A stretch of 64,000 nucleotides of DNA from Leptospiraceae bacterium (lineage in GTDB: Bacteria > Spirochaetota > Leptospiria > Leptospirales > Leptonemataceae), in contig JANXCF010000004.1 in assembly GCA_025059995.1 (NCBI GenBank), forward strand, positions 124,001 to 188,000, written 5' to 3'. How positions within the stretch are numbered: the first letter of the stretch is position 1; every line of letters starts with the position of its first letter. A model generated the notes under the pieces. That model did no database searches. It was not told where the DNA came from and saw nothing but the letters and a program-made list of their open reading frames with translations. Made by a program: the position numbers and the translations under genes. This document shows positions 1 to 64,000 of the stretch, in pieces.

Positions 1-1926
1 AGCTATAAAGGGAAAAAAATTTCGATAAAAAGTGTATTCATAGGGCTTGATGTTTGGTTCCTCAAAAACAACTGTTTGTTTTTGAGGTAGAAAGTTTTTT
101 TCTTTTTTTTGGAGAAAGGTGATTTCCTCAAAATAATTTGTCTTATTATAACCATAGATTTCGTGAGCTTCTTCTTTTCGTTTGCTGTCTTTTATTAAGT
201 AGATTTCGGGGATCCCCTCTTCTACTACGGTATAAATCAATTTCGATTCCGAATCTTCTTTGGTAGTTTGATAAAAATCAAAATATTGAATGTCCCTTGA
301 GTGCTCTTTGATTTTGTAGTGTTTTTTTTGTTCTACGTCATAGAAAAACAACTGAAACTTTTGGTTTTTTTTGGCTATATAATAAATCCCTTTTTTGGTA
401 CTTCCACGAATGTTGATGGTTCCACTCTGGATAGATTTGATTTCTTCTTCCAAGAAAAACAAAGTTTTTATTTCTTTTGTTTTTAGGTTTATGGACTTAA
501 CGTGGAAAATTGATTTTTCTTTTTTTACAAAATAAACTTCATCTTCTTGAAAACTCAAAACAGGAGAGTACTCATATTCAAAATCATTCGTTAGCTTTTC
601 CATCTGCTTTGATTGTAAATCCAAAAGATAAACATCTGAAAAGCCTCGAAGTGAACCTGTAAAAACGATTTTATCTTTTTGGTTTTTCGAAAGAAAGGGT
701 TCCCAAAAAGTATCAAATGGTAAGTAATAAACACTTTCTATTTTTTCTTTTAGATAATCATACTTGATGATAGCCATTTTTGAGCGGCTTCTCGTGGGTA
801 TGTAAATAAATCTTTCATCTAAATTCAATCGAGTAGTTAATGGCTGCCATTCTTCAAAATTTTCATCTCTTAGGTAAGAAATAATTATCTTTTTCTTTGG
901 TGGAAGCTCTGAATATCCGACGAATTCTTTGAGTTCTTGTATTACGACAACGGGATAAATCTTATCAAACGTAATATAAGCAATATATCGTCCATCAGAA
1001 GATAAAGAAGGTTTGAAATAAAAAGGATTATCAAAACGAGATAAACTCCAATAACGAAAAGTGAGTCGTCCTTCAATGTCTTTGGAGAAAGAAACATCTT
1101 TTCGATAAAGCTCATAAACGAATTCCTTCCAAAGAATGTTAAAATCAAAAAAATCCATTTGAAAAGTTAAATAGAAGCTTTTTTGTAAATTCTTCGTCAT
1201 GAGCATATTCTTAAAAAGAAGAATGATATGATCCTTTGACCATTTTTTATCGATGAAATACATCACGGACTGACCTATTTTATAATAGCTATAATCAATT
1301 TCTGAGTCAATAAGTGAATACAAGTCAGGCAGTCGGTTGGAGATCACCAAATCTCGCAGAAATTCATCCATCCCTCCTTCTGTCCCAATACTTAAATATT
1401 CTGACATCCCTTCAGTAAACCAAGAAGGTATGGGAAAATCATTTGATTCCATCAAGTTTAACACTATGTCAAACTGAAAAGAATGCACTAATTCATGTCG
1501 TAGTGTATGGAAAGTTTCTTCTTCGTTTCCGTTGTAGGGAAGAACCACTCGCTCAAAGTAGGGTTCTGTATACCCGGCAACTCCCTCTGGCAAATAAAAT
1601 TCGATTATGTGGCTCGATTGAAAATCCCGAAATGAAGGATATAAAAAAATGATCACCTGATGAGTCAAGTTATGGCGAAATAACAACGAATACTCAGCAA
1701 CAGTTTGATTAGCCACATGAAATGCCTTAAGTCCTAATAAACTATAATTTTCAGGAAAATATAGTATTACATAAGAAGATTCTAATTTCCGCCAGTTCGA
1801 TGATTCATCGGAGAGAATTTTGTTTTGAGAATACAAAAAAGAATTTCCCAATACGAAATAAAGAAAATACGTAGTTAAATTAAAGAATGAAATCCAAAAC
1901 TTCTTTTTTATGATGAAAAAATACAC
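1..1926 (-). CDS. Secreted gluzincin-type metallopeptidase (peptidase MA-like) with C-terminal beta-propeller-like region, 3' end cut by window
   Basis: One reading frame stays open from about 1926 to the window edge (642 codons, no stop). The start is uncertain: no ATG is in frame near the 5' end, and the best candidate is GTG at 1926, which overlaps the divergent gene at 1910. The N-terminus has three lysines and a hydrophobic stretch (residues about 7-32), a plausible signal peptide. Residues 144-148 read HELVH, followed by WFTEGMSEY with Glu172, the HExxH...E zinc-binding arrangement of gluzincins such as the peptidase MA family. After about residue 300 there are repeated blocks such as SSDGRYIAYITF and KIVFTGSLRGFSDVYLLDL, typical of TolB/WD40-like propeller blades. 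This suggests an exported protease with a propeller domain. The substrate is unknown. The enzyme class is well supported, the family name less so. Confidence 0.82.
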   Translation of the reverse strand, partial: MYFFIIKKKFWISFFNLTTYFLYFVLGNSFLYSQNKILSDESSNWRKLESSYVILYFPENYSLLGLKAFHVANQTVAEYSLLFRHNLTHQVIIFLYPSFRDFQSSHIIEFYLPEGVAGYTEPYFERVVLPYNGNEEETFHTLRHELVHSFQFDIVLNLMESNDFPIPSWFTEGMSEYLSIGTEGGMDEFLRDLVISNRLPDLYSLIDSEIDYSYYKIGQSVMYFIDKKWSKDHIILLFKNMLMTKNLQKSFYLTFQMDFFDFNILWKEFVYELYRKDVSFSKDIEGRLTFRYWSLSRFDNPFYFKPSLSSDGRYIAYITFDKIYPVVVIQELKEFVGYSELPPKKKIIISYLRDENFEEWQPLTTRLNLDERFIYIPTRSRSKMAIIKYDYLKEKIESVYYLPFDTFWEPFLSKNQKDKIVFTGSLRGFSDVYLLDLQSKQMEKLTNDFEYEYSPVLSFQEDEVYFVKKEKSIFHVKSINLKTKEIKTLFFLEEEIKSIQSGTINIRGSTKKGIYYIAKKNQKFQLFFYDVEQKKHYKIKEHSRDIQYFDFYQTTKEDSESKLIYTVVEEGIPEIYLIKDSKRKEEAHEIYGYNKTNYFEEITFLQKKEKNFLPQKQTVVFEEPNIKPYEYTFYRNFFPFIA

Positions 1927-3973
1927 AAAGGTTTTTTTGTATGTCTTCTTATTCATTTTAGTTTCTTCATTTGGAATATTCCTCATCAACTATCAAATCA
2001 ATAAGAAATTTCAAAACAAAGAACTTACAACTAATTTATTCAAAAAGTTCAGTTTTCTGGATAGCACGAAAATTACTTATCAGTATGCAACTTTTCATAT
2101 CATGAGAGGTTTAAAGATCAATCATGCCCAAATCCAAAACGAAAAATTTGAATGTAATATCGAAACAGTGTTGATAGAATTTCAACTTTTTCAACTAAGT
2201 AATACCCCAAAAAAAATCATAATGAAAGAACTTAGTTGCTCTGAAAAAAAAGACTTATTGAATTACAATAATCTTCAAAGTATAGCAGAAAACATAAAAA
2301 AACACAACATAACTTGGAAATTCCAAAACCTAAAATTAATAAATCATAAACTTGATTTACAAAATTTTGAAATCACAATCACTCCAAAGGAAGACTATAT
2401 AGAAATCACAGGTTTTTTCATAGAAGGTGTGAACAAAACAATCAAAATTCATGGAAACTGGGACACAAAATCAGATCTAAATAGAATCCATTTCACAATA
2501 CAAAATCATGCATTCAAAAAAGAAAGATTCTTTGAAGAGTTTATTGATGTAATCAAAACAGAAAAACAATCCCAATTTTTGAATGATAAACTCCATTTTT
2601 ATTTCAACGGAAGAGGTTCAATAGACCTATCAATTAAGGGTTTTTCTTTTAATGTAATAGGCAAATACCATAACTTAAAGGGAAATATGAGTTTTTTAGA
2701 GCTCAATGATATCAATGGTAACTTGCACTATACCACAACTTCAAATTATGATAAAAGCATTTTTCATGAAGAATACAAAATACAAATCCAATCAAAAGAA
2801 ATCCAACTTTCCAAGCTAATTCAAAAAGATCAAAAAGAAATCAAAATTCAAGGGGAAATCCCAATAGACAATCAAAAGATCAAAACCCAGTGGAACACCA
2901 AAGGAAATGTCTTTTTTCAAATTGATTGGATTGAAAAAAATTTCATCCATACCATAAAATCTACCCTTAGCGGAAGGAATTTGATTGTACTTCATTCCAA
3001 AGAATTGCCTTTGGTTTTTATTGAAAGTGTAGAATTAAAACCTATTATTGATAATCAGTGGGAGCTCCTATTAAAAGGAAAAATAGATACTCTTCCTTTT
3101 TCTTTCGTGGGGAGTCTTTTTTATTCTCCCAAATCATTCCCCAAATGGGTGTTTAAGGGAAGTCTAAGTGGTTCTTCACTTGATTATCAGAGTGTTTTCG
3201 ATATTGCTTATAAGCTAATTCATCATCAAAGAAACAAATTCCAAGAAGATTCTTTAAAAACCATTGAATATACAAAACCTTGGAAGGACAAATTCATCAA
3301 AACTGATTTCTATCAAAACGTAATCAAAAATACAAAAATAGAAATTCAAATTGAATTTCTTCAACCAAAACAGAATCTACCTGAACTCAAAGGGAAATTC
3401 ATCATGAACGAACTCGAGGCAAGGTTAGATTTATACGGAAACCAACCAAGTTCTAAAATCCAGATGAATTACTCCGTGAATTTTCTTACGAATATTCCAC
3501 AGCAACACTTTAATTTTTTTACCCAAGCAGAAGAACCGCAAATCGAAATCCCGTTCTTATGCAATCTCTGCGCAAATAGCATCAAAAAATTAGAATTCCA
3601 ATACACTACAAGTGCTCGAGGCTTAAAACAACAAGATTTTTATTTAAATAATTCCAGTAGCCTAAGGCTTGATGTAGATTCTGTGATTTTAAAAAATGAC
3701 TATCGAAAAGAAATGATTGAAAAACTTCTTCAAATCCAAATTCAAGACCCTGTTCGAATGAAGCTCGAATACTCAAGTGCTGGGGCTTATTTTCATCCCG
3801 TTTTCATTTTGATTGAAAATTCTCAGTTTCTCTTACGAGGCACAGGAAACTTTAACATCTATGTGGGGGGAGAAATCAATTTTCATTTCTACGATAAACA
3901 AAAACTCTTGAATAAAAATTTTTTGATCAAGCTGCGTAAAGACGGAGCATGGATACCTTCATACTTTTATTGA
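1910..3973 (+). CDS. Large single-pass membrane protein, possibly AsmA/TamB-like
   Basis: 687 residues. One N-terminal membrane helix (residues about 7-28) is followed by a long, probably beta-rich extracytoplasmic region without cysteine clusters or catalytic motifs. The segment after the helix (YATFHIMRGLKINHAQIQN) resembles the start of AsmA-like proteins, where a strand pattern about a membrane lipid or outer-membrane biogenesis domain follows the anchor. That family match is weak and rests on pattern only. Two adjacent ATG codons (1910 and 1913) can start it and there is no clear ribosome binding site. The 5' end overlaps the divergent peptidase gene and the 3' end overlaps the next lipoprotein gene by 25 bases, so those two are likely co-transcribed. 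AT-rich codon use is like its neighbours. Confidence 0.75.
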   Translation: MMKKYTKVFLYVFLFILVSSFGIFLINYQINKKFQNKELTTNLFKKFSFLDSTKITYQYATFHIMRGLKINHAQIQNEKFECNIETVLIEFQLFQLSNTPKKIIMKELSCSEKKDLLNYNNLQSIAENIKKHNITWKFQNLKLINHKLDLQNFEITITPKEDYIEITGFFIEGVNKTIKIHGNWDTKSDLNRIHFTIQNHAFKKERFFEEFIDVIKTEKQSQFLNDKLHFYFNGRGSIDLSIKGFSFNVIGKYHNLKGNMSFLELNDINGNLHYTTTSNYDKSIFHEEYKIQIQSKEIQLSKLIQKDQKEIKIQGEIPIDNQKIKTQWNTKGNVFFQIDWIEKNFIHTIKSTLSGRNLIVLHSKELPLVFIESVELKPIIDNQWELLLKGKIDTLPFSFVGSLFYSPKSFPKWVFKGSLSGSSLDYQSVFDIAYKLIHHQRNKFQEDSLKTIEYTKPWKDKFIKTDFYQNVIKNTKIEIQIEFLQPKQNLPELKGKFIMNELEARLDLYGNQPSSKIQMNYSVNFLTNIPQQHFNFFTQAEEPQIEIPFLCNLCANSIKKLEFQYTTSARGLKQQDFYLNNSSSLRLDVDSVILKNDYRKEMIEKLLQIQIQDPVRMKLEYSSAGAYFHPVFILIENSQFLLRGTGNFNIYVGGEINFHFYDKQKLLNKNFLIKLRKDGAWIPSYFY

Positions 3974-4290
3974 TCCTTATCTTTTCTTTTTTGAGTTGTA
4001 AAAAGGACCAAGAACTCAAAATCCAAGAACAATCCAAAAAAGACATAACAGGCATCTATGAAGTCTATCCTTCTTACGAAAGGATCTTAATCAAGTTCGA
4101 ACCAGAATACCAATGCAAAATTCTCATAAAGGATGAACTCCATACCTGCTCCTACCATGTGGTGAATGATCAACTTCACATCTTTCAAAGCGAAAAAAAC
4201 GAAATTCTTGGTGTTTTTTTACTATCTAAAGAAAACCTTCTTCGTGGCGTTTGGAAGAAAGAAGTTCGTTTTTTACGGAAATTAGAATAA
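3949..4290 (+). CDS. Small lipoprotein of unknown function
   Basis: 113 residues. The N-terminus is a short hydrophobic signal ending in the lipobox-like FSFLSC (Cys17), followed by KKDQE, so it is probably lipidated and exported. The mature part is about 95 residues with a likely beta-rich pattern (GIYEVYPSYERILIKFEPEY, YHVVNDQLHIF), resembling small domains that report a single value in a beta barrel or lipocalin-like fold; no named family was recognised. It overlaps the preceding AsmA-like gene by 25 bases and ends 1 base from the convergent TonB-like gene, so no terminator fits between them. Confidence 0.7.
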   Translation: MDTFILLLILIFSFLSCKKDQELKIQEQSKKDITGIYEVYPSYERILIKFEPEYQCKILIKDELHTCSYHVVNDQLHIFQSEKNEILGVFLLSKENLLRGVWKKEVRFLRKLE

Positions 4291-4291
4291 T

Positions 4292-5233
4292 TCAATGCAA
4301 AGGAGGGAAAACAAAATTAATTCCGAAGATATTGCCATGTTCGAAAACCTCAGGTGGTGGAGTTCCAAAATTCTGATTCAAAAGTGCTCGTATACATGCC
4401 TCATCCACTGGCTTCTGCCCCATACTCGACACAATCCTTGCATCTCTTACTGTTCCATCATAATCCAAAAGAAAAAGAACTCGAACTACTTGTGGTTTGA
4501 TGGGCTGACTGATAACAACTCCAGCACTATCCCTCCAAACTAAATTTAATCCCGGAGGAGAAAAATTATCCCGTATCTGTCTTAACATATCTCGAAAGTA
4601 TTTGTAGCCTTTTAATTCCACACTAGCGATGGCGATATCAGGAGAATCATCCCACCTTAGACTAAAATCATTCCGAAAACGATAATTGGCGGGAATTTTT
4701 GTTGGGAGTTTTGATTCTGAATTTTCTGACGAACTTTTATCTTCGGTCGCATCTTGTTTTTTTTGATAATTTTTCTTTAGGTAAATCTCTTCATCAAAAC
4801 CTGTTTTTTCTGTTTTATTTGAACTTTTTGTGGTTTGTTGGTTTTGATGCACTCCTTTTTGTATAGGTTGTGTTGTGTCTTTTTCTTGCAAAGAGTAGGA
4901 TACCAAAAAAGTATCACTATTAGTCAGTGTATGAAAACCATATTCTTTCGTAATTCCCCCTTTACCTCCAGATGTTCTATAAGAATAGACAGGGATTTGA
5001 TTTTCTCTAAAAGGAGCATATGTAAAGTGTTCAACAATTACTGGATAAACTTTATAAAAATTTTTTACGATTGAACTTTCGAGGTTCAGTTGTTCCAACA
5101 AAATACTTACATGACTGGGTAAAAACAAAGCATTCAAAAGAGAAAAAAAAGGAAGTAATACTACAACAATTGCATATTTCAGAAAAATAAATTCGTTTTT
5201 TTCTACTTGTCGTTTGGATTTATTTACTCGCAT
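4292..5233 (-). CDS. TonB-like energy transducer / TonB C-terminal domain protein
   Basis: 313 residues. It has the TonB layout: a short basic N-terminus, one membrane helix (about 18-40), a long low-complexity linker rich in K, E, S and Q (about 110-180), and a C-terminal domain of about 90 residues with VRVLFLLDYDGTVRDARIVS and VDEACIRALLNQNFGTPPP, which match the TonB_C pattern in which a glycine-containing turn precedes a conserved small helix. TonB proteins couple inner-membrane proton motive force to outer-membrane receptors, but no ExbB/ExbD lies nearby, so a structural role is also possible. The start overlaps the end of ruvB by 14 bases, and the gene is the last of a long minus-strand operon. 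Confidence 0.75.
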   Translation of the reverse strand: MRVNKSKRQVEKNEFIFLKYAIVVVLLPFFSLLNALFLPSHVSILLEQLNLESSIVKNFYKVYPVIVEHFTYAPFRENQIPVYSYRTSGGKGGITKEYGFHTLTNSDTFLVSYSLQEKDTTQPIQKGVHQNQQTTKSSNKTEKTGFDEEIYLKKNYQKKQDATEDKSSSENSESKLPTKIPANYRFRNDFSLRWDDSPDIAIASVELKGYKYFRDMLRQIRDNFSPPGLNLVWRDSAGVVISQPIKPQVVRVLFLLDYDGTVRDARIVSSMGQKPVDEACIRALLNQNFGTPPPEVFEHGNIFGINFVFPPLH

Positions 5234-6179
5234 AATTTTCTTCAGTTTTTAAAATTTCTATTCCCCTTGGAGTGATGATTCTTCCTCTGGAGGTTTTTTC
5301 AATCAATCCCATTTTCAAAAGAAACGGTTCATAGTTCTCCAAAAGGGTTTTTTCTTCTTCATCAAGCAAAGAAGAGAGAGTTCGTATGCCAACTGGTCCT
5401 CCGTGGTATCGTGTATAAATCAAATTTAAAATTTTTTTGTCAAATTCATTTATCCCCATCAAAGAAATTCCTAATTGATCTAATGTTTTCTTCAAGAAAT
5501 CTTTGTGAATTTTTTTGACATTTGAAACAACTGCATAATCATAAATCCTTTTCAGAAGTCGAATGGCTTCTCTCGGAGTCATACGACAATAATCCGCCAA
5601 AAACTCTGCTTCTTCTTCTTGTAGTTCTATATTTAGATGTTCTGCAACTTTAAGTAGAATCTTTTTTATTTCTTCCTTCTCATAAAACTGAAATTTCATT
5701 TCTATCCCAAACCTCGAATAAAAAGGATTACTGATATAACCAGCTCTCGTGGTAGCTCCTATCAACGTGAATTTAGGTAATTGCATGCGTATGGTTTTTG
5801 CTGTGACTCCTTCTCCTACGATAATATCGACGTAAAAGTCTTCCATCGCCGTGTATAATAATTCTTCACATGATCTGGGAAGCCGATGGATTTCATCAAT
5901 AAACAAAATTTCTTTTTCTTCTAAAAAAGAGAGTATCTTTGCAACATCTCCTGGTTTTGTTAGCATTGGAGCAGAAACCGCATGTAGTTTTACTCCCAAC
6001 TCATTGGCAATTACATTAGCTAAGGTGGTTTTCCCAAGACCAGGAGCTCCTGTAAGTAAGATATGATCCAAAGCTTGATCTCTTTTTTTCGAAGAATCAA
6101 TCATTACCTTCAAGCGTTCTTTAATGATCTTTTGACCTATGAACTCATCCAAGCTTTTGGGTTTGAAGAATTCTTTCAC
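5220..6179 (-). CDS. ruvB: Holliday junction branch migration helicase RuvB
   Basis: 319 residues, near the usual 330-350. RuvB is the hexameric AAA+ motor that, with RuvA, drives branch migration of Holliday junctions. Visible motifs: Walker A GAPGLGKTT (about residue 45), Walker B ILFIDEIHRL (about 92), sensor 1 LIGATTRAG with the following SRFG (arginine finger region), and a C-terminal winged helix GGPVGIRTLSSLL...RGRIITPRG. All key residues are present. ruvA and ruvC are not in the window. The gene lies between an RsmI-like methylase (21-base gap) and the TonB-like gene (14-base overlap), probably one operon. Confidence 0.97.
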   Translation of the reverse strand: MKEFFKPKSLDEFIGQKIIKERLKVMIDSSKKRDQALDHILLTGAPGLGKTTLANVIANELGVKLHAVSAPMLTKPGDVAKILSFLEEKEILFIDEIHRLPRSCEELLYTAMEDFYVDIIVGEGVTAKTIRMQLPKFTLIGATTRAGYISNPFYSRFGIEMKFQFYEKEEIKKILLKVAEHLNIELQEEEAEFLADYCRMTPREAIRLLKRIYDYAVVSNVKKIHKDFLKKTLDQLGISLMGINEFDKKILNLIYTRYHGGPVGIRTLSSLLDEEEKTLLENYEPFLLKMGLIEKTSRGRIITPRGIEILKTEENYASK

Positions 6180-6200
6180 AGGTTAAAGATAATTGAGCTT

Positions 6201-6893
6201 TTATGATTTTACAAATTTTTTTTGCTTTTTTAGAACAAATACAGCTGGGAGTTTATCAATTGCATCCCCTATGTCTTTGAATTCCTTTAGAGGAAATTTT
6301 AAAATCTTTTCTTGATCTCCCGTAAGATCAAAAAATGCAAACAAAATCCAATCAGAAGATAAGTGCTTTTTTAATTCAGAAAGTAGTTTTTTATTACGAT
6401 AGGGGGTTTCGTATAAAACAACAACGTTATACTTTTCCAAATTTTTAATAAATGGAAGACGTAGATACGTCTCACGGGGTGGAAAACCCGCAAAATAAAA
6501 GGCTTCGTCAATACCTGCATAAACTAAAGCAACACTCAATGCAGAAATTCCTGGAATTACCTGAACTGAATACTGATGTTCTTCGGCAAAATGAATTAAT
6601 TCTTTTCCGGGATCCATAAAAACGGGCATACCTGCATCACTAATATAGCTAATCGTCTGATTTTGCAGTAAAACAGAACGAAGATCTTTGATTTTGACTT
6701 TTTCTTCATCGTATTGATAGATCTTTTCTTTGGGAATGTCAATCTTGTGATGTTTGATCAAAGTAGTGAAGTTGCGATAAGATTCTACTAAAACCAAGTC
6801 TGATTCTTTGAGAATGTTTAGAGCTCTTATGGTTATATCATCAAGATTAGAAAGGGGAGCTCCTATGAAGTATATGGTTTTTTTTTTATTCAT
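6201..6893 (-). CDS. rsmI: RsmI-like SAM-dependent methyltransferase (tetrapyrrole methylase fold)
   Basis: 230 residues. It shows the tetrapyrrole-methylase fold of RsmI, which methylates the ribose of C1402 in 16S rRNA: IGAPLSNLDDITIRAL at the N-terminus, SDAGMPVFMDPG in the middle and VIPGISALSVALVYAGI with FAGFPPR after it. The acidic motif normally read as AEDTR is VESYRN here, and the protein is shorter than the usual 270-290 residues because the C-terminal domain is reduced. It may therefore be a paralogue with another RNA target; the symbol is given on family grounds. It overlaps the upstream HAD gene by 8 bases. Confidence 0.8.
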   Translation of the reverse strand: MNKKKTIYFIGAPLSNLDDITIRALNILKESDLVLVESYRNFTTLIKHHKIDIPKEKIYQYDEEKVKIKDLRSVLLQNQTISYISDAGMPVFMDPGKELIHFAEEHQYSVQVIPGISALSVALVYAGIDEAFYFAGFPPRETYLRLPFIKNLEKYNVVVLYETPYRNKKLLSELKKHLSSDWILFAFFDLTGDQEKILKFPLKEFKDIGDAIDKLPAVFVLKKQKKFVKS

Positions 6894-7755
6894 TCACCAA
6901 TGATTGTATGAAAAAGCCTTTTTTTTCTGCTTCTTTTAGAACATTGCTGTTCTGGTTTCGATTGATAAAAACGGGATATTCAGCATTTTCTAATAAATCA
7001 AAGTCTGACCGAGAATCCCCAACGGCAAGAATGATGGGTTTGTGGGTTACTTGTCTTAATCTTTCCCACTTTCCTTTTCCGTAAGGATATGGTTCGATGA
7101 TTTCCGGTTGTAGATAATTTTTTTTTATTTGCAACTTCATCCCTAATACTTGGCTTTTTTTTAGACCCCAATGGTGAATGATGGCACGAATGGCTACCTC
7201 AGGCGATGCTGTGATGATATAAATTTCCCATCCAGAGGAGTTTAGATATTGAATCAAATCATGCAATGCGGTGTGGATGGCGATTTGTGTTTCTTGATTT
7301 GAGGGATCATTTTTAGAATATACTCTCATTGCTTGTTCAAACGATTGAACAGAATGTTTCTCCAATTCTTCTTCTTTGTAGCCTGCAAAAAAGATCTTCG
7401 TCCATCGGTAAGCAATTTCTTGATTTTGATTTTCGATTTGATCATAAACTTGAAAAATCTCGGTAAGTAATGCTTTTATATGTTCTTTTGTGGGATTTTT
7501 TTTTAGGGAAAAAAACAAATCTTTGATTTTTCTTATCTTTTCGCCTGGAACATTATACCAATGCTTTTCGTCCCAAAACCATTCTTCGTCGGCTTTAATG
7601 TAAAGATTTTCAATCAAGTAGTTCATCAAATTAAAACCCTGATCTCCATAAATCAAGGTATGATCAAAATCAAAAACCGCTAAAGAATTTTGCTTATGTT
7701 CTTTGAGTTTGATTAAGATTTCTTGGATTTGTGGATTCCATTTTCGTAAAATCAT
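6886..7755 (-). CDS. HAD-family phosphatase (subfamily IB, phosphoserine-phosphatase-like)
   Basis: 289 residues. Motif I is AVFDFDHTLIYGDQG (nucleophile Asp about residue 29), motif II is IYIITASPEVAIRAII and motif IV is ILAVGDSRSDFDLLENA, giving a complete HAD catalytic set. The large helical cap between motifs I and II (about residues 45-185) fits subfamily IB, which includes phosphoserine phosphatases and phosphatases of lipid head groups. The substrate cannot be read from the sequence. It overlaps the M23 peptidase gene by 4 bases (ATGA type) and the RsmI-like gene by 8, so it is translated within the same operon. Confidence 0.85.
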   Translation of the reverse strand: MILRKWNPQIQEILIKLKEHKQNSLAVFDFDHTLIYGDQGFNLMNYLIENLYIKADEEWFWDEKHWYNVPGEKIRKIKDLFFSLKKNPTKEHIKALLTEIFQVYDQIENQNQEIAYRWTKIFFAGYKEEELEKHSVQSFEQAMRVYSKNDPSNQETQIAIHTALHDLIQYLNSSGWEIYIITASPEVAIRAIIHHWGLKKSQVLGMKLQIKKNYLQPEIIEPYPYGKGKWERLRQVTHKPIILAVGDSRSDFDLLENAEYPVFINRNQNSNVLKEAEKKGFFIQSLVNE

Positions 7756-8561
7756 AAAGACAATTGAACATGGGAAGGAGATCCTTCGATATTAGGAACC
7801 GTCTCCTGAATGATTACTCCATCAACACTTTCTTTGATGATGACATCAGTTCGGAAAAAACTTTCAGGTAAAAAATCCTCTGGATTCAACTTGATGTCTT
7901 GAAAAATCACCTCAAAATGTAAGTGAGGTCCTGTTGATCTACCTGTGCTTCCTGAAAAGCCAATAATTTGTCCGATTTGGATTTCTTCATTTTCGAAAAC
8001 CAAAATTTCTGACAAATGAGCATAAAGGGTTTCTTTCCCATCTTGATGATGATGTAAAACGATTGTATATCCATACCCTCCCATCCAGCCTGTTTTTTTC
8101 ACAATCCCGTCTCTAGCAGCTACAACTGGGGTTCCAATCGGAACAGCCATATCCAAACCCTGATGTAATTCATTAAACCTTCTACCATAACGAGAAGTGA
8201 AATCGGGATTTTCAACAGGCCATAAAAAACTTCTTGGATCAATATTAAATATCCTCCGCCCAAAACCTTGTCTTAGGAGTTCTTTTAAATAATCATCCCC
8301 ATATGGCACAAAAATGTACTTTTTTGTCAAATCTTCATTAAGACTTCTGATTGCTTGGACGGTGGTTTGGTATTCATTAGCAAGTTCTTGCAATTTTTTG
8401 GGATTTTGATACCCTTGATTGAGAACCCATTTCCCCTGAGTATTTCGGTAAGTTTGAATATATTTATTATCAATTGCAACACGTATCAACTTCGTATGAG
8501 AAATCGAACTTTCCATCAAAAACAGAAATAAAAAAAAGAAAAATAAATACTTTTTACCCAT
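7752..8561 (-). CDS. Secreted M23 family peptidoglycan endopeptidase
   Basis: 269 residues. An N-terminal signal peptide (KKYLFFFFLFLFLMESSIS) is followed by a short LysM-like region (about 50-95: LQELANEYQTTVQAIRSLNEDL) and an M23/LytM domain with the zinc motifs HQGLDMAVPIGTP (HxxxD) and GPHLHFEV (HxH), separated by LHHHQDGKETLYAHLS. All metal ligands are present, so it is probably active. M23 enzymes cut peptide cross-links in peptidoglycan. The neighbouring rlpA (72-base gap) is also a cell-wall protein. The last 40 residues after the domain are unassigned. Confidence 0.9.
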   Translation of the reverse strand: MGKKYLFFFFLFLFLMESSISHTKLIRVAIDNKYIQTYRNTQGKWVLNQGYQNPKKLQELANEYQTTVQAIRSLNEDLTKKYIFVPYGDDYLKELLRQGFGRRIFNIDPRSFLWPVENPDFTSRYGRRFNELHQGLDMAVPIGTPVVAARDGIVKKTGWMGGYGYTIVLHHHQDGKETLYAHLSEILVFENEEIQIGQIIGFSGSTGRSTGPHLHFEVIFQDIKLNPEDFLPESFFRTDVIIKESVDGVIIQETVPNIEGSPSHVQLSL

Positions 8562-8632
8562 AATTTTTAGTTATTTTGTCAACAAATCCGTTGTCATATT
8601 AAAAATCAAGTGAAAATTTGCAAGCAAAAGCC

Positions 8633-9772
8633 TCATTCAGGTGAGGCGATAAATCCATAATAACCTGCTTCTTCTAGTTTTTGTTTTATAACCTCAGCAG
8701 TGTGTCTCTCTGAAAAATTCCCTACTCGAACTACAAATTCTCGACCTCGCCTAAAAACGAAAACAGGATAAGGCAATTTACTTTCAATTTCTTCTTTTAA
8801 ACGAACTACGTTTTTTATATCCGTAAAAACCCCCACTTGGATCGAGTAAAATTGAGCTTCTTTGATGTCTTTTATCTGATTTTGAAGGCTTTTTTCTTTG
8901 GAAATCAAATTTTCATTTTGAGGGGAAGCACCAACACCTAATTCTGCAGTTTTATAGAAAAATGCAGTAGTTCCTTCTCCCTTATCTTTGAGGTTGCCCT
9001 TTTGTAAAAGTTTGATTCTCACACGAGTTAAACCCTTATGCTTGAAGCCTAATATTTCTGCTGCTTGTTCGGAAACATCCAAGATTCGATTTTTTACGAA
9101 AGGACCGCGATCATTGACTCTCAAGATCACTTCTCTCTGGTTTTCCAAATTCTGAACAAGAATAGTTGATCCTAAGGGAATGCTTCGGTGTGCTGCCGTT
9201 AGTTTTTTACTATCAAATATTTCTCCTGATGCGGTAGGTCTTCCATCAAATTCTTTCCCATACCAAGAAGCAATCCCTTCTTCATCAAAATTCTCCAAAG
9301 AACTTGATGTTGGATATGCTTGGTTTTCGGTTGCACTGCCAGTATTTGAACTAACAACTACGATCGCTTCTTCTTTTTGTTGATTTATGATTGGTTTTGG
9401 TAATTCCCCAATATAAGGATTTTGATTGCTTGTGGTCGTCGATTCTTTTTCATTTTCTTGATTTGTATAACCTGGTGGTTGATTATCAGGCTTACATTTT
9501 TTGCAGATCTTATCGAGATAGGGGTCTTGTTTGCTTAACTCTTCGAAAAAGAGTTCTTCTTCACTTTGATCTTGTGGATTTATCTCTTTTTTATAAGAAT
9601 GGCTTCTTGTCTGGTGGGTTTTATCTTCTTCTTGAGGTTGTTTTTTTTCGGTTGAAAAAAATTTGTTTGGATATGTGTTTTCTATAACTGAAGGTGGTTG
9701 ATTGATGTTTAGACTTATGCAATTTGATAAAAAAAATAAGCTAACAATTAATCCTTTTCTCATCAACTTCAT
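8633..9772 (-). CDS. rlpA: RlpA-like septal ring lytic transglycosylase lipoprotein with SPOR domain
   Basis: 379 residues. The signal peptide ends in the lipobox-like FFLSNC (Cys18). A low-complexity, Lys/Glu/Gln-rich linker (about 30-160) leads to the double-psi beta-barrel RlpA domain: IASWYGKEFDGRPTASGE, LTAAHRSIPLGSTILVQN, VILRVNDRGPFVKNRILDVS. A SPOR domain closes the protein (FYSIQVGVFTDIKNVVRLKE to the end), which binds denuded septal glycan. RlpA proteins are lytic transglycosylases or septal cell-wall factors. It lies upstream of an M23 peptidase and downstream of hemH (33 bases). Confidence 0.9.
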   Translation of the reverse strand: MKLMRKGLIVSLFFLSNCISLNINQPPSVIENTYPNKFFSTEKKQPQEEDKTHQTRSHSYKKEINPQDQSEEELFFEELSKQDPYLDKICKKCKPDNQPPGYTNQENEKESTTTSNQNPYIGELPKPIINQQKEEAIVVVSSNTGSATENQAYPTSSSLENFDEEGIASWYGKEFDGRPTASGEIFDSKKLTAAHRSIPLGSTILVQNLENQREVILRVNDRGPFVKNRILDVSEQAAEILGFKHKGLTRVRIKLLQKGNLKDKGEGTTAFFYKTAELGVGASPQNENLISKEKSLQNQIKDIKEAQFYSIQVGVFTDIKNVVRLKEEIESKLPYPVFVFRRGREFVVRVGNFSERHTAEVIKQKLEEAGYYGFIASPE

Positions 9773-9804
9773 TTTCGGTTAGAAAAAACAAAAGAAAAGA
9801 AAAA

Positions 9805-10824
9805 TTAGTTCTCTAAGAACTTAAGGATATTGTTTTTCCAATACTCTATCCATTCATTTTTGTCATTCAAGGCAGGAATTACTTTATAATTTTTTATTCT
9901 ATGACTCATTAACATTTCTTTTATCGTAATTTGAAGTTCTTCTAAGGTTTCTAAAGAATCACTCACAAAGGATAACGGCACAACGCAAATTTGATCGTGT
10001 TTTTTAGCTACGTCAATGATTACTTCTTCTAAATAGGGTTGGGTCCACTTTTCTTTCCCAAGTCGTGATTGAAAGGCAACGAGATAATCATCTAAACCTA
10101 ATCGATGACTTATTTGTTTTGCTAAATAAAAACACTGGGCTCGATAACAATACTCAGGCTGTTGGATTTCACAACAATTGTCTTTTAAGCAGACGTTTTT
10201 TTGATCTGATTTTTCTATATGCCTAACAGGAACACCATGAAAAGAAAAAATAAAATAATAATTCCGAAACTCTGGGAGCTCATCTTGAATATGTTTCACC
10301 CACAAATCAATAAATTCTGGATCATTATAAATAACCGGATGAACAGTAATCATCATAGGATCCCAGAACTTTGAATTGATCTTATAAACACTTGCTAAAC
10401 TCGATCCAATAGTGGAGGTAGCGTACTGAGGATACAAGGGAATAACATACAAATAACGAACACCTTGACGATAAAAAAAATTTAATTTTTCTTCAATTCT
10501 TGGTTCTCCATACCTCATAGCAAAATCAATCAGAATATCTGGTAATCCTGATTTTAACTTACTTATAAAACTTCTTGTAATGGTAATTAATGGAGATTCG
10601 TTTTTTTCGTAGTTCCAAATTTTTTTGTATTTTTCTAATGACTTTTTTGCTCGATGCGGAGCAATTATGACATTTACAAGGAGTGATCGATATAAATAGG
10701 GAATATCGATCACTCGTTCATCCATCAAGAATTCAGATAGGTATTTCTTGACTATACTTTCTTTTAGTTGGCTTGGTGTTCCTAAGTTAATGAACAAAAC
10801 AGCTACATTTTTTTGATTCTTCAT
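9805..10824 (-). CDS. hemH: Ferrochelatase, probably of the internal [2Fe-2S] cluster class
   Basis: 339 residues. It inserts iron into protoporphyrin (or coproporphyrin), the last steps of haem synthesis. Conserved features: FINLGTPS at the N-terminus, MRYGEPRIEEKL, YPQYATSTIGSS, the catalytic FSFHGVPVRHIEKSD (His196) and AFQSRLGKEKWTQPYLEE. Between about residues 212 and 231 there is a cysteine cluster (Cys212, 217, 218, 226, 231) placed just after the catalytic histidine motif. An internal cysteine cluster of this kind is known from Myxococcus-type ferrochelatases that bind a [2Fe-2S] centre; that this one does so is inferred. The gene ends 33 bases before rlpA and starts 7 bases after the haem lipoprotein gene. 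Confidence 0.96.
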   Translation of the reverse strand: MKNQKNVAVLFINLGTPSQLKESIVKKYLSEFLMDERVIDIPYLYRSLLVNVIIAPHRAKKSLEKYKKIWNYEKNESPLITITRSFISKLKSGLPDILIDFAMRYGEPRIEEKLNFFYRQGVRYLYVIPLYPQYATSTIGSSLASVYKINSKFWDPMMITVHPVIYNDPEFIDLWVKHIQDELPEFRNYYFIFSFHGVPVRHIEKSDQKNVCLKDNCCEIQQPEYCYRAQCFYLAKQISHRLGLDDYLVAFQSRLGKEKWTQPYLEEVIIDVAKKHDQICVVPLSFVSDSLETLEELQITIKEMLMSHRIKNYKVIPALNDKNEWIEYWKNNILKFLEN

Positions 10825-10830
10825 CCATTG

Positions 10831-11418
10831 CTAAAATTCAGCAACAAATGCACCCCGTAAATCATTTAATTTATATCCAACGGCTTTATCATCTGGGTAT
10901 TCTTTTTTGATCCGTTCTAAAACAGCGGGATTCATTTTAGCTGGATCGCCATGACATTGTAGGCATAAATCAGCAAAGGTTTTAATAGGCTTCATGACTT
11001 TGGTTTTATTGCCTACTTGGAAATACACAGCTTTAAGTTCTTGATTTTGCTTCATCTTTTCTTGCCAGTAATTGAGAACTTCCATTTCGTCAGGTGTTGG
11101 CTTGTGATCTGGATTGCGATATTTATCAGAAATTCGATAGATCTTCATTTTGTATTTTTCAGAATAAGATCTTTCCATTGCAGGTGAAATTTCTTTACAA
11201 ACAGATATCGCTCCATCAAATTGATTTTTTTGAATAGCTTTCATGAGCTCAGCTCTTAGATTATCAAAAAACTCATCAAAAATTCGAATCGCTTCTTTCA
11301 CTTTTGCATCAGAGTCAGCCTGCACCTCTTGTATCTTAACTGCCTGTGTCCGACAATTAGCAACTAAACTAAAAGCAAAAACCAAAGCTAAAAAAACTAT
11401 TAGTTTCATGGTTTTCAT
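10831..11418 (-). CDS. DUF3365-like c-type haem lipoprotein
   Basis: 195 residues. A signal peptide with lipobox-like FSLVANC (Cys22) precedes a mostly helical domain. The motif FADLCLQCHGDP (CxxCH, about residue 152) is a covalent haem-binding site with His as ligand. The pattern of a helical sensor or redox domain with CxxCH near the C-terminus, and VAFIXXX-like text such as ALSLSVCKEISP earlier (here AISVCKEISPAMERSYS), matches the DUF3365/Tll0287-like family of periplasmic haem proteins. Being 7 bases upstream of hemH fits a link with haem supply. It is the first gene of the operon that runs to the TonB-like gene. Confidence 0.8.
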   Translation of the reverse strand: MKTMKLIVFLALVFAFSLVANCRTQAVKIQEVQADSDAKVKEAIRIFDEFFDNLRAELMKAIQKNQFDGAISVCKEISPAMERSYSEKYKMKIYRISDKYRNPDHKPTPDEMEVLNYWQEKMKQNQELKAVYFQVGNKTKVMKPIKTFADLCLQCHGDPAKMNPAVLERIKKEYPDDKAVGYKLNDLRGAFVAEF

Positions 11419-11546
11419 AATATTACAGTGAACAAAAAAATCAATTTTTTTTCACACAATACAGGAGTACTGTATTTCTTCTCATCTGTTTTGAACTTAA
11501 GAAAAGAATTGACTTGCAAAAAAATTCATAATTTTTGTTTTGCTTC

Positions 11547-12629
11547 ATGAAGTTTTTAAGGATAGAAAACACCAATATTTCTGGGAATTCTTTGATACTT
11601 TTCGATTGGTACGATAATCATCAATATCCATTCTTATTGAGAGCTCAGATCGAAATTATTTCAGAATTACTAGATTTTCTGAAACTAAAACCCACAACTC
11701 TCTTTTTAATGCCTGTAATCAATAATCAAATACAACAATCAAGCAATTTTTTTCATGAAAACATAGAAACTTTGATTCAAAATCTTAAAAAACAAAATAA
11801 TCACTTACAATTCCAACATGTTGAGAAAACACCTGAAAAACCATCAAATGAAATTATATACATAATCAACCCTACAAAGGAATTCATCCCAATCATTCAA
11901 TATTTTGATTTCATTATTATTCAAAGCTATCGATTTTTAACTGAACTAAAGAAAAATAATACACTAACCAATATTGAAAATAATAAGTTTTGTATTACTT
12001 CAGATGTGTATGAAACTTTGTATTTCATTGAGCTCTTGCAGAATCAAACCATCAAACAGAAAGTAGGTATTTTTGGCGGAAATCAAATAGAAAAAACGAA
12101 TCTTTTTTTAGAGGCTTGTGTTAAGTATTTTCAAACACTTTTATTTGGAGGAAGTGTTGGGTTACACACCCTCAAAGCCAATGGAGTTGAAATTGGAAAT
12201 AGTGCATATGTAAGAGAAGAAATCAGTCATTCTTTTCATATCATCAATAAAGCCTACTCAGAAGAATGTGAAGTTCTTCTTCCGTTTGATCATATTATCA
12301 CCGATAAAATCACTTCTAAAGCAAAGACAAAAACATCACCTCGAGAGATACGTTCTCCCTATCAGGGGATTGATATTGGTTCTAAAACTATTGAGGCTTA
12401 TGAAGAAAAAATTAAAAATGCGAATTTGGTATTCATGCACGGTCCATTAGGAATCATTGAGATTGAAAAATCAAAAAAAGGAACCTACGAGATTTTGAAA
12501 ATCCTAAACAAATCCAAAAAACCTACACTTCTAACTGGTTATGAGTTAACCAACTTTGCGAAAAAAGAAAACTTTTCTTTGAAAATCGTCCCTGAATTTG
12601 AATTTTTCCGTTACCACTTGATTACTTGA
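11547..12629 (+). CDS. Degenerate phosphoglycerate kinase homologue, probably not an active kinase
   Basis: About 360 residues from ATG at 11547 (an upstream TTG at 11535 is possible; neither has a clear ribosome binding site). The C-terminal half is recognisably phosphoglycerate kinase: LFGGSVGLHTLKANGVEIGNS corresponds to the PGK segment IGGAMAxTFLxAxGxxIGxS, EVLLPFDHIITDK to the LLPVD motif, and GIDIGSKTIEAYEEKIKNAN plus VFMHGPLGIIEIEKSKKGT to GxDIGPxTI and WNGPMGVFE. The N-terminal half lacks the PGK substrate motifs (no RxDxNVP, no SHLGRP, no VNDAFG), and the ATP motif GGGDT reads LLTGYELT. Function is unknown; a regulatory or repurposed role is possible. It is followed by nfeD after 63 bases. 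Confidence 0.8.
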   Translation: MKFLRIENTNISGNSLILFDWYDNHQYPFLLRAQIEIISELLDFLKLKPTTLFLMPVINNQIQQSSNFFHENIETLIQNLKKQNNHLQFQHVEKTPEKPSNEIIYIINPTKEFIPIIQYFDFIIIQSYRFLTELKKNNTLTNIENNKFCITSDVYETLYFIELLQNQTIKQKVGIFGGNQIEKTNLFLEACVKYFQTLLFGGSVGLHTLKANGVEIGNSAYVREEISHSFHIINKAYSEECEVLLPFDHIITDKITSKAKTKTSPREIRSPYQGIDIGSKTIEAYEEKIKNANLVFMHGPLGIIEIEKSKKGTYEILKILNKSKKPTLLTGYELTNFAKKENFSLKIVPEFEFFRYHLIT

Positions 12630-12692
12630 CGTAATTTTTTTCAAAAGAATTTTTAGTTTACTTTGTGTCATTTTAATTTAATTTGAAAATAA

Positions 12693-14051
12693 ATGAAAAG
12701 GCAAAAAAATAAACTGATTTTAATTTTACTATCAATCATTGCTGTAATACCCATATTCCTCAAAGCTGAGGACAAAGAAAAAGAACAAATTACCCAACAT
12801 CAAAACGAAGAATTTATTTATAAAGTAGTCATAAGTGATGCTATAACACCAGCTTCAATGGAAAAGTTGATCAAAGCGATAGAGAAAGCAAATCAAGAAA
12901 AAGCAAATGCGATTATTCTTCAATTGGATACACCTGGAGGTTTAATGAGTTCGATGGACGAAATGGTAAAATCCATCATGAACTCAAAGGTACCTGTGAT
13001 TACTTACATAGCACCACCTGGGGCAACTTGTGGTTCAGCGGGCGTTTTTATTTTAATGTCAAGTCATGTTGCCGCAATGGCTCCTGCAACCAACATAGGT
13101 TCAGCTACTCCCATTACAATGGGTCGAACACAAGAAACTCCCTCAAAAGAAGATGAAGAAGCCCTCCGAAAAAAAATCATGAATCACTCTATAGCCAAAA
13201 TTAAATCCATAGCTGAATATTATGGCAGAAACTCTGAATTTGCCATAAAAACCATCACAGAAGCTGCTAATATCCCATCGAATGAAGCACTGAGAATTAA
13301 GCTAATTGATGTTTTAGCGAATTCAGAAGCAGATTTACTCAATTCCATCGATGGGAAAGTAGTAAAAACGATTGAAGGAGAAAAAATTTTAAAAACCAAA
13401 AACATCAAAGTTGTTGAGTTAAAAGATGATCTAAGAAATAAAATTTTGAGTTTAGTTGCCAATCCGAACATTGCCTATCTTTTGATTATGATCGGTATGG
13501 CAGGTATCATGATTGAAATCCAATACCCGGGATTAATTTTTCCTGGTGTGATTGGAGCTATTTCGCTTTTGCTAGGTTTGTATGGTTTGCAAACCCTACC
13601 CGTAGATTATACTGGTTTTCTTTTGATTGCATTAGGAATTATCTTTCTGATTTTAGAACTAAAACTTATGTCTTATGGTTTATTAGCAATTGCAGGTATT
13701 ATTTCTATCATACTGGGAACTATTTGGATTGCTGATTCCATGAAAGAAGTAGAACAAACTTCATTAGCCATCATGATTTCTTCAACACTTTTTATTGTAA
13801 TATTAATGATGTTTATTCTTTACAAAGTCATACAAGCATCAAAAAAAGAAGTAGTCAGTGGAGATACCCTTTTATTAAAAGAGATTGGAGAAGCCACTTC
13901 AGATATTAACCAAGAAAAAGGAAAAGTTTTTATTCATGGTGAATACTGGAATGCCATTACGAAAGAAGGAATCATTCCTAAAGGTTCAAAGATAAGACCG
14001 ATTGAAAGACAAGGGATGACGTTGATAGTAAAAAAAGTTGACGATAATTAA
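12693..14051 (+). CDS. nfeD: NfeD-family membrane serine protease (ClpP-like domain)
   Basis: 452 residues. A signal or anchor helix is followed by a ClpP-class serine protease domain (about 40-245) with LDTPGGLMSSMDEMV and APPGATCGSAGVFILMSS; Ser115 is the probable nucleophile and a Lys near 160 the base, by comparison with long NfeD proteases such as PH1510. Four to five membrane helices (about 250-375) and a small C-terminal OB-like NfeD domain (GKVFIHGEYWNAITKEGIIPKG) follow. Long NfeD proteins are usually encoded with a slipin/stomatin partner and are thought to cleave it, and that partner lies 47 bases downstream. Confidence 0.9.
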   Translation: MKRQKNKLILILLSIIAVIPIFLKAEDKEKEQITQHQNEEFIYKVVISDAITPASMEKLIKAIEKANQEKANAIILQLDTPGGLMSSMDEMVKSIMNSKVPVITYIAPPGATCGSAGVFILMSSHVAAMAPATNIGSATPITMGRTQETPSKEDEEALRKKIMNHSIAKIKSIAEYYGRNSEFAIKTITEAANIPSNEALRIKLIDVLANSEADLLNSIDGKVVKTIEGEKILKTKNIKVVELKDDLRNKILSLVANPNIAYLLIMIGMAGIMIEIQYPGLIFPGVIGAISLLLGLYGLQTLPVDYTGFLLIALGIIFLILELKLMSYGLLAIAGIISIILGTIWIADSMKEVEQTSLAIMISSTLFIVILMMFILYKVIQASKKEVVSGDTLLLKEIGEATSDINQEKGKVFIHGEYWNAITKEGIIPKGSKIRPIERQGMTLIVKKVDDN

Positions 14052-14098
14052 AAAAGCAAAATCATACAATGATTTAGAAATCTACAAAGAGGTGATAT

Positions 14099-14854
14099 AT
14101 GGCATTTAGTTCGATACTTTTTATTATTCTGTTGGCAATTTTTATTTTATCTCAAGCTATACGAGTTCTAAAAGAATATGAGCGTGGGGTAATTTTTCGG
14201 TTGGGACGTTTTAGTGGCGTAAAAGGTCCAGGCTTAATACTTTTAATCCCTATTATTGATAAAATGGAAAAGGTGAGTCTTCGAACTGTAGCTTTGGACG
14301 TTCCTCCACAAGATGTGATTACGAAAGACAACGTTACAATTAAAGTCAATGCGGTGGTTTACTTTCGGGTAATGGATCCTCAAAAAGCCATCATCGAGGT
14401 TGAAGATTATCTTTATGCAACCTCCCAACTATGTCAAACAACATTGAGATCCATTTTGGGAGAATCTGAATTAGACGAAGTTTTAGCCAATCGAGAAAAA
14501 ATTAACGCTCATTTACAAGAAGTCATAGATAAACAAACGGATGCATGGGGTGTAAAGGTTTCTTTAGTTGAGCTCAAACATATTGACTTACCCCAAGAAA
14601 TGCAAAGAGCTATGGCAAGGCAAGCAGAAGCAGAGAGAGAAAGAAGGGCAAAAGTGATTTCAGCTGAAGGTGAATTCCAAGCCTCAGAAAAGTTAGCCGA
14701 AGCTGCAAAAGTGATCGAAAAACATCCCATTGCAGTCCAATTGAGATTTTTACAAACATTGGTCGAAGTTGCAGCTGACAAAAATTCTACAGTAGTGCTT
14801 CCTATACCAATTGAATTATTAAAAGCTTTTGATCAAAATTCTAAAAATTCATAA
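14099..14854 (+). CDS. Slipin / stomatin-like SPFH domain protein
   Basis: 251 residues, the normal size for bacterial slipins. An N-terminal membrane hairpin segment ([19 protein letters not shown]) is followed by the SPFH domain ([57 protein letters not shown]) and a helical coiled-coil tail. It forms membrane-bound oligomers in lipid microdomains and is the usual substrate/partner of the NfeD protease encoded upstream. A strong ribosome binding site (AGAGGTGA at 14088-14095) precedes the ATG. It overlaps the convergent SixA-like gene by 6 bases. Confidence 0.94.
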
Positions 14855-15403
14855 ATTTTTACGAATTCTTTTTACGATGGAGGGGGTGAGGTAACATTCT
14901 ACTTCCATACTCTCACCATCCCAATCAAAGACAAAAATTGAACCCTTTTTCAAAGGAAAATCAATATTGATAAAATTTTCTTTAAACACAAGTTCATCAG
15001 TCTGAAAGTCATATTCGATTTGCTTTGTCAAAAAGGCTGTGATGAAATGACTTAGATCGGGTTCATGGGTAATAAGACAAATTTTGTAATTGGATTTGAT
15101 GATATCTTTATTTATATAAGCTCCTAAAACAAACACGTAATCCATTACTGTAGCACCCGGATTTAGCTTGGAGAAGGTCTCAATCTTTTTTGATTTCCAA
15201 TAGGAATTTAAAACTTCTGCCGTTTCTAAAGAGCGTAAAGCTTCAGATGTCAATATTAAATCTGGCTTTTTAAAAATTTTCGAAATGACTTTCCCTAATG
15301 CTTTGATCCTTTCTTTTCCTTTTTCTGTGAGCTTACGTTCTAAATCTTCTTTCTCGTCGTTTGGTTCTTCAGCTATACCATGTCGAATACAATAAAATTT
15401 CAT
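14849..15403 (-). CDS. Histidine phosphatase superfamily protein, SixA-like
   Basis: 184 residues. It begins with [14 protein letters not shown], the RHG motif with the phospho-accepting histidine, and continues with [14 protein letters not shown] and [17 protein letters not shown], the pattern of SixA phosphohistidine phosphatases. The second catalytic histidine is probably in [13 protein letters not shown]. SixA removes phosphate from histidine phosphotransfer proteins; other small members act on small molecules, so the substrate is inferred only. It overlaps the slipin gene tail to tail by 6 bases and is divergent from the DUF2062 gene. Confidence 0.85.
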
Positions 15404-15484
15404 AGAACAACACGTTAGAAACTTTCTATCAATTGAAAAGAAAATTTTATTTACTCGTCAAAAAATGCTTGGAATTTGAAGTTG

Positions 15485-16099
15485 ATGTTTAATAGAATTT
15501 ATAATGTCATATACCAAAAAATCATTTATCCTTTAAAAGAAGCCCATTCCCCGAGAAGCGAAATTGCTTTAGGTGCGGCTATTGGGATGTTTTGGGCTCT
15601 CAACCCACTTGTGGGGGTTCAAATGTATCTTGTTACTCTTAACTGGCTAATTTTAAAGTTTTTTAAAATTCGATTTCATTTACCCATAGCGCTTGCCATG
15701 GTTTGGATTACTAATCCCTTGACACTCCCATTTTTTTATTATAGCTTTTATGTAACGGGAATTTTTTCACTCAAAATCTTCAACTTACATTATGAATTTT
15801 TGTCATTTGATTCTTTTAAACTTGTAATTGAAAAATCAATCAGTATGAGTTTGGTTGATGGTTTAGTCTATTGGATTGAATTTTTGATTAATGATTTTGG
15901 CATACCAGCCTTAATAGGCAGTCTGATTTGGGCTGTCCCTTTTTCAATTATAACATACCCTTTAGTTTTTCGTTTCATTACCAAACATAGAGAACGATTA
16001 GCAAAAAAAGAAGGAATTACCCTTGAAGAATGGGAACAAAGACACATACATACTTTAAAAGAAATCTTTTTCTCCAAGGATAAACCTAAGAATTTTTAA
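15485..16099 (+). CDS. DUF2062 integral membrane protein
   Basis: About 204 residues from ATG at 15485 (TTG at 15476 would add three residues). The segment SPRSEIALGAAIGMFWALNP, followed by LAMVWITNPLTLPFFYYSFY, is the signature of DUF2062 proteins: a glycine-rich helix, then the conserved WxTNPxTxxP in the second helix. Three to four membrane helices are visible and the C-terminus (EEWEQRHIHTLKEIFFSK) is charged and cytoplasmic. The molecular role of the family is unknown; members often occur beside glycosyltransferases or cell-envelope genes. The 3' end overlaps the convergent ksgA by 14 bases. Confidence 0.85.
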   Translation: MFNRIYNVIYQKIIYPLKEAHSPRSEIALGAAIGMFWALNPLVGVQMYLVTLNWLILKFFKIRFHLPIALAMVWITNPLTLPFFYYSFYVTGIFSLKIFNLHYEFLSFDSFKLVIEKSISMSLVDGLVYWIEFLINDFGIPALIGSLIWAVPFSIITYPLVFRFITKHRERLAKKEGITLEEWEQRHIHTLKEIFFSKDKPKNF

Positions 16100-16913
16100 C
16101 AACATAATTAACTAATTCGTAAAAAAGACGAAAATCTATATCTTCTGCTCGTTTTTCAATATCAATAGAAAGTTCTTTTGCTCCTTCTTTTAGCAAAGAG
16201 ATTGATATGAATTCTTCTGCCATTTTCCAAGAGTTTATGAGTTTTTTTCTTTTTCCACGAAAACTCATTCGCAGAACTTTTTGTAAAACTTCTGGATCTG
16301 AATATGTTTTTTCCCACAACTCAAATAAGATCAAAGAAGAATGAACTTCTGGTTTTGGATAAAAGCTTTCTTTAGGAATAGAAAAGAATCTCTCGATGCG
16401 ACCATAATTATGTAAATATATTGAAATAGAGTTATTTTTCATAATGAGCTTATCGGCATACTCTTTTTGAACTAAAAAAATCAATTTTGCAGGCTTCTTT
16501 GCATACTGAACACAGTTGGTAAATATGTCTGTTGTAATGTAATAAGGCAGATTACCTATGAGGAATTCATATTTAGAAGGATTTTCTTTTAGATAAATCA
16601 GAATATCTTGATTGTTAAGTATCACAGATTCATTTTTGATAATCTCTGATTTCAATATATCACAGAGCAAAGGATCAATTTCTACTAAATGCATCTGATA
16701 ATCAAAAAGTAATTTATGGGTAAGAGCTCCCAAGCCAGGACCGATCTCTAATAATAACGACCCTTTAGGTATTTCTTTTATTATGATTTGATAAATCTTT
16801 TCTACGTAGTTGGGATCAATAAGAAAATTTTGTCCTAAAGATTTTCGGATATTTCCCTTTCTTTTCTTTATCTCTTCTAAAATACGAGTCACACTATAAA
16901 AAGGAAATTTCAT
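16086..16913 (-). CDS. rsmA: 16S rRNA dimethyladenosine transferase (KsgA/RsmA)
   Basis: 275 residues. It dimethylates A1518 and A1519 at the 3' end of 16S rRNA using SAM. Key motifs: RKSLGQNFLIDPNYVEKI at the N-terminus, the SAM loop LLEIGPGLGALTHKLL, the acidic MHLVEIDPLLCDIL and the catalytic FLIGNLPYYITTDIF (NLPY). The C-terminal helical domain (VLRMSFRGKRKKLINSW) is present. Length and motifs are normal, so it should be active. Its start overlaps the end of comEC by 4 bases. Confidence 0.97.
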   Translation of the reverse strand: MKFPFYSVTRILEEIKKRKGNIRKSLGQNFLIDPNYVEKIYQIIIKEIPKGSLLLEIGPGLGALTHKLLFDYQMHLVEIDPLLCDILKSEIIKNESVILNNQDILIYLKENPSKYEFLIGNLPYYITTDIFTNCVQYAKKPAKLIFLVQKEYADKLIMKNNSISIYLHNYGRIERFFSIPKESFYPKPEVHSSLILFELWEKTYSDPEVLQKVLRMSFRGKRKKLINSWKMAEEFISISLLKEGAKELSIDIEKRAEDIDFRLFYELVNYVVKNS

Positions 16914-18640
16914 ACAAAAGCATGAAAGAAATATAAAACAAATAGCAGGGAATGGAATGTAAGATAAAGTGTGATTATTTTATTTCTCTGATGAAGTTTT
17001 GATAGGAAATGATGGTTTTCGTTCCTCAACAAATATAAAAATGCAAGAATAAATCCTATTGATAGATAAAATGCTAGATTCCAAGATTCAGAAAATCTCA
17101 TCCAAAGGATGGTTTTGGAAAATGTTTGGATCAAAAAGTCAATCCCAATCATAAAAATGTTAATAAAATCCCACAAAAAATCTATTATAGAGTTAATGTA
17201 AAATACATCTTTAAAAATCAAAGACACAATCAAAACATTAAAAACAATGGGAAGAAAAAAACCCACAATTGGAACCATAACGAAATTATAGACAGGAGAA
17301 AGCAACGAATACTCTCTAAAAACAAAAAATTGAATTGGCAAAATAAAAAAAGAAGCAGATAATCCAATCAGGAATTGAACTATTGCAAATTTGATGACAA
17401 AATACTTCAGATTTTGTAAGCGATTGTATTTGGGAAAAATATTATCATCCAAGAACAAATCCTCTAACTTTTTATAAAGGATTAAAATACCTGAAACTGC
17501 AGCAAAGGACATTCCAGTTGACAAATTCAAAACAGAATAAGGGAAAATCAATATCATCAATAAAAAAGTATTAGTCAATAAATCATAAACAGATTGTTTT
17601 TTGTGGACAATGGTCAATACAAAAACTATTATAACAAACAAATAAGCACGAACTAACGTATAGGGAAAATTCAAAACGTGAAGATAAAAAAACAAAATGG
17701 GTAGTGGCAACAAAAAACTTAAAAAATGCTTTCTACCAAAAAGTCTACTCAAAGGAAAATAAATCACAAAAAACAAAATTCCCAAATGTAAACCACTTGC
17801 AGCAAATAAATGCATAAGTCCTAATTTTTTGATTTGATCTTTTTTTTCTTTTTCCATCCAGTTAGAGTTTCCTAAGATCAATCCTAAGATGATGCCTTGA
17901 TGATGTTTTTCTGAAACTTTCGTTTCGATCATGTCAATAAGAGCATCTTTTACTTGAATGCTGATGTTTTGGGGACAATCCACACTTTGAATGTTTTTTT
18001 CTTTGATTTTGAAGTAATATTGAGCTCCCTGATTTTTTAGATACTGAAAAAAGGCATGATTATCTTTGAGAGGATAAAAAAATACTTTTCCATAAAACCA
18101 AAGTTGAACTTGGCATCCCTCCCATAAATCCTTTCTTTCTGATTGTAAGGATGTTTTTAAAGTCTTTCCAATGAAGTTTTTATAAGTATCATCTTTTTGA
18201 TAAGTTTTATTTTTTTTATAAAATACTTCAATCTTATCAAGACTGATCTCTGTTAAATACATCCCGGGATAAAGAACTTTTTGGATTTTTCCGGTCGCAT
18301 AATAAGTATAACCAAATCGATAATTTTTTATTATTTCATATTCTTCATAAGAAAGGTCTGAGTTCTGAGTTTCTTTTGGTTGGGTCCAAAATCGATCCTT
18401 GTAATAAGAAATTCCCACAAAAAACAACATAAAGAAAACTATCCAAAGAAGATTTCCTTTTCTTTTAGGAATAAGATATTCGTTAATAAAAACCACTTTT
18501 TTTTGTAAGAACAATAATACCAAAACCAGAATCAACGTAGAAAAAAACAAATAAAAACTTAGTTTTAAATCAAACTGAAAATAATACAAAATGCCATATT
18601 GAAATATCAAAATTATTTTCCAAAGTAATGTTGGTTTCAT
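16910..18640 (-). CDS. comEC: ComEC/Rec2-family DNA uptake channel protein
   Basis: 576 residues. ComEC forms the inner-membrane channel for single-stranded DNA in natural transformation. The N-terminal two to three helices are followed by an OB-like soluble region (about 95-240) and a multi-helix Competence domain with the typical LMHLFAASGLHLGILFFVIY (about residue 275) and about eight more membrane helices. The C-terminal metallo-beta-lactamase domain present in many ComEC proteins is absent, as in several other diderm bacteria. A ComM-like gene occurs at 59.8 kb. ComEC overlaps ksgA by 4 bases; the promoter is probably in the 101-base gap to the divergent aminotransferase gene. Confidence 0.9.
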   Translation of the reverse strand: MKPTLLWKIILIFQYGILYYFQFDLKLSFYLFFSTLILVLVLLFLQKKVVFINEYLIPKRKGNLLWIVFFMLFFVGISYYKDRFWTQPKETQNSDLSYEEYEIIKNYRFGYTYYATGKIQKVLYPGMYLTEISLDKIEVFYKKNKTYQKDDTYKNFIGKTLKTSLQSERKDLWEGCQVQLWFYGKVFFYPLKDNHAFFQYLKNQGAQYYFKIKEKNIQSVDCPQNISIQVKDALIDMIETKVSEKHHQGIILGLILGNSNWMEKEKKDQIKKLGLMHLFAASGLHLGILFFVIYFPLSRLFGRKHFLSFLLPLPILFFYLHVLNFPYTLVRAYLFVIIVFVLTIVHKKQSVYDLLTNTFLLMILIFPYSVLNLSTGMSFAAVSGILILYKKLEDLFLDDNIFPKYNRLQNLKYFVIKFAIVQFLIGLSASFFILPIQFFVFREYSLLSPVYNFVMVPIVGFFLPIVFNVLIVSLIFKDVFYINSIIDFLWDFINIFMIGIDFLIQTFSKTILWMRFSESWNLAFYLSIGFILAFLYLLRNENHHFLSKLHQRNKIITLYLTFHSLLFVLYFFHAFV

Positions 18641-18741
18641 TCTAAGTATATATGTCTATGAAATCTTGAGTTTATGCAAAATTTCTTTTCGAAATATTAA
18701 GTTTTAGTTTCAAACTTTTTCTGAATGAAAAAACTGAACTC

Positions 18742-19863
18742 ATGCTAGATTCATACGTAAAGCAGCTTTTTTCAATGAGAATGAATTATATCGATACTTC
18801 TCTTATAAGAAAAATGTTTGATTTAGCTCAAAGGCTTCGAAATCCCATCAATTTATCGATTGGACAACCTCACTTTCCTACTCCACAACCCATCATTGAA
18901 GCCATGTATCAAGCCCTAAAAGATGGAAAGACCTCTTATACAATCACTCAAGGAATCAAAGAACTGAGAGAAAAACTTGTAGAAAAATTTTCCCAAAAAA
19001 ACCAAATACAAACCTCTTCAGATAAAATCATCGTCAGTTCTGGTGTGTCAAGCTTACTTTTTTTGATTTTCATGTCTCTGATTGATGAAGGTGATGATGT
19101 TTTATTGATTGAGCCTGCCTTTTTGATTTATCGAGGATTGACTTCTTTTTTTCGAGCAAATGAAATTCTCTTAAATCAAAACTTTCAAAAAGCAGATTTA
19201 GAAAATCTAAAGTTTCGAAGGCTCAAACTAATTTTGTTTTCTACACCCTCCAATCCTACGGGTTATATCCTCAAGAAAGATCAAATCCAAGCCTTAGCAG
19301 AATTAGCCGATAAGACTGGTGCTTTGCTCGTCTCCGACGAAATCTATGAATTATATGACTATGAAAAAAAATTCATAAGCCCAGGTTCGATTTATCCTCA
19401 CACTTTAACTTTGATGGGATTTTCAAAATCCTATAGCATGACAGGTCTTCGTTTAGCTGCTGCAACAGGTCCTAAATCCATTATTGAAGGTTTGATCAAA
19501 CTCCAGCAATATACAGTTGTGTGTGCGCCCACTCCTGTTCAATATGCGGGTATAACCGCCCTTGATTTAGATATATCAGATTACATCAAGTATTATCATG
19601 AAAACCGCGATCTTCTCAAAACTCATTTAAAACAGCTAACAGATTTTTATGAACCAGAAGGTGCATTCTACGTTTTTGCCAGAGTACCAAGTAAATATTC
19701 TGATATGGAATTCTCTGAAAAAGCATTAGAAGAAAATTTGATTTTGGTTCCGGGTAGAATTTTTTGTAATGAAACCCAGTGGATTCGAATATCTTATGCA
19801 GTAGATCGAGATGTCTTACAAGAAGGGATACAAAAATTAGAAAAACTTTATAAAGATTATTGA
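18742..19863 (+). CDS. Class I/II PLP-dependent aminotransferase
   Basis: 373 residues, fold type I. Motifs: [18 protein letters not shown] (N-terminal substrate region), [14 protein letters not shown] (phosphate-binding loop), [15 protein letters not shown] (Asn for PLP), [13 protein letters not shown] (Asp for the pyridine nitrogen) and [16 protein letters not shown] (Schiff-base lysine). [12 protein letters not shown] supplies the substrate-carboxylate arginine. The likely substrates are aspartate, alanine or an aromatic amino acid, but they cannot be fixed from motifs alone. It overlaps the convergent pyk gene by 7 bases. Confidence 0.92.
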
Positions 19864-21314
19864 AAAACCCGCACTTGAACTGTTGTTACTTTTTCGTGCC
19901 CTGCTTCAACATCAGATAATACCACAATGGGATCACCTGGTAGAACTCGATTGCGTTCCCTTAATTTTTCGAAGGCTTTCCGGATGGTTTTTTCTGGGTC
20001 CTGAGAAAACTCCAATACGAACGGAACGACGGAACGTATCAACCATAATTTTCTTCTAGTGCTGGACATGTTAGTGAAAGCGTAGATGATTGCTTTTTTG
20101 GGACGAAAAGAAGCTACTTGTCTTGCAAATAGACCTCTACGGGTGATCACAACAATGGCAGGTGCATTGATATTATCTGCTAAAATACATGCAGCTTTTG
20201 CTAAACTCTCTCGTATTGAAGTTGGTTCCCTTTCTAAATGAAAACCAATGTTTTTTTCTTTTTCCATCCTTCTTGCTATTCGATCCAACATCTCTACGGC
20301 TTTCACGGGATATTTCCCAACGGCTGTTTCTCCTGATAGCATGATGGCATCAACCTGCTCATAAATGGCATTGGCAACATCTGTAACTTCTGCTCTTGTT
20401 GGAAATGGATTTTGAATCATGGATTCTAACATGTGGGTAGCCACAATCACTGGTTTTCCTTTTTTTATACACTTTTGAACTATTTCTCGTTGAACAATGG
20501 GTAGATCTTGGATTTCAATTTCAACTCCAAGGTCTCCTCTTGCCACCATAATGCCATCAGCTTCTTCGAGGATTTCATCAAAATGATCCAACCCCTCTTG
20601 ATTTTCAATCTTGGCAATGATTTGAGCATGACCATCTGCTTTTTCAATGATTTCCCTAGCTTGACGAACATCCTCAGCTCTACGAACAAAAGACAATGCT
20701 ATAAAATCCACATCTTGTTGGACCGCAAAAAGGATGTCTTCTTTGTCTTTATCTGTGATGGAAGGAAGATTGACCCTAACTCCAGGAAGATTGATGTGTT
20801 TTCGAGAACCTAATTCTCCTCCCTCCAAAACTAAGCATTTCAAAGTCCCTAAGTGAAGGTCTTTTTCCAAAACTTGTAGATTGATTAATCCATTATCAAC
20901 GGTTATTCGGTCTCCTTCTTTTAAATCCTTAATAATATCTTTGTAGTTTACGAAAACACTTTTTTCTTCTACATTCACATTAGGTATGATGGTAAAAGTG
21001 AAAATCTCACCAGGATGTAATTGAATTCGATTAGATACATCTCCTGTGCGAATTTCTGGTCCCTGCAAATCTATAAGTATTGCTATGGGATGATTCAATT
21101 TTCGATTCAATCCTTTGATGGTTTTGATGACTTGCAAGTGGGTTTCTTGGGTTCCATGGGACATATTGATCCTTGCAATATTCATCCCTGCCTTTGCTAA
21201 TTGTTCAATGACACTGGGCTTGCTGGTTGAAGGACCGATAGTGCAAATGATTTTTGTATGACGAAAATCCCTTCGCTGTAAGCTTATATCAGTGATGGTT
21301 TCTATGTGCTTCAT
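19857..21314 (-). CDS. pyk: Pyruvate kinase
   Basis: 485 residues. It converts phosphoenolpyruvate and ADP to pyruvate and ATP, the last step of glycolysis. The (beta/alpha)8 barrel starts with [19 protein letters not shown] and [63 protein letters not shown] and [20 protein letters not shown] carry the metal and substrate residues. The C-terminal regulatory domain (about 355-485) is present. It is the last gene of the alr-to-pyk operon, starting with a 4-base overlap with gmd. It uses the same PEP pool as the PEP carboxylase at 46 kb. Confidence 0.97.
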
Positions 21315-22363
21315 TTTGAATCTAAGTTTTTGTAACTTACTTCGTTGGAAATTCTTTTTAGATCAGCTTCAACCATAATATAGACCAATTCTTTGAATGT
21401 GGTTTTTGGGGTCCAACCCAATATTTCTTTCGCTTTTGAATAATCACCTATCAAGAAATCTACTTCCGCAGGTCGATAAAGTTTCTTTGAGGTTTCTACT
21501 AATACTTTTTTTGTTTTCTTATCAATCGCTTTTTTTTGATCTCCGTCAACAATCCATTCTAATTCATATCCTGCATACGAAAAAGCCAATTCAACGAATT
21601 CTTGAATGCTATGACTTTCCCCTGTAGCTAAGACATAATCATCGGGTTTTTCGTGCTGTAGCATCATCCACATTCCTTCTACATACTCTTTTGCATAACC
21701 CCAATCCCTTTTTGCATTAATGTTTCCTAAAACAAGTTTATCCCTTAAGCCATATTTGATTTGGGCAAGGTGATAAGTAATTTTTCTCGTAACAAATTCA
21801 ATCCCCCTCAAAGGTGACTCGTGATTGAAAAGAATCCCCGAACATGCAAATAGATTATAAGCTTCACGGTAGTTTACCGTAATCCAATGTCCAAAAACCT
21901 TAGAAACCCCATAAGGACTTCTCGGATAAAAACAGGTTTTTTCATTTTGAGGAATTTCCCGAACTTTACCAAACATCTCACTGGTAGATGCTTGGTAAAA
22001 CTTAATTTTTGGATTAACAATTCGGATTACCTCCAAAAGGCGCAAAACACCAATGGCATCTACTTCTGCGGTCAATATAGGTTGTTCAAAAGAAGTGGCA
22101 ACAAAACTTTGAGCCGCTAAATTATAAACTTCATCAGGTTGGATTTTTTCAATAACCCGGTAAATGTTATCAAATTCCAAAAGATCCAAATACAGAATCT
22201 CAATTTCTCTTTCTATGCCAAGTTCTTTCAATCGCCAATAAGAAGAATCACCACTCCTACGATCCGCTCCGTAAACTTTGTATCCTTTTTCCAACAAGAA
22301 TTGGGAAAGATATGCCCCATCTTGCCCACGAATTCCTGTGATCAATGCTGTTTTCATGTTCAC
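21311..22363 (-). CDS. gmd: GDP-mannose 4,6-dehydratase
   Basis: 350 residues. It makes GDP-4-keto-6-deoxymannose, precursor of GDP-fucose, GDP-rhamnose and GDP-perosamine for surface glycans. It is an extended short-chain dehydrogenase: [20 protein letters not shown] (NAD(P) loop), [19 protein letters not shown], and the catalytic tyrosine-lysine in [16 protein letters not shown], then [18 protein letters not shown], which is typical of Gmd. Start at the first or the third codon is possible (MNMKTAL). It overlaps ugd by 4 bases upstream and pyk by 4 bases downstream. The later sugar-specific enzymes are not in the window. Confidence 0.95.
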
Positions 22364-23670
22364 CGTCCTATGGAATAGTACTCAAATCCTAAATCTTGCA
22401 TAAGTGATTTTGAAAAAATATTTCTTGCATCGATGATGATTGGTAACCTCATGAGTTCTTTGACTTTTCTCAAATCGGCGGATTGGAATTCCTCCCACTC
22501 AGTAAGTATGATTAAAGCATCGGAATTTTGAACTGCCTCATAAGGGTCCTTTACATAATGAAGGTTTTCACTTTCTGGGAAAATTGTTTTAAAGTTTTCC
22601 ATGGCTTTGGGATCATACAGAAACAAATTCGCTTGCAGTCGATTGAGCTCTTTTACAATATCAATCGATGGTGCTTCTCGAATATCATCGGTATTGGGTT
22701 TGAAGGATAGACCCCATATGGCAATGTTTTTTTCTTTGCTGATCCATAGGACATCTTCAATCTTTTCGATAAATCGGAGTCTCCTTTGGTTATTTATTTT
22801 TTCAGTTTCCTTCAGAAGCCCAAAGTCAAGCCCATGTTCTTCGGCAATTTTGATAAAAGCCTTCACATCCTTAGGAAAGCAACTCCCTCCATAACCAATT
22901 CCTGCATTCAAAAAAGAACGACCGATTCGTTTATCGGCTCCGATGCCGTCAGCAACTTCTTGTATATCTGCTCCCACCTTTTCGCACAAATCGGCAATCA
23001 TATTAATAAAAGAAATTTTCATTGCTAAGAAAGAATTGGATGCATGCTTAATCAGTTCGGCAGCAGCAGGTGACGTGACCATAAATTTAAAATTATTCTC
23101 TATAAAATATTGATAAAGTTCTTTTAATAATTTTTCTGCACGCTGGCTTTCCACTCCTATAATGATTCTATCGGGATTCATGAAATCGAAGATAGCACTT
23201 CCTTCCCTCAAAAACTCAGGATTGGAAGCAACATCAAATTCAATGTCTTTTATGGTTAAATATCTTTTTATGGTTTTCTTTACCCATTGATGGGTATTTA
23301 CTGGCACGGTAGATTTTTCTACAATCAATTTATAGCTTTTCATCGCCTGAGCAATTTGTCGTGATGCCTCTTCAATCTGAGACAAATCAGCTTTTCCATC
23401 TTCTCCCTGCGGTGTTCCCACACAAAGAAAAATCACATCAGAAAATTCTACTCCTTCTTCCATGGAACGGGAAAAATGAATCCTTTTCCCTTGAAAGTTT
23501 TTCTTCAACAATTCATCTAAACCGGGTTCATAAAAGGGAACCATTCCTTTTTGGAGTTTTTTTAGTTTGTCTTCATCTTTTTCAACACATAGAACCTCAT
23601 GCCCCAAGTCAGAAAAACAAACTGCGGTAACCAACCCTACATAACCAGAACCAACAATAGTGACTTTCAA
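22360..23670 (-). CDS. ugd: UDP-glucose 6-dehydrogenase
   Basis: 436 residues. It oxidises UDP-glucose twice to UDP-glucuronate using NAD+. Motifs: [20 protein letters not shown] (NAD binding), [29 protein letters not shown] and [19 protein letters not shown] with the catalytic cysteine. The start codon is TTG at 23670, supported by an AGGAGG five bases upstream and by the [10 protein letters not shown] start of the domain. With gmd it supplies nucleotide sugars for extracellular or lipopolysaccharide-type glycans. Confidence 0.96.
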
Positions 23671-23675
23671 ACTTC

Positions 23676-23681
23676 CCTCCT
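23676..23681 (-). promoter_or_regulatory. Strong ribosome binding site of ugd (decides a TTG start)
   Basis: AGGAGG on the minus strand, five bases upstream of the TTG at 23670. It is the reason for accepting TTG as the start of ugd, and an efficient site may compensate for the weak start codon. Confidence 0.75.
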
Positions 23682-23715
23682 CAAGAAAGTTAATTACAAA
23701 ACCAAAATTTCTTTT

Positions 23716-24777
23716 TCATTTCCATAGAAAATATCTTTTACCAAGAACATAACAAATCAATCCCTCAAAAAAAAGGGTAATGAGTTTGAGGTAATAATCA
23801 AAAAAACTTGATCCTTGTATAAAAACTTCCCTTAGTAAATCTGCAAGTAGCGTCAAGGGAAGGTATTCAATAATGATCACCATTTCTTGAGGAAAATACT
23901 CATAACTAAAAAAAATCCCCGAAAGCAACATCATTGGAAGGGTGATGGCATTCATAATCCCATTGGCAACAGAAGTGTTTTTTGCTCTACAACTGGCTAA
24001 AACCGAAATCCCTGCAAAACTCAAATACCCCACCAAATACACAAAAATCAAATCCAACCAGCTCCCAACAAAAGTAATTGGAAAGAAAATGCGTATAACC
24101 AAAACTAAAAACAGATTTTCAATCACACTCAATAGCCCTCGAGCCAATGTAAATGCGATAAAAAAATGATTTTTATTTAAAGGTGTTGTACTGAAAATTT
24201 TTAATAACTTTTTGATTCTCATTTGGATCAAAAACCAGCCAATACCCCATAAGGCACTATTCATAATCCCCATGGCAATCAAACCCGGGATTAAAAAGTC
24301 CAAATACCTTGTGCCAGGGATTTTGATTTCTTTTTCTATTAGAATATTCGGTGAAAGAATTCTGTATAATTCCAAAAGTATTTCCTTTGCTTCTGAATTT
24401 TGCTGATCATAATGAACAAGGATTTGATCCAAATGGAATTCTAGGTATAAAAATATTTCTCTTTTTTTCAGTGAGTCTTCGATTTCATTTTCAGAAAGGA
24501 TTTTTATATGAAAATTATGGGCTTGAAGTTTTTTGAGAATCTCTTGTTGGAGGTTGGGATTGGTCTGATGGTTCAAAACCCCAATTGGATATTGGATTTC
24601 TTTTTGGGTGTCGAAGGCGAGACCTAACGTTATCGCAATTCCAATGGGAAACACAAAAGCCCAGAACAAAACCTCAGGCTCTCTTATGAACTCCCGAATA
24701 CTCATAAGAAATAACTGTAAGACCTGTTGAAGATTGATTGAAATGAAATGAAAATACTTAATCATATTCGTTATCAT
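23716..24777 (-). CDS. ABC-2 type exporter permease
   Basis: 353 residues. The layout is that of drug or polysaccharide ABC-2 permeases: an N-terminal helix (about 37-58, REFIREPEVLFWAFVFPIGI), an extracytoplasmic domain of about 110 residues, then five membrane helices starting at YLDFLIPGLIAMGIMNSALW, with RIKKLLKIFSTTPLNKNHFF and a late LLSGIFFSYEYFPQEM segment typical of the ABC2_membrane family. It overlaps its ATPase partner gene by 20 bases. The substrate is not evident; the ugd/gmd context makes a lipid or glycan export role possible but unproven. Confidence 0.9.
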   Translation of the reverse strand: MITNMIKYFHFISINLQQVLQLFLMSIREFIREPEVLFWAFVFPIGIAITLGLAFDTQKEIQYPIGVLNHQTNPNLQQEILKKLQAHNFHIKILSENEIEDSLKKREIFLYLEFHLDQILVHYDQQNSEAKEILLELYRILSPNILIEKEIKIPGTRYLDFLIPGLIAMGIMNSALWGIGWFLIQMRIKKLLKIFSTTPLNKNHFFIAFTLARGLLSVIENLFLVLVIRIFFPITFVGSWLDLIFVYLVGYLSFAGISVLASCRAKNTSVANGIMNAITLPMMLLSGIFFSYEYFPQEMVIIIEYLPLTLLADLLREVFIQGSSFFDYYLKLITLFFEGLICYVLGKRYFLWK

Positions 24778-25726
24778 CTTTCAAGCCACGACCCGAGAGC
24801 TGTAAAAACACATCATTGAGATTTGGTTTATGAATCTCAAAGTTTTTAATATCGATGGAATGCTTTTGAAAAAACGAAAACAAATTCTTAATCAATGGCA
24901 AAACATCCTTTTCGTTCTTTATTATGAAGTGGATTTTATCATGTTGTTTATCCATGAAGTGATGAATGATCTGGATTTCTTTTTCTAAGTATCGAAGAAG
25001 TTTGCTTTCAAAAGAAAAATCAGAAACTTGAAAAACCAAACTTGTAAATTGTTGATAAGACGAATAGATTTCACTTAAGGTTCCTTCTACGATGATTTTT
25101 CCTTGGTTAATCAAATAAAGATAATCCGAGAGAACTTCAGCTTCTTCCATATAGTGAGTTGTTAAAACAATGGAACTTTTGGATTGGTTTTTGAGTTGGA
25201 TAAGAATGTTCCAGATGTTTTTTCTTGCTTCAGGATCCAAGCCTACTGTGGGTTCATCCAAAAATAAAATTTTGGGTTGATGTAGAATGGCAATGGCAAG
25301 GGAAAGTCTTTGTTTTTGTCCTCCAGAAAGATGTTCAATCAGAGTATGTTGCTTTTCTTCTAATCCGAGTAAATAAAGCACCTCATCAATGCGTTCTTTT
25401 TTTACTTGATGGATACTGGCAAAAAGAGTAAGGATTTCCCTAACAGTTTGTTTATCGGGAAATCTTGTTTCTTGTAATGTAATCCCAATCATACTTTTCA
25501 AAAACCTTTCATTTTTCGGGTTCCATTCCCTTCCCAAGATTTTAACGTTTCCTTCTGTTGGAGTTTGTAAACCTTCTAAAATTTCTAAGAGAGTAGTTTT
25601 ACCAGCTCCATTGGGTCCAAGCAAAGAGACAAATTTACCTTCTGGAACAAGAAAATTTACTCCCTTGAGAGCCCAAAAATTTTGATATAGCTTTTTTATG
25701 TTATAAGCTTCGATATCATATTTCAT
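24758..25726 (-). CDS. ABC transporter ATP-binding protein
   Basis: 322 residues. Nucleotide-binding domain with Walker A LLGPNGAGKTTLLE, Q-loop ITLQETRFPDK, signature LSGGQKQRLSLA, Walker B ILFLDEPTVGLDP and the switch histidine in VLTTHYMEEAE. A C-terminal extension of about 90 residues (FTSLVFQVSDFSFE...LNDVFLQLSGRGLKD) is the DUF4162-like tail of ABC-2 exporter ATPases. It partners with the permease encoded next. It starts with a 4-base overlap with alr. Confidence 0.95.
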   Translation of the reverse strand: MKYDIEAYNIKKLYQNFWALKGVNFLVPEGKFVSLLGPNGAGKTTLLEILEGLQTPTEGNVKILGREWNPKNERFLKSMIGITLQETRFPDKQTVREILTLFASIHQVKKERIDEVLYLLGLEEKQHTLIEHLSGGQKQRLSLAIAILHQPKILFLDEPTVGLDPEARKNIWNILIQLKNQSKSSIVLTTHYMEEAEVLSDYLYLINQGKIIVEGTLSEIYSSYQQFTSLVFQVSDFSFESKLLRYLEKEIQIIHHFMDKQHDKIHFIIKNEKDVLPLIKNLFSFFQKHSIDIKNFEIHKPNLNDVFLQLSGRGLKDDNEYD

Positions 25727-26853
25727 ATGACGATGCGTGGTATACTTGGATGTATTCGAGTGACGATCTCGTAGTTGATGGTTCCTGTAATTTCTGCCAA
25801 TTCATCTGCCGTGATTTCTTCATTTTCTGATTTTCCTATCAAGATAACTTCATCTCCTACTTTTGCGTTTTTAATGTGAGTGATATCAACCATGATCATA
25901 TTCATACAAACTCTTCCAATCACCATTGCTCTTTTATTATTTATGATTACGGATGAGCGATTTGAGAGACTACGATCATAACCTTCATTATAACCCACGG
26001 GTAGCACTGCGATTTTGGTTTTTGTCGATGTTTGATAGGTGCATCCATACCCCACTTTTGAATTCTCAGGAACTTCGTTGATGTGAACAATCTTGGTTTT
26101 CCATGTCAATACACTTTTTAAATTAAATCGATCTTGGTAAATGTTATAGGCTGAGAGTTTTGTTGGAAGTGATGGCCAAAGTCCGTATAAAGAAATTCCA
26201 ATTCGGACCAAATCCTGATGTGATTCTGGGATCAACATCGTTGCAGCACTTGCTGCGGTATGAAAAAGAAACTTTTTTTTTGGAAAGATTTGATACAAAA
26301 TCTTTTTTGCTTTTTCAAACAATTCTAACTGAAAGTAGGCATAGTTTTGTTCTGTTACATCTTCTACGTTAGAAAAATGAGTCATTAATCCAACAAAATT
26401 TAAGTTTTTTTCTTTTAGGTATTCTAAAGTCTGAGTGAACTTTTTTGAATCTGGTCGATAACCTAATCTTGACATCCCTGTATCCACCTTCAGATAAACC
26501 CAAACCTCGGGCGCTAATTCCTTTATCATTTGGATTTGATCTTTATTCGAAACAACAAGAAAAATTCTTTTTGGATCTTTATCGAGTAAAAGTTTTAAAT
26601 CATCTTTTTCAAAACCTCCCATGATTAAAAAAGGACGATCCGTCATTTCGTAAATGGGCTGTATCTCACTGATGTGGTTCAATGCAAAACCATCAACGTC
26701 ATTTTTGACTACAGATACGACTTCTTTGATCCCATGCCCATACGCATTGGACTTCACAACCGCATATAGCTTCGTTTTTTTTGATACTATGCTTTTGAAG
26801 TTCTCGATATTGAATTTTAATGCCTTAGAATCAATCTCAATCCAAGAAAGCAC
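25723..26853 (-). CDS. alr: Alanine racemase
   Basis: About 376 residues from GTG at 26853. It interconverts L- and D-alanine for peptidoglycan. The (alpha/beta)8 barrel begins WIEIDSKALKFNIENF, then the PLP lysine motif KLYAVVKSNAYGHG; GMSRLGYRP, FHTAASAATMLIPESHQDLVRIGISLYG and the catalytic tyrosine in NSKVGYGCTYQT follow. The frame is open upstream to TTG at 26982, which would add 43 basic/hydrophobic residues outside the known domain and without a ribosome binding site, so the shorter form is preferred. It is the first gene of the operon ending at pyk. Confidence 0.93.
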   Translation of the reverse strand: MLSWIEIDSKALKFNIENFKSIVSKKTKLYAVVKSNAYGHGIKEVVSVVKNDVDGFALNHISEIQPIYEMTDRPFLIMGGFEKDDLKLLLDKDPKRIFLVVSNKDQIQMIKELAPEVWVYLKVDTGMSRLGYRPDSKKFTQTLEYLKEKNLNFVGLMTHFSNVEDVTEQNYAYFQLELFEKAKKILYQIFPKKKFLFHTAASAATMLIPESHQDLVRIGISLYGLWPSLPTKLSAYNIYQDRFNLKSVLTWKTKIVHINEVPENSKVGYGCTYQTSTKTKIAVLPVGYNEGYDRSLSNRSSVIINNKRAMVIGRVCMNMIMVDITHIKNAKVGDEVILIGKSENEEITADELAEITGTINYEIVTRIHPSIPRIVI

Positions 26854-27033
26854 ATACCCAAAAAAGAGGATTGCCACTTGATAACTACAATTTTTTCTGG
26901 ATTTCGTGAAGAAACTAAAAACATCCAGAAAAGTCCGAATCAATATCCAAAAAAAGCGAGAAAAAAGGAATTTACGAAGCAAACAAAAAAGAACTCATCG
27001 ACGTGGACCCGGTTATAAAGAAATCACAGAAGA

Positions 27034-27666
27034 ATGAAGATTGAATCTTGGGATCTACCTTTACGAAATTACATTTTCTTTTCTGGTTGGCAAACTTACA
27101 CCCTGATCATCATGCATGGATTAGGGGATCAAATGGAGTCTTACAGAGATTTTCCCGAGCTCATAGCCATTCCCAATGTGAATTACATTTTACTCAACGC
27201 TCCTGAACCATACGTAATAGGTTGGAAATGGTATGATTTAGAAGGCAACCAAGAAATTGGTTTAAAAAACTCACAAAACCTTTTAGAAAAAACCATCGAA
27301 ATTTTAAAAACAAAACTAAAAATCGAAAAAAACAAAATTATTTTATCCGGTTTTAGTCAAGGAGGTGTGGTTTCGCTTTTCACGGGATTACGTTCAAGAG
27401 AAGCTTACGGAGGGATTATCTCACTTTCTGGGTATTTCTATGGAGATTACAAAGAATTATCCCAAGAATCAAAACAAACCCCCATTTTTCTTGCCCATGG
27501 ACTTTACGATCCTTTGATTCCTTTTGATTGGGTAAAAACACAAGCAGAGCAACTAAACCACTTAGGCTACACCATCACTTGGAAGGAATATCCCATCGAA
27601 CACACAATTTCTTACGTAGAGATTCAAGACCTACGTGATTGGTTAAAAACCATTATGAAGTTTTGA
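27034..27666 (+). CDS. Alpha/beta hydrolase, carboxylesterase / lysophospholipase type
   Basis: 210 residues, the size of the phospholipase/carboxylesterase family (EstB, YpfH). Motifs: LIIMHGLGDQMESYRDFPEL (oxyanion region HGLGD), nucleophile elbow ILSGFSQGGVVSLFTGL (GFSQG), acid in LAHGLYDPLIPFDW and catalytic His in YPIEHTISYVE. The triad is complete. Such enzymes cut carboxyl esters, including lysophospholipids; the real substrate is unknown. It is monocistronic, with a 51-180 base gap to alr upstream and 153 bases of AT-rich DNA, with no visible feature, to the next gene. Confidence 0.92.
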   Translation: MKIESWDLPLRNYIFFSGWQTYTLIIMHGLGDQMESYRDFPELIAIPNVNYILLNAPEPYVIGWKWYDLEGNQEIGLKNSQNLLEKTIEILKTKLKIEKNKIILSGFSQGGVVSLFTGLRSREAYGGIISLSGYFYGDYKELSQESKQTPIFLAHGLYDPLIPFDWVKTQAEQLNHLGYTITWKEYPIEHTISYVEIQDLRDWLKTIMKF

Positions 27667-27808
27667 AAATTTTTAAAAAAACTATAAAACTTAGCAGTTT
27701 CACTAAATTTTTTAATTGATATTGTGTCTCAAAATCAAAATAGAAGAAAGAAATTCATTAGTTTGTAATAATTTTTTTAAAAACAATTTTAAAGTAAAAA
27801 AATTATTT

Positions 27809-27813
27809 AGGAG
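27809..27813 (+). promoter_or_regulatory. Ribosome binding site of the chemoreceptor gene
   Basis: AGGAG six bases upstream of the ATG at 27820, a clear Shine-Dalgarno match that fixes the start of the broken receptor gene. Confidence 0.7.
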
Positions 27814-27819
27814 TTATTT

Positions 27820-28836
27820 ATGAAAGACAAAAATAAAGAATTTTTCTTTTTATATCTAAATAAAATTCGTCTTGGTTTGGAAGGGATATTTATTCTTTTT
27901 TCTTCTCTTTTTGTTTTTATCATCTTTCTGATCGAAAATTTTGCCAATTCTTTACCATGGATTCATCTATTAATTTTTTACCTTCTTTTTCTTTCTTTTG
28001 AATTTCTTTTTCATGAAGGAGGTTGGAAACTTTATTTTTTAAAAAAATTATCGCCATTATATGAAATCTTCAATGAGCAAGACGAAAATCCCGTATCAAA
28101 AAGTCAAAACTTAGGTCGCTCGTTTAATTTCTTTTTGAATATAAATTACCCTCTTTTTGTTTTTTATTTACTTAAATTACTCTTTTTGTTTTTATTGTTG
28201 ATTATATTTTTAAATGTTGTATGGAAAAAGGTATTTGTTTACTACTATCCGTTGCTTCATGCACTTTTTTTAACTTTCAGTGGTTTTTACTTTGTATTCC
28301 AAAAATACTATATCAATCGATTACATTCTCAGTTTTTATCAAAAAACCAATTTCTTCATATCGAACCTGAAAAAATTAAATATCCTAAATTTCGATATAA
28401 ACTCTTTTTCTATGTTTTTATTTATATTCAGATCTTTTTTGGTATCATTATTTCGATATCCTACATCTATATCACTAATATTTCCGTGAGTTCCTATAAA
28501 AGAGAAATCCAAAGAGAAATCCATTTGATATCTTTACTTATGCAAAACGAAGTAGAAAATATCGAAAAACATCGAAAATATACGAATTATTTATATAATT
28601 CCATGATAAGTAACACTCAACCTCCCCAAGGAATTACAGAAACATTCAATTTTTTTCTTCCTGAGACAACAGTATGGATTAATGAAGAACCTCATTTGGT
28701 TTATCATCACATTTCTACACTTCCCCAAATTTATAGTTATTGGATACTCACTCCTATTTCTAATATACTTGCTCCCATCAATCGAACGTATTCAATCATC
28801 ATAATTATTGGTTTTTTTTGTGGCTATGTCCATTAA
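27820..28836 (+). CDS. Chemoreceptor-like protein, fragment 1 of 3 (membrane part)
   Basis: 338 residues in the first frame. It has about five to six hydrophobic segments (about 20-42, 46-63, 112-133, 143-168, 195-217 and the last at 318-331) with a small soluble segment of about 100 residues between the last two, but no recognised sensor domain. A good ribosome binding site (AGGAG at 27809-27813) precedes the ATG. The frame ends 17 bases after a T8 run at 28812-28819; removing one T joins it to the next fragment and completes its last helix (SIIIIIGFFVAMSINGMISY). The three fragments most likely are one receptor gene of about 2.1 kb. Confidence 0.75.
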   Translation: MKDKNKEFFFLYLNKIRLGLEGIFILFSSLFVFIIFLIENFANSLPWIHLLIFYLLFLSFEFLFHEGGWKLYFLKKLSPLYEIFNEQDENPVSKSQNLGRSFNFFLNINYPLFVFYLLKLLFLFLLLIIFLNVVWKKVFVYYYPLLHALFLTFSGFYFVFQKYYINRLHSQFLSKNQFLHIEPEKIKYPKFRYKLFFYVFIYIQIFFGIIISISYIYITNISVSSYKREIQREIHLISLLMQNEVENIEKHRKYTNYLYNSMISNTQPPQGITETFNFFLPETTVWINEEPHLVYHHISTLPQIYSYWILTPISNILAPINRTYSIIIIIGFFCGYVH

Positions 28837-29338
28837 TGGTATGATTTCTTATTCTTTTGCAAGAGAACTTTCTGAAATACGAACCATCAAAGATTACATC
28901 CACAAGATTTACATGGGTAAGGTCTTTTCTTACGATGGTAAAATCCCAAATAACATCATAGGGGTTCTCATTTTAGAACTCGATAACTTTGTAAAAAAAG
29001 TGATTCTTTTTCTCAGAGAGGTTTTTGAAGTAGGAAAATTTTTAGAAAACATCACTACTTCCTCACTTCAGATTTCACAAAATCTTCACAATAGCTCAGA
29101 TGAAATCAAAGAAGAAATTGCTCAAATCAATGTCATTATCAAATCCTCAAAGGATCACTTAGAAGAAAATTATAAAAACATAATAAACAGAATTTTCTAT
29201 ACAACTCAATTTATCTCTGTTCTCAAAAGTTTATCAAGAGAAATTGATACTATGAATCAAACCATCTCAAAATTATCTACTTTATATCATGATTACAGAA
29301 ATGAGATATTTCATGAAAAAAACTCATTCATCATTTGA
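28808..29338 (+). CDS. Chemoreceptor-like protein, fragment 2 of 3 (helix, HAMP-like and coiled coil)
   Basis: The frame +1 to fragment 1. It begins inside the last membrane helix and runs through a HAMP-like stretch (SEIRTIKDYIHKIYMGKVFS) into a long helical coiled coil (ITTSSLQISQNLHNSSDEIKEE). It has no start codon with a ribosome binding site of its own, so it is not an independent gene. It ends at TGA 29336-29338, just after an A7 run at 29316-29322; one extra A would join it to fragment 3 through EKKLIHHLNSLITQIKE. Confidence refers to this being part of the receptor. Confidence 0.7.
   Translation: MVFFVAMSINGMISYSFARELSEIRTIKDYIHKIYMGKVFSYDGKIPNNIIGVLILELDNFVKKVILFLREVFEVGKFLENITTSSLQISQNLHNSSDEIKEEIAQINVIIKSSKDHLEENYKNIINRIFYTTQFISVLKSLSREIDTMNQTISKLSTLYHDYRNEIFHEKNSFII
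28812..28819 (+). other. T8 run: frame break 1 in the chemoreceptor gene
   Basis: Eight T; the downstream frame needs seven. Deleting one T gives a continuous membrane helix. Sequence error, polymerase slippage or real mutation are all possible. Confidence 0.65.
29316..29322 (+). other. A7 run: frame break 2 in the chemoreceptor gene
   Basis: Seven A; the downstream frame needs eight. This break restores the frame of fragment 1, so the two indels compensate each other over about 500 bases. Confidence 0.65.
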
Positions 29339-29946
29339 ATTCATTAATCACACAGATCAAAGAAAACTCAGAAAAATTACAAAAGACCTTTGATTTTCTC
29401 CAAGATATTTCCAAAAAAGTTAGCTTACTAGCTCTGAATGCTTCAATCGAAGCTGCGAAAGCTGGAAGCCAAGGAAAGGCTTTTGAAGTAATAGCTGATG
29501 AAATTTCTCAACTATCAAACACCATAAACGTAAACTTAAAGCAAATCAAGGAAACCATACAAAACAATAAAGACACAAGTACTCAAGCCATTGAAAGTAT
29601 TTCTCAAACCAGTCATGGATATAATCGCATCCTGGTAAATACAAATACTATACAAGAGGTAATTGAAGAGTTAGTATCATCTAAAGACCATATTCAAAAA
29701 CTCAATGAAAATACAGATGATGTTCTAAAACAATTAGAAGAAATGTTTGAATACTTAAAAATCCACATGCAAGAAAACGTAGAAAACATACAAAATGTGA
29801 ATATAAAAGCCATAAATATTACATTAAAAATCATTCCTATCTTAGATTTGATTGAGCAGTTGAAAACCATCGAAGAAAACTCCAAACAAAATATTTTAAA
29901 ATTGAATACTCTTCTAAATCAATTTGAGTTGGATAATAAAAGTTAA
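29335..29946 (+). CDS. Chemoreceptor-like protein, fragment 3 of 3 (signalling hairpin)
   Basis: 203 residues, in the same frame as fragment 1. It contains the MCP cytoplasmic tip SLLALNASIEAAKAGSQGKA followed by FEVIADEISQLSNTI, matching [31 protein letters not shown], which contacts CheA and CheW, with helices on both sides. So the product is a methyl-accepting chemotaxis protein signalling to the flagellar motor. On its own this fragment would be a soluble hairpin without a sensor. It abuts the convergent patatin gene with no spacer. Confidence 0.78.
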   Translation: MNSLITQIKENSEKLQKTFDFLQDISKKVSLLALNASIEAAKAGSQGKAFEVIADEISQLSNTINVNLKQIKETIQNNKDTSTQAIESISQTSHGYNRILVNTNTIQEVIEELVSSKDHIQKLNENTDDVLKQLEEMFEYLKIHMQENVENIQNVNIKAINITLKIIPILDLIEQLKTIEENSKQNILKLNTLLNQFELDNKS

Positions 29947-30858
29947 TTATGCCTTTTTCGTGAGTTCGAAAAATTCTGCCAATTGATATCGAGCATCATT
30001 ATAGCCCGCTTGTAATAGAATTTCTGTTTGTTGTTGTGTAAAACGTAATAAAGAACCAAACCCCAACATACGAACAGGAGCTACAGTAGCAATTTTTATT
30101 TCTTCTGCTTTGAATAACTTTTTTGCTATAAATCCCAATATTCCTTTCTGCCATCGGATCTTTTTCTGCCATGCTAATTGAGCAAGGAAAGCTTGGTATG
30201 AACCGATCAAACTCTGTTCAAAAACTCTCTCTAAAACTTGTTTTCTATTTTTTGGTAAGGGAAGTCTTTGTCCTCCAACGGGAGAAAGTAACACCACAAT
30301 GATTTCTTTTGCTCCTTTCTCCAATGCAGGAAGAATAGGAGTATTTGCCATAACTCCGCCATCCCAATAGGGCTCTCCATTGATATACTGCCATGGAAAA
30401 AAAATTGGTATAGCGCTTGATGCCATGATATGTTCTATATCAATTTCATGATTATTGAAAAACTTTAATTGAGAATTTAAAATACTCACAGCAGTAATGA
30501 TGATCTCTTTTTTTGATGAACGCAGTTTTCGTATGTCAAAGTATTCTTCTAATAAATTTCTCAGAGGAGTTGTATCCATGATGGGAACAAAACTATCTTC
30601 TAAAAGATAATACTGAATTTGTTTCCAATAAGAAACTCGATAAACTTTTTTCTTTTCTATGGCTTTCCAAAGTAAAATGATTTCTTCTATGTTCAAACCA
30701 CATCCCAGTGCCACAGCATTCACGGCCCCAACGGAAGTTCCACAGATCAAATCAGGCTCCCAATTCATTTCTTTGAGAAATTTTAATACTCCTGCTTGGT
30801 AAGCTCCTCTCGCACCTCCACCTGACAGTATAAGAGCTCTTTTAGGCTTATTGAACAT
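29947..30858 (-). CDS. Patatin-like phospholipase
   Basis: About 303 residues from ATG at 30858 (a TTG at 30897 would add 13 residues outside the domain). Motifs: ALILSGGGARGAYQAGVLKF (oxyanion GGGxRG), nucleophile in ICGTSVGAVNAVAL (GTSVG) and catalytic Asp in YWDGGVMANTPILPAL (DGG). The Ser-Asp dyad is complete. Patatins are lipid acyl hydrolases, in bacteria often phospholipase A-type effectors or housekeeping lipases. No signal peptide is visible, so it is cytoplasmic or exported by another route. It is the last gene of the lipocalin-to-patatin operon and overlaps the MORN-like gene by 11 bases. Confidence 0.92.
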   Translation of the reverse strand: MFNKPKRALILSGGGARGAYQAGVLKFLKEMNWEPDLICGTSVGAVNAVALGCGLNIEEIILLWKAIEKKKVYRVSYWKQIQYYLLEDSFVPIMDTTPLRNLLEEYFDIRKLRSSKKEIIITAVSILNSQLKFFNNHEIDIEHIMASSAIPIFFPWQYINGEPYWDGGVMANTPILPALEKGAKEIIVVLLSPVGGQRLPLPKNRKQVLERVFEQSLIGSYQAFLAQLAWQKKIRWQKGILGFIAKKLFKAEEIKIATVAPVRMLGFGSLLRFTQQQTEILLQAGYNDARYQLAEFFELTKKA

Positions 30859-31636
30859 TTTTGATTCGACCAAACATATCGTATTCTTTTTGGACAAATT
30901 TTCCGTTTTCCCATTCTTTCCAAATTCCCGTTTTTTTATCCATGTTGTATTCTCCTTCTTCGATTAGTCTTCCTATTTCATCATAAATTTTCCATGGTCC
31001 TTGGCGTTTGCCCATTAAAATTTCTCCCTCCCAAGCCAATTTACCATTTGGATGATACCCTTTCCATCGTCCTTGCTTCATGCCCGGAGAGATTTTCATA
31101 CTATCGGTCTCCATTTCGTATTTCACCATTTTAGCCGTGCAAGGACCTTCTGCTGTTTTTTTGTTCTGCTGATATTCCACACAATAACTAGCCATGAAAT
31201 CATTTCCTTGAAAATCAAATTGTGCTAAAATATCCCCATCTTTTGTATAGAAGGTCCATCGATCTTTTCTTGTATGTTCGCGGTTTCCTTGAGCACGTAG
31301 TTCACCTGTTTGATAGTATTCCCTCCAGATTCCAATTCTTTTTCCTGAATTTTCATCGTAATTTCCTTCTTCCATGAGGTTTCCATTAGGAAAATAAAAG
31401 AGCCATTTTCCTACTTTTTTTTCGCATGCTTTCTCTCCTTCGGGAGGAGGATTTTCTTTACAACCAAGATCAGCCTTATAGGCACCTTTTGATAATAATT
31501 TTCCATTTGGATAATAGGTTTCCACCATTCCATCTCTTAAATTTTTTACATACCTTCCTTTGAAAAATACATAATGATCCTTTGTCCTTTCGTCATAATT
31601 ACATTCAATCCAATCGCCGGTTTTCATGTCATCCAC
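30848..31636 (-). CDS. MORN-variant repeat lipoprotein, C-terminal part (frame-shifted fragment)
   Basis: 262 residues in this frame. It is built of repeats of about 23 residues of the type YYPNGKLLSKGAY, YFPNGNLMEEGNYDEN, YYQTGELRAQGNREHT and YHPNGKLAWEGEILMGKRQG, the MORN_2/YwqK-type repeat. The frame is open upstream of the listed GTG start, through VGLWKEYSDPTHQC and ITQGNYVDDMKTGDW, to the end of the preceding fragment, so both are most likely one protein. Function of such repeat proteins is not known; some bind membranes or act as scaffolds. It ends 11 bases inside patatin. Confidence 0.75.
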   Translation of the reverse strand: MDDMKTGDWIECNYDERTKDHYVFFKGRYVKNLRDGMVETYYPNGKLLSKGAYKADLGCKENPPPEGEKACEKKVGKWLFYFPNGNLMEEGNYDENSGKRIGIWREYYQTGELRAQGNREHTRKDRWTFYTKDGDILAQFDFQGNDFMASYCVEYQQNKKTAEGPCTAKMVKYEMETDSMKISPGMKQGRWKGYHPNGKLAWEGEILMGKRQGPWKIYDEIGRLIEEGEYNMDKKTGIWKEWENGKFVQKEYDMFGRIKNVQ

Positions 31637-31692
31637 ATAGTTTCCTTGTGTGATGCATTGATGAGTAGGGTCAGAATATTCTTTCCATAAAC

Positions 31693-32160
31693 CTACTTTT
31701 TGTTGTCTTGATTTTGACCTTCATATCGCACAATGTTTGTTCCAGCAAAGTAGCCTATTTCTTTGCCATTTTTCTTTCCATCACTATATAAAATGATCTT
31801 GATTAGATTTCCTTTTTCGTCATAGAACTTCCACTCACCTTCTCGTTTGTTTTTTTTGTTCATACCTTCCGCCATGACTTTTCCTCCCAGATGATATAGA
31901 TACCAATAACCATCTCGTTGGAACTTCATGATTTCGTTTTCTGGCAACTTCCGGGCTTGATCACAGGAAAGATTCTGTGGAAGAATGATGGGTCCTTTTT
32001 CTAAGATATCCCCTGTTTCGGTATCATAATGATATCGCATTGGGATTTCTTTCTCACAGCGAATTTCTACTTTTTTGATTTCTTTCTTTTGTGATTTTTC
32101 TGTAGTTTTACAGTAGTTCACAAAAATCAAAACAACCATGAACCAAAATAATATTTTCAT
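31693..32160 (-). CDS. MORN-variant repeat lipoprotein, N-terminal part (frame-shifted fragment)
   Basis: 155 residues. A signal peptide ends in the lipobox-like IFVNYC (Cys17), so the whole protein would be an exported lipoprotein. It contains one or two MORN-like repeats (GEWKFYDEKGNLIKIILYSD, then RYEGQNQDNKK). It stops at TAG 31693-31695 just after an A5 run (minus strand, 31697-31701). One extra A reads on as QDNKKVGLWKEYSD and joins it to the fragment at 30848-31636 in the same repeat register. Confidence 0.75.
   Translation of the reverse strand: MKILFWFMVVLIFVNYCKTTEKSQKKEIKKVEIRCEKEIPMRYHYDTETGDILEKGPIILPQNLSCDQARKLPENEIMKFQRDGYWYLYHLGGKVMAEGMNKKNKREGEWKFYDEKGNLIKIILYSDGKKNGKEIGYFAGTNIVRYEGQNQDNKK
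31697..31701 (-). other. A5 run: frame break in the MORN-repeat gene
   Basis: Five A on the minus strand; six would join the two MORN-repeat frames in register. Sequence error, recent mutation or slippage are possible. Confidence 0.6.
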
Positions 32161-32169
32161 AACATCTCC

Positions 32170-32502
32170 TTACCATTGATGCCGACAATCATACTGAATA
32201 TAGCCTTGGGTTTCAATCTTTCTTATGGACTTCTGATATGCATCACAATAACAATCCTTTTCTTGAATGAATTGTCCTGAGGCAAATAAACTCTCACATT
32301 CGGACTTGGGGATGTTTTTTATACAAACATGAACCTGACGAGCTGCCCAAAAATAATTACAATCAATCCGCTCTTCTTGTTCTTGAAGAATTATAGCTTG
32401 CGGTTTTGTTTCCCCTTGAGTTGGTTGTATCCTTTCCTTTTTGGTTTTGGTTGCACAAGATGTTAAAATCAAAACAAACAATAGCCCCACGTAATACATC
32501 AT
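32170..32502 (-). CDS. Cysteine-rich small lipoprotein
   Basis: 110 residues. Signal peptide with lipobox LILTSC (Cys16). The mature part has a Gln/Lys-rich linker and six cysteines (in DCNYFW, HVCIKNI, ECESLF, DCYCDAY and YDCRHQW), probably forming disulfides outside the cytoplasm. No family was recognised. It sits 10 bases upstream of the MORN-repeat gene and 49 bases downstream of the TM2 gene, so it is probably part of the same operon. Confidence 0.7.
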   Translation of the reverse strand: MMYYVGLLFVLILTSCATKTKKERIQPTQGETKPQAIILQEQEERIDCNYFWAARQVHVCIKNIPKSECESLFASGQFIQEKDCYCDAYQKSIRKIETQGYIQYDCRHQW

Positions 32503-32550
32503 TTGAAAAATTCTGATTTGAGTATAATCATCAATCCTTTTTTAAATTAG

Positions 32551-32943
32551 CTATAGATACTGATTTTGCTGAGATATCTGTGAATTTAGTGTCCAAAAAT
32601 CATATAAAATCCCCAATCCAAATAATCCCAAGCTAATTAGATACAATAGACCAGAAAACCATTTCCGCAAGTAAAAACGATGTAATCCAAAGACACCAAG
32701 ATACGTTAACAAAATCCAAGCAATTGAATAATTGATGGGACCTCCAACGTATTTTCTATCAGCTCCTTTGTCTAATGAAGGTATTAAAAAAATATCCAGA
32801 AGCCACCCGATACCCAACAATCCAAAAGTAAAAAAGTAAATAGTTCCGCTAATAGGCTTTCCATAATAAAAACGATGAGAACCAGTAAAACCAAACAACC
32901 ACAGGATATACCCAAAAACAATACTATGGGTATTCGACCTCAT
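32551..32943 (-). CDS. TM2 domain protein with two TM2 modules
   Basis: 130 residues, nearly all membrane. It contains two copies of the TM2 pattern, each a hairpin with a GxHRFYxG turn: FGFTGSHRFYYGKPISGTIY with GIGWLLDIFLIPSL, and YLGVFGLHRFYLRKWFSGLL with GLGILYDFWTLNSQ. In TM2 proteins the second helix starts with a conserved DxF after a short loop. Function is unknown; the domain occurs alone or fused to others and is widespread. It is in the same operon as the lipocalin. Confidence 0.88.
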   Translation of the reverse strand: MRSNTHSIVFGYILWLFGFTGSHRFYYGKPISGTIYFFTFGLLGIGWLLDIFLIPSLDKGADRKYVGGPINYSIAWILLTYLGVFGLHRFYLRKWFSGLLYLISLGLFGLGILYDFWTLNSQISQQNQYL

Positions 32944-32954
32944 AAGATTTCTCC

Positions 32955-33521
32955 CTATTCACAAAACTTTTTTAAATTACCTGAACTTTCTACCAAAAGA
33001 AAATCACAGATGAAAAAATTTTGTTTTTTTAGTACATCTTCGATTTTGTACCATGTTTCTTTGTTTTGAATCTCTGGAGTTCGACTCAAAACCCACGCAT
33101 TGTCTCGATCAGGTGAGGACACAATAGCCCATTCGTAATTTGGATCAACTTCCAAAATCCAGTAATCCCCACCAAAAATGTAAATAGGAACCCCGAAAAT
33201 CAAAACAAAACTAACTTTTAATTTAGAATTGTTTGGTTCGACGACTTTTGCTTTCCCATGGACTTCAATTTTTTTGTTTTTCCCATCAAAGCACTCATTT
33301 CGAACCCTAAGGACATTTTCTTTATCTATTTGATAATAAGCACGAGGTTGGGATTTACATCTCTTTTCGAAACGATTGGGAAGTCTTGCTACTTCATACC
33401 ACTCCCCAACGTATTTTTCTAACGAAACAAAATTAGCCGTTTTTAATGGTGGAACTTTGGGAATAGAACAATCTATAATAAAAAGTATTAATAAAGTGTT
33501 AATAATTTCTTTTCGTCCCAC
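32955..33521 (-). CDS. Blc-like lipocalin lipoprotein
   Basis: 188 residues. A signal peptide ends at the loose lipobox LFIIDC (Cys18). The lipocalin motif is YVGEWYEVARLPNRFEKRC (GxWY), followed by a beta-strand pattern with RAYYQIDKENVLRVRNECF, KLKVSFVLIFGVPIYIFGGD and WAIVSSPDRDNAWVLSRTP, which is typical of the Blc/apolipoprotein D group, outer-membrane lipocalins that bind fatty acids or lysophospholipids. A role in lipid transport or envelope stress is likely by homology. It is upstream of the TM2 gene and overlaps the cupin gene by 23 bases. Confidence 0.9.
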   Translation of the reverse strand: MGRKEIINTLLILFIIDCSIPKVPPLKTANFVSLEKYVGEWYEVARLPNRFEKRCKSQPRAYYQIDKENVLRVRNECFDGKNKKIEVHGKAKVVEPNNSKLKVSFVLIFGVPIYIFGGDYWILEVDPNYEWAIVSSPDRDNAWVLSRTPEIQNKETWYKIEDVLKKQNFFICDFLLVESSGNLKKFCE

Positions 33522-33771
33522 AAAGATAAGATACTCCTGTTTCTGTTCTTGCCCAGTGTCTTGTATTTGATGGAACTTCTAAGTAATCCCCTTGCTTTAA
33601 TAAGACTTGTCCTTCTTCCGTTCCAATCAAAATGCTTCCCTTTAGTACAACCCGAAGCTCATCGAATGGATGGGTATGCCAATCATAATATGTTCCAGGG
33701 GAATCTTCCCATACATAAAAATCCCCATATCCTTTCATTGACCAATAATCAATTTGTTCTTGAAGGTTCAT
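33499..33771 (-). CDS. Small cupin-domain protein
   Basis: About 90 residues from ATG at 33771. It is one cupin barrel: motif 1 YYDWHTHPFDELRVVLKG (HxHx(4)E) and motif 2 GDYLEVPSNTRHWARTE (with the second-motif histidine), the metal-binding set of cupins. A longer start at 33831 is possible but gives an N-terminus outside the fold and overlaps the divergent PLP gene. Single-cupin proteins are often small-molecule binding or mild dioxygenase-like; nothing more specific can be said. It is followed by the lipocalin gene (23-base overlap). Confidence 0.82.
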   Translation of the reverse strand: MNLQEQIDYWSMKGYGDFYVWEDSPGTYYDWHTHPFDELRVVLKGSILIGTEEGQVLLKQGDYLEVPSNTRHWARTETGVSYLCGTKRNY

Positions 33772-33889
33772 GATAATTACGATATGGAATTCGTTTTCAT
33801 TTGTCAAATGAAAAATCAACTTAAACCACATGATTAAAAATCACAAGTTATATTCTTACTCTAAGAAAAAATTTGAAAGAAAAGAGCTT

Positions 33890-35077
33890 ATGAAAAATTT
33901 TTTCTTTATGTTTAATACAGAGCTAATTCACTTTTCTGCTATCCAAGATCCATATCACAGTTTGATTCCACCTATTTATCCAAGTTCAGTTTATACTTTC
34001 AACTCAATTGAAGAACTAATTGAATTTGTTAAAGCCAAAGAAAAACCACGTTTCGAATATGGAAGATACGGGAACCCCACGAACAGAAATTTAGAATTAA
34101 CAATCGCTCATTTAGAAAAAACTGAAGATGCTCTTCTTGTATCATCAGGAATGTCTGCATGTACAATTCCGTTATTGACATTTCTTCAATCAGGAGACCA
34201 TATTGTTTTCACATCGGATATATACTTGAAGACACGATTTTTCATAGAAAAACTAAAAAAGTTTCAAATAGAATATACGATGGTTTTTCCTGATTATGAA
34301 GCTATTAAACAAGCAATTCGACCGAATACAAAAATAGTATTCACAGAACTACCAACGAATCCATTTTTTTATATCGTTGACATAGAAGCTCTAAGTCACT
34401 ACCTGAAACCACGAGGAATTCTTTTAATCGTTGATGCTACTTTAGCAAGCCCTTATAACTTCAATCCGATAACCTGGGGTGCAGATATAGTTATCCATTC
34501 GTTAACAAAGTATTTTAGTGGTCAAAACGATTTGATAGCTGGAGTCATTGCAGGACCTAAACTACTTCTTGATAAAATCCGGGAAACTCAAGGGGAGATA
34601 GGATCAATCCTTCCAGCAGAAATTAGTTATAAAATTCAACGAAGTATGAAAACCTTAGGTATTCGGATGGAATATCTCAATCAAGTAGCATTAGAAATAG
34701 CAGAGTTTTTATCAAAACATCCAAAAGTAAAAAAAGTTTATTATCCTTTTCTGCCATCTCATCCTCACTTCCAGTTAGCAAAAAAATATCTAAGAGGTGG
34801 CGGTGGACTTATCACAATTCAATTAGAAGGAAATTTGGAAACGCTAAAAACTTTTTGTAATTCATTTAAAATTTTCAAAATCGGACCCAGCTTTGGTAGT
34901 TCAGAATCTTTAATTGATCCACCTTACATCATGTCTCACTGGGATATTCCCGAAAATGAAAAACAATTATTAAACATCACAGAAACCACAATACGTTTAT
35001 CTATCGGATTAGAAAATAAAGAAGATTTGATAAAGGACTTAGTTCAAGCTCTGGAGAAAGTAAAAAATTTACAATAG
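33890..35077 (+). CDS. Trans-sulfuration-family PLP enzyme (cystathionine gamma-synthase/lyase-like)
   Basis: About 395 residues from ATG at 33890, preceded by AAGAAAAGAG; an upstream ATG at 33830 lies in the divergent cupin region. Motifs: the N-terminal YSSVYTF-like PPIYPSSVYTFN, RYGNPTNRNLELTIAHLE, ALLVSSGMSACTIPLLTFL, ELPTNPFFYIVDIEAL and the Schiff-base lysine HSLTKYFSGQNDLIAG. These are the marks of Cys/Met metabolism PLP enzymes (MetB, MetC, MetZ and CGL). The substrate, and whether it makes or breaks cystathionine, cannot be decided. It is not next to other sulfur genes. Confidence 0.88.
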   Translation: MKNFFFMFNTELIHFSAIQDPYHSLIPPIYPSSVYTFNSIEELIEFVKAKEKPRFEYGRYGNPTNRNLELTIAHLEKTEDALLVSSGMSACTIPLLTFLQSGDHIVFTSDIYLKTRFFIEKLKKFQIEYTMVFPDYEAIKQAIRPNTKIVFTELPTNPFFYIVDIEALSHYLKPRGILLIVDATLASPYNFNPITWGADIVIHSLTKYFSGQNDLIAGVIAGPKLLLDKIRETQGEIGSILPAEISYKIQRSMKTLGIRMEYLNQVALEIAEFLSKHPKVKKVYYPFLPSHPHFQLAKKYLRGGGGLITIQLEGNLETLKTFCNSFKIFKIGPSFGSSESLIDPPYIMSHWDIPENEKQLLNITETTIRLSIGLENKEDLIKDLVQALEKVKNLQ

Positions 35078-35147
35078 AATTTAATAAATTGACATTTCGT
35101 AGTTATCTTTTTGATTTAAACCATAAGAAAATATAAAAATCATAAAA

Positions 35148-37304
35148 ATGAGAATAAAAAAATGGAGAAAGAGTTTTGCATTTAAAATATCTTTGTTCTA
35201 TAGTTTCTTTAGTTTTATTTTAGGTTTTTTTGCGTTATGGTTACTATTTTATTTTGCTGAGAAGAAAATCCTACAATCACTACAAAAGAAAATCTTAAAT
35301 ATTGGTCTTACAGGCTTGCAATTCTTCCAGGAAAATCATTACAAAGCTATTACTAAATATCAAAAAATCATCGAAGAAAGAATCATAGACTATGAAAAGC
35401 AAAATAAACTTAACTTTCCAAAAGATTGGAACACTTTTGAAATTATTTCTCTTGAAGAACACGAAAAACTTTATCAAGAAAACGATTACCAAAGTGTCAT
35501 CCAAATTTTAAGGAAAATCAAAGCTGGAAGTTCAGAAACAATCATACTAAAAGACTTTTATGAACAAAAATTCTATGATGATACATCAAAACCTTTCATC
35601 ACCTTCGTTTACATCCTGAATGCTCTTCCAAACCAGAAAGATTACAACTTAGTTTATTTTTCTTTTAACACTGATATGGAAGAATTAGATAACAACAATG
35701 ATGGAGTCATTTCTAATGATGAAGAGTTATTAAAGATTGGCACAATTTGGAATATTTCAGAATTAATTAATATCCAAAGAACCTTTCAAACACAAAAACC
35801 AGTTTGTGATGAAAAATTTTATCAAGATGAATGGGGAGTTTGGCTTTCGTGCTTTATTCCAATCTTTGATTACAAAGAGCAATTCTATGGAGTCATGGGG
35901 TTGGATTTAGATGTTCGTTCGGATTATAATACCTTAAATAAATTAAAAAATCTATTTTTTATATTATCAGCATTATTAAGTATTATTATCGGAATAACTT
36001 CATTTTTAATTGCAAAATACATCACTAAACCTATCGTTCGATTAACCGAAGCGAGCTTAGAAATAGCAAATCGAAATTTTCAAATCAAAGAACTTCCTGT
36101 GACTACTGATGACGAAATTGGCATACTAACCAAAAATTTCAACTTCATGGTTCACGAAATCAGAGAATATTCACAAAACTTAGAAGGGCTTGTCCAGAAA
36201 CGCACAAAAGAACTTCAAGATTCATTAGAAACCATAAAAAAACTCAAGATCCAACAAGATGGTGATTATTTCCTCACAAGCCTATTATTACAACCACTAC
36301 TCAAAAACTGGAATAAAAGCCAAAATATCACTACTGAGGTCTTGATTAAACAAAAAAAAGAATTCGACTTTAAAAATAAAACCCATCAAATCGGTGGTGA
36401 TTTTGCCATTACGGGGAATCTACGTTTCTTGAATGAAGATAAAAGCATCGATAAGTGGATCTTTTTCTTTATTGGAGATGCTATGGGGAAGTCTTTACAA
36501 GGAGCTGGTGGAGTCCTCACTGCTGGTTCTATCATCAATGCCTATATCGCCAGATCAGCAGAGAAAAATCGCATTTTATCGCAAAAACCAAAACAATGGC
36601 TCTTGGATTTGAGTTTTGAATTACATTCTGTGTTTTTGAAATTCGAAGGAAGCATGATGATAAGTGCAGCTACAGGGCTTATCAATGAAAATAGTGGTGA
36701 ACTGATCTATTTAAATTTTGAATTCCCTAAAACTGCCGTTTATCGAAATAATACAACTATGTTTTTGGAAGAAAGTTTAGATTTTTTAAATTTCAAATTA
36801 GGTTCACCACTTCAAATGGACTTTCGAATACTTCATACGTTTCTACAAAATCAAGATATCTTGATTGTAGGTTCGGACGGAAGAGATGATATATTACTAA
36901 AAGAGACCCAAAGAAAAAATGAAGACGATGATTTATTTTTGGAAATTGTCAATCGTGCACAAGGAGATCTGCAAAGAATTTATGAAGAAATAACGAAAAT
37001 AGCTGAATTAACGGATGACATATGTTTATTAAAAATTACATACACAAACAAAAGAATAAAAAGCAATTTCGAAAACTACAAAGAATTATTCCACAACAAA
37101 AAATACGAAGAACTCATATCTTTGTATAAAAAAACAAAAGAAATTAATCACATTATGGATTATTACTATCTTTCATATTCTTACTTCAAATTAAACAAAT
37201 ACAAAGAAGCCATAGAATGGATATTACCCATAAAAAACTACATCAAAAAAGAAAAAATCAAAAAATACATCGAAATTCTGAACAAACAAAACAATAAAAA
37301 ATAA
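35148..37304 (+). CDS. Membrane SpoIIE-type serine phosphatase with HAMP domain (RsbU-like)
   Basis: 718 residues. N-terminal helix (about 13-36), an extracytoplasmic sensor region of about 240 residues (37-265, probably a Cache-type fold), a second helix (about 267-287) and HAMP (AKYITKPIVRLTEASLEIAN), then a coiled coil and a SpoIIE/PP2C domain: QDGDYFLTSLLLQPLLKNW, KTHQIGGDFAITGNLRF, FFIGDAMGKSLQGAGGVLTA and ILIVGSDGRDDILL. Metal-binding Asp residues are present. Such proteins dephosphorylate anti-sigma-factor antagonists. The GDYFLTSLL...GDAMGKSLQGAGG combination is common in Leptospira. A C-terminal tail of about 80 residues resembles TPR helices (YLSYSYFKLNKYKEAIEWIL). Confidence 0.9.
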   Translation: MRIKKWRKSFAFKISLFYSFFSFILGFFALWLLFYFAEKKILQSLQKKILNIGLTGLQFFQENHYKAITKYQKIIEERIIDYEKQNKLNFPKDWNTFEIISLEEHEKLYQENDYQSVIQILRKIKAGSSETIILKDFYEQKFYDDTSKPFITFVYILNALPNQKDYNLVYFSFNTDMEELDNNNDGVISNDEELLKIGTIWNISELINIQRTFQTQKPVCDEKFYQDEWGVWLSCFIPIFDYKEQFYGVMGLDLDVRSDYNTLNKLKNLFFILSALLSIIIGITSFLIAKYITKPIVRLTEASLEIANRNFQIKELPVTTDDEIGILTKNFNFMVHEIREYSQNLEGLVQKRTKELQDSLETIKKLKIQQDGDYFLTSLLLQPLLKNWNKSQNITTEVLIKQKKEFDFKNKTHQIGGDFAITGNLRFLNEDKSIDKWIFFFIGDAMGKSLQGAGGVLTAGSIINAYIARSAEKNRILSQKPKQWLLDLSFELHSVFLKFEGSMMISAATGLINENSGELIYLNFEFPKTAVYRNNTTMFLEESLDFLNFKLGSPLQMDFRILHTFLQNQDILIVGSDGRDDILLKETQRKNEDDDLFLEIVNRAQGDLQRIYEEITKIAELTDDICLLKITYTNKRIKSNFENYKELFHNKKYEELISLYKKTKEINHIMDYYYLSYSYFKLNKYKEAIEWILPIKNYIKKEKIKKYIEILNKQNNKK

Positions 37305-37356
37305 GTTAGCTTTTATAAAATAACAAATAATTTTAGAAAAATAGAAATGAACCATT

Positions 37357-40300
37357 ATGAAATCAAAAGTAGAACATGAATTATTTTCTACTTTTAAAAA
37401 TCTAATGTTAAATACAATTCCTTCAGAGTATACTGAAATTTTTCATCAGCATGATTTAGAAAAATTTTTATATGAAAGATGGAACTTTTTGAAATTCAGA
37501 AAAAATGAAATCCAGGTTCGATGTTATAATTCATACGAGGTTTGGCCCTTTCATACGAGTGTTATTGAAATTAACTTAAAAAATATTCCTTTTATTGTTG
37601 ATACAGCTCTGGATTATTTAAAATCCGAGGGATATAAAATCTATGAATTTTTTAATTTTATTTTCGAAATCCAAAGAATAAAAGGGCAAATTATTTCTCT
37701 TTCAAACAAAAAAGAAAATTCCCAAACAGAAGAGTCTTACATTTACATTGAAATAGAAAAAATCTCTGACCAAAAACTAAAAGAAATTGAAAAGAAGATC
37801 CAAGAAAACCTAAAAGAACTTACTTTGATGGTTGACGATTTCTTGAGAATGAAAACAAGAATCGAGTCATTTTCTTTTCAATCTCAAGAATTCAACATAG
37901 AAAAAAAATGGATTTCAGAACATTTCATATTGATGGGACTATGGGCTTTTGATTTCAAAAAGAAACAAAACGAACGATTTGGTATCATTAAGCAACGACA
38001 TATATCGGATGCGATTCAACAATACTATAATAGTTTTAATAATAAATTGAAAAATGAAGTGATACATTTTAAAGAATCTTCTTTAATAAGTAATGTAAAA
38101 AGATTTAAGCCACTTCTTTTGATATTTTTTTACAATCAAAATTCCCTATTGATTGTTATCGGCAGTTTTGCGAGTAAAGGAGAAATTTCACCCCGCTATC
38201 TAATCCCACCTATGAAAAAAAAGTTTGATCTAATTGCAGAACAGTTGAATGCACCTGTGAATAATTTTAAATACAAAGAAATTTATAAAATTTCCCAACT
38301 CATTCCTTTGGGTATATTATTTACAAGAAATAAGGAAATCCTTTTGGAATGGATGAGCTTTTTTCTCCGATACTTGTTCACCTCAGAACAAAAAATCCAT
38401 ATCTCAAAAGACTATGAAAATCAAGGTATATGGGTGATTGTAATTGAACCACAAAAATACGCAGTAAGACAATTGAAAATCCAAAAGAATTTAGAAAATC
38501 ACAATATCAAAATTCATACTTTTTTTCGTAGAACTTACAATCAATTTTATTACTCTTTCTTTTTTCTTAAAAGCGATGATTTATCTTTACATCAACTTTA
38601 TCAATTTCTTAACCTTAACATAAAGACAATTTTTTATTCTTGGTATGATGATTTGATTAATCATATCTTACTTAGAGATGAGGACATCAAAAAGAAAAAG
38701 CTTTCTATAGATTATTTACTAAAAATTTTACCAGAGGCACTACCTAATTACGTAAAGCCAAAAGAGGCCTATCATATTTGGAAGACCTTTGAGTATCTCC
38801 TAACAGAGAAAAACAAAATATTCCATGTAAGATTTGGAAATTCCATCTCACCCATAACAGAAAATGATGAAATCACTTTAAATATTTATTCTCTGAAACC
38901 TTTTTATCTATCAGAAGTCTTTCCCATTTTGGAAAGTGCTGGTTTTCAAATCACAAGTGAAGTTACTTTTGATTTTGAATTTCAAGGCACAAAAACTTAT
39001 CTTATGATTCTTTTTTATCAAAATCAGTTTCCAAAAGAATACATGACAAAAATTGAAAGTGGTTTAGAAGAACTTCTTTATCAAAAACACACCATCGAAA
39101 AAACCAACTCTTTACTTATTCTTAGTAAACTAACCATAAGAGAAATCCAATGGATTAAAACTATCTTAGCATACTACTATCAGGTCCATAAGCAATATTC
39201 AAGAATTTATCTTCAGGAATTTACCATAAAACATATTGAGTTTTGTGAATGGCTGATGGAATTTATAAATACTTCTTTTAATCCAAACAAATATCAAGAT
39301 AAAACAAAACAAAATGAAATCCTCACACAATTAAATAAATATGCTTTAAAAATCACAAACATTTCAGAACAAACAATTGCCCTACATTTGATTGAAATTT
39401 TAAAAAACATCGTAAGGACAAATTACTTTTTAAATTACGAAGAAATTACTATCAAAGTTTTAGCAAAAAACTTAAGTTTTCTTAAAGAACCCAAACCTCT
39501 TTTTGAGACATTTGTTTATTCCTCGAACTTCGAAGGAGTCCATATCCGAAGCGACTTTATCGCAAGAGGGGGAATTCGATTTTCGGATCGAGTAGATGAT
39601 TTTCGAGTAGAAATCTTTGACCTAATGAAAACCCAAATGATTAAAAATACTGTGATTGTGCCTAATGGAGCCAAAGGAGGATTCATTATCAAAAAACCTT
39701 TAACACCACAACCAGAATTAGTAAAGGAAATTTATAAAAAATTTATAAGAAACCTACTTTCCATAACGGATAACCTAAAGCAAAAACAAATCCAAAAACC
39801 AGAAAAGGTTATATGTTACGACAGCGATGATCCCTTTTTGGTTGTTGCTGCTGATAAAGGAACAGCTACTTTTAGCGATTTAGCAAATCAGATTTCAGAA
39901 GAATTCCATTATTGGTTATTTGACGCTTTTGCATCAGGAGGAACTTATGGATATGATCACAAAAAGCAAGGTATTACAGCAAAAGGAGCTTGGGAGTCTG
40001 TTAAAAAGCATTTCTCAGAAATCAACATTGATCCCGAAAAAGATGAAATCACTGTGATTGGCATTGGAGATATGAGTGGAGATGTGTTTGGGAATGGAAT
40101 GCTTCTTTCGAAAACCATAAAACTCATCGCTGCATTCAATCATAAACATGTCTTTATTGATCCCAATCCAGATCCCGAAATCAGCTTTAAAGAAAGAGAA
40201 CGTCTTTTTCGAGAAGTCAAAGGCTGGGATCATTACAACCCAAAGTTGATTTCACAAGGTGGAGGTGTTTTTTTGAGAGATGCTGCGCGAATTGTTCTTT

Positions 40301-41736
40301 CAAAAGAAATCCAAGAACGTTTTTCTATTCCAAAAAGTGAAGTTTCAGGAGAAGAACTCATACAATATATCCTAAAAAGCAAAGCAGATTTACTTTGGAA
40401 CGGTGGCATTGGAACTTATATCAAATCTTCTCAAGAAACTCATGGAGAAGTTCAGGACCCCATCAATGACCACGTTCGAGTGGATGCAAAGGATCTACAA
40501 GTCAAAGTAATAGCCGAAGGAGGAAATTTAGGTTTAACCCAAAAGGCTCGCATCGAAGCTTCACAGAAAGGGATTTTACTTAACACTGATTTTATTGATA
40601 ATTCTGGTGGAGTTGACATGTCCGATCATGAGGTCAATCTAAAAATCCTCTTGAATTCTCTTGTTCAAAGAAAAGTAATCAATCTCAAAAAAAGAAACGA
40701 ACTTATACGAAAGTTTGAAAGCGAAATGATCAAGCGAGTTCTCTCGAATAACAAGATGAACAACATAGCTATATCCATAGAAAAAATACGACTTCAAAAA
40801 GAATCGCAACTACTTATACAATGGTTAGATTATTTGTCGAAACAAAATGTTTTATCTCATCAAGAAAATCCCAATCTTCCTCCAACAAATCCTGAAATCG
40901 CCTACATCATGGGAAGGACAAAACTTTATTTCAAAAACCATTTTTACAAAGAAAGAATTCCACTTTCTGATTTTTATATTCAATTTGCCTTAAAAAAATA
41001 TTTTCCTAAAGCTCTATATGAAGAATACCTTGACTTTATCATAGAACATCCTTTGAGATATGAAATTTTCATTGCTTATTTTTTGAATCAGCTGATCAAT
41101 ACTTTAGGGAGTGGACATCTTTATTTCATACACCAGATGTCAAACAGACCATTTTTTGAAATCCTTCTCGAGTTTGTTCATTTTTTATATTTAACTGAAT
41201 TTGATATTCTCCAGTTATACGAGAAGTTTTATTCCCTTCCGAAAGTCGAATTATATCAATTTTTGTATGAGTTAACCAAAAGAATCCTTTTAATATACTT
41301 TCATCCCATTCCTAAAGAAAAACTCATCCCCAAATCCATCAAAGATTTCAAAAATCATCTACAATCATTCCTGAAGCTCCAACCTTCGAAAAATCAAAAA
41401 GAGCACGAAAGTTTTCTATCCGCTTTTGAATTGAGTTTACTTTATGACTTTTTTGGAAATGGATTGAAATACAAAGAATTTTATGTATCAATTAATGAAA
41501 AAAGCTTACTTGAAATCAAAAACACTCTTTTAAACCTAAATATCAGAAACCATCAAGAATATAAATTTCAATACCAGATGCTTAAAACTTTTTATCAACT
41601 ATTTCCGAAAATTATGCTCTACAAAAACAAAGAAAAATGGAATCATTTGATTTTAAAAACTTTTTATCAAGAACAAAAAGATTTGTTATTTATGTATAAT
41701 TTATTAGCTGATATTCAAGAGCTCATTTCGAGTTGA
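37357..41736 (+). CDS. gdh2: Large NAD-dependent glutamate dehydrogenase (GDH-180 type)
   Basis: 1459 residues, compared with about 1500-1650 for this class. It oxidises glutamate to 2-oxoglutarate and ammonia with NAD+, a link between amino-acid catabolism and the TCA cycle. The N-terminal half (about 1-700) is the poorly conserved regulatory region. The catalytic part has FVYSSNFEGVHIRSDFIARG with GIRFSDRVDDFRVEI, VIVPNGAKGGFIIKKPL, DPFLVVAADKGTATFSDLAN, FASGGTYGYDHKKQGITAKG and VIGIGDMSGDVFGNGMLLS (the NAD fold), then VIAEGGNLGLTQKARIEAS. All expected motifs are in frame. It overlaps the convergent murE by 14 bases. The promoter is probably in the 52 bases after the phosphatase gene. Confidence 0.94.
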   Translation: MKSKVEHELFSTFKNLMLNTIPSEYTEIFHQHDLEKFLYERWNFLKFRKNEIQVRCYNSYEVWPFHTSVIEINLKNIPFIVDTALDYLKSEGYKIYEFFNFIFEIQRIKGQIISLSNKKENSQTEESYIYIEIEKISDQKLKEIEKKIQENLKELTLMVDDFLRMKTRIESFSFQSQEFNIEKKWISEHFILMGLWAFDFKKKQNERFGIIKQRHISDAIQQYYNSFNNKLKNEVIHFKESSLISNVKRFKPLLLIFFYNQNSLLIVIGSFASKGEISPRYLIPPMKKKFDLIAEQLNAPVNNFKYKEIYKISQLIPLGILFTRNKEILLEWMSFFLRYLFTSEQKIHISKDYENQGIWVIVIEPQKYAVRQLKIQKNLENHNIKIHTFFRRTYNQFYYSFFFLKSDDLSLHQLYQFLNLNIKTIFYSWYDDLINHILLRDEDIKKKKLSIDYLLKILPEALPNYVKPKEAYHIWKTFEYLLTEKNKIFHVRFGNSISPITENDEITLNIYSLKPFYLSEVFPILESAGFQITSEVTFDFEFQGTKTYLMILFYQNQFPKEYMTKIESGLEELLYQKHTIEKTNSLLILSKLTIREIQWIKTILAYYYQVHKQYSRIYLQEFTIKHIEFCEWLMEFINTSFNPNKYQDKTKQNEILTQLNKYALKITNISEQTIALHLIEILKNIVRTNYFLNYEEITIKVLAKNLSFLKEPKPLFETFVYSSNFEGVHIRSDFIARGGIRFSDRVDDFRVEIFDLMKTQMIKNTVIVPNGAKGGFIIKKPLTPQPELVKEIYKKFIRNLLSITDNLKQKQIQKPEKVICYDSDDPFLVVAADKGTATFSDLANQISEEFHYWLFDAFASGGTYGYDHKKQGITAKGAWESVKKHFSEINIDPEKDEITVIGIGDMSGDVFGNGMLLSKTIKLIAAFNHKHVFIDPNPDPEISFKERERLFREVKGWDHYNPKLISQGGGVFLRDAARIVLSKEIQERFSIPKSEVSGEELIQYILKSKADLLWNGGIGTYIKSSQETHGEVQDPINDHVRVDAKDLQVKVIAEGGNLGLTQKARIEASQKGILLNTDFIDNSGGVDMSDHEVNLKILLNSLVQRKVINLKKRNELIRKFESEMIKRVLSNNKMNNIAISIEKIRLQKESQLLIQWLDYLSKQNVLSHQENPNLPPTNPEIAYIMGRTKLYFKNHFYKERIPLSDFYIQFALKKYFPKALYEEYLDFIIEHPLRYEIFIAYFLNQLINTLGSGHLYFIHQMSNRPFFEILLEFVHFLYLTEFDILQLYEKFYSLPKVELYQFLYELTKRILLIYFHPIPKEKLIPKSIKDFKNHLQSFLKLQPSKNQKEHESFLSAFELSLLYDFFGNGLKYKEFYVSINEKSLLEIKNTLLNLNIRNHQEYKFQYQMLKTFYQLFPKIMLYKNKEKWNHLILKTFYQEQKDLLFMYNLLADIQELISS

Positions 41737-43195
41737 GGTATTCCAAAACTACCTGCTTATCAGAAAAGGGAAGTTTTTGCTTTTTTATGATTTGATATTC
41801 TTCGTGACCCTTCCCTGCAACCAAAACACATACAGGTTTTTGATTCATTTCTGTTGCTATTTTAAGGGCTGTGATGATGGCATTTTTTCGATCTCCAATT
41901 TCCAAGACTTTATGAAAATCTTTGATGCCGGCTTTGATTTCTTGACGGATGAATTCTGGATCTTCGTCTCTTGGGTTGTCATCTGTCAAAATGACTAAGT
42001 CTGACAATCTTTCTGCGATTGATCCCATTTGAGGTCTTTTTTCTCGATCTCGATTCCCTCCACAGCCGAATACAACTATGATATTCGCATAAAAATTTCT
42101 TAACTCTTTCAACACAACCTCAAGAGCATCAGGGGTGTGGGCATAATCGATAATGGCATCTACAAAAGCATTCACTGAAATTTTTTGTAATCTACCCGGC
42201 ACATTAGGAAAATCTTCCAGAGGAGTTTCATTTAGGTTATAAAGATTTTGTGTTGCATAGAACGCACACAAAGCATTCCATTGGTTAAATTTGACTGGGA
42301 AAGGTTGATTTTTCACGAATGGGGAATTTAATTCTTCTTTTTTTAAGTAATGGATAGAACACTTTGTTTTTTCTTCAAACTTTTGAAAAAGGATTTTTGT
42401 TTGATCTTGAGGTACTACAATGAACATTCGTTGTTTTGAGGTTCGAAGAGTTAGAAAAAAAAGATGGAGTTTTGCGAAGAAATAAGCTGAAAGTGTCATG
42501 TGAAAATTTAAATGATCCCTTCCAAAAGTTGTAAAAACTGCTTTTTGAATATGTAGTCCTTCGAGCCTACGTAATGCCAATGCCTCCGAAGAAGCTTCGA
42601 TGACAATGTTTTTTATGTTTTTATCAAGAAAATACTTCAGAATCTTTTGTAATTCATATGCTCTAGGAGTTGTAAAACCTGAGGGTTCATACATTTCTTT
42701 TTGACCATCCCAATAGAAAATCCCCAAGGTTCCTACTACAGCGCAGGGTAGGTTCTTTTTTTTCCAAAGGTGATAAATCATAAACGAAGTTGTAGTTTTT
42801 CCATTGGTTCCCGTGATGGCTATTAGATTCAAGGATTGTGAAAGATCTTCATAATAAATTGAAGAAGCATGACCCAAATAAAAATCAGGTATTCTTTTGC
42901 CAATAACCACTATTCCTTGGTATCCACCATGTTCAGTTAGAAATCTCAGCTCTTTACGAGAAAGGAACATAGCAAAAGGTTTTTTACTGATGGCATCAGA
43001 TAAATATGGCTTCGCAAAATGAGTGGAAAAATAAAAACTATTTGATTGAATCCTTCGAGTGTCATCTGTTAATTCTACTTTTTGATTTTTGGGTAAAATC
43101 AGTAGCTCTTGGGCTTTGTGATTTTCTATTTGAAAAACTTGAATGTGATTTGGAAAGCGTTTTTTGAGTTGAGAAATCAATCGATCAAAATCCAT
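41723..43195 (-). CDS. murE: UDP-MurNAc-L-Ala-D-Glu: diaminopimelate ligase
   Basis: 490 residues. It adds the third amino acid to the peptidoglycan stem peptide. Motifs: ATP loop LIAITGTNGKTTTSFMIYHL, FTTPRAYELQKIL, VIEASSEAL with the carbamylated-lysine region, and LTDDNPRDEDPEFI. The DNPR sequence is the substrate-specificity motif of the meso-diaminopimelate form, whereas lysine- or ornithine-adding enzymes differ, so the cell wall is probably of the mDAP type. It is the last gene of the cfa-GGR-murE operon (3-base gap to the preceding gene). Confidence 0.94.
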   Translation of the reverse strand: MDFDRLISQLKKRFPNHIQVFQIENHKAQELLILPKNQKVELTDDTRRIQSNSFYFSTHFAKPYLSDAISKKPFAMFLSRKELRFLTEHGGYQGIVVIGKRIPDFYLGHASSIYYEDLSQSLNLIAITGTNGKTTTSFMIYHLWKKKNLPCAVVGTLGIFYWDGQKEMYEPSGFTTPRAYELQKILKYFLDKNIKNIVIEASSEALALRRLEGLHIQKAVFTTFGRDHLNFHMTLSAYFFAKLHLFFLTLRTSKQRMFIVVPQDQTKILFQKFEEKTKCSIHYLKKEELNSPFVKNQPFPVKFNQWNALCAFYATQNLYNLNETPLEDFPNVPGRLQKISVNAFVDAIIDYAHTPDALEVVLKELRNFYANIIVVFGCGGNRDREKRPQMGSIAERLSDLVILTDDNPRDEDPEFIRQEIKAGIKDFHKVLEIGDRKNAIITALKIATEMNQKPVCVLVAGKGHEEYQIIKKQKLPFSDKQVVLEYLNSK

Positions 43196-43198
43196 TCT

Positions 43199-44251
43199 TT
43201 AAACGATCTGAAGTAGCTTCAAAATAGCATAAACAACTTTTTCCTTCCAGTTCCAAGGGAAAGCATAAAACCTTTCATAAACTTCTTGATTCATCAAAAA
43301 AGAAAATAGCCTTCCAAAATCTTGATTGCTACTAAAAGGAATTTTATTCAAATTCAGAGCGTCATGCTTGGCTATGACACCAGCTACTTGAAAACCACTT
43401 TCGATTGCAGGACCAATTCCTTCACCCAAATCAAACGTTGCCAAACCCGCTGCATCGCCAACAAGAAAGACACGGTGGTTTTGGATATTTTTTGTTTTTT
43501 CTCTTAAATAATATGTATGCCCTTTGGGTTCTTGTTCGAAGTGATTTAATAATTTTAGTTTTTTTAATTTTGTGATAAAGTGATCAAAATGCCAATGCAA
43601 AGATGGTTTTACAAAATGAGAAAAAGCACCAATCCCTATGTTCAAATAACCGTTTGCTTTGGGTACATACCAAGAATATCCGGGTAGTCCATTCTCAAAA
43701 AACCATAAGTAGCAATTTTGATCTTGATACTCATAAGGAAATTCGATTTCTAAAGCTGCAATTTGAACTTCTTTTGATCTTGGATTTTGTTCATGAAAAA
43801 ACTTTCTATATACAGGACAATAAGTTCCACCAGCTCCCACAAGGAATTTGGCTCGATATTCGTTATCAATCACAAAGTAGCCATCTTCATCAACTTCGAT
43901 ATTTTTTACCTGATGTTGAAAGAATTCTGCTCGGCTCATCTCCAAAAGCCAATGATCAAACTCATATCGACGAATGGAATACTGTTTGGTCTTGGCAGAA
44001 AATGAAATTTCTTTTTGTTTCTTAGTGTAAAAAGTAAAATTAATCTTACGAAGCTCCAAAATGCCATAGGGGTAATGTTCCATCTTCAGGAGAGAATGAA
44101 TTCTTGGTGTGATCCAACCTGCACATAATTTTACTCTTGGAAAAGTGGATTTATCAAGAATGGTAGATGGGATTCCCAAAAGGCTTAGACGTAGAGCTGT
44201 AGAACTTCCTCCGGGACCACCACCAACGATGATGACTTCTCTTTCTATCAC
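43199..44251 (-). CDS. FAD-dependent oxidoreductase, geranylgeranyl-reductase family
   Basis: 350 residues. FAD-binding dinucleotide fold EVIIVGGGPGGSSTALRLSL at the N-terminus, TILDKSTFPRVKLCAGWI (the P-x-x-K-x-C-x-G motif of the GGR family), and the second FAD motif FLVGDAAGLATFDLGEGIGP (GDAAG) near residue 275. Members reduce isoprenoid chains or hydroxylate/saturate aromatic lipids. It overlaps cfa by 4 bases, which suggests a joint role in membrane lipid modification. Whether it reduces an isoprenoid or another lipid cannot be told from the sequence. Confidence 0.9.
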   Translation of the reverse strand: MIEREVIIVGGGPGGSSTALRLSLLGIPSTILDKSTFPRVKLCAGWITPRIHSLLKMEHYPYGILELRKINFTFYTKKQKEISFSAKTKQYSIRRYEFDHWLLEMSRAEFFQHQVKNIEVDEDGYFVIDNEYRAKFLVGAGGTYCPVYRKFFHEQNPRSKEVQIAALEIEFPYEYQDQNCYLWFFENGLPGYSWYVPKANGYLNIGIGAFSHFVKPSLHWHFDHFITKLKKLKLLNHFEQEPKGHTYYLREKTKNIQNHRVFLVGDAAGLATFDLGEGIGPAIESGFQVAGVIAKHDALNLNKIPFSSNQDFGRLFSFLMNQEVYERFYAFPWNWKEKVVYAILKLLQIV

Positions 44252-45510
44252 TTTACTTTCTGTACCTTTCGTTTTTCTGTTGTTGGTAAAATGAAATGTT
44301 CACGAGTTAATGGATAATCAGGATTCTGATCTTTCTTTAATAGTATTTGAACCAAAGTAAGTTCTCCTCTTCTGAAACCACTGGCAGAACCACGAAGATA
44401 CATTCGATACATACGAACAAAAGATTCACCATATTTTTGTCGGATGGTTTCTACGTTTTCTTCAAAACGCTTTGCCCAATGATCTAAAGTTAATGCATAA
44501 TGGTATTTCAAGTTTTCTATATCCATGACAAAAAGATATTGTTTTTTGGGTTTGTTTACGGCTCTTTCTAAGGATGTGATGATTTCCCCCAAAGAAGGAA
44601 TGTAACCTCCAGGGAAAATGTATTTATTAATCCATGGATCTGGTTCTCTTGGTCGAACTCGTGATATCGTATGAACCAATGCCAATCCTTTTGAAGGAAT
44701 CTTTTGATAAATCAAATCAAAAAAGCTTTCATAGTTTTCCGGTCCTACATGTTCCAACATGCCAATTGATACAAATTTATCGTATTTATACCCATCATTT
44801 CTTATACTACGATAATCATCTAAGACAAATTCTAATTGTTTTTCTGAGATCCCTTCACGTTTTTGCCATTCTCTTGCATATTCCACTTGTTTTTCTGATA
44901 TGTTATAGGACCTCATGCGAACTCCATATTTCTTTACTGCATATATCGCAAAGCCACCCCATCCGGATCCTGCCTCAACTACGAAATCTCCTTTTCGAAA
45001 TTGAAGTTTGCGACAAACCAAATCCATTTTTTGAAGTTGTGCTTTTTCTAAACTGTCCTTAGGACTACGAAAAAAGGCACATGTGTATTGTAAGTTTTTG
45101 TCCAACCATAGAGAATAAAAATCATTACCTACATCATAATGATGTCGGATATTCTTTCTCGAACCAACAAGTGTGTTTCTATGGGTGAGACGATGATATA
45201 AAATTTTGAGTTTTTCAATAAAATTTGGTTCAAACCCCTGAAGTTCAATCACATGACCTAAATAGGTAAGATAATACAAATCTCCCTCGATATCAATATT
45301 TTGTTCCATGTATTGTTCAGCAAAACCTAAATTTCCTTTTGCCAAAAACTCATCGATTGCTTGCTCATTTTTGAAATAAATTTTCAGTTTTATAGGAAAT
45401 TGATCAAAAACAAACTTTTCTCCATTAGGAAAATGAATTTCAAACCCAAAATCTACTTTTTGTAAATCAATTTGCTTAAGAAAATTTTGTATTAATTCAA
45501 TTTTATTCAT
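44248..45510 (-). CDS. cfa: Cyclopropane-fatty-acyl-phospholipid synthase
   Basis: 420 residues. It transfers a methylene from SAM to unsaturated acyl chains of phospholipids. The SAM motif FVVEAGSGWGGFAIYAVKKY is followed by YNISEKQVEYAREWQ, a family pattern, and YDKFVSIGMLEHVGPENYE, LALVHTISRVRPREPDPWIN and FPGGYIPSLGEIIT. The N-terminal half (residues 1-125) lies outside the methyltransferase core as in other members. The AGGAG at 45517-45521 is a good ribosome binding site. The next gene, GGR-like, overlaps by 4 bases. Confidence 0.94.
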   Translation of the reverse strand: MNKIELIQNFLKQIDLQKVDFGFEIHFPNGEKFVFDQFPIKLKIYFKNEQAIDEFLAKGNLGFAEQYMEQNIDIEGDLYYLTYLGHVIELQGFEPNFIEKLKILYHRLTHRNTLVGSRKNIRHHYDVGNDFYSLWLDKNLQYTCAFFRSPKDSLEKAQLQKMDLVCRKLQFRKGDFVVEAGSGWGGFAIYAVKKYGVRMRSYNISEKQVEYAREWQKREGISEKQLEFVLDDYRSIRNDGYKYDKFVSIGMLEHVGPENYESFFDLIYQKIPSKGLALVHTISRVRPREPDPWINKYIFPGGYIPSLGEIITSLERAVNKPKKQYLFVMDIENLKYHYALTLDHWAKRFEENVETIRQKYGESFVRMYRMYLRGSASGFRRGELTLVQILLKKDQNPDYPLTREHFILPTTEKRKVQKVK

Positions 45511-46006
45511 ATAAAACTCCTATTTAATTTTAATAGTGGAAAAGTATAATTTTTTTTCATTATTATTATGAATTCACAATAAATCAACCATTGTTTAAAC
45601 TTACACAAAAAAAATTATAATTGAATTTTTTCATAATTGTCATACCCAACAAAAGGAAAAAAATAGCTAATTGCAAGAAAAAAGAAACATTTTCAAAATC
45701 TTTTTTCATTAAATCAAATGAACTAATGACAAAAAATGATGAATGAGATAAATTTCACAAATCTCAAAGATTATTTTCGAAATCCATTGTTCGTCAAGAG
45801 AGCACTATCAAAATAATGAAAGAAGCGTTTTGCAGAATATGTATGTAAGTAAAATACTAGATAAGGTTAAAAATAAAAAATTTTTTCATTTATACTAACT
45901 TTACATACGAAAAAGTAAAGAAATTTTCAATCTTAATCAATTTGTAAGGAAATAAAATAAATTATAGTTTTCTTAAATTCATATTTGATCACTTTGGTAA
46001 TAACGT
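45511..46006. other. 496-base intergenic region between divergent cfa and ppcA
   Basis: This is the largest spacer of the window and must hold the promoters of both divergent genes. It is very AT-rich. A 6-bp stem with a 10-base loop (CTTTAC at 45899-45904, GTAAAG at 45915-45920) and an A6T6 block (45876-45887) are the only structure noted; no start codon leads to a credible ORF. A sequence near 45940-45972 could serve as a -35/-10 pair for ppcA, but the spacing is short and the match weak. No tRNA or riboswitch was recognised. Confidence 0.6.
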
Positions 46007-47485
46007 ATGGAACAAGAAAGAAAAATACCCAAAGTCATGTCGACACAACACCCCGATAACGTTGATGTCCCCTTTTTTTGTAAAACCTCTGATTTTTCAG
46101 GAGATGATGAAATCCAAGAAGCGTATTATATGTTTTCTCATGCCAATTGTGACGAACAAATGTGGGACAGTGAAGGTAAAGAGATTGATCAATATGTCAT
46201 ACGGAAGTTATTACAAAAATACCAAAACTACTTCAAGAAAAATCGTATAGGCAAAGACAAATTCATTACTCTTAGAATTCCCAATCCCTCGATTGAAAAG
46301 GACGAAGCCAAAATTGTGGTCGAGACTTTAGAAAGTATACCTCGTAGTTTCGATATTGCCAAGTTATTTTACGGCGATGGGGATTATGCTCCTATTTTTG
46401 AAATTATCCTCCCTATGACAACAAGTGATATTGAACTAAATCGACTTTATTATTTCTATAAAAACTATATTTCAGGAAAACAACATTACCCTATCACATA
46501 CGGGGATATTTTAATCAGAGACTGGGTTGGAGAATTTCTACCAGAAACCATCAATGTAATACCTCTTTTTGAGAATGTAGAAAATATTTTGAACTCACAT
46601 AATGTCATAAGAAAATACATTGAAAATAAACATTTTGTCTATCATAGAGTTTTTTTCGCTCGATCTGATCCAGCCATGTATAGTAGCCATATCAGTGCAA
46701 TCTTAGCAAATAAAGTAGCACTGCAAAGGCTGAGAAAACTTTCAGAAGAAACAGGAGTAAAGTTTTATCCCATATTAGGCGTGGGTTCACCACCATTCCG
46801 AGGACACCTCACACCCTACAACGTAGATAATGTTATTAAAGAATACCCAGAAGTATATACATTCACGGTTCAATCAGCCTTCAAGTATGATAACCCCCTT
46901 GAGGATGTTCAAAAAGCCATCAAGAAATTGAAAAATTTTCCTCGAAGACCATTTCATGAAATCGACGAAGAAGAAGCAACATATCTAATCAAAAAAATCT
47001 CAGACAAATATCGAGCCAAACTTGAACAAATTAGTAGTGTAATCAATCAAGTTGCCAAACATGTTCCAAGAAGACGACGAAGAAAAACCCACACAGGTTT
47101 ATTTGGATACTCAAGAAGTATAGGGGATATCCAATTACCAAGAGTGATTGGATTTTGTGCAAGTGGGTATTCTATTGGGTTTCCACCTGAGTTGTTAAGT
47201 ATAATGTCTGTTGATGAGGAAGATTATTCTAAAATTAAACATATCTACGTAAATTTTGAAGAGGATACAAAAGCAGCTCTACGATATTTTAATCCTGATT
47301 CATTAAAACTACTTGGCAATAAATTTCAATCTATCATGAAAATCATTGATCATTTTGAATATGAACCAGATCTAAATCACAAAGAAATTACATCTTCCAT
47401 TATTAACGATCTATTGAGCGGAACTACCTCAGAGATACAAAATAAGTTAGTCGAAGCTGCGCATATACGTAAGTTTTTAGGTTAA
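46007..47485 (+). CDS. ppcA: Archaeal-type phosphoenolpyruvate carboxylase
   Basis: 492 residues. It carboxylates PEP to oxaloacetate. Bacterial PEP carboxylases are about 900 residues; this one is of the short archaeal class, shown by the N-terminal PKVMSTQHPDNVDVPFF (the STQHPDN motif), YGDGDYAPIFEIILPMT, VFFARSDPAMYSSHISAILA, GVGSPPFRGHLTPYNVDN and RRRRKTHTGLFGYSRSI. It replenishes TCA intermediates. Its 3' end overlaps the convergent JAMM gene by 4 bases. Few bacteria carry this type, which suggests transfer or an ancient feature of this lineage; base composition is like the neighbours. Confidence 0.92.
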   Translation: MEQERKIPKVMSTQHPDNVDVPFFCKTSDFSGDDEIQEAYYMFSHANCDEQMWDSEGKEIDQYVIRKLLQKYQNYFKKNRIGKDKFITLRIPNPSIEKDEAKIVVETLESIPRSFDIAKLFYGDGDYAPIFEIILPMTTSDIELNRLYYFYKNYISGKQHYPITYGDILIRDWVGEFLPETINVIPLFENVENILNSHNVIRKYIENKHFVYHRVFFARSDPAMYSSHISAILANKVALQRLRKLSEETGVKFYPILGVGSPPFRGHLTPYNVDNVIKEYPEVYTFTVQSAFKYDNPLEDVQKAIKKLKNFPRRPFHEIDEEEATYLIKKISDKYRAKLEQISSVINQVAKHVPRRRRRKTHTGLFGYSRSIGDIQLPRVIGFCASGYSIGFPPELLSIMSVDEEDYSKIKHIYVNFEEDTKAALRYFNPDSLKLLGNKFQSIMKIIDHFEYEPDLNHKEITSSIINDLLSGTTSEIQNKLVEAAHIRKFLG

Positions 47486-48030
47486 GAAAAACTTTTAACG
47501 AGAACTTTATGAGGAAAAACCAAAGACTCAAAACTATAATAGATTGAAAAACTCCCTGAAAAAGGATCAAAAACAAATCCCAGTGAAAAAGGGAAACGAA
47601 AATATTCTCTTTGTGTGGCTTGATCGGTTCCACTAAAAAAGGGTTGGAAATTAGGATGAGTATGAAACCAACCCAGAATGATTCTTTCGGTATCCTTGAT
47701 TTTTTTATTTGCTTCCTGCCAAATCTCAGGATACATCACCAAATGGAATTCACTACTTTCATAAACTTCTGAACAAACAATATCATCAATCAACCAAACA
47801 TAAAAGCCAAATCCTTCAAAACAATAGCCCAGTAATAAACCTCCCACTTCTGTTGCATGACTTTTTCCATAATTCCACATGAGTTCCCAAGATACCTCAT
47901 CAAAAAAAATATAATAACCTTGCTGAACATAATCTTTGACTTCTTGATATGATAATTTCAATTTCCCCCAAGGTAAAGCTTCAAACGTCTGAAGCTTGAG
48001 GTCCGATTCCGTTTCCTTCCAACTTATCAT
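47482..48030 (-). CDS. JAMM/MPN metalloprotease (deubiquitinase-like) of a ubiquitin-like system
   Basis: 182 residues. A JAB/MPN domain with the full JAMM set: Glu61 in HATEVGGLLLGYC, then GWFHTHPNFQPFFSGTD with His123, His125, Ser133 and Asp136 (HxHx(7)SxxD). So a zinc-dependent isopeptidase activity is expected; eukaryotic and prokaryotic relatives cleave ubiquitin-like proteins from targets or process their C-termini. It is the last gene of the cassette; its ATG overlaps the end of the E1-like gene by 50 bases. It overlaps ppcA tail to tail by 4 bases. Its target is inferred to be the ubiquitin-like protein of 49.5-49.8 kb. Confidence 0.88.
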   Translation of the reverse strand: MISWKETESDLKLQTFEALPWGKLKLSYQEVKDYVQQGYYIFFDEVSWELMWNYGKSHATEVGGLLLGYCFEGFGFYVWLIDDIVCSEVYESSEFHLVMYPEIWQEANKKIKDTERIILGWFHTHPNFQPFFSGTDQATQREYFRFPFSLGFVFDPFSGSFSIYYSFESLVFPHKVLVKSFS

Positions 48031-49117
48031 TTTTAACCACTAAATACGTATGTTCATTTTTAAAAAAATATGCATACTTAAAAGAAATATTTTTTAAGTG
48101 CTTAATTTCTGAAAATTCAAAATGGTCTTTGACAAATGGTTCTAAAGTTCCATGACAATGACTACAAACCAAGTCTGAGTCTTTGTATTTTCTGGAGAGT
48201 TCATAATAATCAACTTTAAAGCCACATTTCCCACAAACACCTTGTATCAAAATAGGCTCATTTAGAAACAAAGTAATGTTTTCAAATTCTTTTTGGAGTT
48301 TTAAAAAATCCTCCCATGATAGAATACTTAGAGAGTTCCAGTTGTGACAAAAAAGGCAATGATCGTTTTTTGTAAGATCCAATCTTTGTAATGATCCATG
48401 AATCGTATCGATGAATAATTTAGTAGGTCTCTCGTAATGGTTTTTATGAAGAAACACCGACAAAGCAAAAGCCCCTGCGATAGAAGATGTAATGATTGTC
48501 GTTGGTATTTTTCTTTCTCGATAGGCTGATCTTTGTATCCAACCACAAGAATAACGTATTTCTATCTGTTCGTAGACTTTTTCATTTAAGCCACACTCAA
48601 AACAAGCAAAGTTATTTAGAAGATGTTTTTTACTTCCATAAGGGTAATATTCCACACTCACAAATTGACTATCCATAGCAACATTGAAAAAATCCACCCC
48701 CGCCAAATAACACAATCTATGGATACGAATACGAGCCTCAAAGTTATCCACTAAGGCAAAAACCCCGTCAAATTTTTTTAATTCTTCGATTCCAAAATGG
48801 TCATAAAAATCTCCATAGATTGAAATAACTTTTGAGTCAGGATTGATTTCCCTTGCCCTTTCTTCTGCTACTTCCACTTTACTTTTGCCAAGGTCTTTTT
48901 CTCGAAAGAGAACCGACCTTGTAAGATTATGGATTTCTATTTTATCGAAATCAACGATCGTAATTTCACCGATACCCATAAGAAGCATATTTTTTAAAAG
49001 CTCATTACCAATTGCTCCAATTCCAATTAGCAAAACTTTCTTCGAGAAGAGTTCTTTCTGATCCAACCAATGGATGGATTGGTGCCTTAGATATTTATCT
49101 AAAAAAATACGTTCCAT
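47981..49117 (-). CDS. E1-like (ThiF/MoeB-family) ubiquitin-activating enzyme homologue
   Basis: 378 residues. Rossmann adenylation domain: VLLIGIGAIGNELLKNMLLM (GxGxxG), VDFDKIEIHNLTRSVLF and DLGKSKVEVAEERAREINP, the ThiF/E1 pattern (DxD, N-L-x-R, DxGxxKV). Cys191 in EIRYSCGWIQRSAYRERKIP, followed by TTIITSSIAGAFALS, is placed as the catalytic thioester cysteine of E1 proteins. Cys172/175 plus Cys254/257 make the usual Cys4 zinc site, and a C-terminal tail adds a second pair, Cys295/298 and Cys318/321 (CGKC...CSHC), a zinc ribbon. E1 starts directly at the stop of the E2-like gene. The combination with E2 and Ubl argues for activation and conjugation. Confidence 0.9.
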   Translation of the reverse strand: MERIFLDKYLRHQSIHWLDQKELFSKKVLLIGIGAIGNELLKNMLLMGIGEITIVDFDKIEIHNLTRSVLFREKDLGKSKVEVAEERAREINPDSKVISIYGDFYDHFGIEELKKFDGVFALVDNFEARIRIHRLCYLAGVDFFNVAMDSQFVSVEYYPYGSKKHLLNNFACFECGLNEKVYEQIEIRYSCGWIQRSAYRERKIPTTIITSSIAGAFALSVFLHKNHYERPTKLFIDTIHGSLQRLDLTKNDHCLFCHNWNSLSILSWEDFLKLQKEFENITLFLNEPILIQGVCGKCGFKVDYYELSRKYKDSDLVCSHCHGTLEPFVKDHFEFSEIKHLKNISFKYAYFFKNEHTYLVVKNDKLEGNGIGPQASDV

Positions 49118-49561
49118 TTAAATCCTCATGAGAGGGAGTTTTGCTTTCTTTTTGTGAAACCAAGTGATTGCTTTTTCATTAGCAACGGATTTCGTATTGA
49201 TGAGCTCAGGATAGAACAAAAGAAGCTTGATGATTCTTTCTACTTCTTGATCTAAAGGGGTAGAAACTAACCACTTTCCACCTCGACAAATATTGCCTGA
49301 TTCATATACGTGAGGATGAAAAACGGGCGGAGAAATGGAAAAATGAGGTGAGCTCATAGGATAATTAGCCGACAGAAGAATTTTCAATATGAATTCTTTT
49401 TGTTTTTCTTTTTCAGAGATAGGCAACGTTAAATCCAGCTTTATTTGTATTTCTGTGATTGGCTCACCTTTAACTTCTACGATTTTTAAAAAACTATATT
49501 TCTTTTCCAGTTCTTGGATTTTTTTTAAATCATTTTCTCTTCTTTTATAGATGGGATTCAT
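49118..49561 (-). CDS. E2-like (UBC-fold) conjugating enzyme
   Basis: 147 residues. It shows the E2 pattern: N-terminal helix (NDLKKIQELEKKYSF), strand segments (VEVKGEPITEIQIKLDL, KEFILKILLSANYPMSSPHF, where the YPxxxP motif lies) and the catalytic region SPPVFHPHVYESGNICRGGK with Cys92 in the place of the E2 active cysteine (HPxVxxxGxxC). A C-terminal helix follows. Expected to receive the Ubl thioester from the E1-like protein and pass it to a target. It starts inside the Ubl gene (17-base overlap) and ends exactly at the E1 start. Confidence 0.85.
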   Translation of the reverse strand: MNPIYKRRENDLKKIQELEKKYSFLKIVEVKGEPITEIQIKLDLTLPISEKEKQKEFILKILLSANYPMSSPHFSISPPVFHPHVYESGNICRGGKWLVSTPLDQEVERIIKLLLFYPELINTKSVANEKAITWFHKKKAKLPLMRI

Positions 49562-49811
49562 TTCCAGCCTCTAAAATTGGCTGAAGTTCTAATATTTCTC
49601 CTTCTTGCAATCCAACTTCAATCAAAGTTTGATCGGGAGATAGCACAATATTTCGATCGACTATCACAAGGTTATAGGCAGTTTCCGTTGGCAGTGACCA
49701 TCGATTTACGCAGGTATCAATCAAGTCAGCAACTGTTACCTCAGGTGAAATTCCAATTTCCGCTTTTCTTGTTTTATCAGCAGTTCGAACGTAGCACATT
49801 AGTTGTGTCAT
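49545..49811 (-). CDS. Ubiquitin-like beta-grasp protein
   Basis: 88 residues. The strand and helix pattern of the beta-grasp fold is visible: MCYVRTADKTRKAEIGISPE, then VTVADLIDTCVNRWSL (helix), NLVIVDRNIVLSPDQTLIEV and GLQEGEILELQPILEAG. This resembles the YukD/EsaB-like Ubl group found in prokaryotic E1/E2 operons, where the last strand ends in AG or AGG. Here Gly83 is followed by five residues (NESHL), so a terminal glycine would need trimming, plausibly by the JAMM protein. A strong AGGAGG precedes the ATG. Conjugation is inferred from the context, not shown. Confidence 0.82.
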   Translation of the reverse strand: MTQLMCYVRTADKTRKAEIGISPEVTVADLIDTCVNRWSLPTETAYNLVIVDRNIVLSPDQTLIEVGLQEGEILELQPILEAGNESHL

Positions 49812-49816
49812 ATGTT

Positions 49817-49822
49817 CCTCCT
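49817..49822 (-). promoter_or_regulatory. Strong ribosome binding site of the ubiquitin-like gene
   Basis: AGGAGG on the minus strand five bases upstream of the ATG at 49811. It is the best such site of the cassette, which fits a need for more Ubl than enzyme. Confidence 0.75.
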
Positions 49823-49872
49823 ATAATAATAGGTAAAAAAACCAAAAAAAGTTTCAAAAAATCGAAAAAAAA

Positions 49873-50523
49873 TTACTCAATGGAAAGAATCATATTCCTA
49901 TTGAAAACCAAAATTTCATATCTAAAAATTTCATGGTTTTGCAGTAATCCCTTGACCGTAATTGTCTTTTTGTCTAATGAGTCTAAAAAACTTTGGCTAA
50001 GTCCAGTATTTGTATTATTTATTAAATTATAAAATATTACCAGCTTGAAACCTTCCACCCACGGCTTGTCTTCGAACATCAAAGCGTAATCCCCCCTACG
50101 ACTTTTAAGAATCTTTTGAACCATACCTCTGAATTTAATCACCCTTCCAACATATGCAGGTAAATCATCAAGGGTAACCAAGTCAGGGTTCATTTGGATG
50201 ACAGGTATTTTTTCAAAATTATCATACGGAATTATCACTTTTTGGCGGCAAACGACACAACAACCCTCATTTTGAGATAAAATAAACTGATAGGATTCCT
50301 CTTGATAAAAAACTGAACACCTTTTGCAGTAATATACTGGTTTTCTGCCATCAAAAACAATAAGTTCACCCGTCAATGGATCATAAATGTCTTCCCAAGG
50401 ATTTATGATTTTAGTTGGTTTCTCTTTTGGTTCTTCTTTTTCTTCATGATGTTTTGTTAGTTCTGAGTTTTCTTCGTTTGAAAGATCTCGAAAATGGGTT
50501 ATTTTTCTTTTGCGACCGGGCAT
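49873..50523 (-). CDS. Zinc-finger/OB-fold protein, first gene of the ubiquitin-like cassette
   Basis: 216 residues. The N-terminus (1-40) is charged and low in complexity. A cysteine group follows, Cys66/69 (YYCKRCSVFY) and Cys88/89/92 (EGCCVVCRQK), a CxxC...CxxC zinc site of ribbon or treble-clef type. The C-terminal 95 residues (about 121-216) look like an OB fold: LPAYVGRVIKFRGMVQKILK, SRRGDYALMFEDK, KTITVKGLLQNHEI, with the G-x-V-x-x-x-G pattern. It could be an adaptor or an E3-like partner, or a nucleic-acid-binding target protein. No RING finger (8 ligands) can be completed. It lies 63 bases after gspJ and 61 bases before the Ubl gene, so it connects T2SS and cassette transcriptionally. 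Confidence 0.75.
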   Translation of the reverse strand: MPGRKRKITHFRDLSNEENSELTKHHEEKEEPKEKPTKIINPWEDIYDPLTGELIVFDGRKPVYYCKRCSVFYQEESYQFILSQNEGCCVVCRQKVIIPYDNFEKIPVIQMNPDLVTLDDLPAYVGRVIKFRGMVQKILKSRRGDYALMFEDKPWVEGFKLVIFYNLINNTNTGLSQSFLDSLDKKTITVKGLLQNHEIFRYEILVFNRNMILSIE

Positions 50524-50586
50524 AGGGTTTCCACAATTAGAAAAAAAATTTCTAAAATCGTCAACTCTTTTTTCGAATATAAAATT

Positions 50587-51225
50587 TTATCTAATATACA
50601 TACCTGGCATGGCTACGGTCTCAAAGGTTTCTATTTTCCCACCATTTTGGATTTGGATTTGAATTCGAACGAGCTTAGGCAATCTTTTGTTTTTTTTTGT
50701 ATCCCATTCTTCCCTCCATTCTACTCCATTGAGGGAATACTGGATTTGAAAGGATCTCACACCTTCCAATAATTGATAACTTACCCCACCGTCAAAAGGA
50801 TCTTCATCAGGAAAATCTTCTCTAATGAATAAACTACCTGTATCATTAAACTGTTCTTTCACAAAAAAAGCTATCTCTTTCACAACCCCACCTGCAACAG
50901 AACCTTTTGATACAGATGTCAAGGTCAATTGATCTCTTCGGTTTCCTGTGATTCCTACGCTTTTTCCTATTAGAAATGTTTTATTGATTTCTTGAGAAAA
51001 GTAAGCCATACGTATAGTATCTTGGAGGATGTTTAATGCTTGGATTGCTTCTGAACGCTTTAGACTTATGGTTGAGGTTTTTTTGGAAATCCTCGACACA
51101 GTAAAATTCACCCCAAATAATACAACAAATAAAACCGACAGAGCTGTGATAGCCAAAGCAAGTTCAATCAAAGTAAAGCCACGAAGTTTAAGTCCCCTTC
51201 GCAGCTTTGAAAGTTTGAACTTCAT
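50587..51225 (-). CDS. gspJ: Type II secretion minor pseudopilin GspJ
   Basis: 212 residues. The prepilin signal RGFTLIELALAITALSVLFV (cleavage after Gly, Glu at +5) is preceded by a basic leader of about 17 residues. The rest is a GspJ-like globular domain with ALNILQDTIRMAYFSQEI near residue 55. It is the last T2SS gene seen; gspK would normally follow. It starts inside gspI (38-base overlap), and the next gene begins 63 bases downstream. Confidence 0.85.
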   Translation of the reverse strand: MKFKLSKLRRGLKLRGFTLIELALAITALSVLFVVLFGVNFTVSRISKKTSTISLKRSEAIQALNILQDTIRMAYFSQEINKTFLIGKSVGITGNRRDQLTLTSVSKGSVAGGVVKEIAFFVKEQFNDTGSLFIREDFPDEDPFDGGVSYQLLEGVRSFQIQYSLNGVEWREEWDTKKNKRLPKLVRIQIQIQNGGKIETFETVAMPGMYIR

Positions 51226-51712
51226 AAGTTCCTAATTCATTTTTTCCAATGGGATAATGAATTCTTACAATAATACGATAAATGGGAATGAGTCCTCCCG
51301 TTTCTGTGATATTCTGTCCTTGTTTTTCTTTTCCTTTGAAATTTTGAACACTTGTGGGTAATAGATCATCCACATTAGCTTCAATCTTACCAGTTTCGGA
51401 AATTTTAGCTAAATCCACTTGTTCTTCTTTGATTAGGATTTCATACTTAAAGCCTTGATAAAGTTCAACGTTTAACTCTCCTGATTTTTGGGTAGGTTCT
51501 AACGTCAATTGAGATAGAATTTGATTCATTTTGATTCTTGCCAGGGTTGATGCTAACTCCAAATTTTGTGAGTTCTTTTGCATACGGTATGAAGATGAAA
51601 CTAAATTTAGAACACTAATAGAAAAAGTAGATGCCACCGCAATGGCAAAAGCAATCTCTATCAAAGACAATCCTTTAAAAAATTTGTAAATTTTTTTAAC
51701 TTTCTTTTTCAT
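51188..51712 (-). CDS. gspI: Type II secretion minor pseudopilin GspI
   Basis: 174 residues. Leader KKVKKIYKFFKGLSLIEIAF with the type IV pilin-like cleavage site after Gly and Glu at +5 (LSLIE), a hydrophobic helix and a short globular domain. Position between gspH and gspJ and the usual length support GspI. The start overlaps gspH by 17 bases and the end overlaps gspJ by 38. Confidence 0.82.
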   Translation of the reverse strand: MKKKVKKIYKFFKGLSLIEIAFAIAVASTFSISVLNLVSSSYRMQKNSQNLELASTLARIKMNQILSQLTLEPTQKSGELNVELYQGFKYEILIKEEQVDLAKISETGKIEANVDDLLPTSVQNFKGKEKQGQNITETGGLIPIYRIIVRIHYPIGKNELGTYEVQTFKAAKGT

Positions 51713-52232
51713 TCAAAATAGCTTCCTGTGGGAGTTCCTGATAGTTTTGATCTTTGATGATGGCTTCTTTTCCGTATCTTGGGAAGATGATGGTTTTTGA
51801 TATTTTATCACCCCCACCAAGATAAATATAAACTTCGTCATTGACTCCATTGGGAAAAAACTGAATGGTATAAATTCCAGAACTCACTTCATTTTGATAA
51901 GGATTTCGAATGAAAAGTATTCGATTTGTAAGGAATAACTCTCTTTCTATAAGATTTTGATTTTCTATAGTTTCTTTATTTCGAACTTTACGATAGATTG
52001 AATATCGTTGGTTTTCTAAATCAAATTCAACATAGATGATTTGCCCTGAACGAGTGGAAGAACTTTTCGCAAAGCGGTAAATATCCTTTAAAATCTCTGC
52101 TTCATCTTGCTTGGTTTTGAAGATAGAAAACTGACTCACCATCGAAAAAAGTATCGATAACACAAGAGAGATTATCAATAAAACGACTGATAGTTCAATG
52201 ATGGTTAATCCTTTAGTTATTTTCTTAACCAT
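51696..52232 (-). CDS. gspH: Type II secretion minor pseudopilin GspH
   Basis: 178 residues. Leader VKKITKGLTIIELSVVLLII, prepilin cleavage after Gly with Glu at +5, hydrophobic helix, then a domain with FAKSSSTRSGQIIYVEFDLE typical of GspH. It overlaps gspG by 16 bases upstream and gspI by 17 downstream. Confidence 0.82.
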   Translation of the reverse strand: MVKKITKGLTIIELSVVLLIISLVLSILFSMVSQFSIFKTKQDEAEILKDIYRFAKSSSTRSGQIIYVEFDLENQRYSIYRKVRNKETIENQNLIERELFLTNRILFIRNPYQNEVSSGIYTIQFFPNGVNDEVYIYLGGGDKISKTIIFPRYGKEAIIKDQNYQELPQEAILNEKES

Positions 52233-52657
52233 TCAGGCCAGGTATTTTTGTCATCTAAATAGAAGTCTTGATTTTCTTTTTCTCCTCCAATTTGCCCATC
52301 TTTTCCATAGCTACAAATATGCAAGTTTCCTTCATTATCACTACATATCACATAAAAGCGATTCCAAGGATCTTTGACGGTATCTTCATCAACAGGCTTC
52401 CAGCTGGTTTCGGGATGAGGTTTTGTAAGGAGCTCCAGAGTATCTCCTTCATTTAAGGGAGAAACTTCTTCTTCAAATTGAGAAACCAAAATCGGAAGTT
52501 GCTTTGCTTGAACATCACGAACTTTCAAAACTTTTGCCTTATCCACTACCCCCAAATCTAAACTCGCATAGACGATGCCAATAATGATGCCCAAAACTAA
52601 AAGAACCAATGCCAACTCAAAAAGAGTCAAGCCTTTACGATAACGAAACTTTTTCAT
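52217..52657 (-). CDS. gspG: Type II secretion major pseudopilin GspG
   Basis: About 146 residues from ATG at 52657 (an upstream ATG at 52675 adds six residues). Leader KKFRYRKGLTLFELALVLLV with cleavage after Gly and Glu at +5, a long hydrophobic helix, and the C-terminal major-pseudopilin pattern KDPWNRFYVICSDNEGNLHI followed by CSYGKDGQIGGEKENQD (the calcium-loop region of GspG). It forms the main body of the pseudopilus that pushes substrates through the secretin. Confidence 0.88.
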   Translation of the reverse strand: MKKFRYRKGLTLFELALVLLVLGIIIGIVYASLDLGVVDKAKVLKVRDVQAKQLPILVSQFEEEVSPLNEGDTLELLTKPHPETSWKPVDEDTVKDPWNRFYVICSDNEGNLHICSYGKDGQIGGEKENQDFYLDDKNTWPEWLRK

Positions 52658-52701
52658 AATTATGAGAAAAACCATGCTAACAAAAGAATCAATTCTTTTT
52701 T

Positions 52702-53928
52702 TTACATCTCAATGTATCGGGTCAGATTATAGATGGGAAGTAAAATAGCAGACATGATGACTCCAATCAAAAGCCCCATGATCACAATCATAGCTGGTTC
52801 AATCAAGGTGGAAAAACGCTGAATGGTGGCATCAATTTCATCTTCGGTGATTTCTGCTGTTTTCAATAACATATGGGCTAGGGTATCTGTGGATTCTCCT
52901 GCCGAGATCATACCCTTTACCATGAAAGTAAGGATCTTCGAGTCCGAAAATGCTTCAGAAATCTTTGCTCCCTCTTTGATTTTTTCGATGGCATTCAGGA
53001 TTTCTTTTTCGAAGATTTTGTGATTCACAAGCTTAGAAATAATTTGTAAAGACACAAGAAGTGATACTCGGTTTTCCAAAAGAACCCCCAGATTCCGAGT
53101 AAACCTCGCAATGATTACTTTTCTTATGATACTTCCCAAAAGTGGAACTTTTAGCAAAAAAGTTTCTGTTTTTTCTCTTCCTTTTTCCGTTCGATACCAT
53201 CGGAAAAAACCAAAAACCACCAAACCCAAAAAAAGAAAAACAAATAAGATCCTATAAGAAAAAAACAGATTCGAAACACCAATCACTATTTTCGTAATCA
53301 GAGGGAGTTCCATATTCAATTGAACGAACATTTCTTGGATTTGCGGTATCACAACAGACAAAAGAAAAATCATAATCCCCCCCAAAAACAAAAGCATAAT
53401 CAACGGATAGAACATAGCCGTAGTTACTTTGTTTCTGAGCTTCAGGGAGGCTTCTTCGAGGTCAGCAAGTCGCAGTAATGATTTTTCGTAATTACCCGTT
53501 TGTTCTCCTACTTGGATCAAGTTGGGATAGATCTCAGGAAAAATCTGGTTGTGTTTCGAAATTGCCTTGGACAACGAATCTCCTTCTAAGATATCGGTTT
53601 TAATTTGTATGATGGCTTTTTTTAGATAAATATTTTCCGTTTGTTCGATGATGTTTGTTAATGACTTATCCAAAGGGATACCCGCATCCAAAAGCGTTCC
53701 CAACTCCCTTGCAAAAATAGCAACATCCTTTCGGGGAACTCGGTAGAGTATCTTTGCCAAGAAAGGAAATAATTCCCTTTCTCTTTTTTCTATGTCTTCA
53801 TTTAGGGTTTTTACGTATAAGTTTTGGTTTCGAAGTAGTTTTCTTGCATGAGCAACATTTTGAGCGTCTAAAATACCTTTTACTTGCTTTCCTTTTTTGT
53901 CAATGGCTGTGTATTTGTAAACGGGCAT
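52702..53928 (-). CDS. gspF: Type II secretion inner-membrane platform protein GspF
   Basis: 408 residues. Two homologous cytoplasmic helical domains (FARELGTLLDAGIPLDKSLT and FTRNLGVLLENRVSLLVSLQ) separated by membrane helices, with a final helix pair near MIVIMGLLIGVIMSAILLPI. N-terminal YKYTAIDKKGKQVKGILDAQ is typical. It contacts the GspE ATPase; the genes overlap by 1 base. Confidence 0.93.
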   Translation of the reverse strand: MPVYKYTAIDKKGKQVKGILDAQNVAHARKLLRNQNLYVKTLNEDIEKRERELFPFLAKILYRVPRKDVAIFARELGTLLDAGIPLDKSLTNIIEQTENIYLKKAIIQIKTDILEGDSLSKAISKHNQIFPEIYPNLIQVGEQTGNYEKSLLRLADLEEASLKLRNKVTTAMFYPLIMLLFLGGIMIFLLSVVIPQIQEMFVQLNMELPLITKIVIGVSNLFFSYRILFVFLFLGLVVFGFFRWYRTEKGREKTETFLLKVPLLGSIIRKVIIARFTRNLGVLLENRVSLLVSLQIISKLVNHKIFEKEILNAIEKIKEGAKISEAFSDSKILTFMVKGMISAGESTDTLAHMLLKTAEITEDEIDATIQRFSTLIEPAMIVIMGLLIGVIMSAILLPIYNLTRYIEM

Positions 53929-55589
53929 TAGCAGACTCGTAGGACCTCTTCTGGAGTTGTGATACCATCCAAAATTTTTCGCTTTCCATACTCAAAGAGT
54001 GTGATCATTCCTTCTTTAAGGGCAACTTCTTTTAGGGTTTCGGCATCATGTCCTTTTAGGATTGCCCTTTGGATTGCCGGTGTGATTTTCATGAATTCAT
54101 AAATTCCAGTTCGACCGTAGTACCCCGTATGAACGCAATGCTCACAACCTTCCCCACGATAAAGCCTTTTTTGTTTTGTAGGATCTAAACCTAAATCCAT
54201 CAGCTCTTCTACAGGAGGAGAGTACGAAACCTTACACTTTGGACAAATCACTCGAACGAGTCGTTGGGCTATGACAGCTCGAACACTACTCGTGATCAAA
54301 TAAGGTTCAATCCCCATATCCACTAATCGTGTGATTGCCGAAGGAGCATCATTTGTGTGTAAAGTTGATAAAACTAAGTGCCCTGTCAATGCAGCTTGTA
54401 TCGCAATGCGGGCTGTTTCTTGATCCCGGATCTCACCCACCATGATGATATCAGGGTCCTGACGTAGCATGGTGCGAAGAACATTAGCAAAAGTAAGCCC
54501 TATCTTCTCATGAACCTGTGTCTGAGAAACTCCCTCTAACTCATATTCAATTGGATCTTCAACAGTCATAATATTGACTGATTCTTTATTGAGTTCTTTC
54601 AAAATCGAATATAGCGTTGTGGATTTTCCTGAACCCGTTGGACCGGTTACCAAAACAATTCCATTGGGCTGTGCGATGATCTTTTTGATTTCTCGTAGGA
54701 TGTCATCATAGAGTCCTAAATTATAAAGATGAAATTCAATATCGCTTTTGTTGAGAAGACGCATCACAATTTTTTCTCCATATTTCGTTGGAAGAGTAGA
54801 AACCCGGATATCAATTTCTTTCCCCGTAAGCTTGAGTTTGATTCTTCCGTCTTGTGGTAATCGATTTTCTGCAATGTTCAGATTCGCCATGATCTTGATG
54901 CGCGAGACAACTCCAGAGTGGATCACTTTGGGAGGAGTCATTCGTTTGTGTAAAATCCCATCAATCCGAAAACGAACCACAAAGTTTTTTTCAAAAGGCT
55001 CAATGTGTATATCCGAAGCTCTTTCTTGAACAGCCTGCGATAAGATTGCATTCACCATTCGAATGATGGGAGCTTCATTGGCTAAATCCAACGTATCTTC
55101 CATTTGGGCAAACTCTGAATATTCTTCCTCGAGACCCTCAACAACATCAGAAGCATCCACTTTTTGAAAATGGGTATGAAAAATCCTCAAAACCTCACTT
55201 TCTGGTGCCAAAACGAATTCGACTCGGTAATCCTTGAAGTGATTTCTTATATCATCCTGGAAGTGAATGTTTTCTGGGTTTGATATGGCAAACCGAATCA
55301 AACGTTTCTTCTCAACATACTCAAAGGGAACAATTTTATACTTTTCGATATAGTTCAATGGTAGTCTTTTGAAGACCTCGGAGTTTTTGAACTCCAACTT
55401 AGGGAAAAATTCATAGCCATATTGTTTCGCTATGACTTTTAGAATATCGTTTTCAGTGGCAATGCCTTTTTTTTGGAGGATTTGACCGATTTTTAATTGA
55501 GACTTTTCTTTGATTTTTAAGATTTCGTTTAATTCTTCTTGATTGATGATTCCCTCTTCTAATAAGATCTCTCCTAAGGGTCTTTTCAT
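53928..55589 (-). CDS. gspE: Type II secretion ATPase GspE
   Basis: 553 residues. N-terminal N1/N2 domain ([20 protein letters not shown]), then the ATPase with Walker [19 protein letters not shown], Asp box [19 protein letters not shown], Walker [20 protein letters not shown] and His box [14 protein letters not shown]. The zinc-binding loop CPKC...CEHC (about residues 437-480) is complete. It powers pseudopilus assembly. Confidence 0.96.
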
Positions 55590-55607
55590 AACATCAGAAA
55601 TTCTGTA

Positions 55608-57398
55608 TCAGGGATTTGCTTTGTCAATAGCATTTTTTGGTTTTGGGTTAAATGTTTGACCTTTATTTTTTTGCTTTTTTTCGTCTACGTGGATTTTTTC
55701 TTTTTTGATTTGTTTTTGGTGAATTTCTTCGTCAGTTTTGGGCTTATCTTGAGGCCATAGATGTATTTTTTCTGTTGCTTCTTTGTATTCTAAATTTTGC
55801 TGTTCTCGCTTTGAGTTGGTTATGTGATCCGCAATTTCTTTGTTATCAAGAATAGTAGGAGTAAGAAATACCATCAAGTTGGTTTTTTTCGTCGTGAAGG
55901 TTGTTCTTCGAAACAAAAAACCAAGCAAAGGAATGTCTCCTAAGAGAGGCACTTTTTGGATAGCTTTTAATTTTTCTGTTGAGACCAAACCTCCTATCAC
56001 AATTGTCTGTTTGTTATCCACGGTGATAAATGTCCTGACGTTTCTTTTACTAAAAACAGGGTTCACTCCTAAGGTGATCCCTCCTTCGATATTTGTAACT
56101 TCCGTGAACAATTCTAAATTGATCTTTCCTTCTGGGTTGATGTGGGGTGTAAACTTGAGTTTTATCCCAGCAGGTCTATATTCGAAAGAATTGATGGTAG
56201 CTTCAGCCGTTCCACCACCTGTGGTTCTCTCCTGAGTTTTCACGGGAACATCTTGTCCTACATTGATTTCCGCTTCTTGGTTATCTAACGTTAAAATTTG
56301 GGGAGCTGATAAAACATTAAAATTTCTTCTCGAGACGTTAGCATTCAAAATCCCTAAAAGGTCTCCTCCTCTTTGTAAAAATCCAATGCTAAAACCACTC
56401 AAAGTATTGTTTCCTGTGATGTTTCCTTTTTCATCAATCAGATTGCCTTCTATGGCAAGTCCCGTATTGAATTGAGTATATCCGGCATCAGGTCCTATAT
56501 AACGCCAATCAATCCCAAAATCATTGATGTCAGAACCTGATACCTCTGCAATCAGAACCTCCAAAAGAATCTGCTTTCGGGGTATATCTAATTGTTCAAT
56601 GATTCTTCGGATTTCTACCCACTCTTCTCGATTGGCAGTCACAATCAATGTGTTGGACTCTTTATGCGCAACAGCTTTGATCTTTCCCACAGGAGCAGGA
56701 GTCGGTTTTTCTTCTTTTCCCACAATTGGAGCATCAAGCTTTACTAAGACATTCGCTAAACTTTCAGCCTGCAAATGCTTAACGTGATAAATATGAACTG
56801 TGTCAGTAGTATCTGCCCCAAGTTGTTCTTCTTTTTGAGGAAGGATTTCTTGTGCTACTTCTAGGATTCTTTTGATCACGGGTCCATACCCAGTCAAGAT
56901 AATAGAATACGAAGATGGAAACTCATGAACTGTTACATCATTACCTCCCAATTTACGAAATAAATCCGCAAGTTCTCGAACACTTATCACTTTTGGGACC
57001 TTGTAAATCATAGTGATGATATCATTTTCTGACTTGGCGGGTTCCTGTTTTTTTACTTCTGAAAGGGGTTCCGCTTCTTTTTTCTTGTAAACCTTCAATA
57101 AACCACCATCTTCCACAACAGTAAATCCACGAACTTCCAAAACCGATCTTAAAAACTCCAAGGCTCGACTTACGGGAATGGGTTTGTAGGCAACGATAGT
57201 GATTTTTCCTCTCACAGTATCGTCTACTAAAATGTTATGTCTAGTTATTTGTGCCATGGTTTTGAGAAAATCCTGTATCTCCACATCACGAAAATTCGGA
57301 ACAAAAAACCCCTTTGGAACTTCTTTTGATTCTTGAGAGAATAGCTGATTTAAAAAGAGAAAAGAAAAAATCACAAAAAAATAAACTCTTATTCTCAT
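55608..57398 (-). CDS. gspD: Type II secretion outer-membrane secretin GspD
   Basis: 596 residues. Signal peptide (FFVIFSFLFLNQLFSQ), N0 and N1-N2 domains (VPNFRDVEIQDFLKTMAQIT, VISVRELADLFRKLGGNDVT, VKHLQAESLANVLVKLDAP), N3 and then the secretin barrel with NVLSAPQILTLDNQEAEINV and VPLLGDIPLLGFLFRR, the GspD gate/lip motifs. A charged, disordered tail of about 50 residues closes it; the S-domain for pilotin binding is not clear. The outer-membrane channel for folded exported proteins. Confidence 0.95.
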   Translation of the reverse strand: MRIRVYFFVIFSFLFLNQLFSQESKEVPKGFFVPNFRDVEIQDFLKTMAQITRHNILVDDTVRGKITIVAYKPIPVSRALEFLRSVLEVRGFTVVEDGGLLKVYKKKEAEPLSEVKKQEPAKSENDIITMIYKVPKVISVRELADLFRKLGGNDVTVHEFPSSYSIILTGYGPVIKRILEVAQEILPQKEEQLGADTTDTVHIYHVKHLQAESLANVLVKLDAPIVGKEEKPTPAPVGKIKAVAHKESNTLIVTANREEWVEIRRIIEQLDIPRKQILLEVLIAEVSGSDINDFGIDWRYIGPDAGYTQFNTGLAIEGNLIDEKGNITGNNTLSGFSIGFLQRGGDLLGILNANVSRRNFNVLSAPQILTLDNQEAEINVGQDVPVKTQERTTGGGTAEATINSFEYRPAGIKLKFTPHINPEGKINLELFTEVTNIEGGITLGVNPVFSKRNVRTFITVDNKQTIVIGGLVSTEKLKAIQKVPLLGDIPLLGFLFRRTTFTTKKTNLMVFLTPTILDNKEIADHITNSKREQQNLEYKEATEKIHLWPQDKPKTDEEIHQKQIKKEKIHVDEKKQKNKGQTFNPKPKNAIDKANP

Positions 57399-57435
57399 TT
57401 TAAAAAATTATCGGTTTTTGATATCTGATTTTAAA

Positions 57436-58302
57436 TTAATCTTGGATGAGTATCTCGTAAGAAAAAATGCGTCCGCTTCGCTCTACTTCTACTGTCAGTT
57501 TATTCAAGGTTTGAACATTTTGCCACAGTTCTAAAAGCTTATTTACGTCATTGATGGGTTGACCGTTGATTCTTCTAAAAATGTCTCCTGTTCTTGCCCC
57601 TAATTCATACAAAATACTATGATTTGGAATAAAGATGGCTTTCATTCCCAAGATTTTTCCGTTTTTGGTAATGGGAGCAAATTTGTTTTCGTATAGCTGG
57701 GTTTGATTTTTTGTGAGTTGGATAATTCGGCTTCTAGGAATAGTAATCTTTTGAACATTCTGAGAACTTTTTTCTTGTTTCTCTGTTTGGGCTGGCTTTT
57801 CCTGTTTTGCACTGGATAGACTTTCACCTACCCCTAATTCAATGTCTCGAGCTCCTTGAGAAATTACAATCGAATGAGATAAAATCTTGATAATTTTATT
57901 TCCACCTGGTGTATCACCAATGGCATACTCTTGGATGAGATTTTCATCTTTGATTTTGATAAGAGCTCTCGCAAATTGAGGTGAACCCGCTAAAACCCCC
58001 AAAAGTTCAATGTCTTTCGTTACCACTGGAGCACTTTCTGTTGCCATCTGTCTTTCAGTAGAAAGTTGAAACAAATTACCCGAAAGCACTCCATCAAACT
58101 CTTCATAGGGTCTGGGGCTTGGCAAAGTCAAAGTGATGGAAGTTCTTGGTGCTTCTTTCTGTAATTTTTGGTTTTGAATTTGATTAGATAATATATAACT
58201 CAATAAAACAGAAACAAAATAAGAAAGAGAAAACGATAAAAAAATGACTCCCACCAAAAGTAAAAAAAAAGTGTTTTTGTATAAATAAACCAACATAGAC
58301 AT
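57436..58302 (-). CDS. gspC: Type II secretion GspC with PDZ domain
   Basis: 288 residues. One N-terminal membrane helix (about 10-38), the HR domain (IELLGVLAGSPQFARALIKI, KIIKILSHSIVISQGARDIE) which binds the secretin N0 domain, a Gln/Lys-rich linker, and a C-terminal PDZ domain (ARTGDIFRRINGQPINDVNK). The arrangement TM-HR-PDZ is that of GspC, linking inner membrane platform and secretin and selecting substrates. It follows the M23 gene by 1 base. Confidence 0.9.
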   Translation of the reverse strand: MSMLVYLYKNTFFLLLVGVIFLSFSLSYFVSVLLSYILSNQIQNQKLQKEAPRTSITLTLPSPRPYEEFDGVLSGNLFQLSTERQMATESAPVVTKDIELLGVLAGSPQFARALIKIKDENLIQEYAIGDTPGGNKIIKILSHSIVISQGARDIELGVGESLSSAKQEKPAQTEKQEKSSQNVQKITIPRSRIIQLTKNQTQLYENKFAPITKNGKILGMKAIFIPNHSILYELGARTGDIFRRINGQPINDVNKLLELWQNVQTLNKLTVEVERSGRIFSYEILIQD

Positions 58303-58303
58303 T

Positions 58304-59368
58304 TTATTTCAATGCAACTTTCTGAGTAGAGATTGGGATTCTTTCTTCTTTATTCAAAAGAGTTAAGGGATTGATGGGTTTGTCCCACTTTCGGATTTCA
58401 AAATGAAGATGTGGTCCTGTTGCATAACCCGTTCTTCCCACTTCTCCGATGATCTGACCCTGCCTTACTACTTCTCCCACTTTAACGTAATTCACTTTGT
58501 TATGAGCGTAGATTGTGATGTATTGATTCTGATGTCGTATGAAAATGCTATTACCATAGCCTTCCATTCTCCCCGAAAAGATCACAATCCCATCACGAGC
58601 TGCACGTATGGGAGTTCCCATTTCAGCAGCTATATCAATCCCTTTATGAAAACTCCTCATTTTGTGAACAAAAGGATTCACCCTACTACCAAAATGGGAA
58701 GTGATATACCCGTCCACTGGCATGATGAATAAATTGCGAATCCGATACTGCTGAATGAGTTTATAGCGATCCAGAATCAAAACATCCCCAGGTTTGATTT
58801 TATCACCCACAAGTTTATTTAGTTCTTTAATTCTCTTTAGGTCCACTCGATTTTCTTTTGCAATCTTGGTCAAAGTGTCCCCTTTTTTGACTTTATATTT
58901 TTTTTCTATGATTTGAACGTCTTCTTTGTTTCTCCAAAAAGAATCTTTATTTGGATTGTCCTCAAGAGTGTATACTTTGATCTCATCTCCAACAAAAATT
59001 GAACTTTTTTCTTTTAGATTTGGATTGAGCTCTATGATTTCTTGCAAGTTCATTTGATGGCGTTTTGCTATTGAAAATAATGTATCTCCTTCTTTAATTC
59101 TATATAACTCCGTCTTTCTTTGTAGGCTATTGATTTTTTCTCCTAATTCTGCTTCCGATATATTGTAAAACACAATCCCGTTTTTGATTACTTCTGTAGA
59201 TGAACCAAAGATTTGATTGAGCTTTTCTTCATCGGTATCATGTTGTTGAAGAAGTTGTAAATACTTTTGTAATTCAATGTCAATTTCATCTAGCTCTTGG
59301 GTACCATGATCAGCATGAATCTTAAAAATAAAAACAAAAAAAAGAATCAACAAAACCCAATTTTTCAT
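58304..59368 (-). CDS. LysM/M23 family peptidoglycan endopeptidase
   Basis: 354 residues. Signal peptide (VLLILFFVFIFKIHA), two LysM modules (YRIKEGDTLFSIAKRHQMNL and YKVKKGDTLTKIAKENRVDL), then an M23 domain with FHKGIDIAAEMGTPIRAARD (HxxxD) and GYATGPHLHFEIRKWD (HxH). The zinc set is complete. Cuts peptidoglycan cross-links, perhaps making room for the T2SS, since it is 1 base from gspC. It may equally act in growth or cell separation. Confidence 0.93.
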   Translation of the reverse strand: MKNWVLLILFFVFIFKIHADHGTQELDEIDIELQKYLQLLQQHDTDEEKLNQIFGSSTEVIKNGIVFYNISEAELGEKINSLQRKTELYRIKEGDTLFSIAKRHQMNLQEIIELNPNLKEKSSIFVGDEIKVYTLEDNPNKDSFWRNKEDVQIIEKKYKVKKGDTLTKIAKENRVDLKRIKELNKLVGDKIKPGDVLILDRYKLIQQYRIRNLFIMPVDGYITSHFGSRVNPFVHKMRSFHKGIDIAAEMGTPIRAARDGIVIFSGRMEGYGNSIFIRHQNQYITIYAHNKVNYVKVGEVVRQGQIIGEVGRTGYATGPHLHFEIRKWDKPINPLTLLNKEERIPISTQKVALK

Positions 59369-59389
59369 AAAAAAAATATCGGTTTGTGT

Positions 59390-59794
59390 TTATAATTTTT
59401 TGAAATGAGTTTCAATATATTCATCAATGATTTTTTTCAGTTCTTTACTTTTCTTTTTTTCATCTGCGGGATGCAAGTACAGAACCACTACTCCAAAATA
59501 ATCTATGCGATTTTTATTTTCTTCGAAAACTCGAAGCCGAACCCAATCATCCACAGCTTCAATTTTCAATGTGACTTTTGAATTTTTCTGTATTAGGGGT
59601 TGGTCTTGAACTTTTACAAAAGAGTTTGTTTCAAAGTCATAATCCGAAAGAAAAACTTCACTTGTTGTAAGATAAACATGCTTCTGATAATCCTGATTCC
59701 AATTTTGAAGTTCTTTTTTCGAAACCAGAGTCGTCCTACAGAAAAAAACCCAATACACCAAAAAAAACATCAGTAAAAATTGAAAAAACTTCAT
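59390..59794 (-). CDS. Small exported protein, probable lipoprotein
   Basis: 134 residues. The N-terminus is a signal sequence ending at WVFFC (Cys19), a loose lipobox. The remainder has a short domain with VYLTTSEVFLSDYDFETNSF and a Lys-rich C-terminal helix (ADEKKKSKELKKIIDEYIET). No family was recognised. It is the first gene of the minus-strand T2SS operon and starts only 14 bases from the divergent ComM-like gene, so the two share a promoter region. Confidence 0.65.
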   Translation of the reverse strand: MKFFQFLLMFFLVYWVFFCRTTLVSKKELQNWNQDYQKHVYLTTSEVFLSDYDFETNSFVKVQDQPLIQKNSKVTLKIEAVDDWVRLRVFEENKNRIDYFGVVVLYLHPADEKKKSKELKKIIDEYIETHFKKL

Positions 59795-59808
59795 ATAAAT
59801 CAGAATAT

Positions 59809-61305
59809 ATGGAAATCAAATCCTTAATCTTCGATAAAAATATAACATCAAGAAGAATTTCAATCCAGAGCTTCATCAAAAAAGGAATTCCACAGATCAA
59901 GATTTTAGGAATCTCCCCCCAAAAAAGCTCTGATATGGCAATCAAATTACAAACCATTTTTCTTAGCAATCAAATCGAACTACCCTACGAAAACATCCAA
60001 ATCAACATTACTCCAAATGGAATAGACTACCAAAATTATTTAGATTTGAGTTTATTTGTTTGTCTTTTTCAAAGTTTGTATCCTAGTCTTGGTCTTGATA
60101 CGTTTGATTTCGAAAATACTCTTTTTTTAGGAGAGCTGAATCTTTTTGGAGAAGTCATATGCGATGAGTCCTATAAAAAGATCATTCTTGCCGCAAAAGA
60201 AATAAACTTTGAAACGATGGTCCTATCAAGGCGCTGCTCGAGTTTTCTTTATCCCATCAAGGATGTTCGATTTTATTTGATTGAAACCATCAAAGACTTA
60301 AAAAACAAGACATGGGAAATTTATGAACCTGAAGCCCCAAAAGTATTTTTTTTTCAAAATGAAACCAAATCATCCAAAATCCAACTTCCAAAAGCTCTCT
60401 TCGAAATCATGCCAATCATTGCTGGAAAGCATTCTGTGTTTCTGATAGAAAAAACCAAAATCCACAAATGGGAGTTTCTTTATGCCTTTTCCCGTTTGAT
60501 TAGCACTCTTCATCCAACTGAATGGGAGCAACTGCACTCTAACGAAAACTTTCAAGATCAACTCCCTATGGCAATCATCAATAGTAATATCACAAAAAAC
60601 GAACTCATAGGATCAAAAAAAAGCATCCTCGAAAGTCTACTTTTTCGTAATCAATTTGGCATTCTTTTGATTGATGATTTTCCTTCATTTAGCAAAGATA
60701 AAGTATTGATCTTTAAGGACCTATTAGAAAAAAAATTTATTGATTATCCTTCCGAAAACTTTCGACTAAGAAATTCGTTTTGGCTGACGTTTTTTTCTTA
60801 CCCTTGTCCTTGTGGAAATTTTCTTCATCCAGTGGATGAATGTATCTGTAGCTACAAAGAAATCAAAAAATACCATAGTAAGTTTGAACTCTACATCAAA
60901 AACTTTGTTGATATCATCATGCCTGTTGATCATGAAGTTATCTCAATCACGATGGATGAATTTACACAGTACAAAGAAAAAATCAAATCTGCAATGTTAA
61001 TCCAATTTGAACGATACCAAAAAGAAAGTTTTTTCTACAACTCTCATGCCCCCAATGAAAGAATGGAAGAATTTATGTCATTCGATAGCGAACAAACCTC
61101 AAAACTTTGGAAAGAAAAAACAAAAATGCTTTCTTCTGAGAATGAAAAAAATATCATCCGAAGGATTGCAAGAACCATCGCCGACTACAATGGCAATCCT
61201 CGGATAACTGCTGATGATCTACAAGTTGCTTTTTCTTTTCGAAATACACTTTTGTTTCTTGAACAGCCCAAAATCCAGAAAACCATCACCGATCCTTCAA
61301 AATAA
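59809..61305 (+). CDS. ComM/YifB-like protein with degenerate AAA+ site
   Basis: 498 residues. The N-terminal domain (about 1-170) is that of ComM/YifB (RISIQSFIKKGIPQIKILGI, NITPNGIDYQNYLDLSLFVC, LFLGELNLFGEV) and the C-terminal one is the Mg-chelatase-type helical domain (RIARTIADYNGNPRITADDL). Between them the AAA+ core is reduced: where Walker A (GPPGxGKT) should be the text reads AGKHSVFLIEKTKIHKWEFL, Walker B is GILLIDDFPSFSK, and the Cys motif YPCPCGNFLHPVDECIC remains. ComM is a branch-migration helicase in transformation. ATP binding is doubtful here. The neighbouring rnhB-yraN arrangement is common for comM. Confidence 0.85.
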   Translation: MEIKSLIFDKNITSRRISIQSFIKKGIPQIKILGISPQKSSDMAIKLQTIFLSNQIELPYENIQINITPNGIDYQNYLDLSLFVCLFQSLYPSLGLDTFDFENTLFLGELNLFGEVICDESYKKIILAAKEINFETMVLSRRCSSFLYPIKDVRFYLIETIKDLKNKTWEIYEPEAPKVFFFQNETKSSKIQLPKALFEIMPIIAGKHSVFLIEKTKIHKWEFLYAFSRLISTLHPTEWEQLHSNENFQDQLPMAIINSNITKNELIGSKKSILESLLFRNQFGILLIDDFPSFSKDKVLIFKDLLEKKFIDYPSENFRLRNSFWLTFFSYPCPCGNFLHPVDECICSYKEIKKYHSKFELYIKNFVDIIMPVDHEVISITMDEFTQYKEKIKSAMLIQFERYQKESFFYNSHAPNERMEEFMSFDSEQTSKLWKEKTKMLSSENEKNIIRRIARTIADYNGNPRITADDLQVAFSFRNTLLFLEQPKIQKTITDPSK

Positions 61306-61525
61306 AGTGAGAGATCTCCATCGCTATTCTTCGAATAGCGTGATCTAGATATTTTTCATCCAAAAGTAGCTTTCTATAATATTCTATGTCTTTTTTCTTT
61401 ATGTAGTTTAGTCCTTGTTTTCTCAGTAAAAGGGGATCTTCGTAATTATCTTTTTCTGGTTCTAGGGAATGATTTTCTTGTGATTCTTTAGAAAAATGGG
61501 TTTTTTGAGGTAATGCTTTTTCCAT
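61286..61525 (-). CDS. Small protein of unknown function
   Basis: 79 residues, charged, with no signal or membrane segment. The C-terminal part (YRKLLLDEKYLDHAIRRIAM) looks helical; no family was recognised. It overlaps the ComM-like gene tail to tail by 20 bases and lies 86 bases downstream of yraN. A plausible ribosome binding site (AAGGATG) precedes the ATG. Confidence covers it being a real gene. Confidence 0.55.
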   Translation of the reverse strand: MEKALPQKTHFSKESQENHSLEPEKDNYEDPLLLRKQGLNYIKKKDIEYYRKLLLDEKYLDHAIRRIAMEISHFILKDR

Positions 61526-61611
61526 ACGTTACATCCTTGTAACTTGATTTCCATCCTTGGATTTACTGAATCATTCGACCTGTTGTAGGATTTTGAATAG
61601 AATTTTTCGAA

Positions 61612-62043
61612 CTAAAAGAAAATATTTTTGTAATGCTTGATTTCTCGATCTTGTATCCAAATCAAATCAAACGAAACACCTACATCCCAAACCGACATTT
61701 CTTTAAGAAAATTTATAAAATTTTTAAACTCATTTAAATCTTGATACATCTCCAAATTCTGCCTAACCATTTTCAAAAAAACTTTATAAGCTTCGTAAAG
61801 TAATTCTTTTCTTTTGGAATTTTCTCTCAAAAGCGGATGAATGAAAAAATTCTTTTTCCAACGTTTGACTTCAACAAAGTGCAGTCTTTTCTCCATCTGA
61901 TGAAAAGCGATGATATCAATTTCAACTTTTCTTTTTTCAGTTTGTATCAGAAAATTATGCTTTAAAACATCATATTGACGATTTTTTAAATAATCAATCG
62001 CTATTTTTTCGGACTCATGCTTAAAGGAGTTTTTTTCCTTCAC
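61612..62043 (-). CDS. yraN: YraN-family (UPF0102) nuclease-like protein
   Basis: 143 residues. Pattern of UPF0102: SEKIAIDYLKNRQYDVLKHN, then KVEIDIIAFHQMEKRLHFVE with FVEVKRW (ExD...ExK), the restriction-endonuclease-like core. The biochemical role of the family is not settled. The start is GTG at 62043 and overlaps HD-GYP by 4 bases (GTGA). Typically found near rnhB, as here. Confidence 0.85.
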   Translation of the reverse strand: MKEKNSFKHESEKIAIDYLKNRQYDVLKHNFLIQTEKRKVEIDIIAFHQMEKRLHFVEVKRWKKNFFIHPLLRENSKRKELLYEAYKVFLKMVRQNLEMYQDLNEFKNFINFLKEMSVWDVGVSFDLIWIQDREIKHYKNIFF

Positions 62044-63248
62044 ATTAAGCTCAGGATGTCTATGTTTTCTTCTTTTGCATCCAATACCTTGATAACGGTG
62101 ATCTGATGTTCTTTTGCAAGATCCAAAAAGTAATTCTCTTCGATGTGTTTGCCTTTGGGATCAAAAACTAATTTCACTAAAGGTCGTAGTGGGGATTTGA
62201 GGTTTCCTTCAACAACAATTGCCTTAAAACCATTAGATAATTCCACCAAACTTCCTATCGGATAAATGGAAAGTCCACCTACCATAAAACGTAAAATCCT
62301 TGGATCCAGATGAGAGGCTTCTTCTGAAAGTAAAATTTTCATGGCTTCATAAGGGATTCTGGCTTTTCGATGGTATCGATCCTCCAACATGGCAGTATAA
62401 CGATCTGCAATAGCGGCTATGCGAGCCATCAGGTTGATATCTTCTTTTTGTAATTTTTTTGGATAACCTGTTCCATCGAAGTTCTCATGGTGTTGCAAAG
62501 AAACTATTGCTAAGTTTTGCTTAACATAAGCATCTTGAGTTAAAACTTTAAAACCAAATAAAGTATGATTGTAAAAAATCTTTTTTTCTTCTTCAGTTAA
62601 TGGATAATTCTTTTTTCTTAGTTCTATAGGGATAAAAAACATCCCAACATCCATTATCATCATAGAAAAAATCAGCTCATGCACTCGAATTTTACCTAGA
62701 TTGATCAACTTGCCTAAATATCCTCCATATAATGCTGCATGAATTGAATGTTGTATCAAGATATCATCAGATATCCGAATTCCCAATAGTAAGATGGGGA
62801 AAAAACGATAATCCATAACAACACCAGCAAGATACAACGCATCCGATAGAACTTCGTGATTATTAAAGTGCTTTCTTTCTACAAGAGAACGAATGTTTTT
62901 TTGTAGCTTTTTTCCAATTTCGAAAACTTGCTTTTGGAACTCATCCCGATATTCTTTTGCCTTTTCGAATTCTTTTGAAATCTTTACGTTCTCTAAATCT
63001 TTTGCTCCACCCTGAGGTAGTTGAACTTTTTCTTCAACAACAGAAACTTCCTCCCCATCTGTATAAACCTTATCGATACCCCATTTCAGTAGTTTTTCAA
63101 TATCACTTTTCTTGATGGTTTCGTAGGCTCGAACTAATACATTATTCTCGTCAATGTAAACAGGTGCAGTAAACGACATTCCCGATTTTAGTTGTTCAAT
63201 TTTGATTACTTTTCTTTTTGAGGTAGCCATCTTTATATAATATACCAT
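62040..63248 (-). CDS. HD-GYP domain protein with altered catalytic HD
   Basis: 402 residues (alternative start at 63230). A short N-terminal region (KIEQLKSGMSFTAPVYIDEN, DUF3391-like) and then an HD-GYP core: His167 in ILIQHSIHAALYGGYLG, the HD position reads MIMDVGMFF (Met199-Asp200, H to M), His228 in YNHTLFGFKVL, and HHENFDGTGYPKKL (253-266). HD-GYP proteins hydrolyse c-di-GMP. The loss of the HD histidine, and of the lysine in DIGK, suggests no or weak hydrolysis, perhaps a c-di-GMP receptor. A C-terminal PilZ-like or OB-like region (about 325-402) is present. It overlaps flhB-C by 53 bases. Confidence 0.85.
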   Translation of the reverse strand: MVYYIKMATSKRKVIKIEQLKSGMSFTAPVYIDENNVLVRAYETIKKSDIEKLLKWGIDKVYTDGEEVSVVEEKVQLPQGGAKDLENVKISKEFEKAKEYRDEFQKQVFEIGKKLQKNIRSLVERKHFNNHEVLSDALYLAGVVMDYRFFPILLLGIRISDDILIQHSIHAALYGGYLGKLINLGKIRVHELIFSMMIMDVGMFFIPIELRKKNYPLTEEEKKIFYNHTLFGFKVLTQDAYVKQNLAIVSLQHHENFDGTGYPKKLQKEDINLMARIAAIADRYTAMLEDRYHRKARIPYEAMKILLSEEASHLDPRILRFMVGGLSIYPIGSLVELSNGFKAIVVEGNLKSPLRPLVKLVFDPKGKHIEENYFLDLAKEHQITVIKVLDAKEENIDILSLM

Positions 63249-63471
63249 AAATCTTCGCTATTGTAAAATACAATTCCTTCGGGATTTCCCAATTTAAGGG
63301 AATCTTATCTAAAATAGACGTTAGGATTTCATCTTTTATTAAGGGAATTTTATAATTTTCTAACACTTTAACAAAAAAATCGGAATTTGATGTATGGATC
63401 TTAAAGCAAATTCTTGGAGCTACATCAACATCGGGTTCATACTTTAATCCAATAAACTTTTTTCTTTTCAT
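63196..63471 (-). CDS. Free-standing FlhB C-terminal-like protein
   Basis: 91 residues. It matches the cytoplasmic C-terminal domain of FlhB/YlqH: IGLKYEPDVDVAPRICFKIH, NYKIPLIKDEILTSILDKIP and EIPKELYFTIAKIYGILYKD. The auto-cleavage NPTH motif of FlhB is not present, as usual for this short form. It may adjust flagellar or type III export. In Bacillus-like genomes the same domain is encoded beside rnhB, as here. Overlaps HD-GYP by 53 bases. Confidence 0.85.
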   Translation of the reverse strand: MKRKKFIGLKYEPDVDVAPRICFKIHTSNSDFFVKVLENYKIPLIKDEILTSILDKIPLNWEIPKELYFTIAKIYGILYKDGYLKKKSNQN

Positions 63472-63496
63472 TTGAGACTCTCTTAGTTAAATTAAA

Positions 63497-63736
63497 TCAG
63501 AAGTCAGATGTTATTGATAAAATTTTCTTTTTGGTTTTTTCACTCAGTATTTCTTTAGGATCATGTAGAATTATTTTGTGAATTTTTTGTTCATTATACA
63601 AAATAGAAATTCTGAGCTGAATATCTCGGATCTCAAAACTAAAGTGTTTTAAGTTCGTTTCTTTTTGGAATAAAGTATCTTTGAAATAATTGTTCACACA
63701 AGCTTGAATTTTCATGGAAAAAAAAACGGAATTCAA
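63497..63736 (-). CDS. Small protein of unknown function between rnhB and flhB-C
   Basis: 79 residues (72 from the in-frame ATG at 63715). A probable beta-alpha protein (FSFEIRDIQLRISILYNEQK), no signal peptide or membrane helix. Not recognised. Its position matches the small ylqG-type gene between rnhB and ylqH in other bacteria, but similarity was not checked. It starts 10 bases after rnhB ends. Confidence 0.55.
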   Translation of the reverse strand: MNSVFFSMKIQACVNNYFKDTLFQKETNLKHFSFEIRDIQLRISILYNEQKIHKIILHDPKEILSEKTKKKILSITSDF

Positions 63737-63745
63737 AAAAATAAC

Positions 63746-64000
63746 TTAATATGCCTTAAATGATCCTAAAAAACTTTTGCGATGGAACTCGCAAATCCCA
63801 TGAATCCGTATTTTTTCAAAATGGGATTTTGTTCCATAGCCCTTATGTCTTTCGAACCCATATTGGGGATATTGTTTGGCTAATTCCATCATCCACAAAT
63901 CTCGTGATACTTTTGCAAGGATTGATGCAGAAGCAATGGAAAATACCTTATCATCCCCTTTTATGATATTAGAAATTGAAATTCGATACGTTTTTGTGTT
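63746..64000 (-). CDS. rnhB: Ribonuclease HII, C-terminal part (cut by window edge)
   Basis: 84 residues up to TAA at 63746-63748. The text contains [20 protein letters not shown], the RNase HII motif ASILAKVxRD, then [20 protein letters not shown] and [13 protein letters not shown], matching the C-terminal HxxGYGTxxH...HRxSF pattern. RNase HII removes ribonucleotides from RNA-DNA hybrids. The N-terminus with the catalytic DEAGR/G lies beyond the window. It has no counterpart in the plus frame here. Confidence 0.93.

Follow-up and report, generated by a model that had tools for sequence, protein, structure and literature searches.

Introduction

Systems for the attachment and removal of ubiquitin-like proteins were once held to be eukaryotic. 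To our knowledge, most bacterial systems of this type examined to date are mobile, serve defence and are built from divergent parts; those named as immune systems include Bil, Bub and type II CBASS. Bil has the gene order Ubl (A), E2 (B), JAMM (C), E1 (D), and its E2 bears a CEHH motif with the spacing C, +6 E, +8 H, +13 H (PMC11354881). Bacterial E1/E2/JAB/Ubl operons had been predicted by Iyer et al. 2006 (PMC1779556), and other such operons, with a RING E3 and FtsH, were described by Kaur et al. 2020. Here, we report a five-gene cassette of this general kind from a Leptospiraceae genome and compare it with these systems.

Results

Layout of the cassette and comparison with known systems

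The window, meaning the whole stretch of 64,000 nucleotides analysed, contains five minus-strand open reading frames at 47482-50523, as located by an earlier note made from the letters alone:

49873..50523 (-), ZnOB protein, 216 aa: disordered N-terminus, CxxC(66,69)...CxxC(89,92) zinc module, C-terminal OB-fold
49545..49811 (-), Ubl, 88 aa, beta-grasp: conserved up to ...LELQPILEAG83, then the tail NESHL
49118..49561 (-), E2 (UBC fold), 147 aa: YPMSSP and HPHVYESGNIC92
47981..49117 (-), E1, 378 aa: single ThiF adenylation domain, crossover-loop C191 (YSCG)
47482..48030 (-), JAMM/MPN+ metallopeptidase, 182 aa: E61, H123-x-H125, S133 and D136

The 3' end of the Ubl gene runs 17 nt into E2, E1 follows directly on E2, and the end of E1 shares 50 nt with the start of JAMM. 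Several of the starts are preceded by purine-rich, ribosome-binding-like sequences, with AGGAGG upstream of the Ubl start; going by this layout, the five genes probably form one translationally coupled operon. The cassette does sit among housekeeping and secretion genes, its neighbours in the window including type II secretion genes. Convergent with it is an archaeal-type PEP carboxylase gene (46007-47485 (+); PF14010, 1.5e-180), which was not found in the other three genomes of the genus and is possibly the result of gene transfer.

The earlier note had placed the cassette close to Bil and equated the two gene orders; both claims had to be given up. Ubl, E2, JAMM and E1 lie within one operon in both cases and the JAMM metal site is intact in the window; however, the order is Ubl-E2-E1-JAMM instead of Ubl-E2-JAMM-E1, BilA contains two Ubl domains whereas the Ubl of the window is a single beta-grasp, Bil E1 is pseudodimeric (inactive plus active adenylation domains) whereas the window E1 has one ThiF domain, and the CEHH motif is missing, L98, S100 and Q105 occupying positions +6, +8 and +13 after E2 C92. 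Because order, Ubl, E1 and E2 features all differ, membership in Bil fails. Type II CBASS (Cap2/Cap3) combines an E2-E1 fusion with a cGAS-like nucleotidyltransferase, whereas E1 and E2 are separate in the window and the block has no such gene.

Types 6a-6e of Iyer et al. resemble the cassette in having E1, E2, JAB and Ubl as neighbouring genes, but none was described with ZnOB; 6a-c are E1-E2 fusions, and 6e has a polyUbl and a JAB-E1 fusion (PMC1779556). Type 6d comes nearer with separate Ubl, JAB, E1 and E2 genes and a small Ubl whose C-terminal Gly is conserved, but encodes an alpha-helical protein where the fifth gene of the window encodes Zn+OB (PMC1779556); furthermore, the 6d E2 lacks the classical active-site His, whereas the cassette E2s have HPH/HPN in the canonical place. 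The Ub-E1-E2-RING operon of Candidatus Caldiarchaeum subterraneum, with its Rpn11, is likewise compact and shares a tailed Ub, an Rpn11-like JAMM and a UBC-type E2, but it is archaeal with a RING E3 and a Gly-Gly end, whereas the window has ZnOB and no recognised RING (PMC5654768). Judged by gene content and motifs, the cassette thus resembles known E1/E2/JAB/Ubl systems in outline and lies outside Bil, type II CBASS and 6d. The comparison covered Bil, type II CBASS, the types of Iyer et al. and the C. subterraneum operon, and a system with ZnOB may already be published.

Families and active sites of E1, E2 and JAMM

We ran the profile searches that the earlier note had proposed (UBC, ThiF, JAB and YukD/Ubl), and all four proteins matched above the curated Pfam cut-offs (ThiF 1.2e-40, UQ_con 7.9e-10, JAB 2e-7, YukD 2.5e-6). 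Profiles built from the orthologues were then compared with solved structures in the PDB: the E1 profile matched Uba1 (5.7e-44) and, across positions 18-284, UBA5, with MoeB also among the families matched; the E2 profile matched the Rad6/UBE2B group (1.5e-12), and the JAMM profile Rpn11 (3.4e-16).

The E1 signatures previously read as GxGxxG, D-F-D and N-L-T-R were recovered as GIGAIGN, D56-x-D58 and N64-L-T-R67, together with the candidate C191. Cysteines 172/175/254/257 form a MoeB-type zinc site, and a further C-terminal zinc-binding extension carries cysteines 295/298/318/321. The E2 motifs YPxxxP and HPxVxxxGxxC and the five JAMM residues are likewise present as described. C191 of E1, C92 of E2 and all five JAMM residues show no variation, either among the four genus orthologues or in distant relatives from a prophage and from Crinalium. 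HPN is the canonical E2 motif; the tripeptide at this position is HPH in the genus and HPN in both distant relatives, while the catalytic Cys is in place throughout. With a UBC-type E2, an Rpn11-like JAMM and a beta-grasp Ubl, these results support a complete E1-E2-Ubl-JAMM set with intact active sites.

Fold and C-terminus of the Ubl

The proposal of a single-domain beta-grasp Ubl was confirmed by an AlphaFold model (pLDDT 86), the confident part of which stops where the conserved AG stops, and by Foldseek matches to ubiquitin, SUMO, NEDD8 and C. subterraneum ubiquitin at a TM of about 0.8. In the PDB profile search, the best native chains were di-ubiquitins (about 3e-5 to 1e-4), single ubiquitin reaching only 0.04-0.1.

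The protein ends in ...LEAG-NESHL, with one Ala-Gly, not Gly-Gly, ahead of the tail. The alignment revealed that this AG is kept in 4/4 congeners and in the prophage Ubl, whose natural end is ...VLVAG, with the AG exposed. The residues that follow in the genus are variable (R, NESHL, IFYESDHKKKRK or SYESYS; 1-12 residues), the longer tails going with overlap of the E2 start. A beta-grasp fold is combined with a free or exposable C-terminal Gly, and the exposed AG on the prophage and the variable tail in the genus are as expected for a pro-form; the Ubl is a putative pro-form whose tail the operon's JAMM would trim. In C. subterraneum, the JAMM cuts a 9-aa tail from Ub and also removes conjugates (PMC5654768), and UFM1, which ends in Val-Gly, provides a precedent for a single Gly at the end (PMC12355090).

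Distribution and mobile relatives

The five-gene block is intact and in the same order in 4/4 sampled genus genomes (Leptospiraceae MAGs, the window genome probably being a MAG too) at protein identities of 41-71%, which points to more than chance conservation. The additional Zn/OB gene listed in the earlier note is indeed present, not as an accidental neighbour but as a conserved fifth member in all four. Among these genomes the block occurs at three addresses, flanked in the window by the type II secretion genes and PEP carboxylase, in two congeners by a chemotaxis gene and serA, and in the fourth genome by sucD and pdxJ; gspJ, sucD, pdxJ and serA lie elsewhere in the other genus genomes, with no cassette beside them. 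Since the five genes stay together while their surroundings change, they are most simply one functional unit. In one congener, the adjoining serA is split into two overlapping frames (L024:9427-11023), a frameshift or an assembly error.

In the phylum sample (393 genomes, 168 genera), neither the cassette E2 nor any UQ_con gene was found in the other 167 genera, leaving 1/168 positive. E1-like matches did occur in other genera; the three loci most closely inspected (L007-L009) are MoeB-rhodanese enzymes. Searches of phages and E. coli genomes found nothing.

All five proteins recur, with a J-domain protein, on the prophage-like contig IMGVR_UViG_2521172724_000002 (L042), at identities to the window of 36% (ZnOB), 43% (Ubl), 34% (E2), 38% (E1) and 30% (JAMM). 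This relative differs in its order (ZnOB-J domain-E1-Ubl-E2-JAMM), its extra DnaJ-domain gene, a C-terminal zinc ribbon on its E2 and its mobile context: the cassette adjoins a BsuBI/PstI-type restriction-modification pair, and the UmuC of the contig is closest to Vibrio plasmids (74%). The small DnaJ-domain gene (L042:4374-4634) overlaps the E1 start.

A four-part relative, E1-Ubl-Ubl-E2-JAB, is carried by the mobilizable plasmid pCRI9333.03 of the cyanobacterium Crinalium epipsammum (L036). Its E1 (38% identity over 254 aa) has the YSCG cysteine and the extra C-terminal zinc cysteines in common with the window E1, and its E2, Ubl and JAMM are homologous to those of the window; it differs in gene order, in having two Ubls, in a JAMM C-terminal extension with a hydrophobic (membrane-like) stretch, and in that ZnOB is not annotated. 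One of the tandem Ubl genes (L036:8165-8413 and 8485-8742) ends in GG-Y; the other is degenerate, without the Gly end.

The ZnOB protein

All four genus genomes and the prophage relative encode ZnOB orthologues. The AlphaFold model (pLDDT 72) has a confident zinc module and OB fold, the latter holding the near-invariant stretch SRRGDYALMFEDKPWVEGFKL; the nearest Foldseek matches were the OB domains of Asp/Asn-tRNA synthetases, RPA and CST. The family has no match in Pfam, NCBIfam, PADLOC or PHROGs. An alignment search of genome contigs returned the three congeners only, and a single-protein search of the same contigs gave no matches.

No E3 ligase was recognised in the cassette. The strand-CxxC-strand-helix-CxxC order of the zinc module at first looked RING-like; we rejected this as evidence for an E3, which ZnOB may nevertheless be: in hhalign comparisons with manually entered references, RING and SP-RING scored no better than Cys-preserving shuffles, and U-box exceeded the shuffles only through a 10-column non-equivalent match. 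Against the PDB, the module showed only weak RPA70 similarity (E 0.17). Since ZnOB is lacking among the annotated neighbours in Crinalium, it may be dispensable for the conjugation chemistry. Plasmids searched with E2 and ZnOB yielded no cassette beyond a lone 70-aa zinc module without OB domain on the Vibrio plasmid NZ_CP072682.1 (L057:124-336), 57.6% identical to the prophage protein.

E1 phylogeny

In the E1 tree, a clade with 100/100 support unites the window, congener, prophage and plasmid enzymes, opposite the phylum's MoeB/ThiF-family enzymes; built without Bil, Bub, Cap2 or archaeal sequences, the tree separates the clade from MoeB/ThiF only. ATP-site residues are common to the clade and MoeB. 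In the clade, C191 lies within an invariant YSCG, the crossover segment is longer by about 13 residues and the extra zinc extension is present. The earlier note had said that its proposal would fall if the E1 proved to be a MoeB/ThiF sulfur carrier; the separate clade and a ThiF-family gene elsewhere in the genome speak otherwise. By this phylogeny, the window E1 is not a MoeB/ThiF sulfur-carrier enzyme.

Discussion

The genes and their linkage, the Ubl and OB folds, the families of the other products, the conserved active sites and the common C-terminal AG are shown by the analysis, and the cassette is probably a self-contained ubiquitin-like conjugation/deconjugation operon. We favour this reading because the families lie above cut-off with matching PDB profiles and a beta-grasp Ubl model, because the active sites are invariant out to the prophage and Crinalium relatives, and because the block is intact in 4/4 genomes at three addresses, with overlapping frames and a prophage Ubl ending at AG. 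The lack of Gly-Gly in the Ubl, HPH versus the canonical HPN in the E2 and the absence of a recognised E3 count against it.

We infer the reactions, including the tail trimming, the role of ZnOB and the targets, as follows. JAMM would trim the Ubl tail and expose ...Ala-Gly83. The E1, presumably a UBA5/MoeB-like homodimer with an ATP site of R11, GxGxxG, D58, N64, R67, K80 and D124, would adenylate the Ubl, take it onto C191 and pass it to C92 of E2; UBA5 is itself a minimal E1, about 400 aa long, whose Cys lies in the crossover loop (PMC12355090). E2 would attach the Ubl to lysines; ZnOB would act as the target adaptor and probably recognise nucleic acid or nucleoprotein through its OB fold. 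JAMM would take the Ubl off the targets again.

The same chemistry could serve anti-phage defence, with infection prompting attachment of the Ubl to components of the phage (or of the cell itself), the model put forward for Bil, Bub and CBASS. The restriction-modification pair beside the prophage relative, the mobilizable plasmid carrying the Crinalium relative and the sporadic, mobile nature of most described bacterial E1/E2/JAB operons (PMC1779556) speak for this. However, the cassette is fixed in 4/4 genus genomes, its immediate neighbours are housekeeping, chemotaxis and secretion genes, and PADLOC returned only weak, domain-level matches to CBASS-type E1/E2/JAB; we therefore regard defence as possible, but the lesser prospect. 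A dedicated single-substrate modification, in which the Ubl is attached to ZnOB itself and switches its nucleic-acid binding, strikes us as unlikely: ZnOB accompanies the other genes in every genus genome and on the prophage, and type II CBASS conjugates its own operon-encoded cGAS-like enzyme (PMC10097602, PMC10449767), but no ZnOB is annotated near the Crinalium relative.

The conserved MoeB/ThiF fold and zinc site of the E1 and the JAB genes that accompany some sulfur operons (PMC1779556) would also fit a sulfur-carrier system, in which the Ubl, converted by the E1 to a thiocarboxylate, would serve cofactor, siderophore or tRNA thiolation chemistry, the E2-like protein having an accessory part. 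This is highly improbable, considering that a UBC E2 with intact Cys is always there, that the block contains no rhodanese or sulfur gene, that the E1s stand apart from MoeB/ThiF, that a ThiF-family gene is located elsewhere (in genome G003 also a MoeB-rhodanese in a Moco cluster), and that the Ubl lacks Gly-Gly. Returning to conjugation, the cassette is likely a constitutively kept protein-modification pathway of the genus, related to systems travelling on mobile elements. It is a rather doubtful further step to see in ZnOB a targeting subunit of a new class, binding nucleic acid through its OB fold and replacing the RING E3, and in the whole a nucleic-acid-directed Ubl pathway that is a core function of the genus, not an accessory defence.

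A set whose E1, E2 and JAMM profiles strongly match the eukaryotic Uba1, Rad6 and Rpn11 is thus fixed in a bacterial genus, accompanied by a Zn/OB partner, strictly linked in genus and prophage, without known family counterpart. If the source organisms are thermophiles, as MAG names that hint at hot springs suggest, their proteins may have the stability that makes reconstitution easy, and bacterial Ubl tagging outside defence, as well as target choice without a recognisable RING, would then be open to experiment.

The relatives were drawn from limited sequence collections, so the true spread of the cassette is probably wider. E1-like genes are cut off at the ends of two viral contigs (L039:4246-4758, adjoining tail genes, and L045:6841-7606) and could be further members of the cassette E1 clade.
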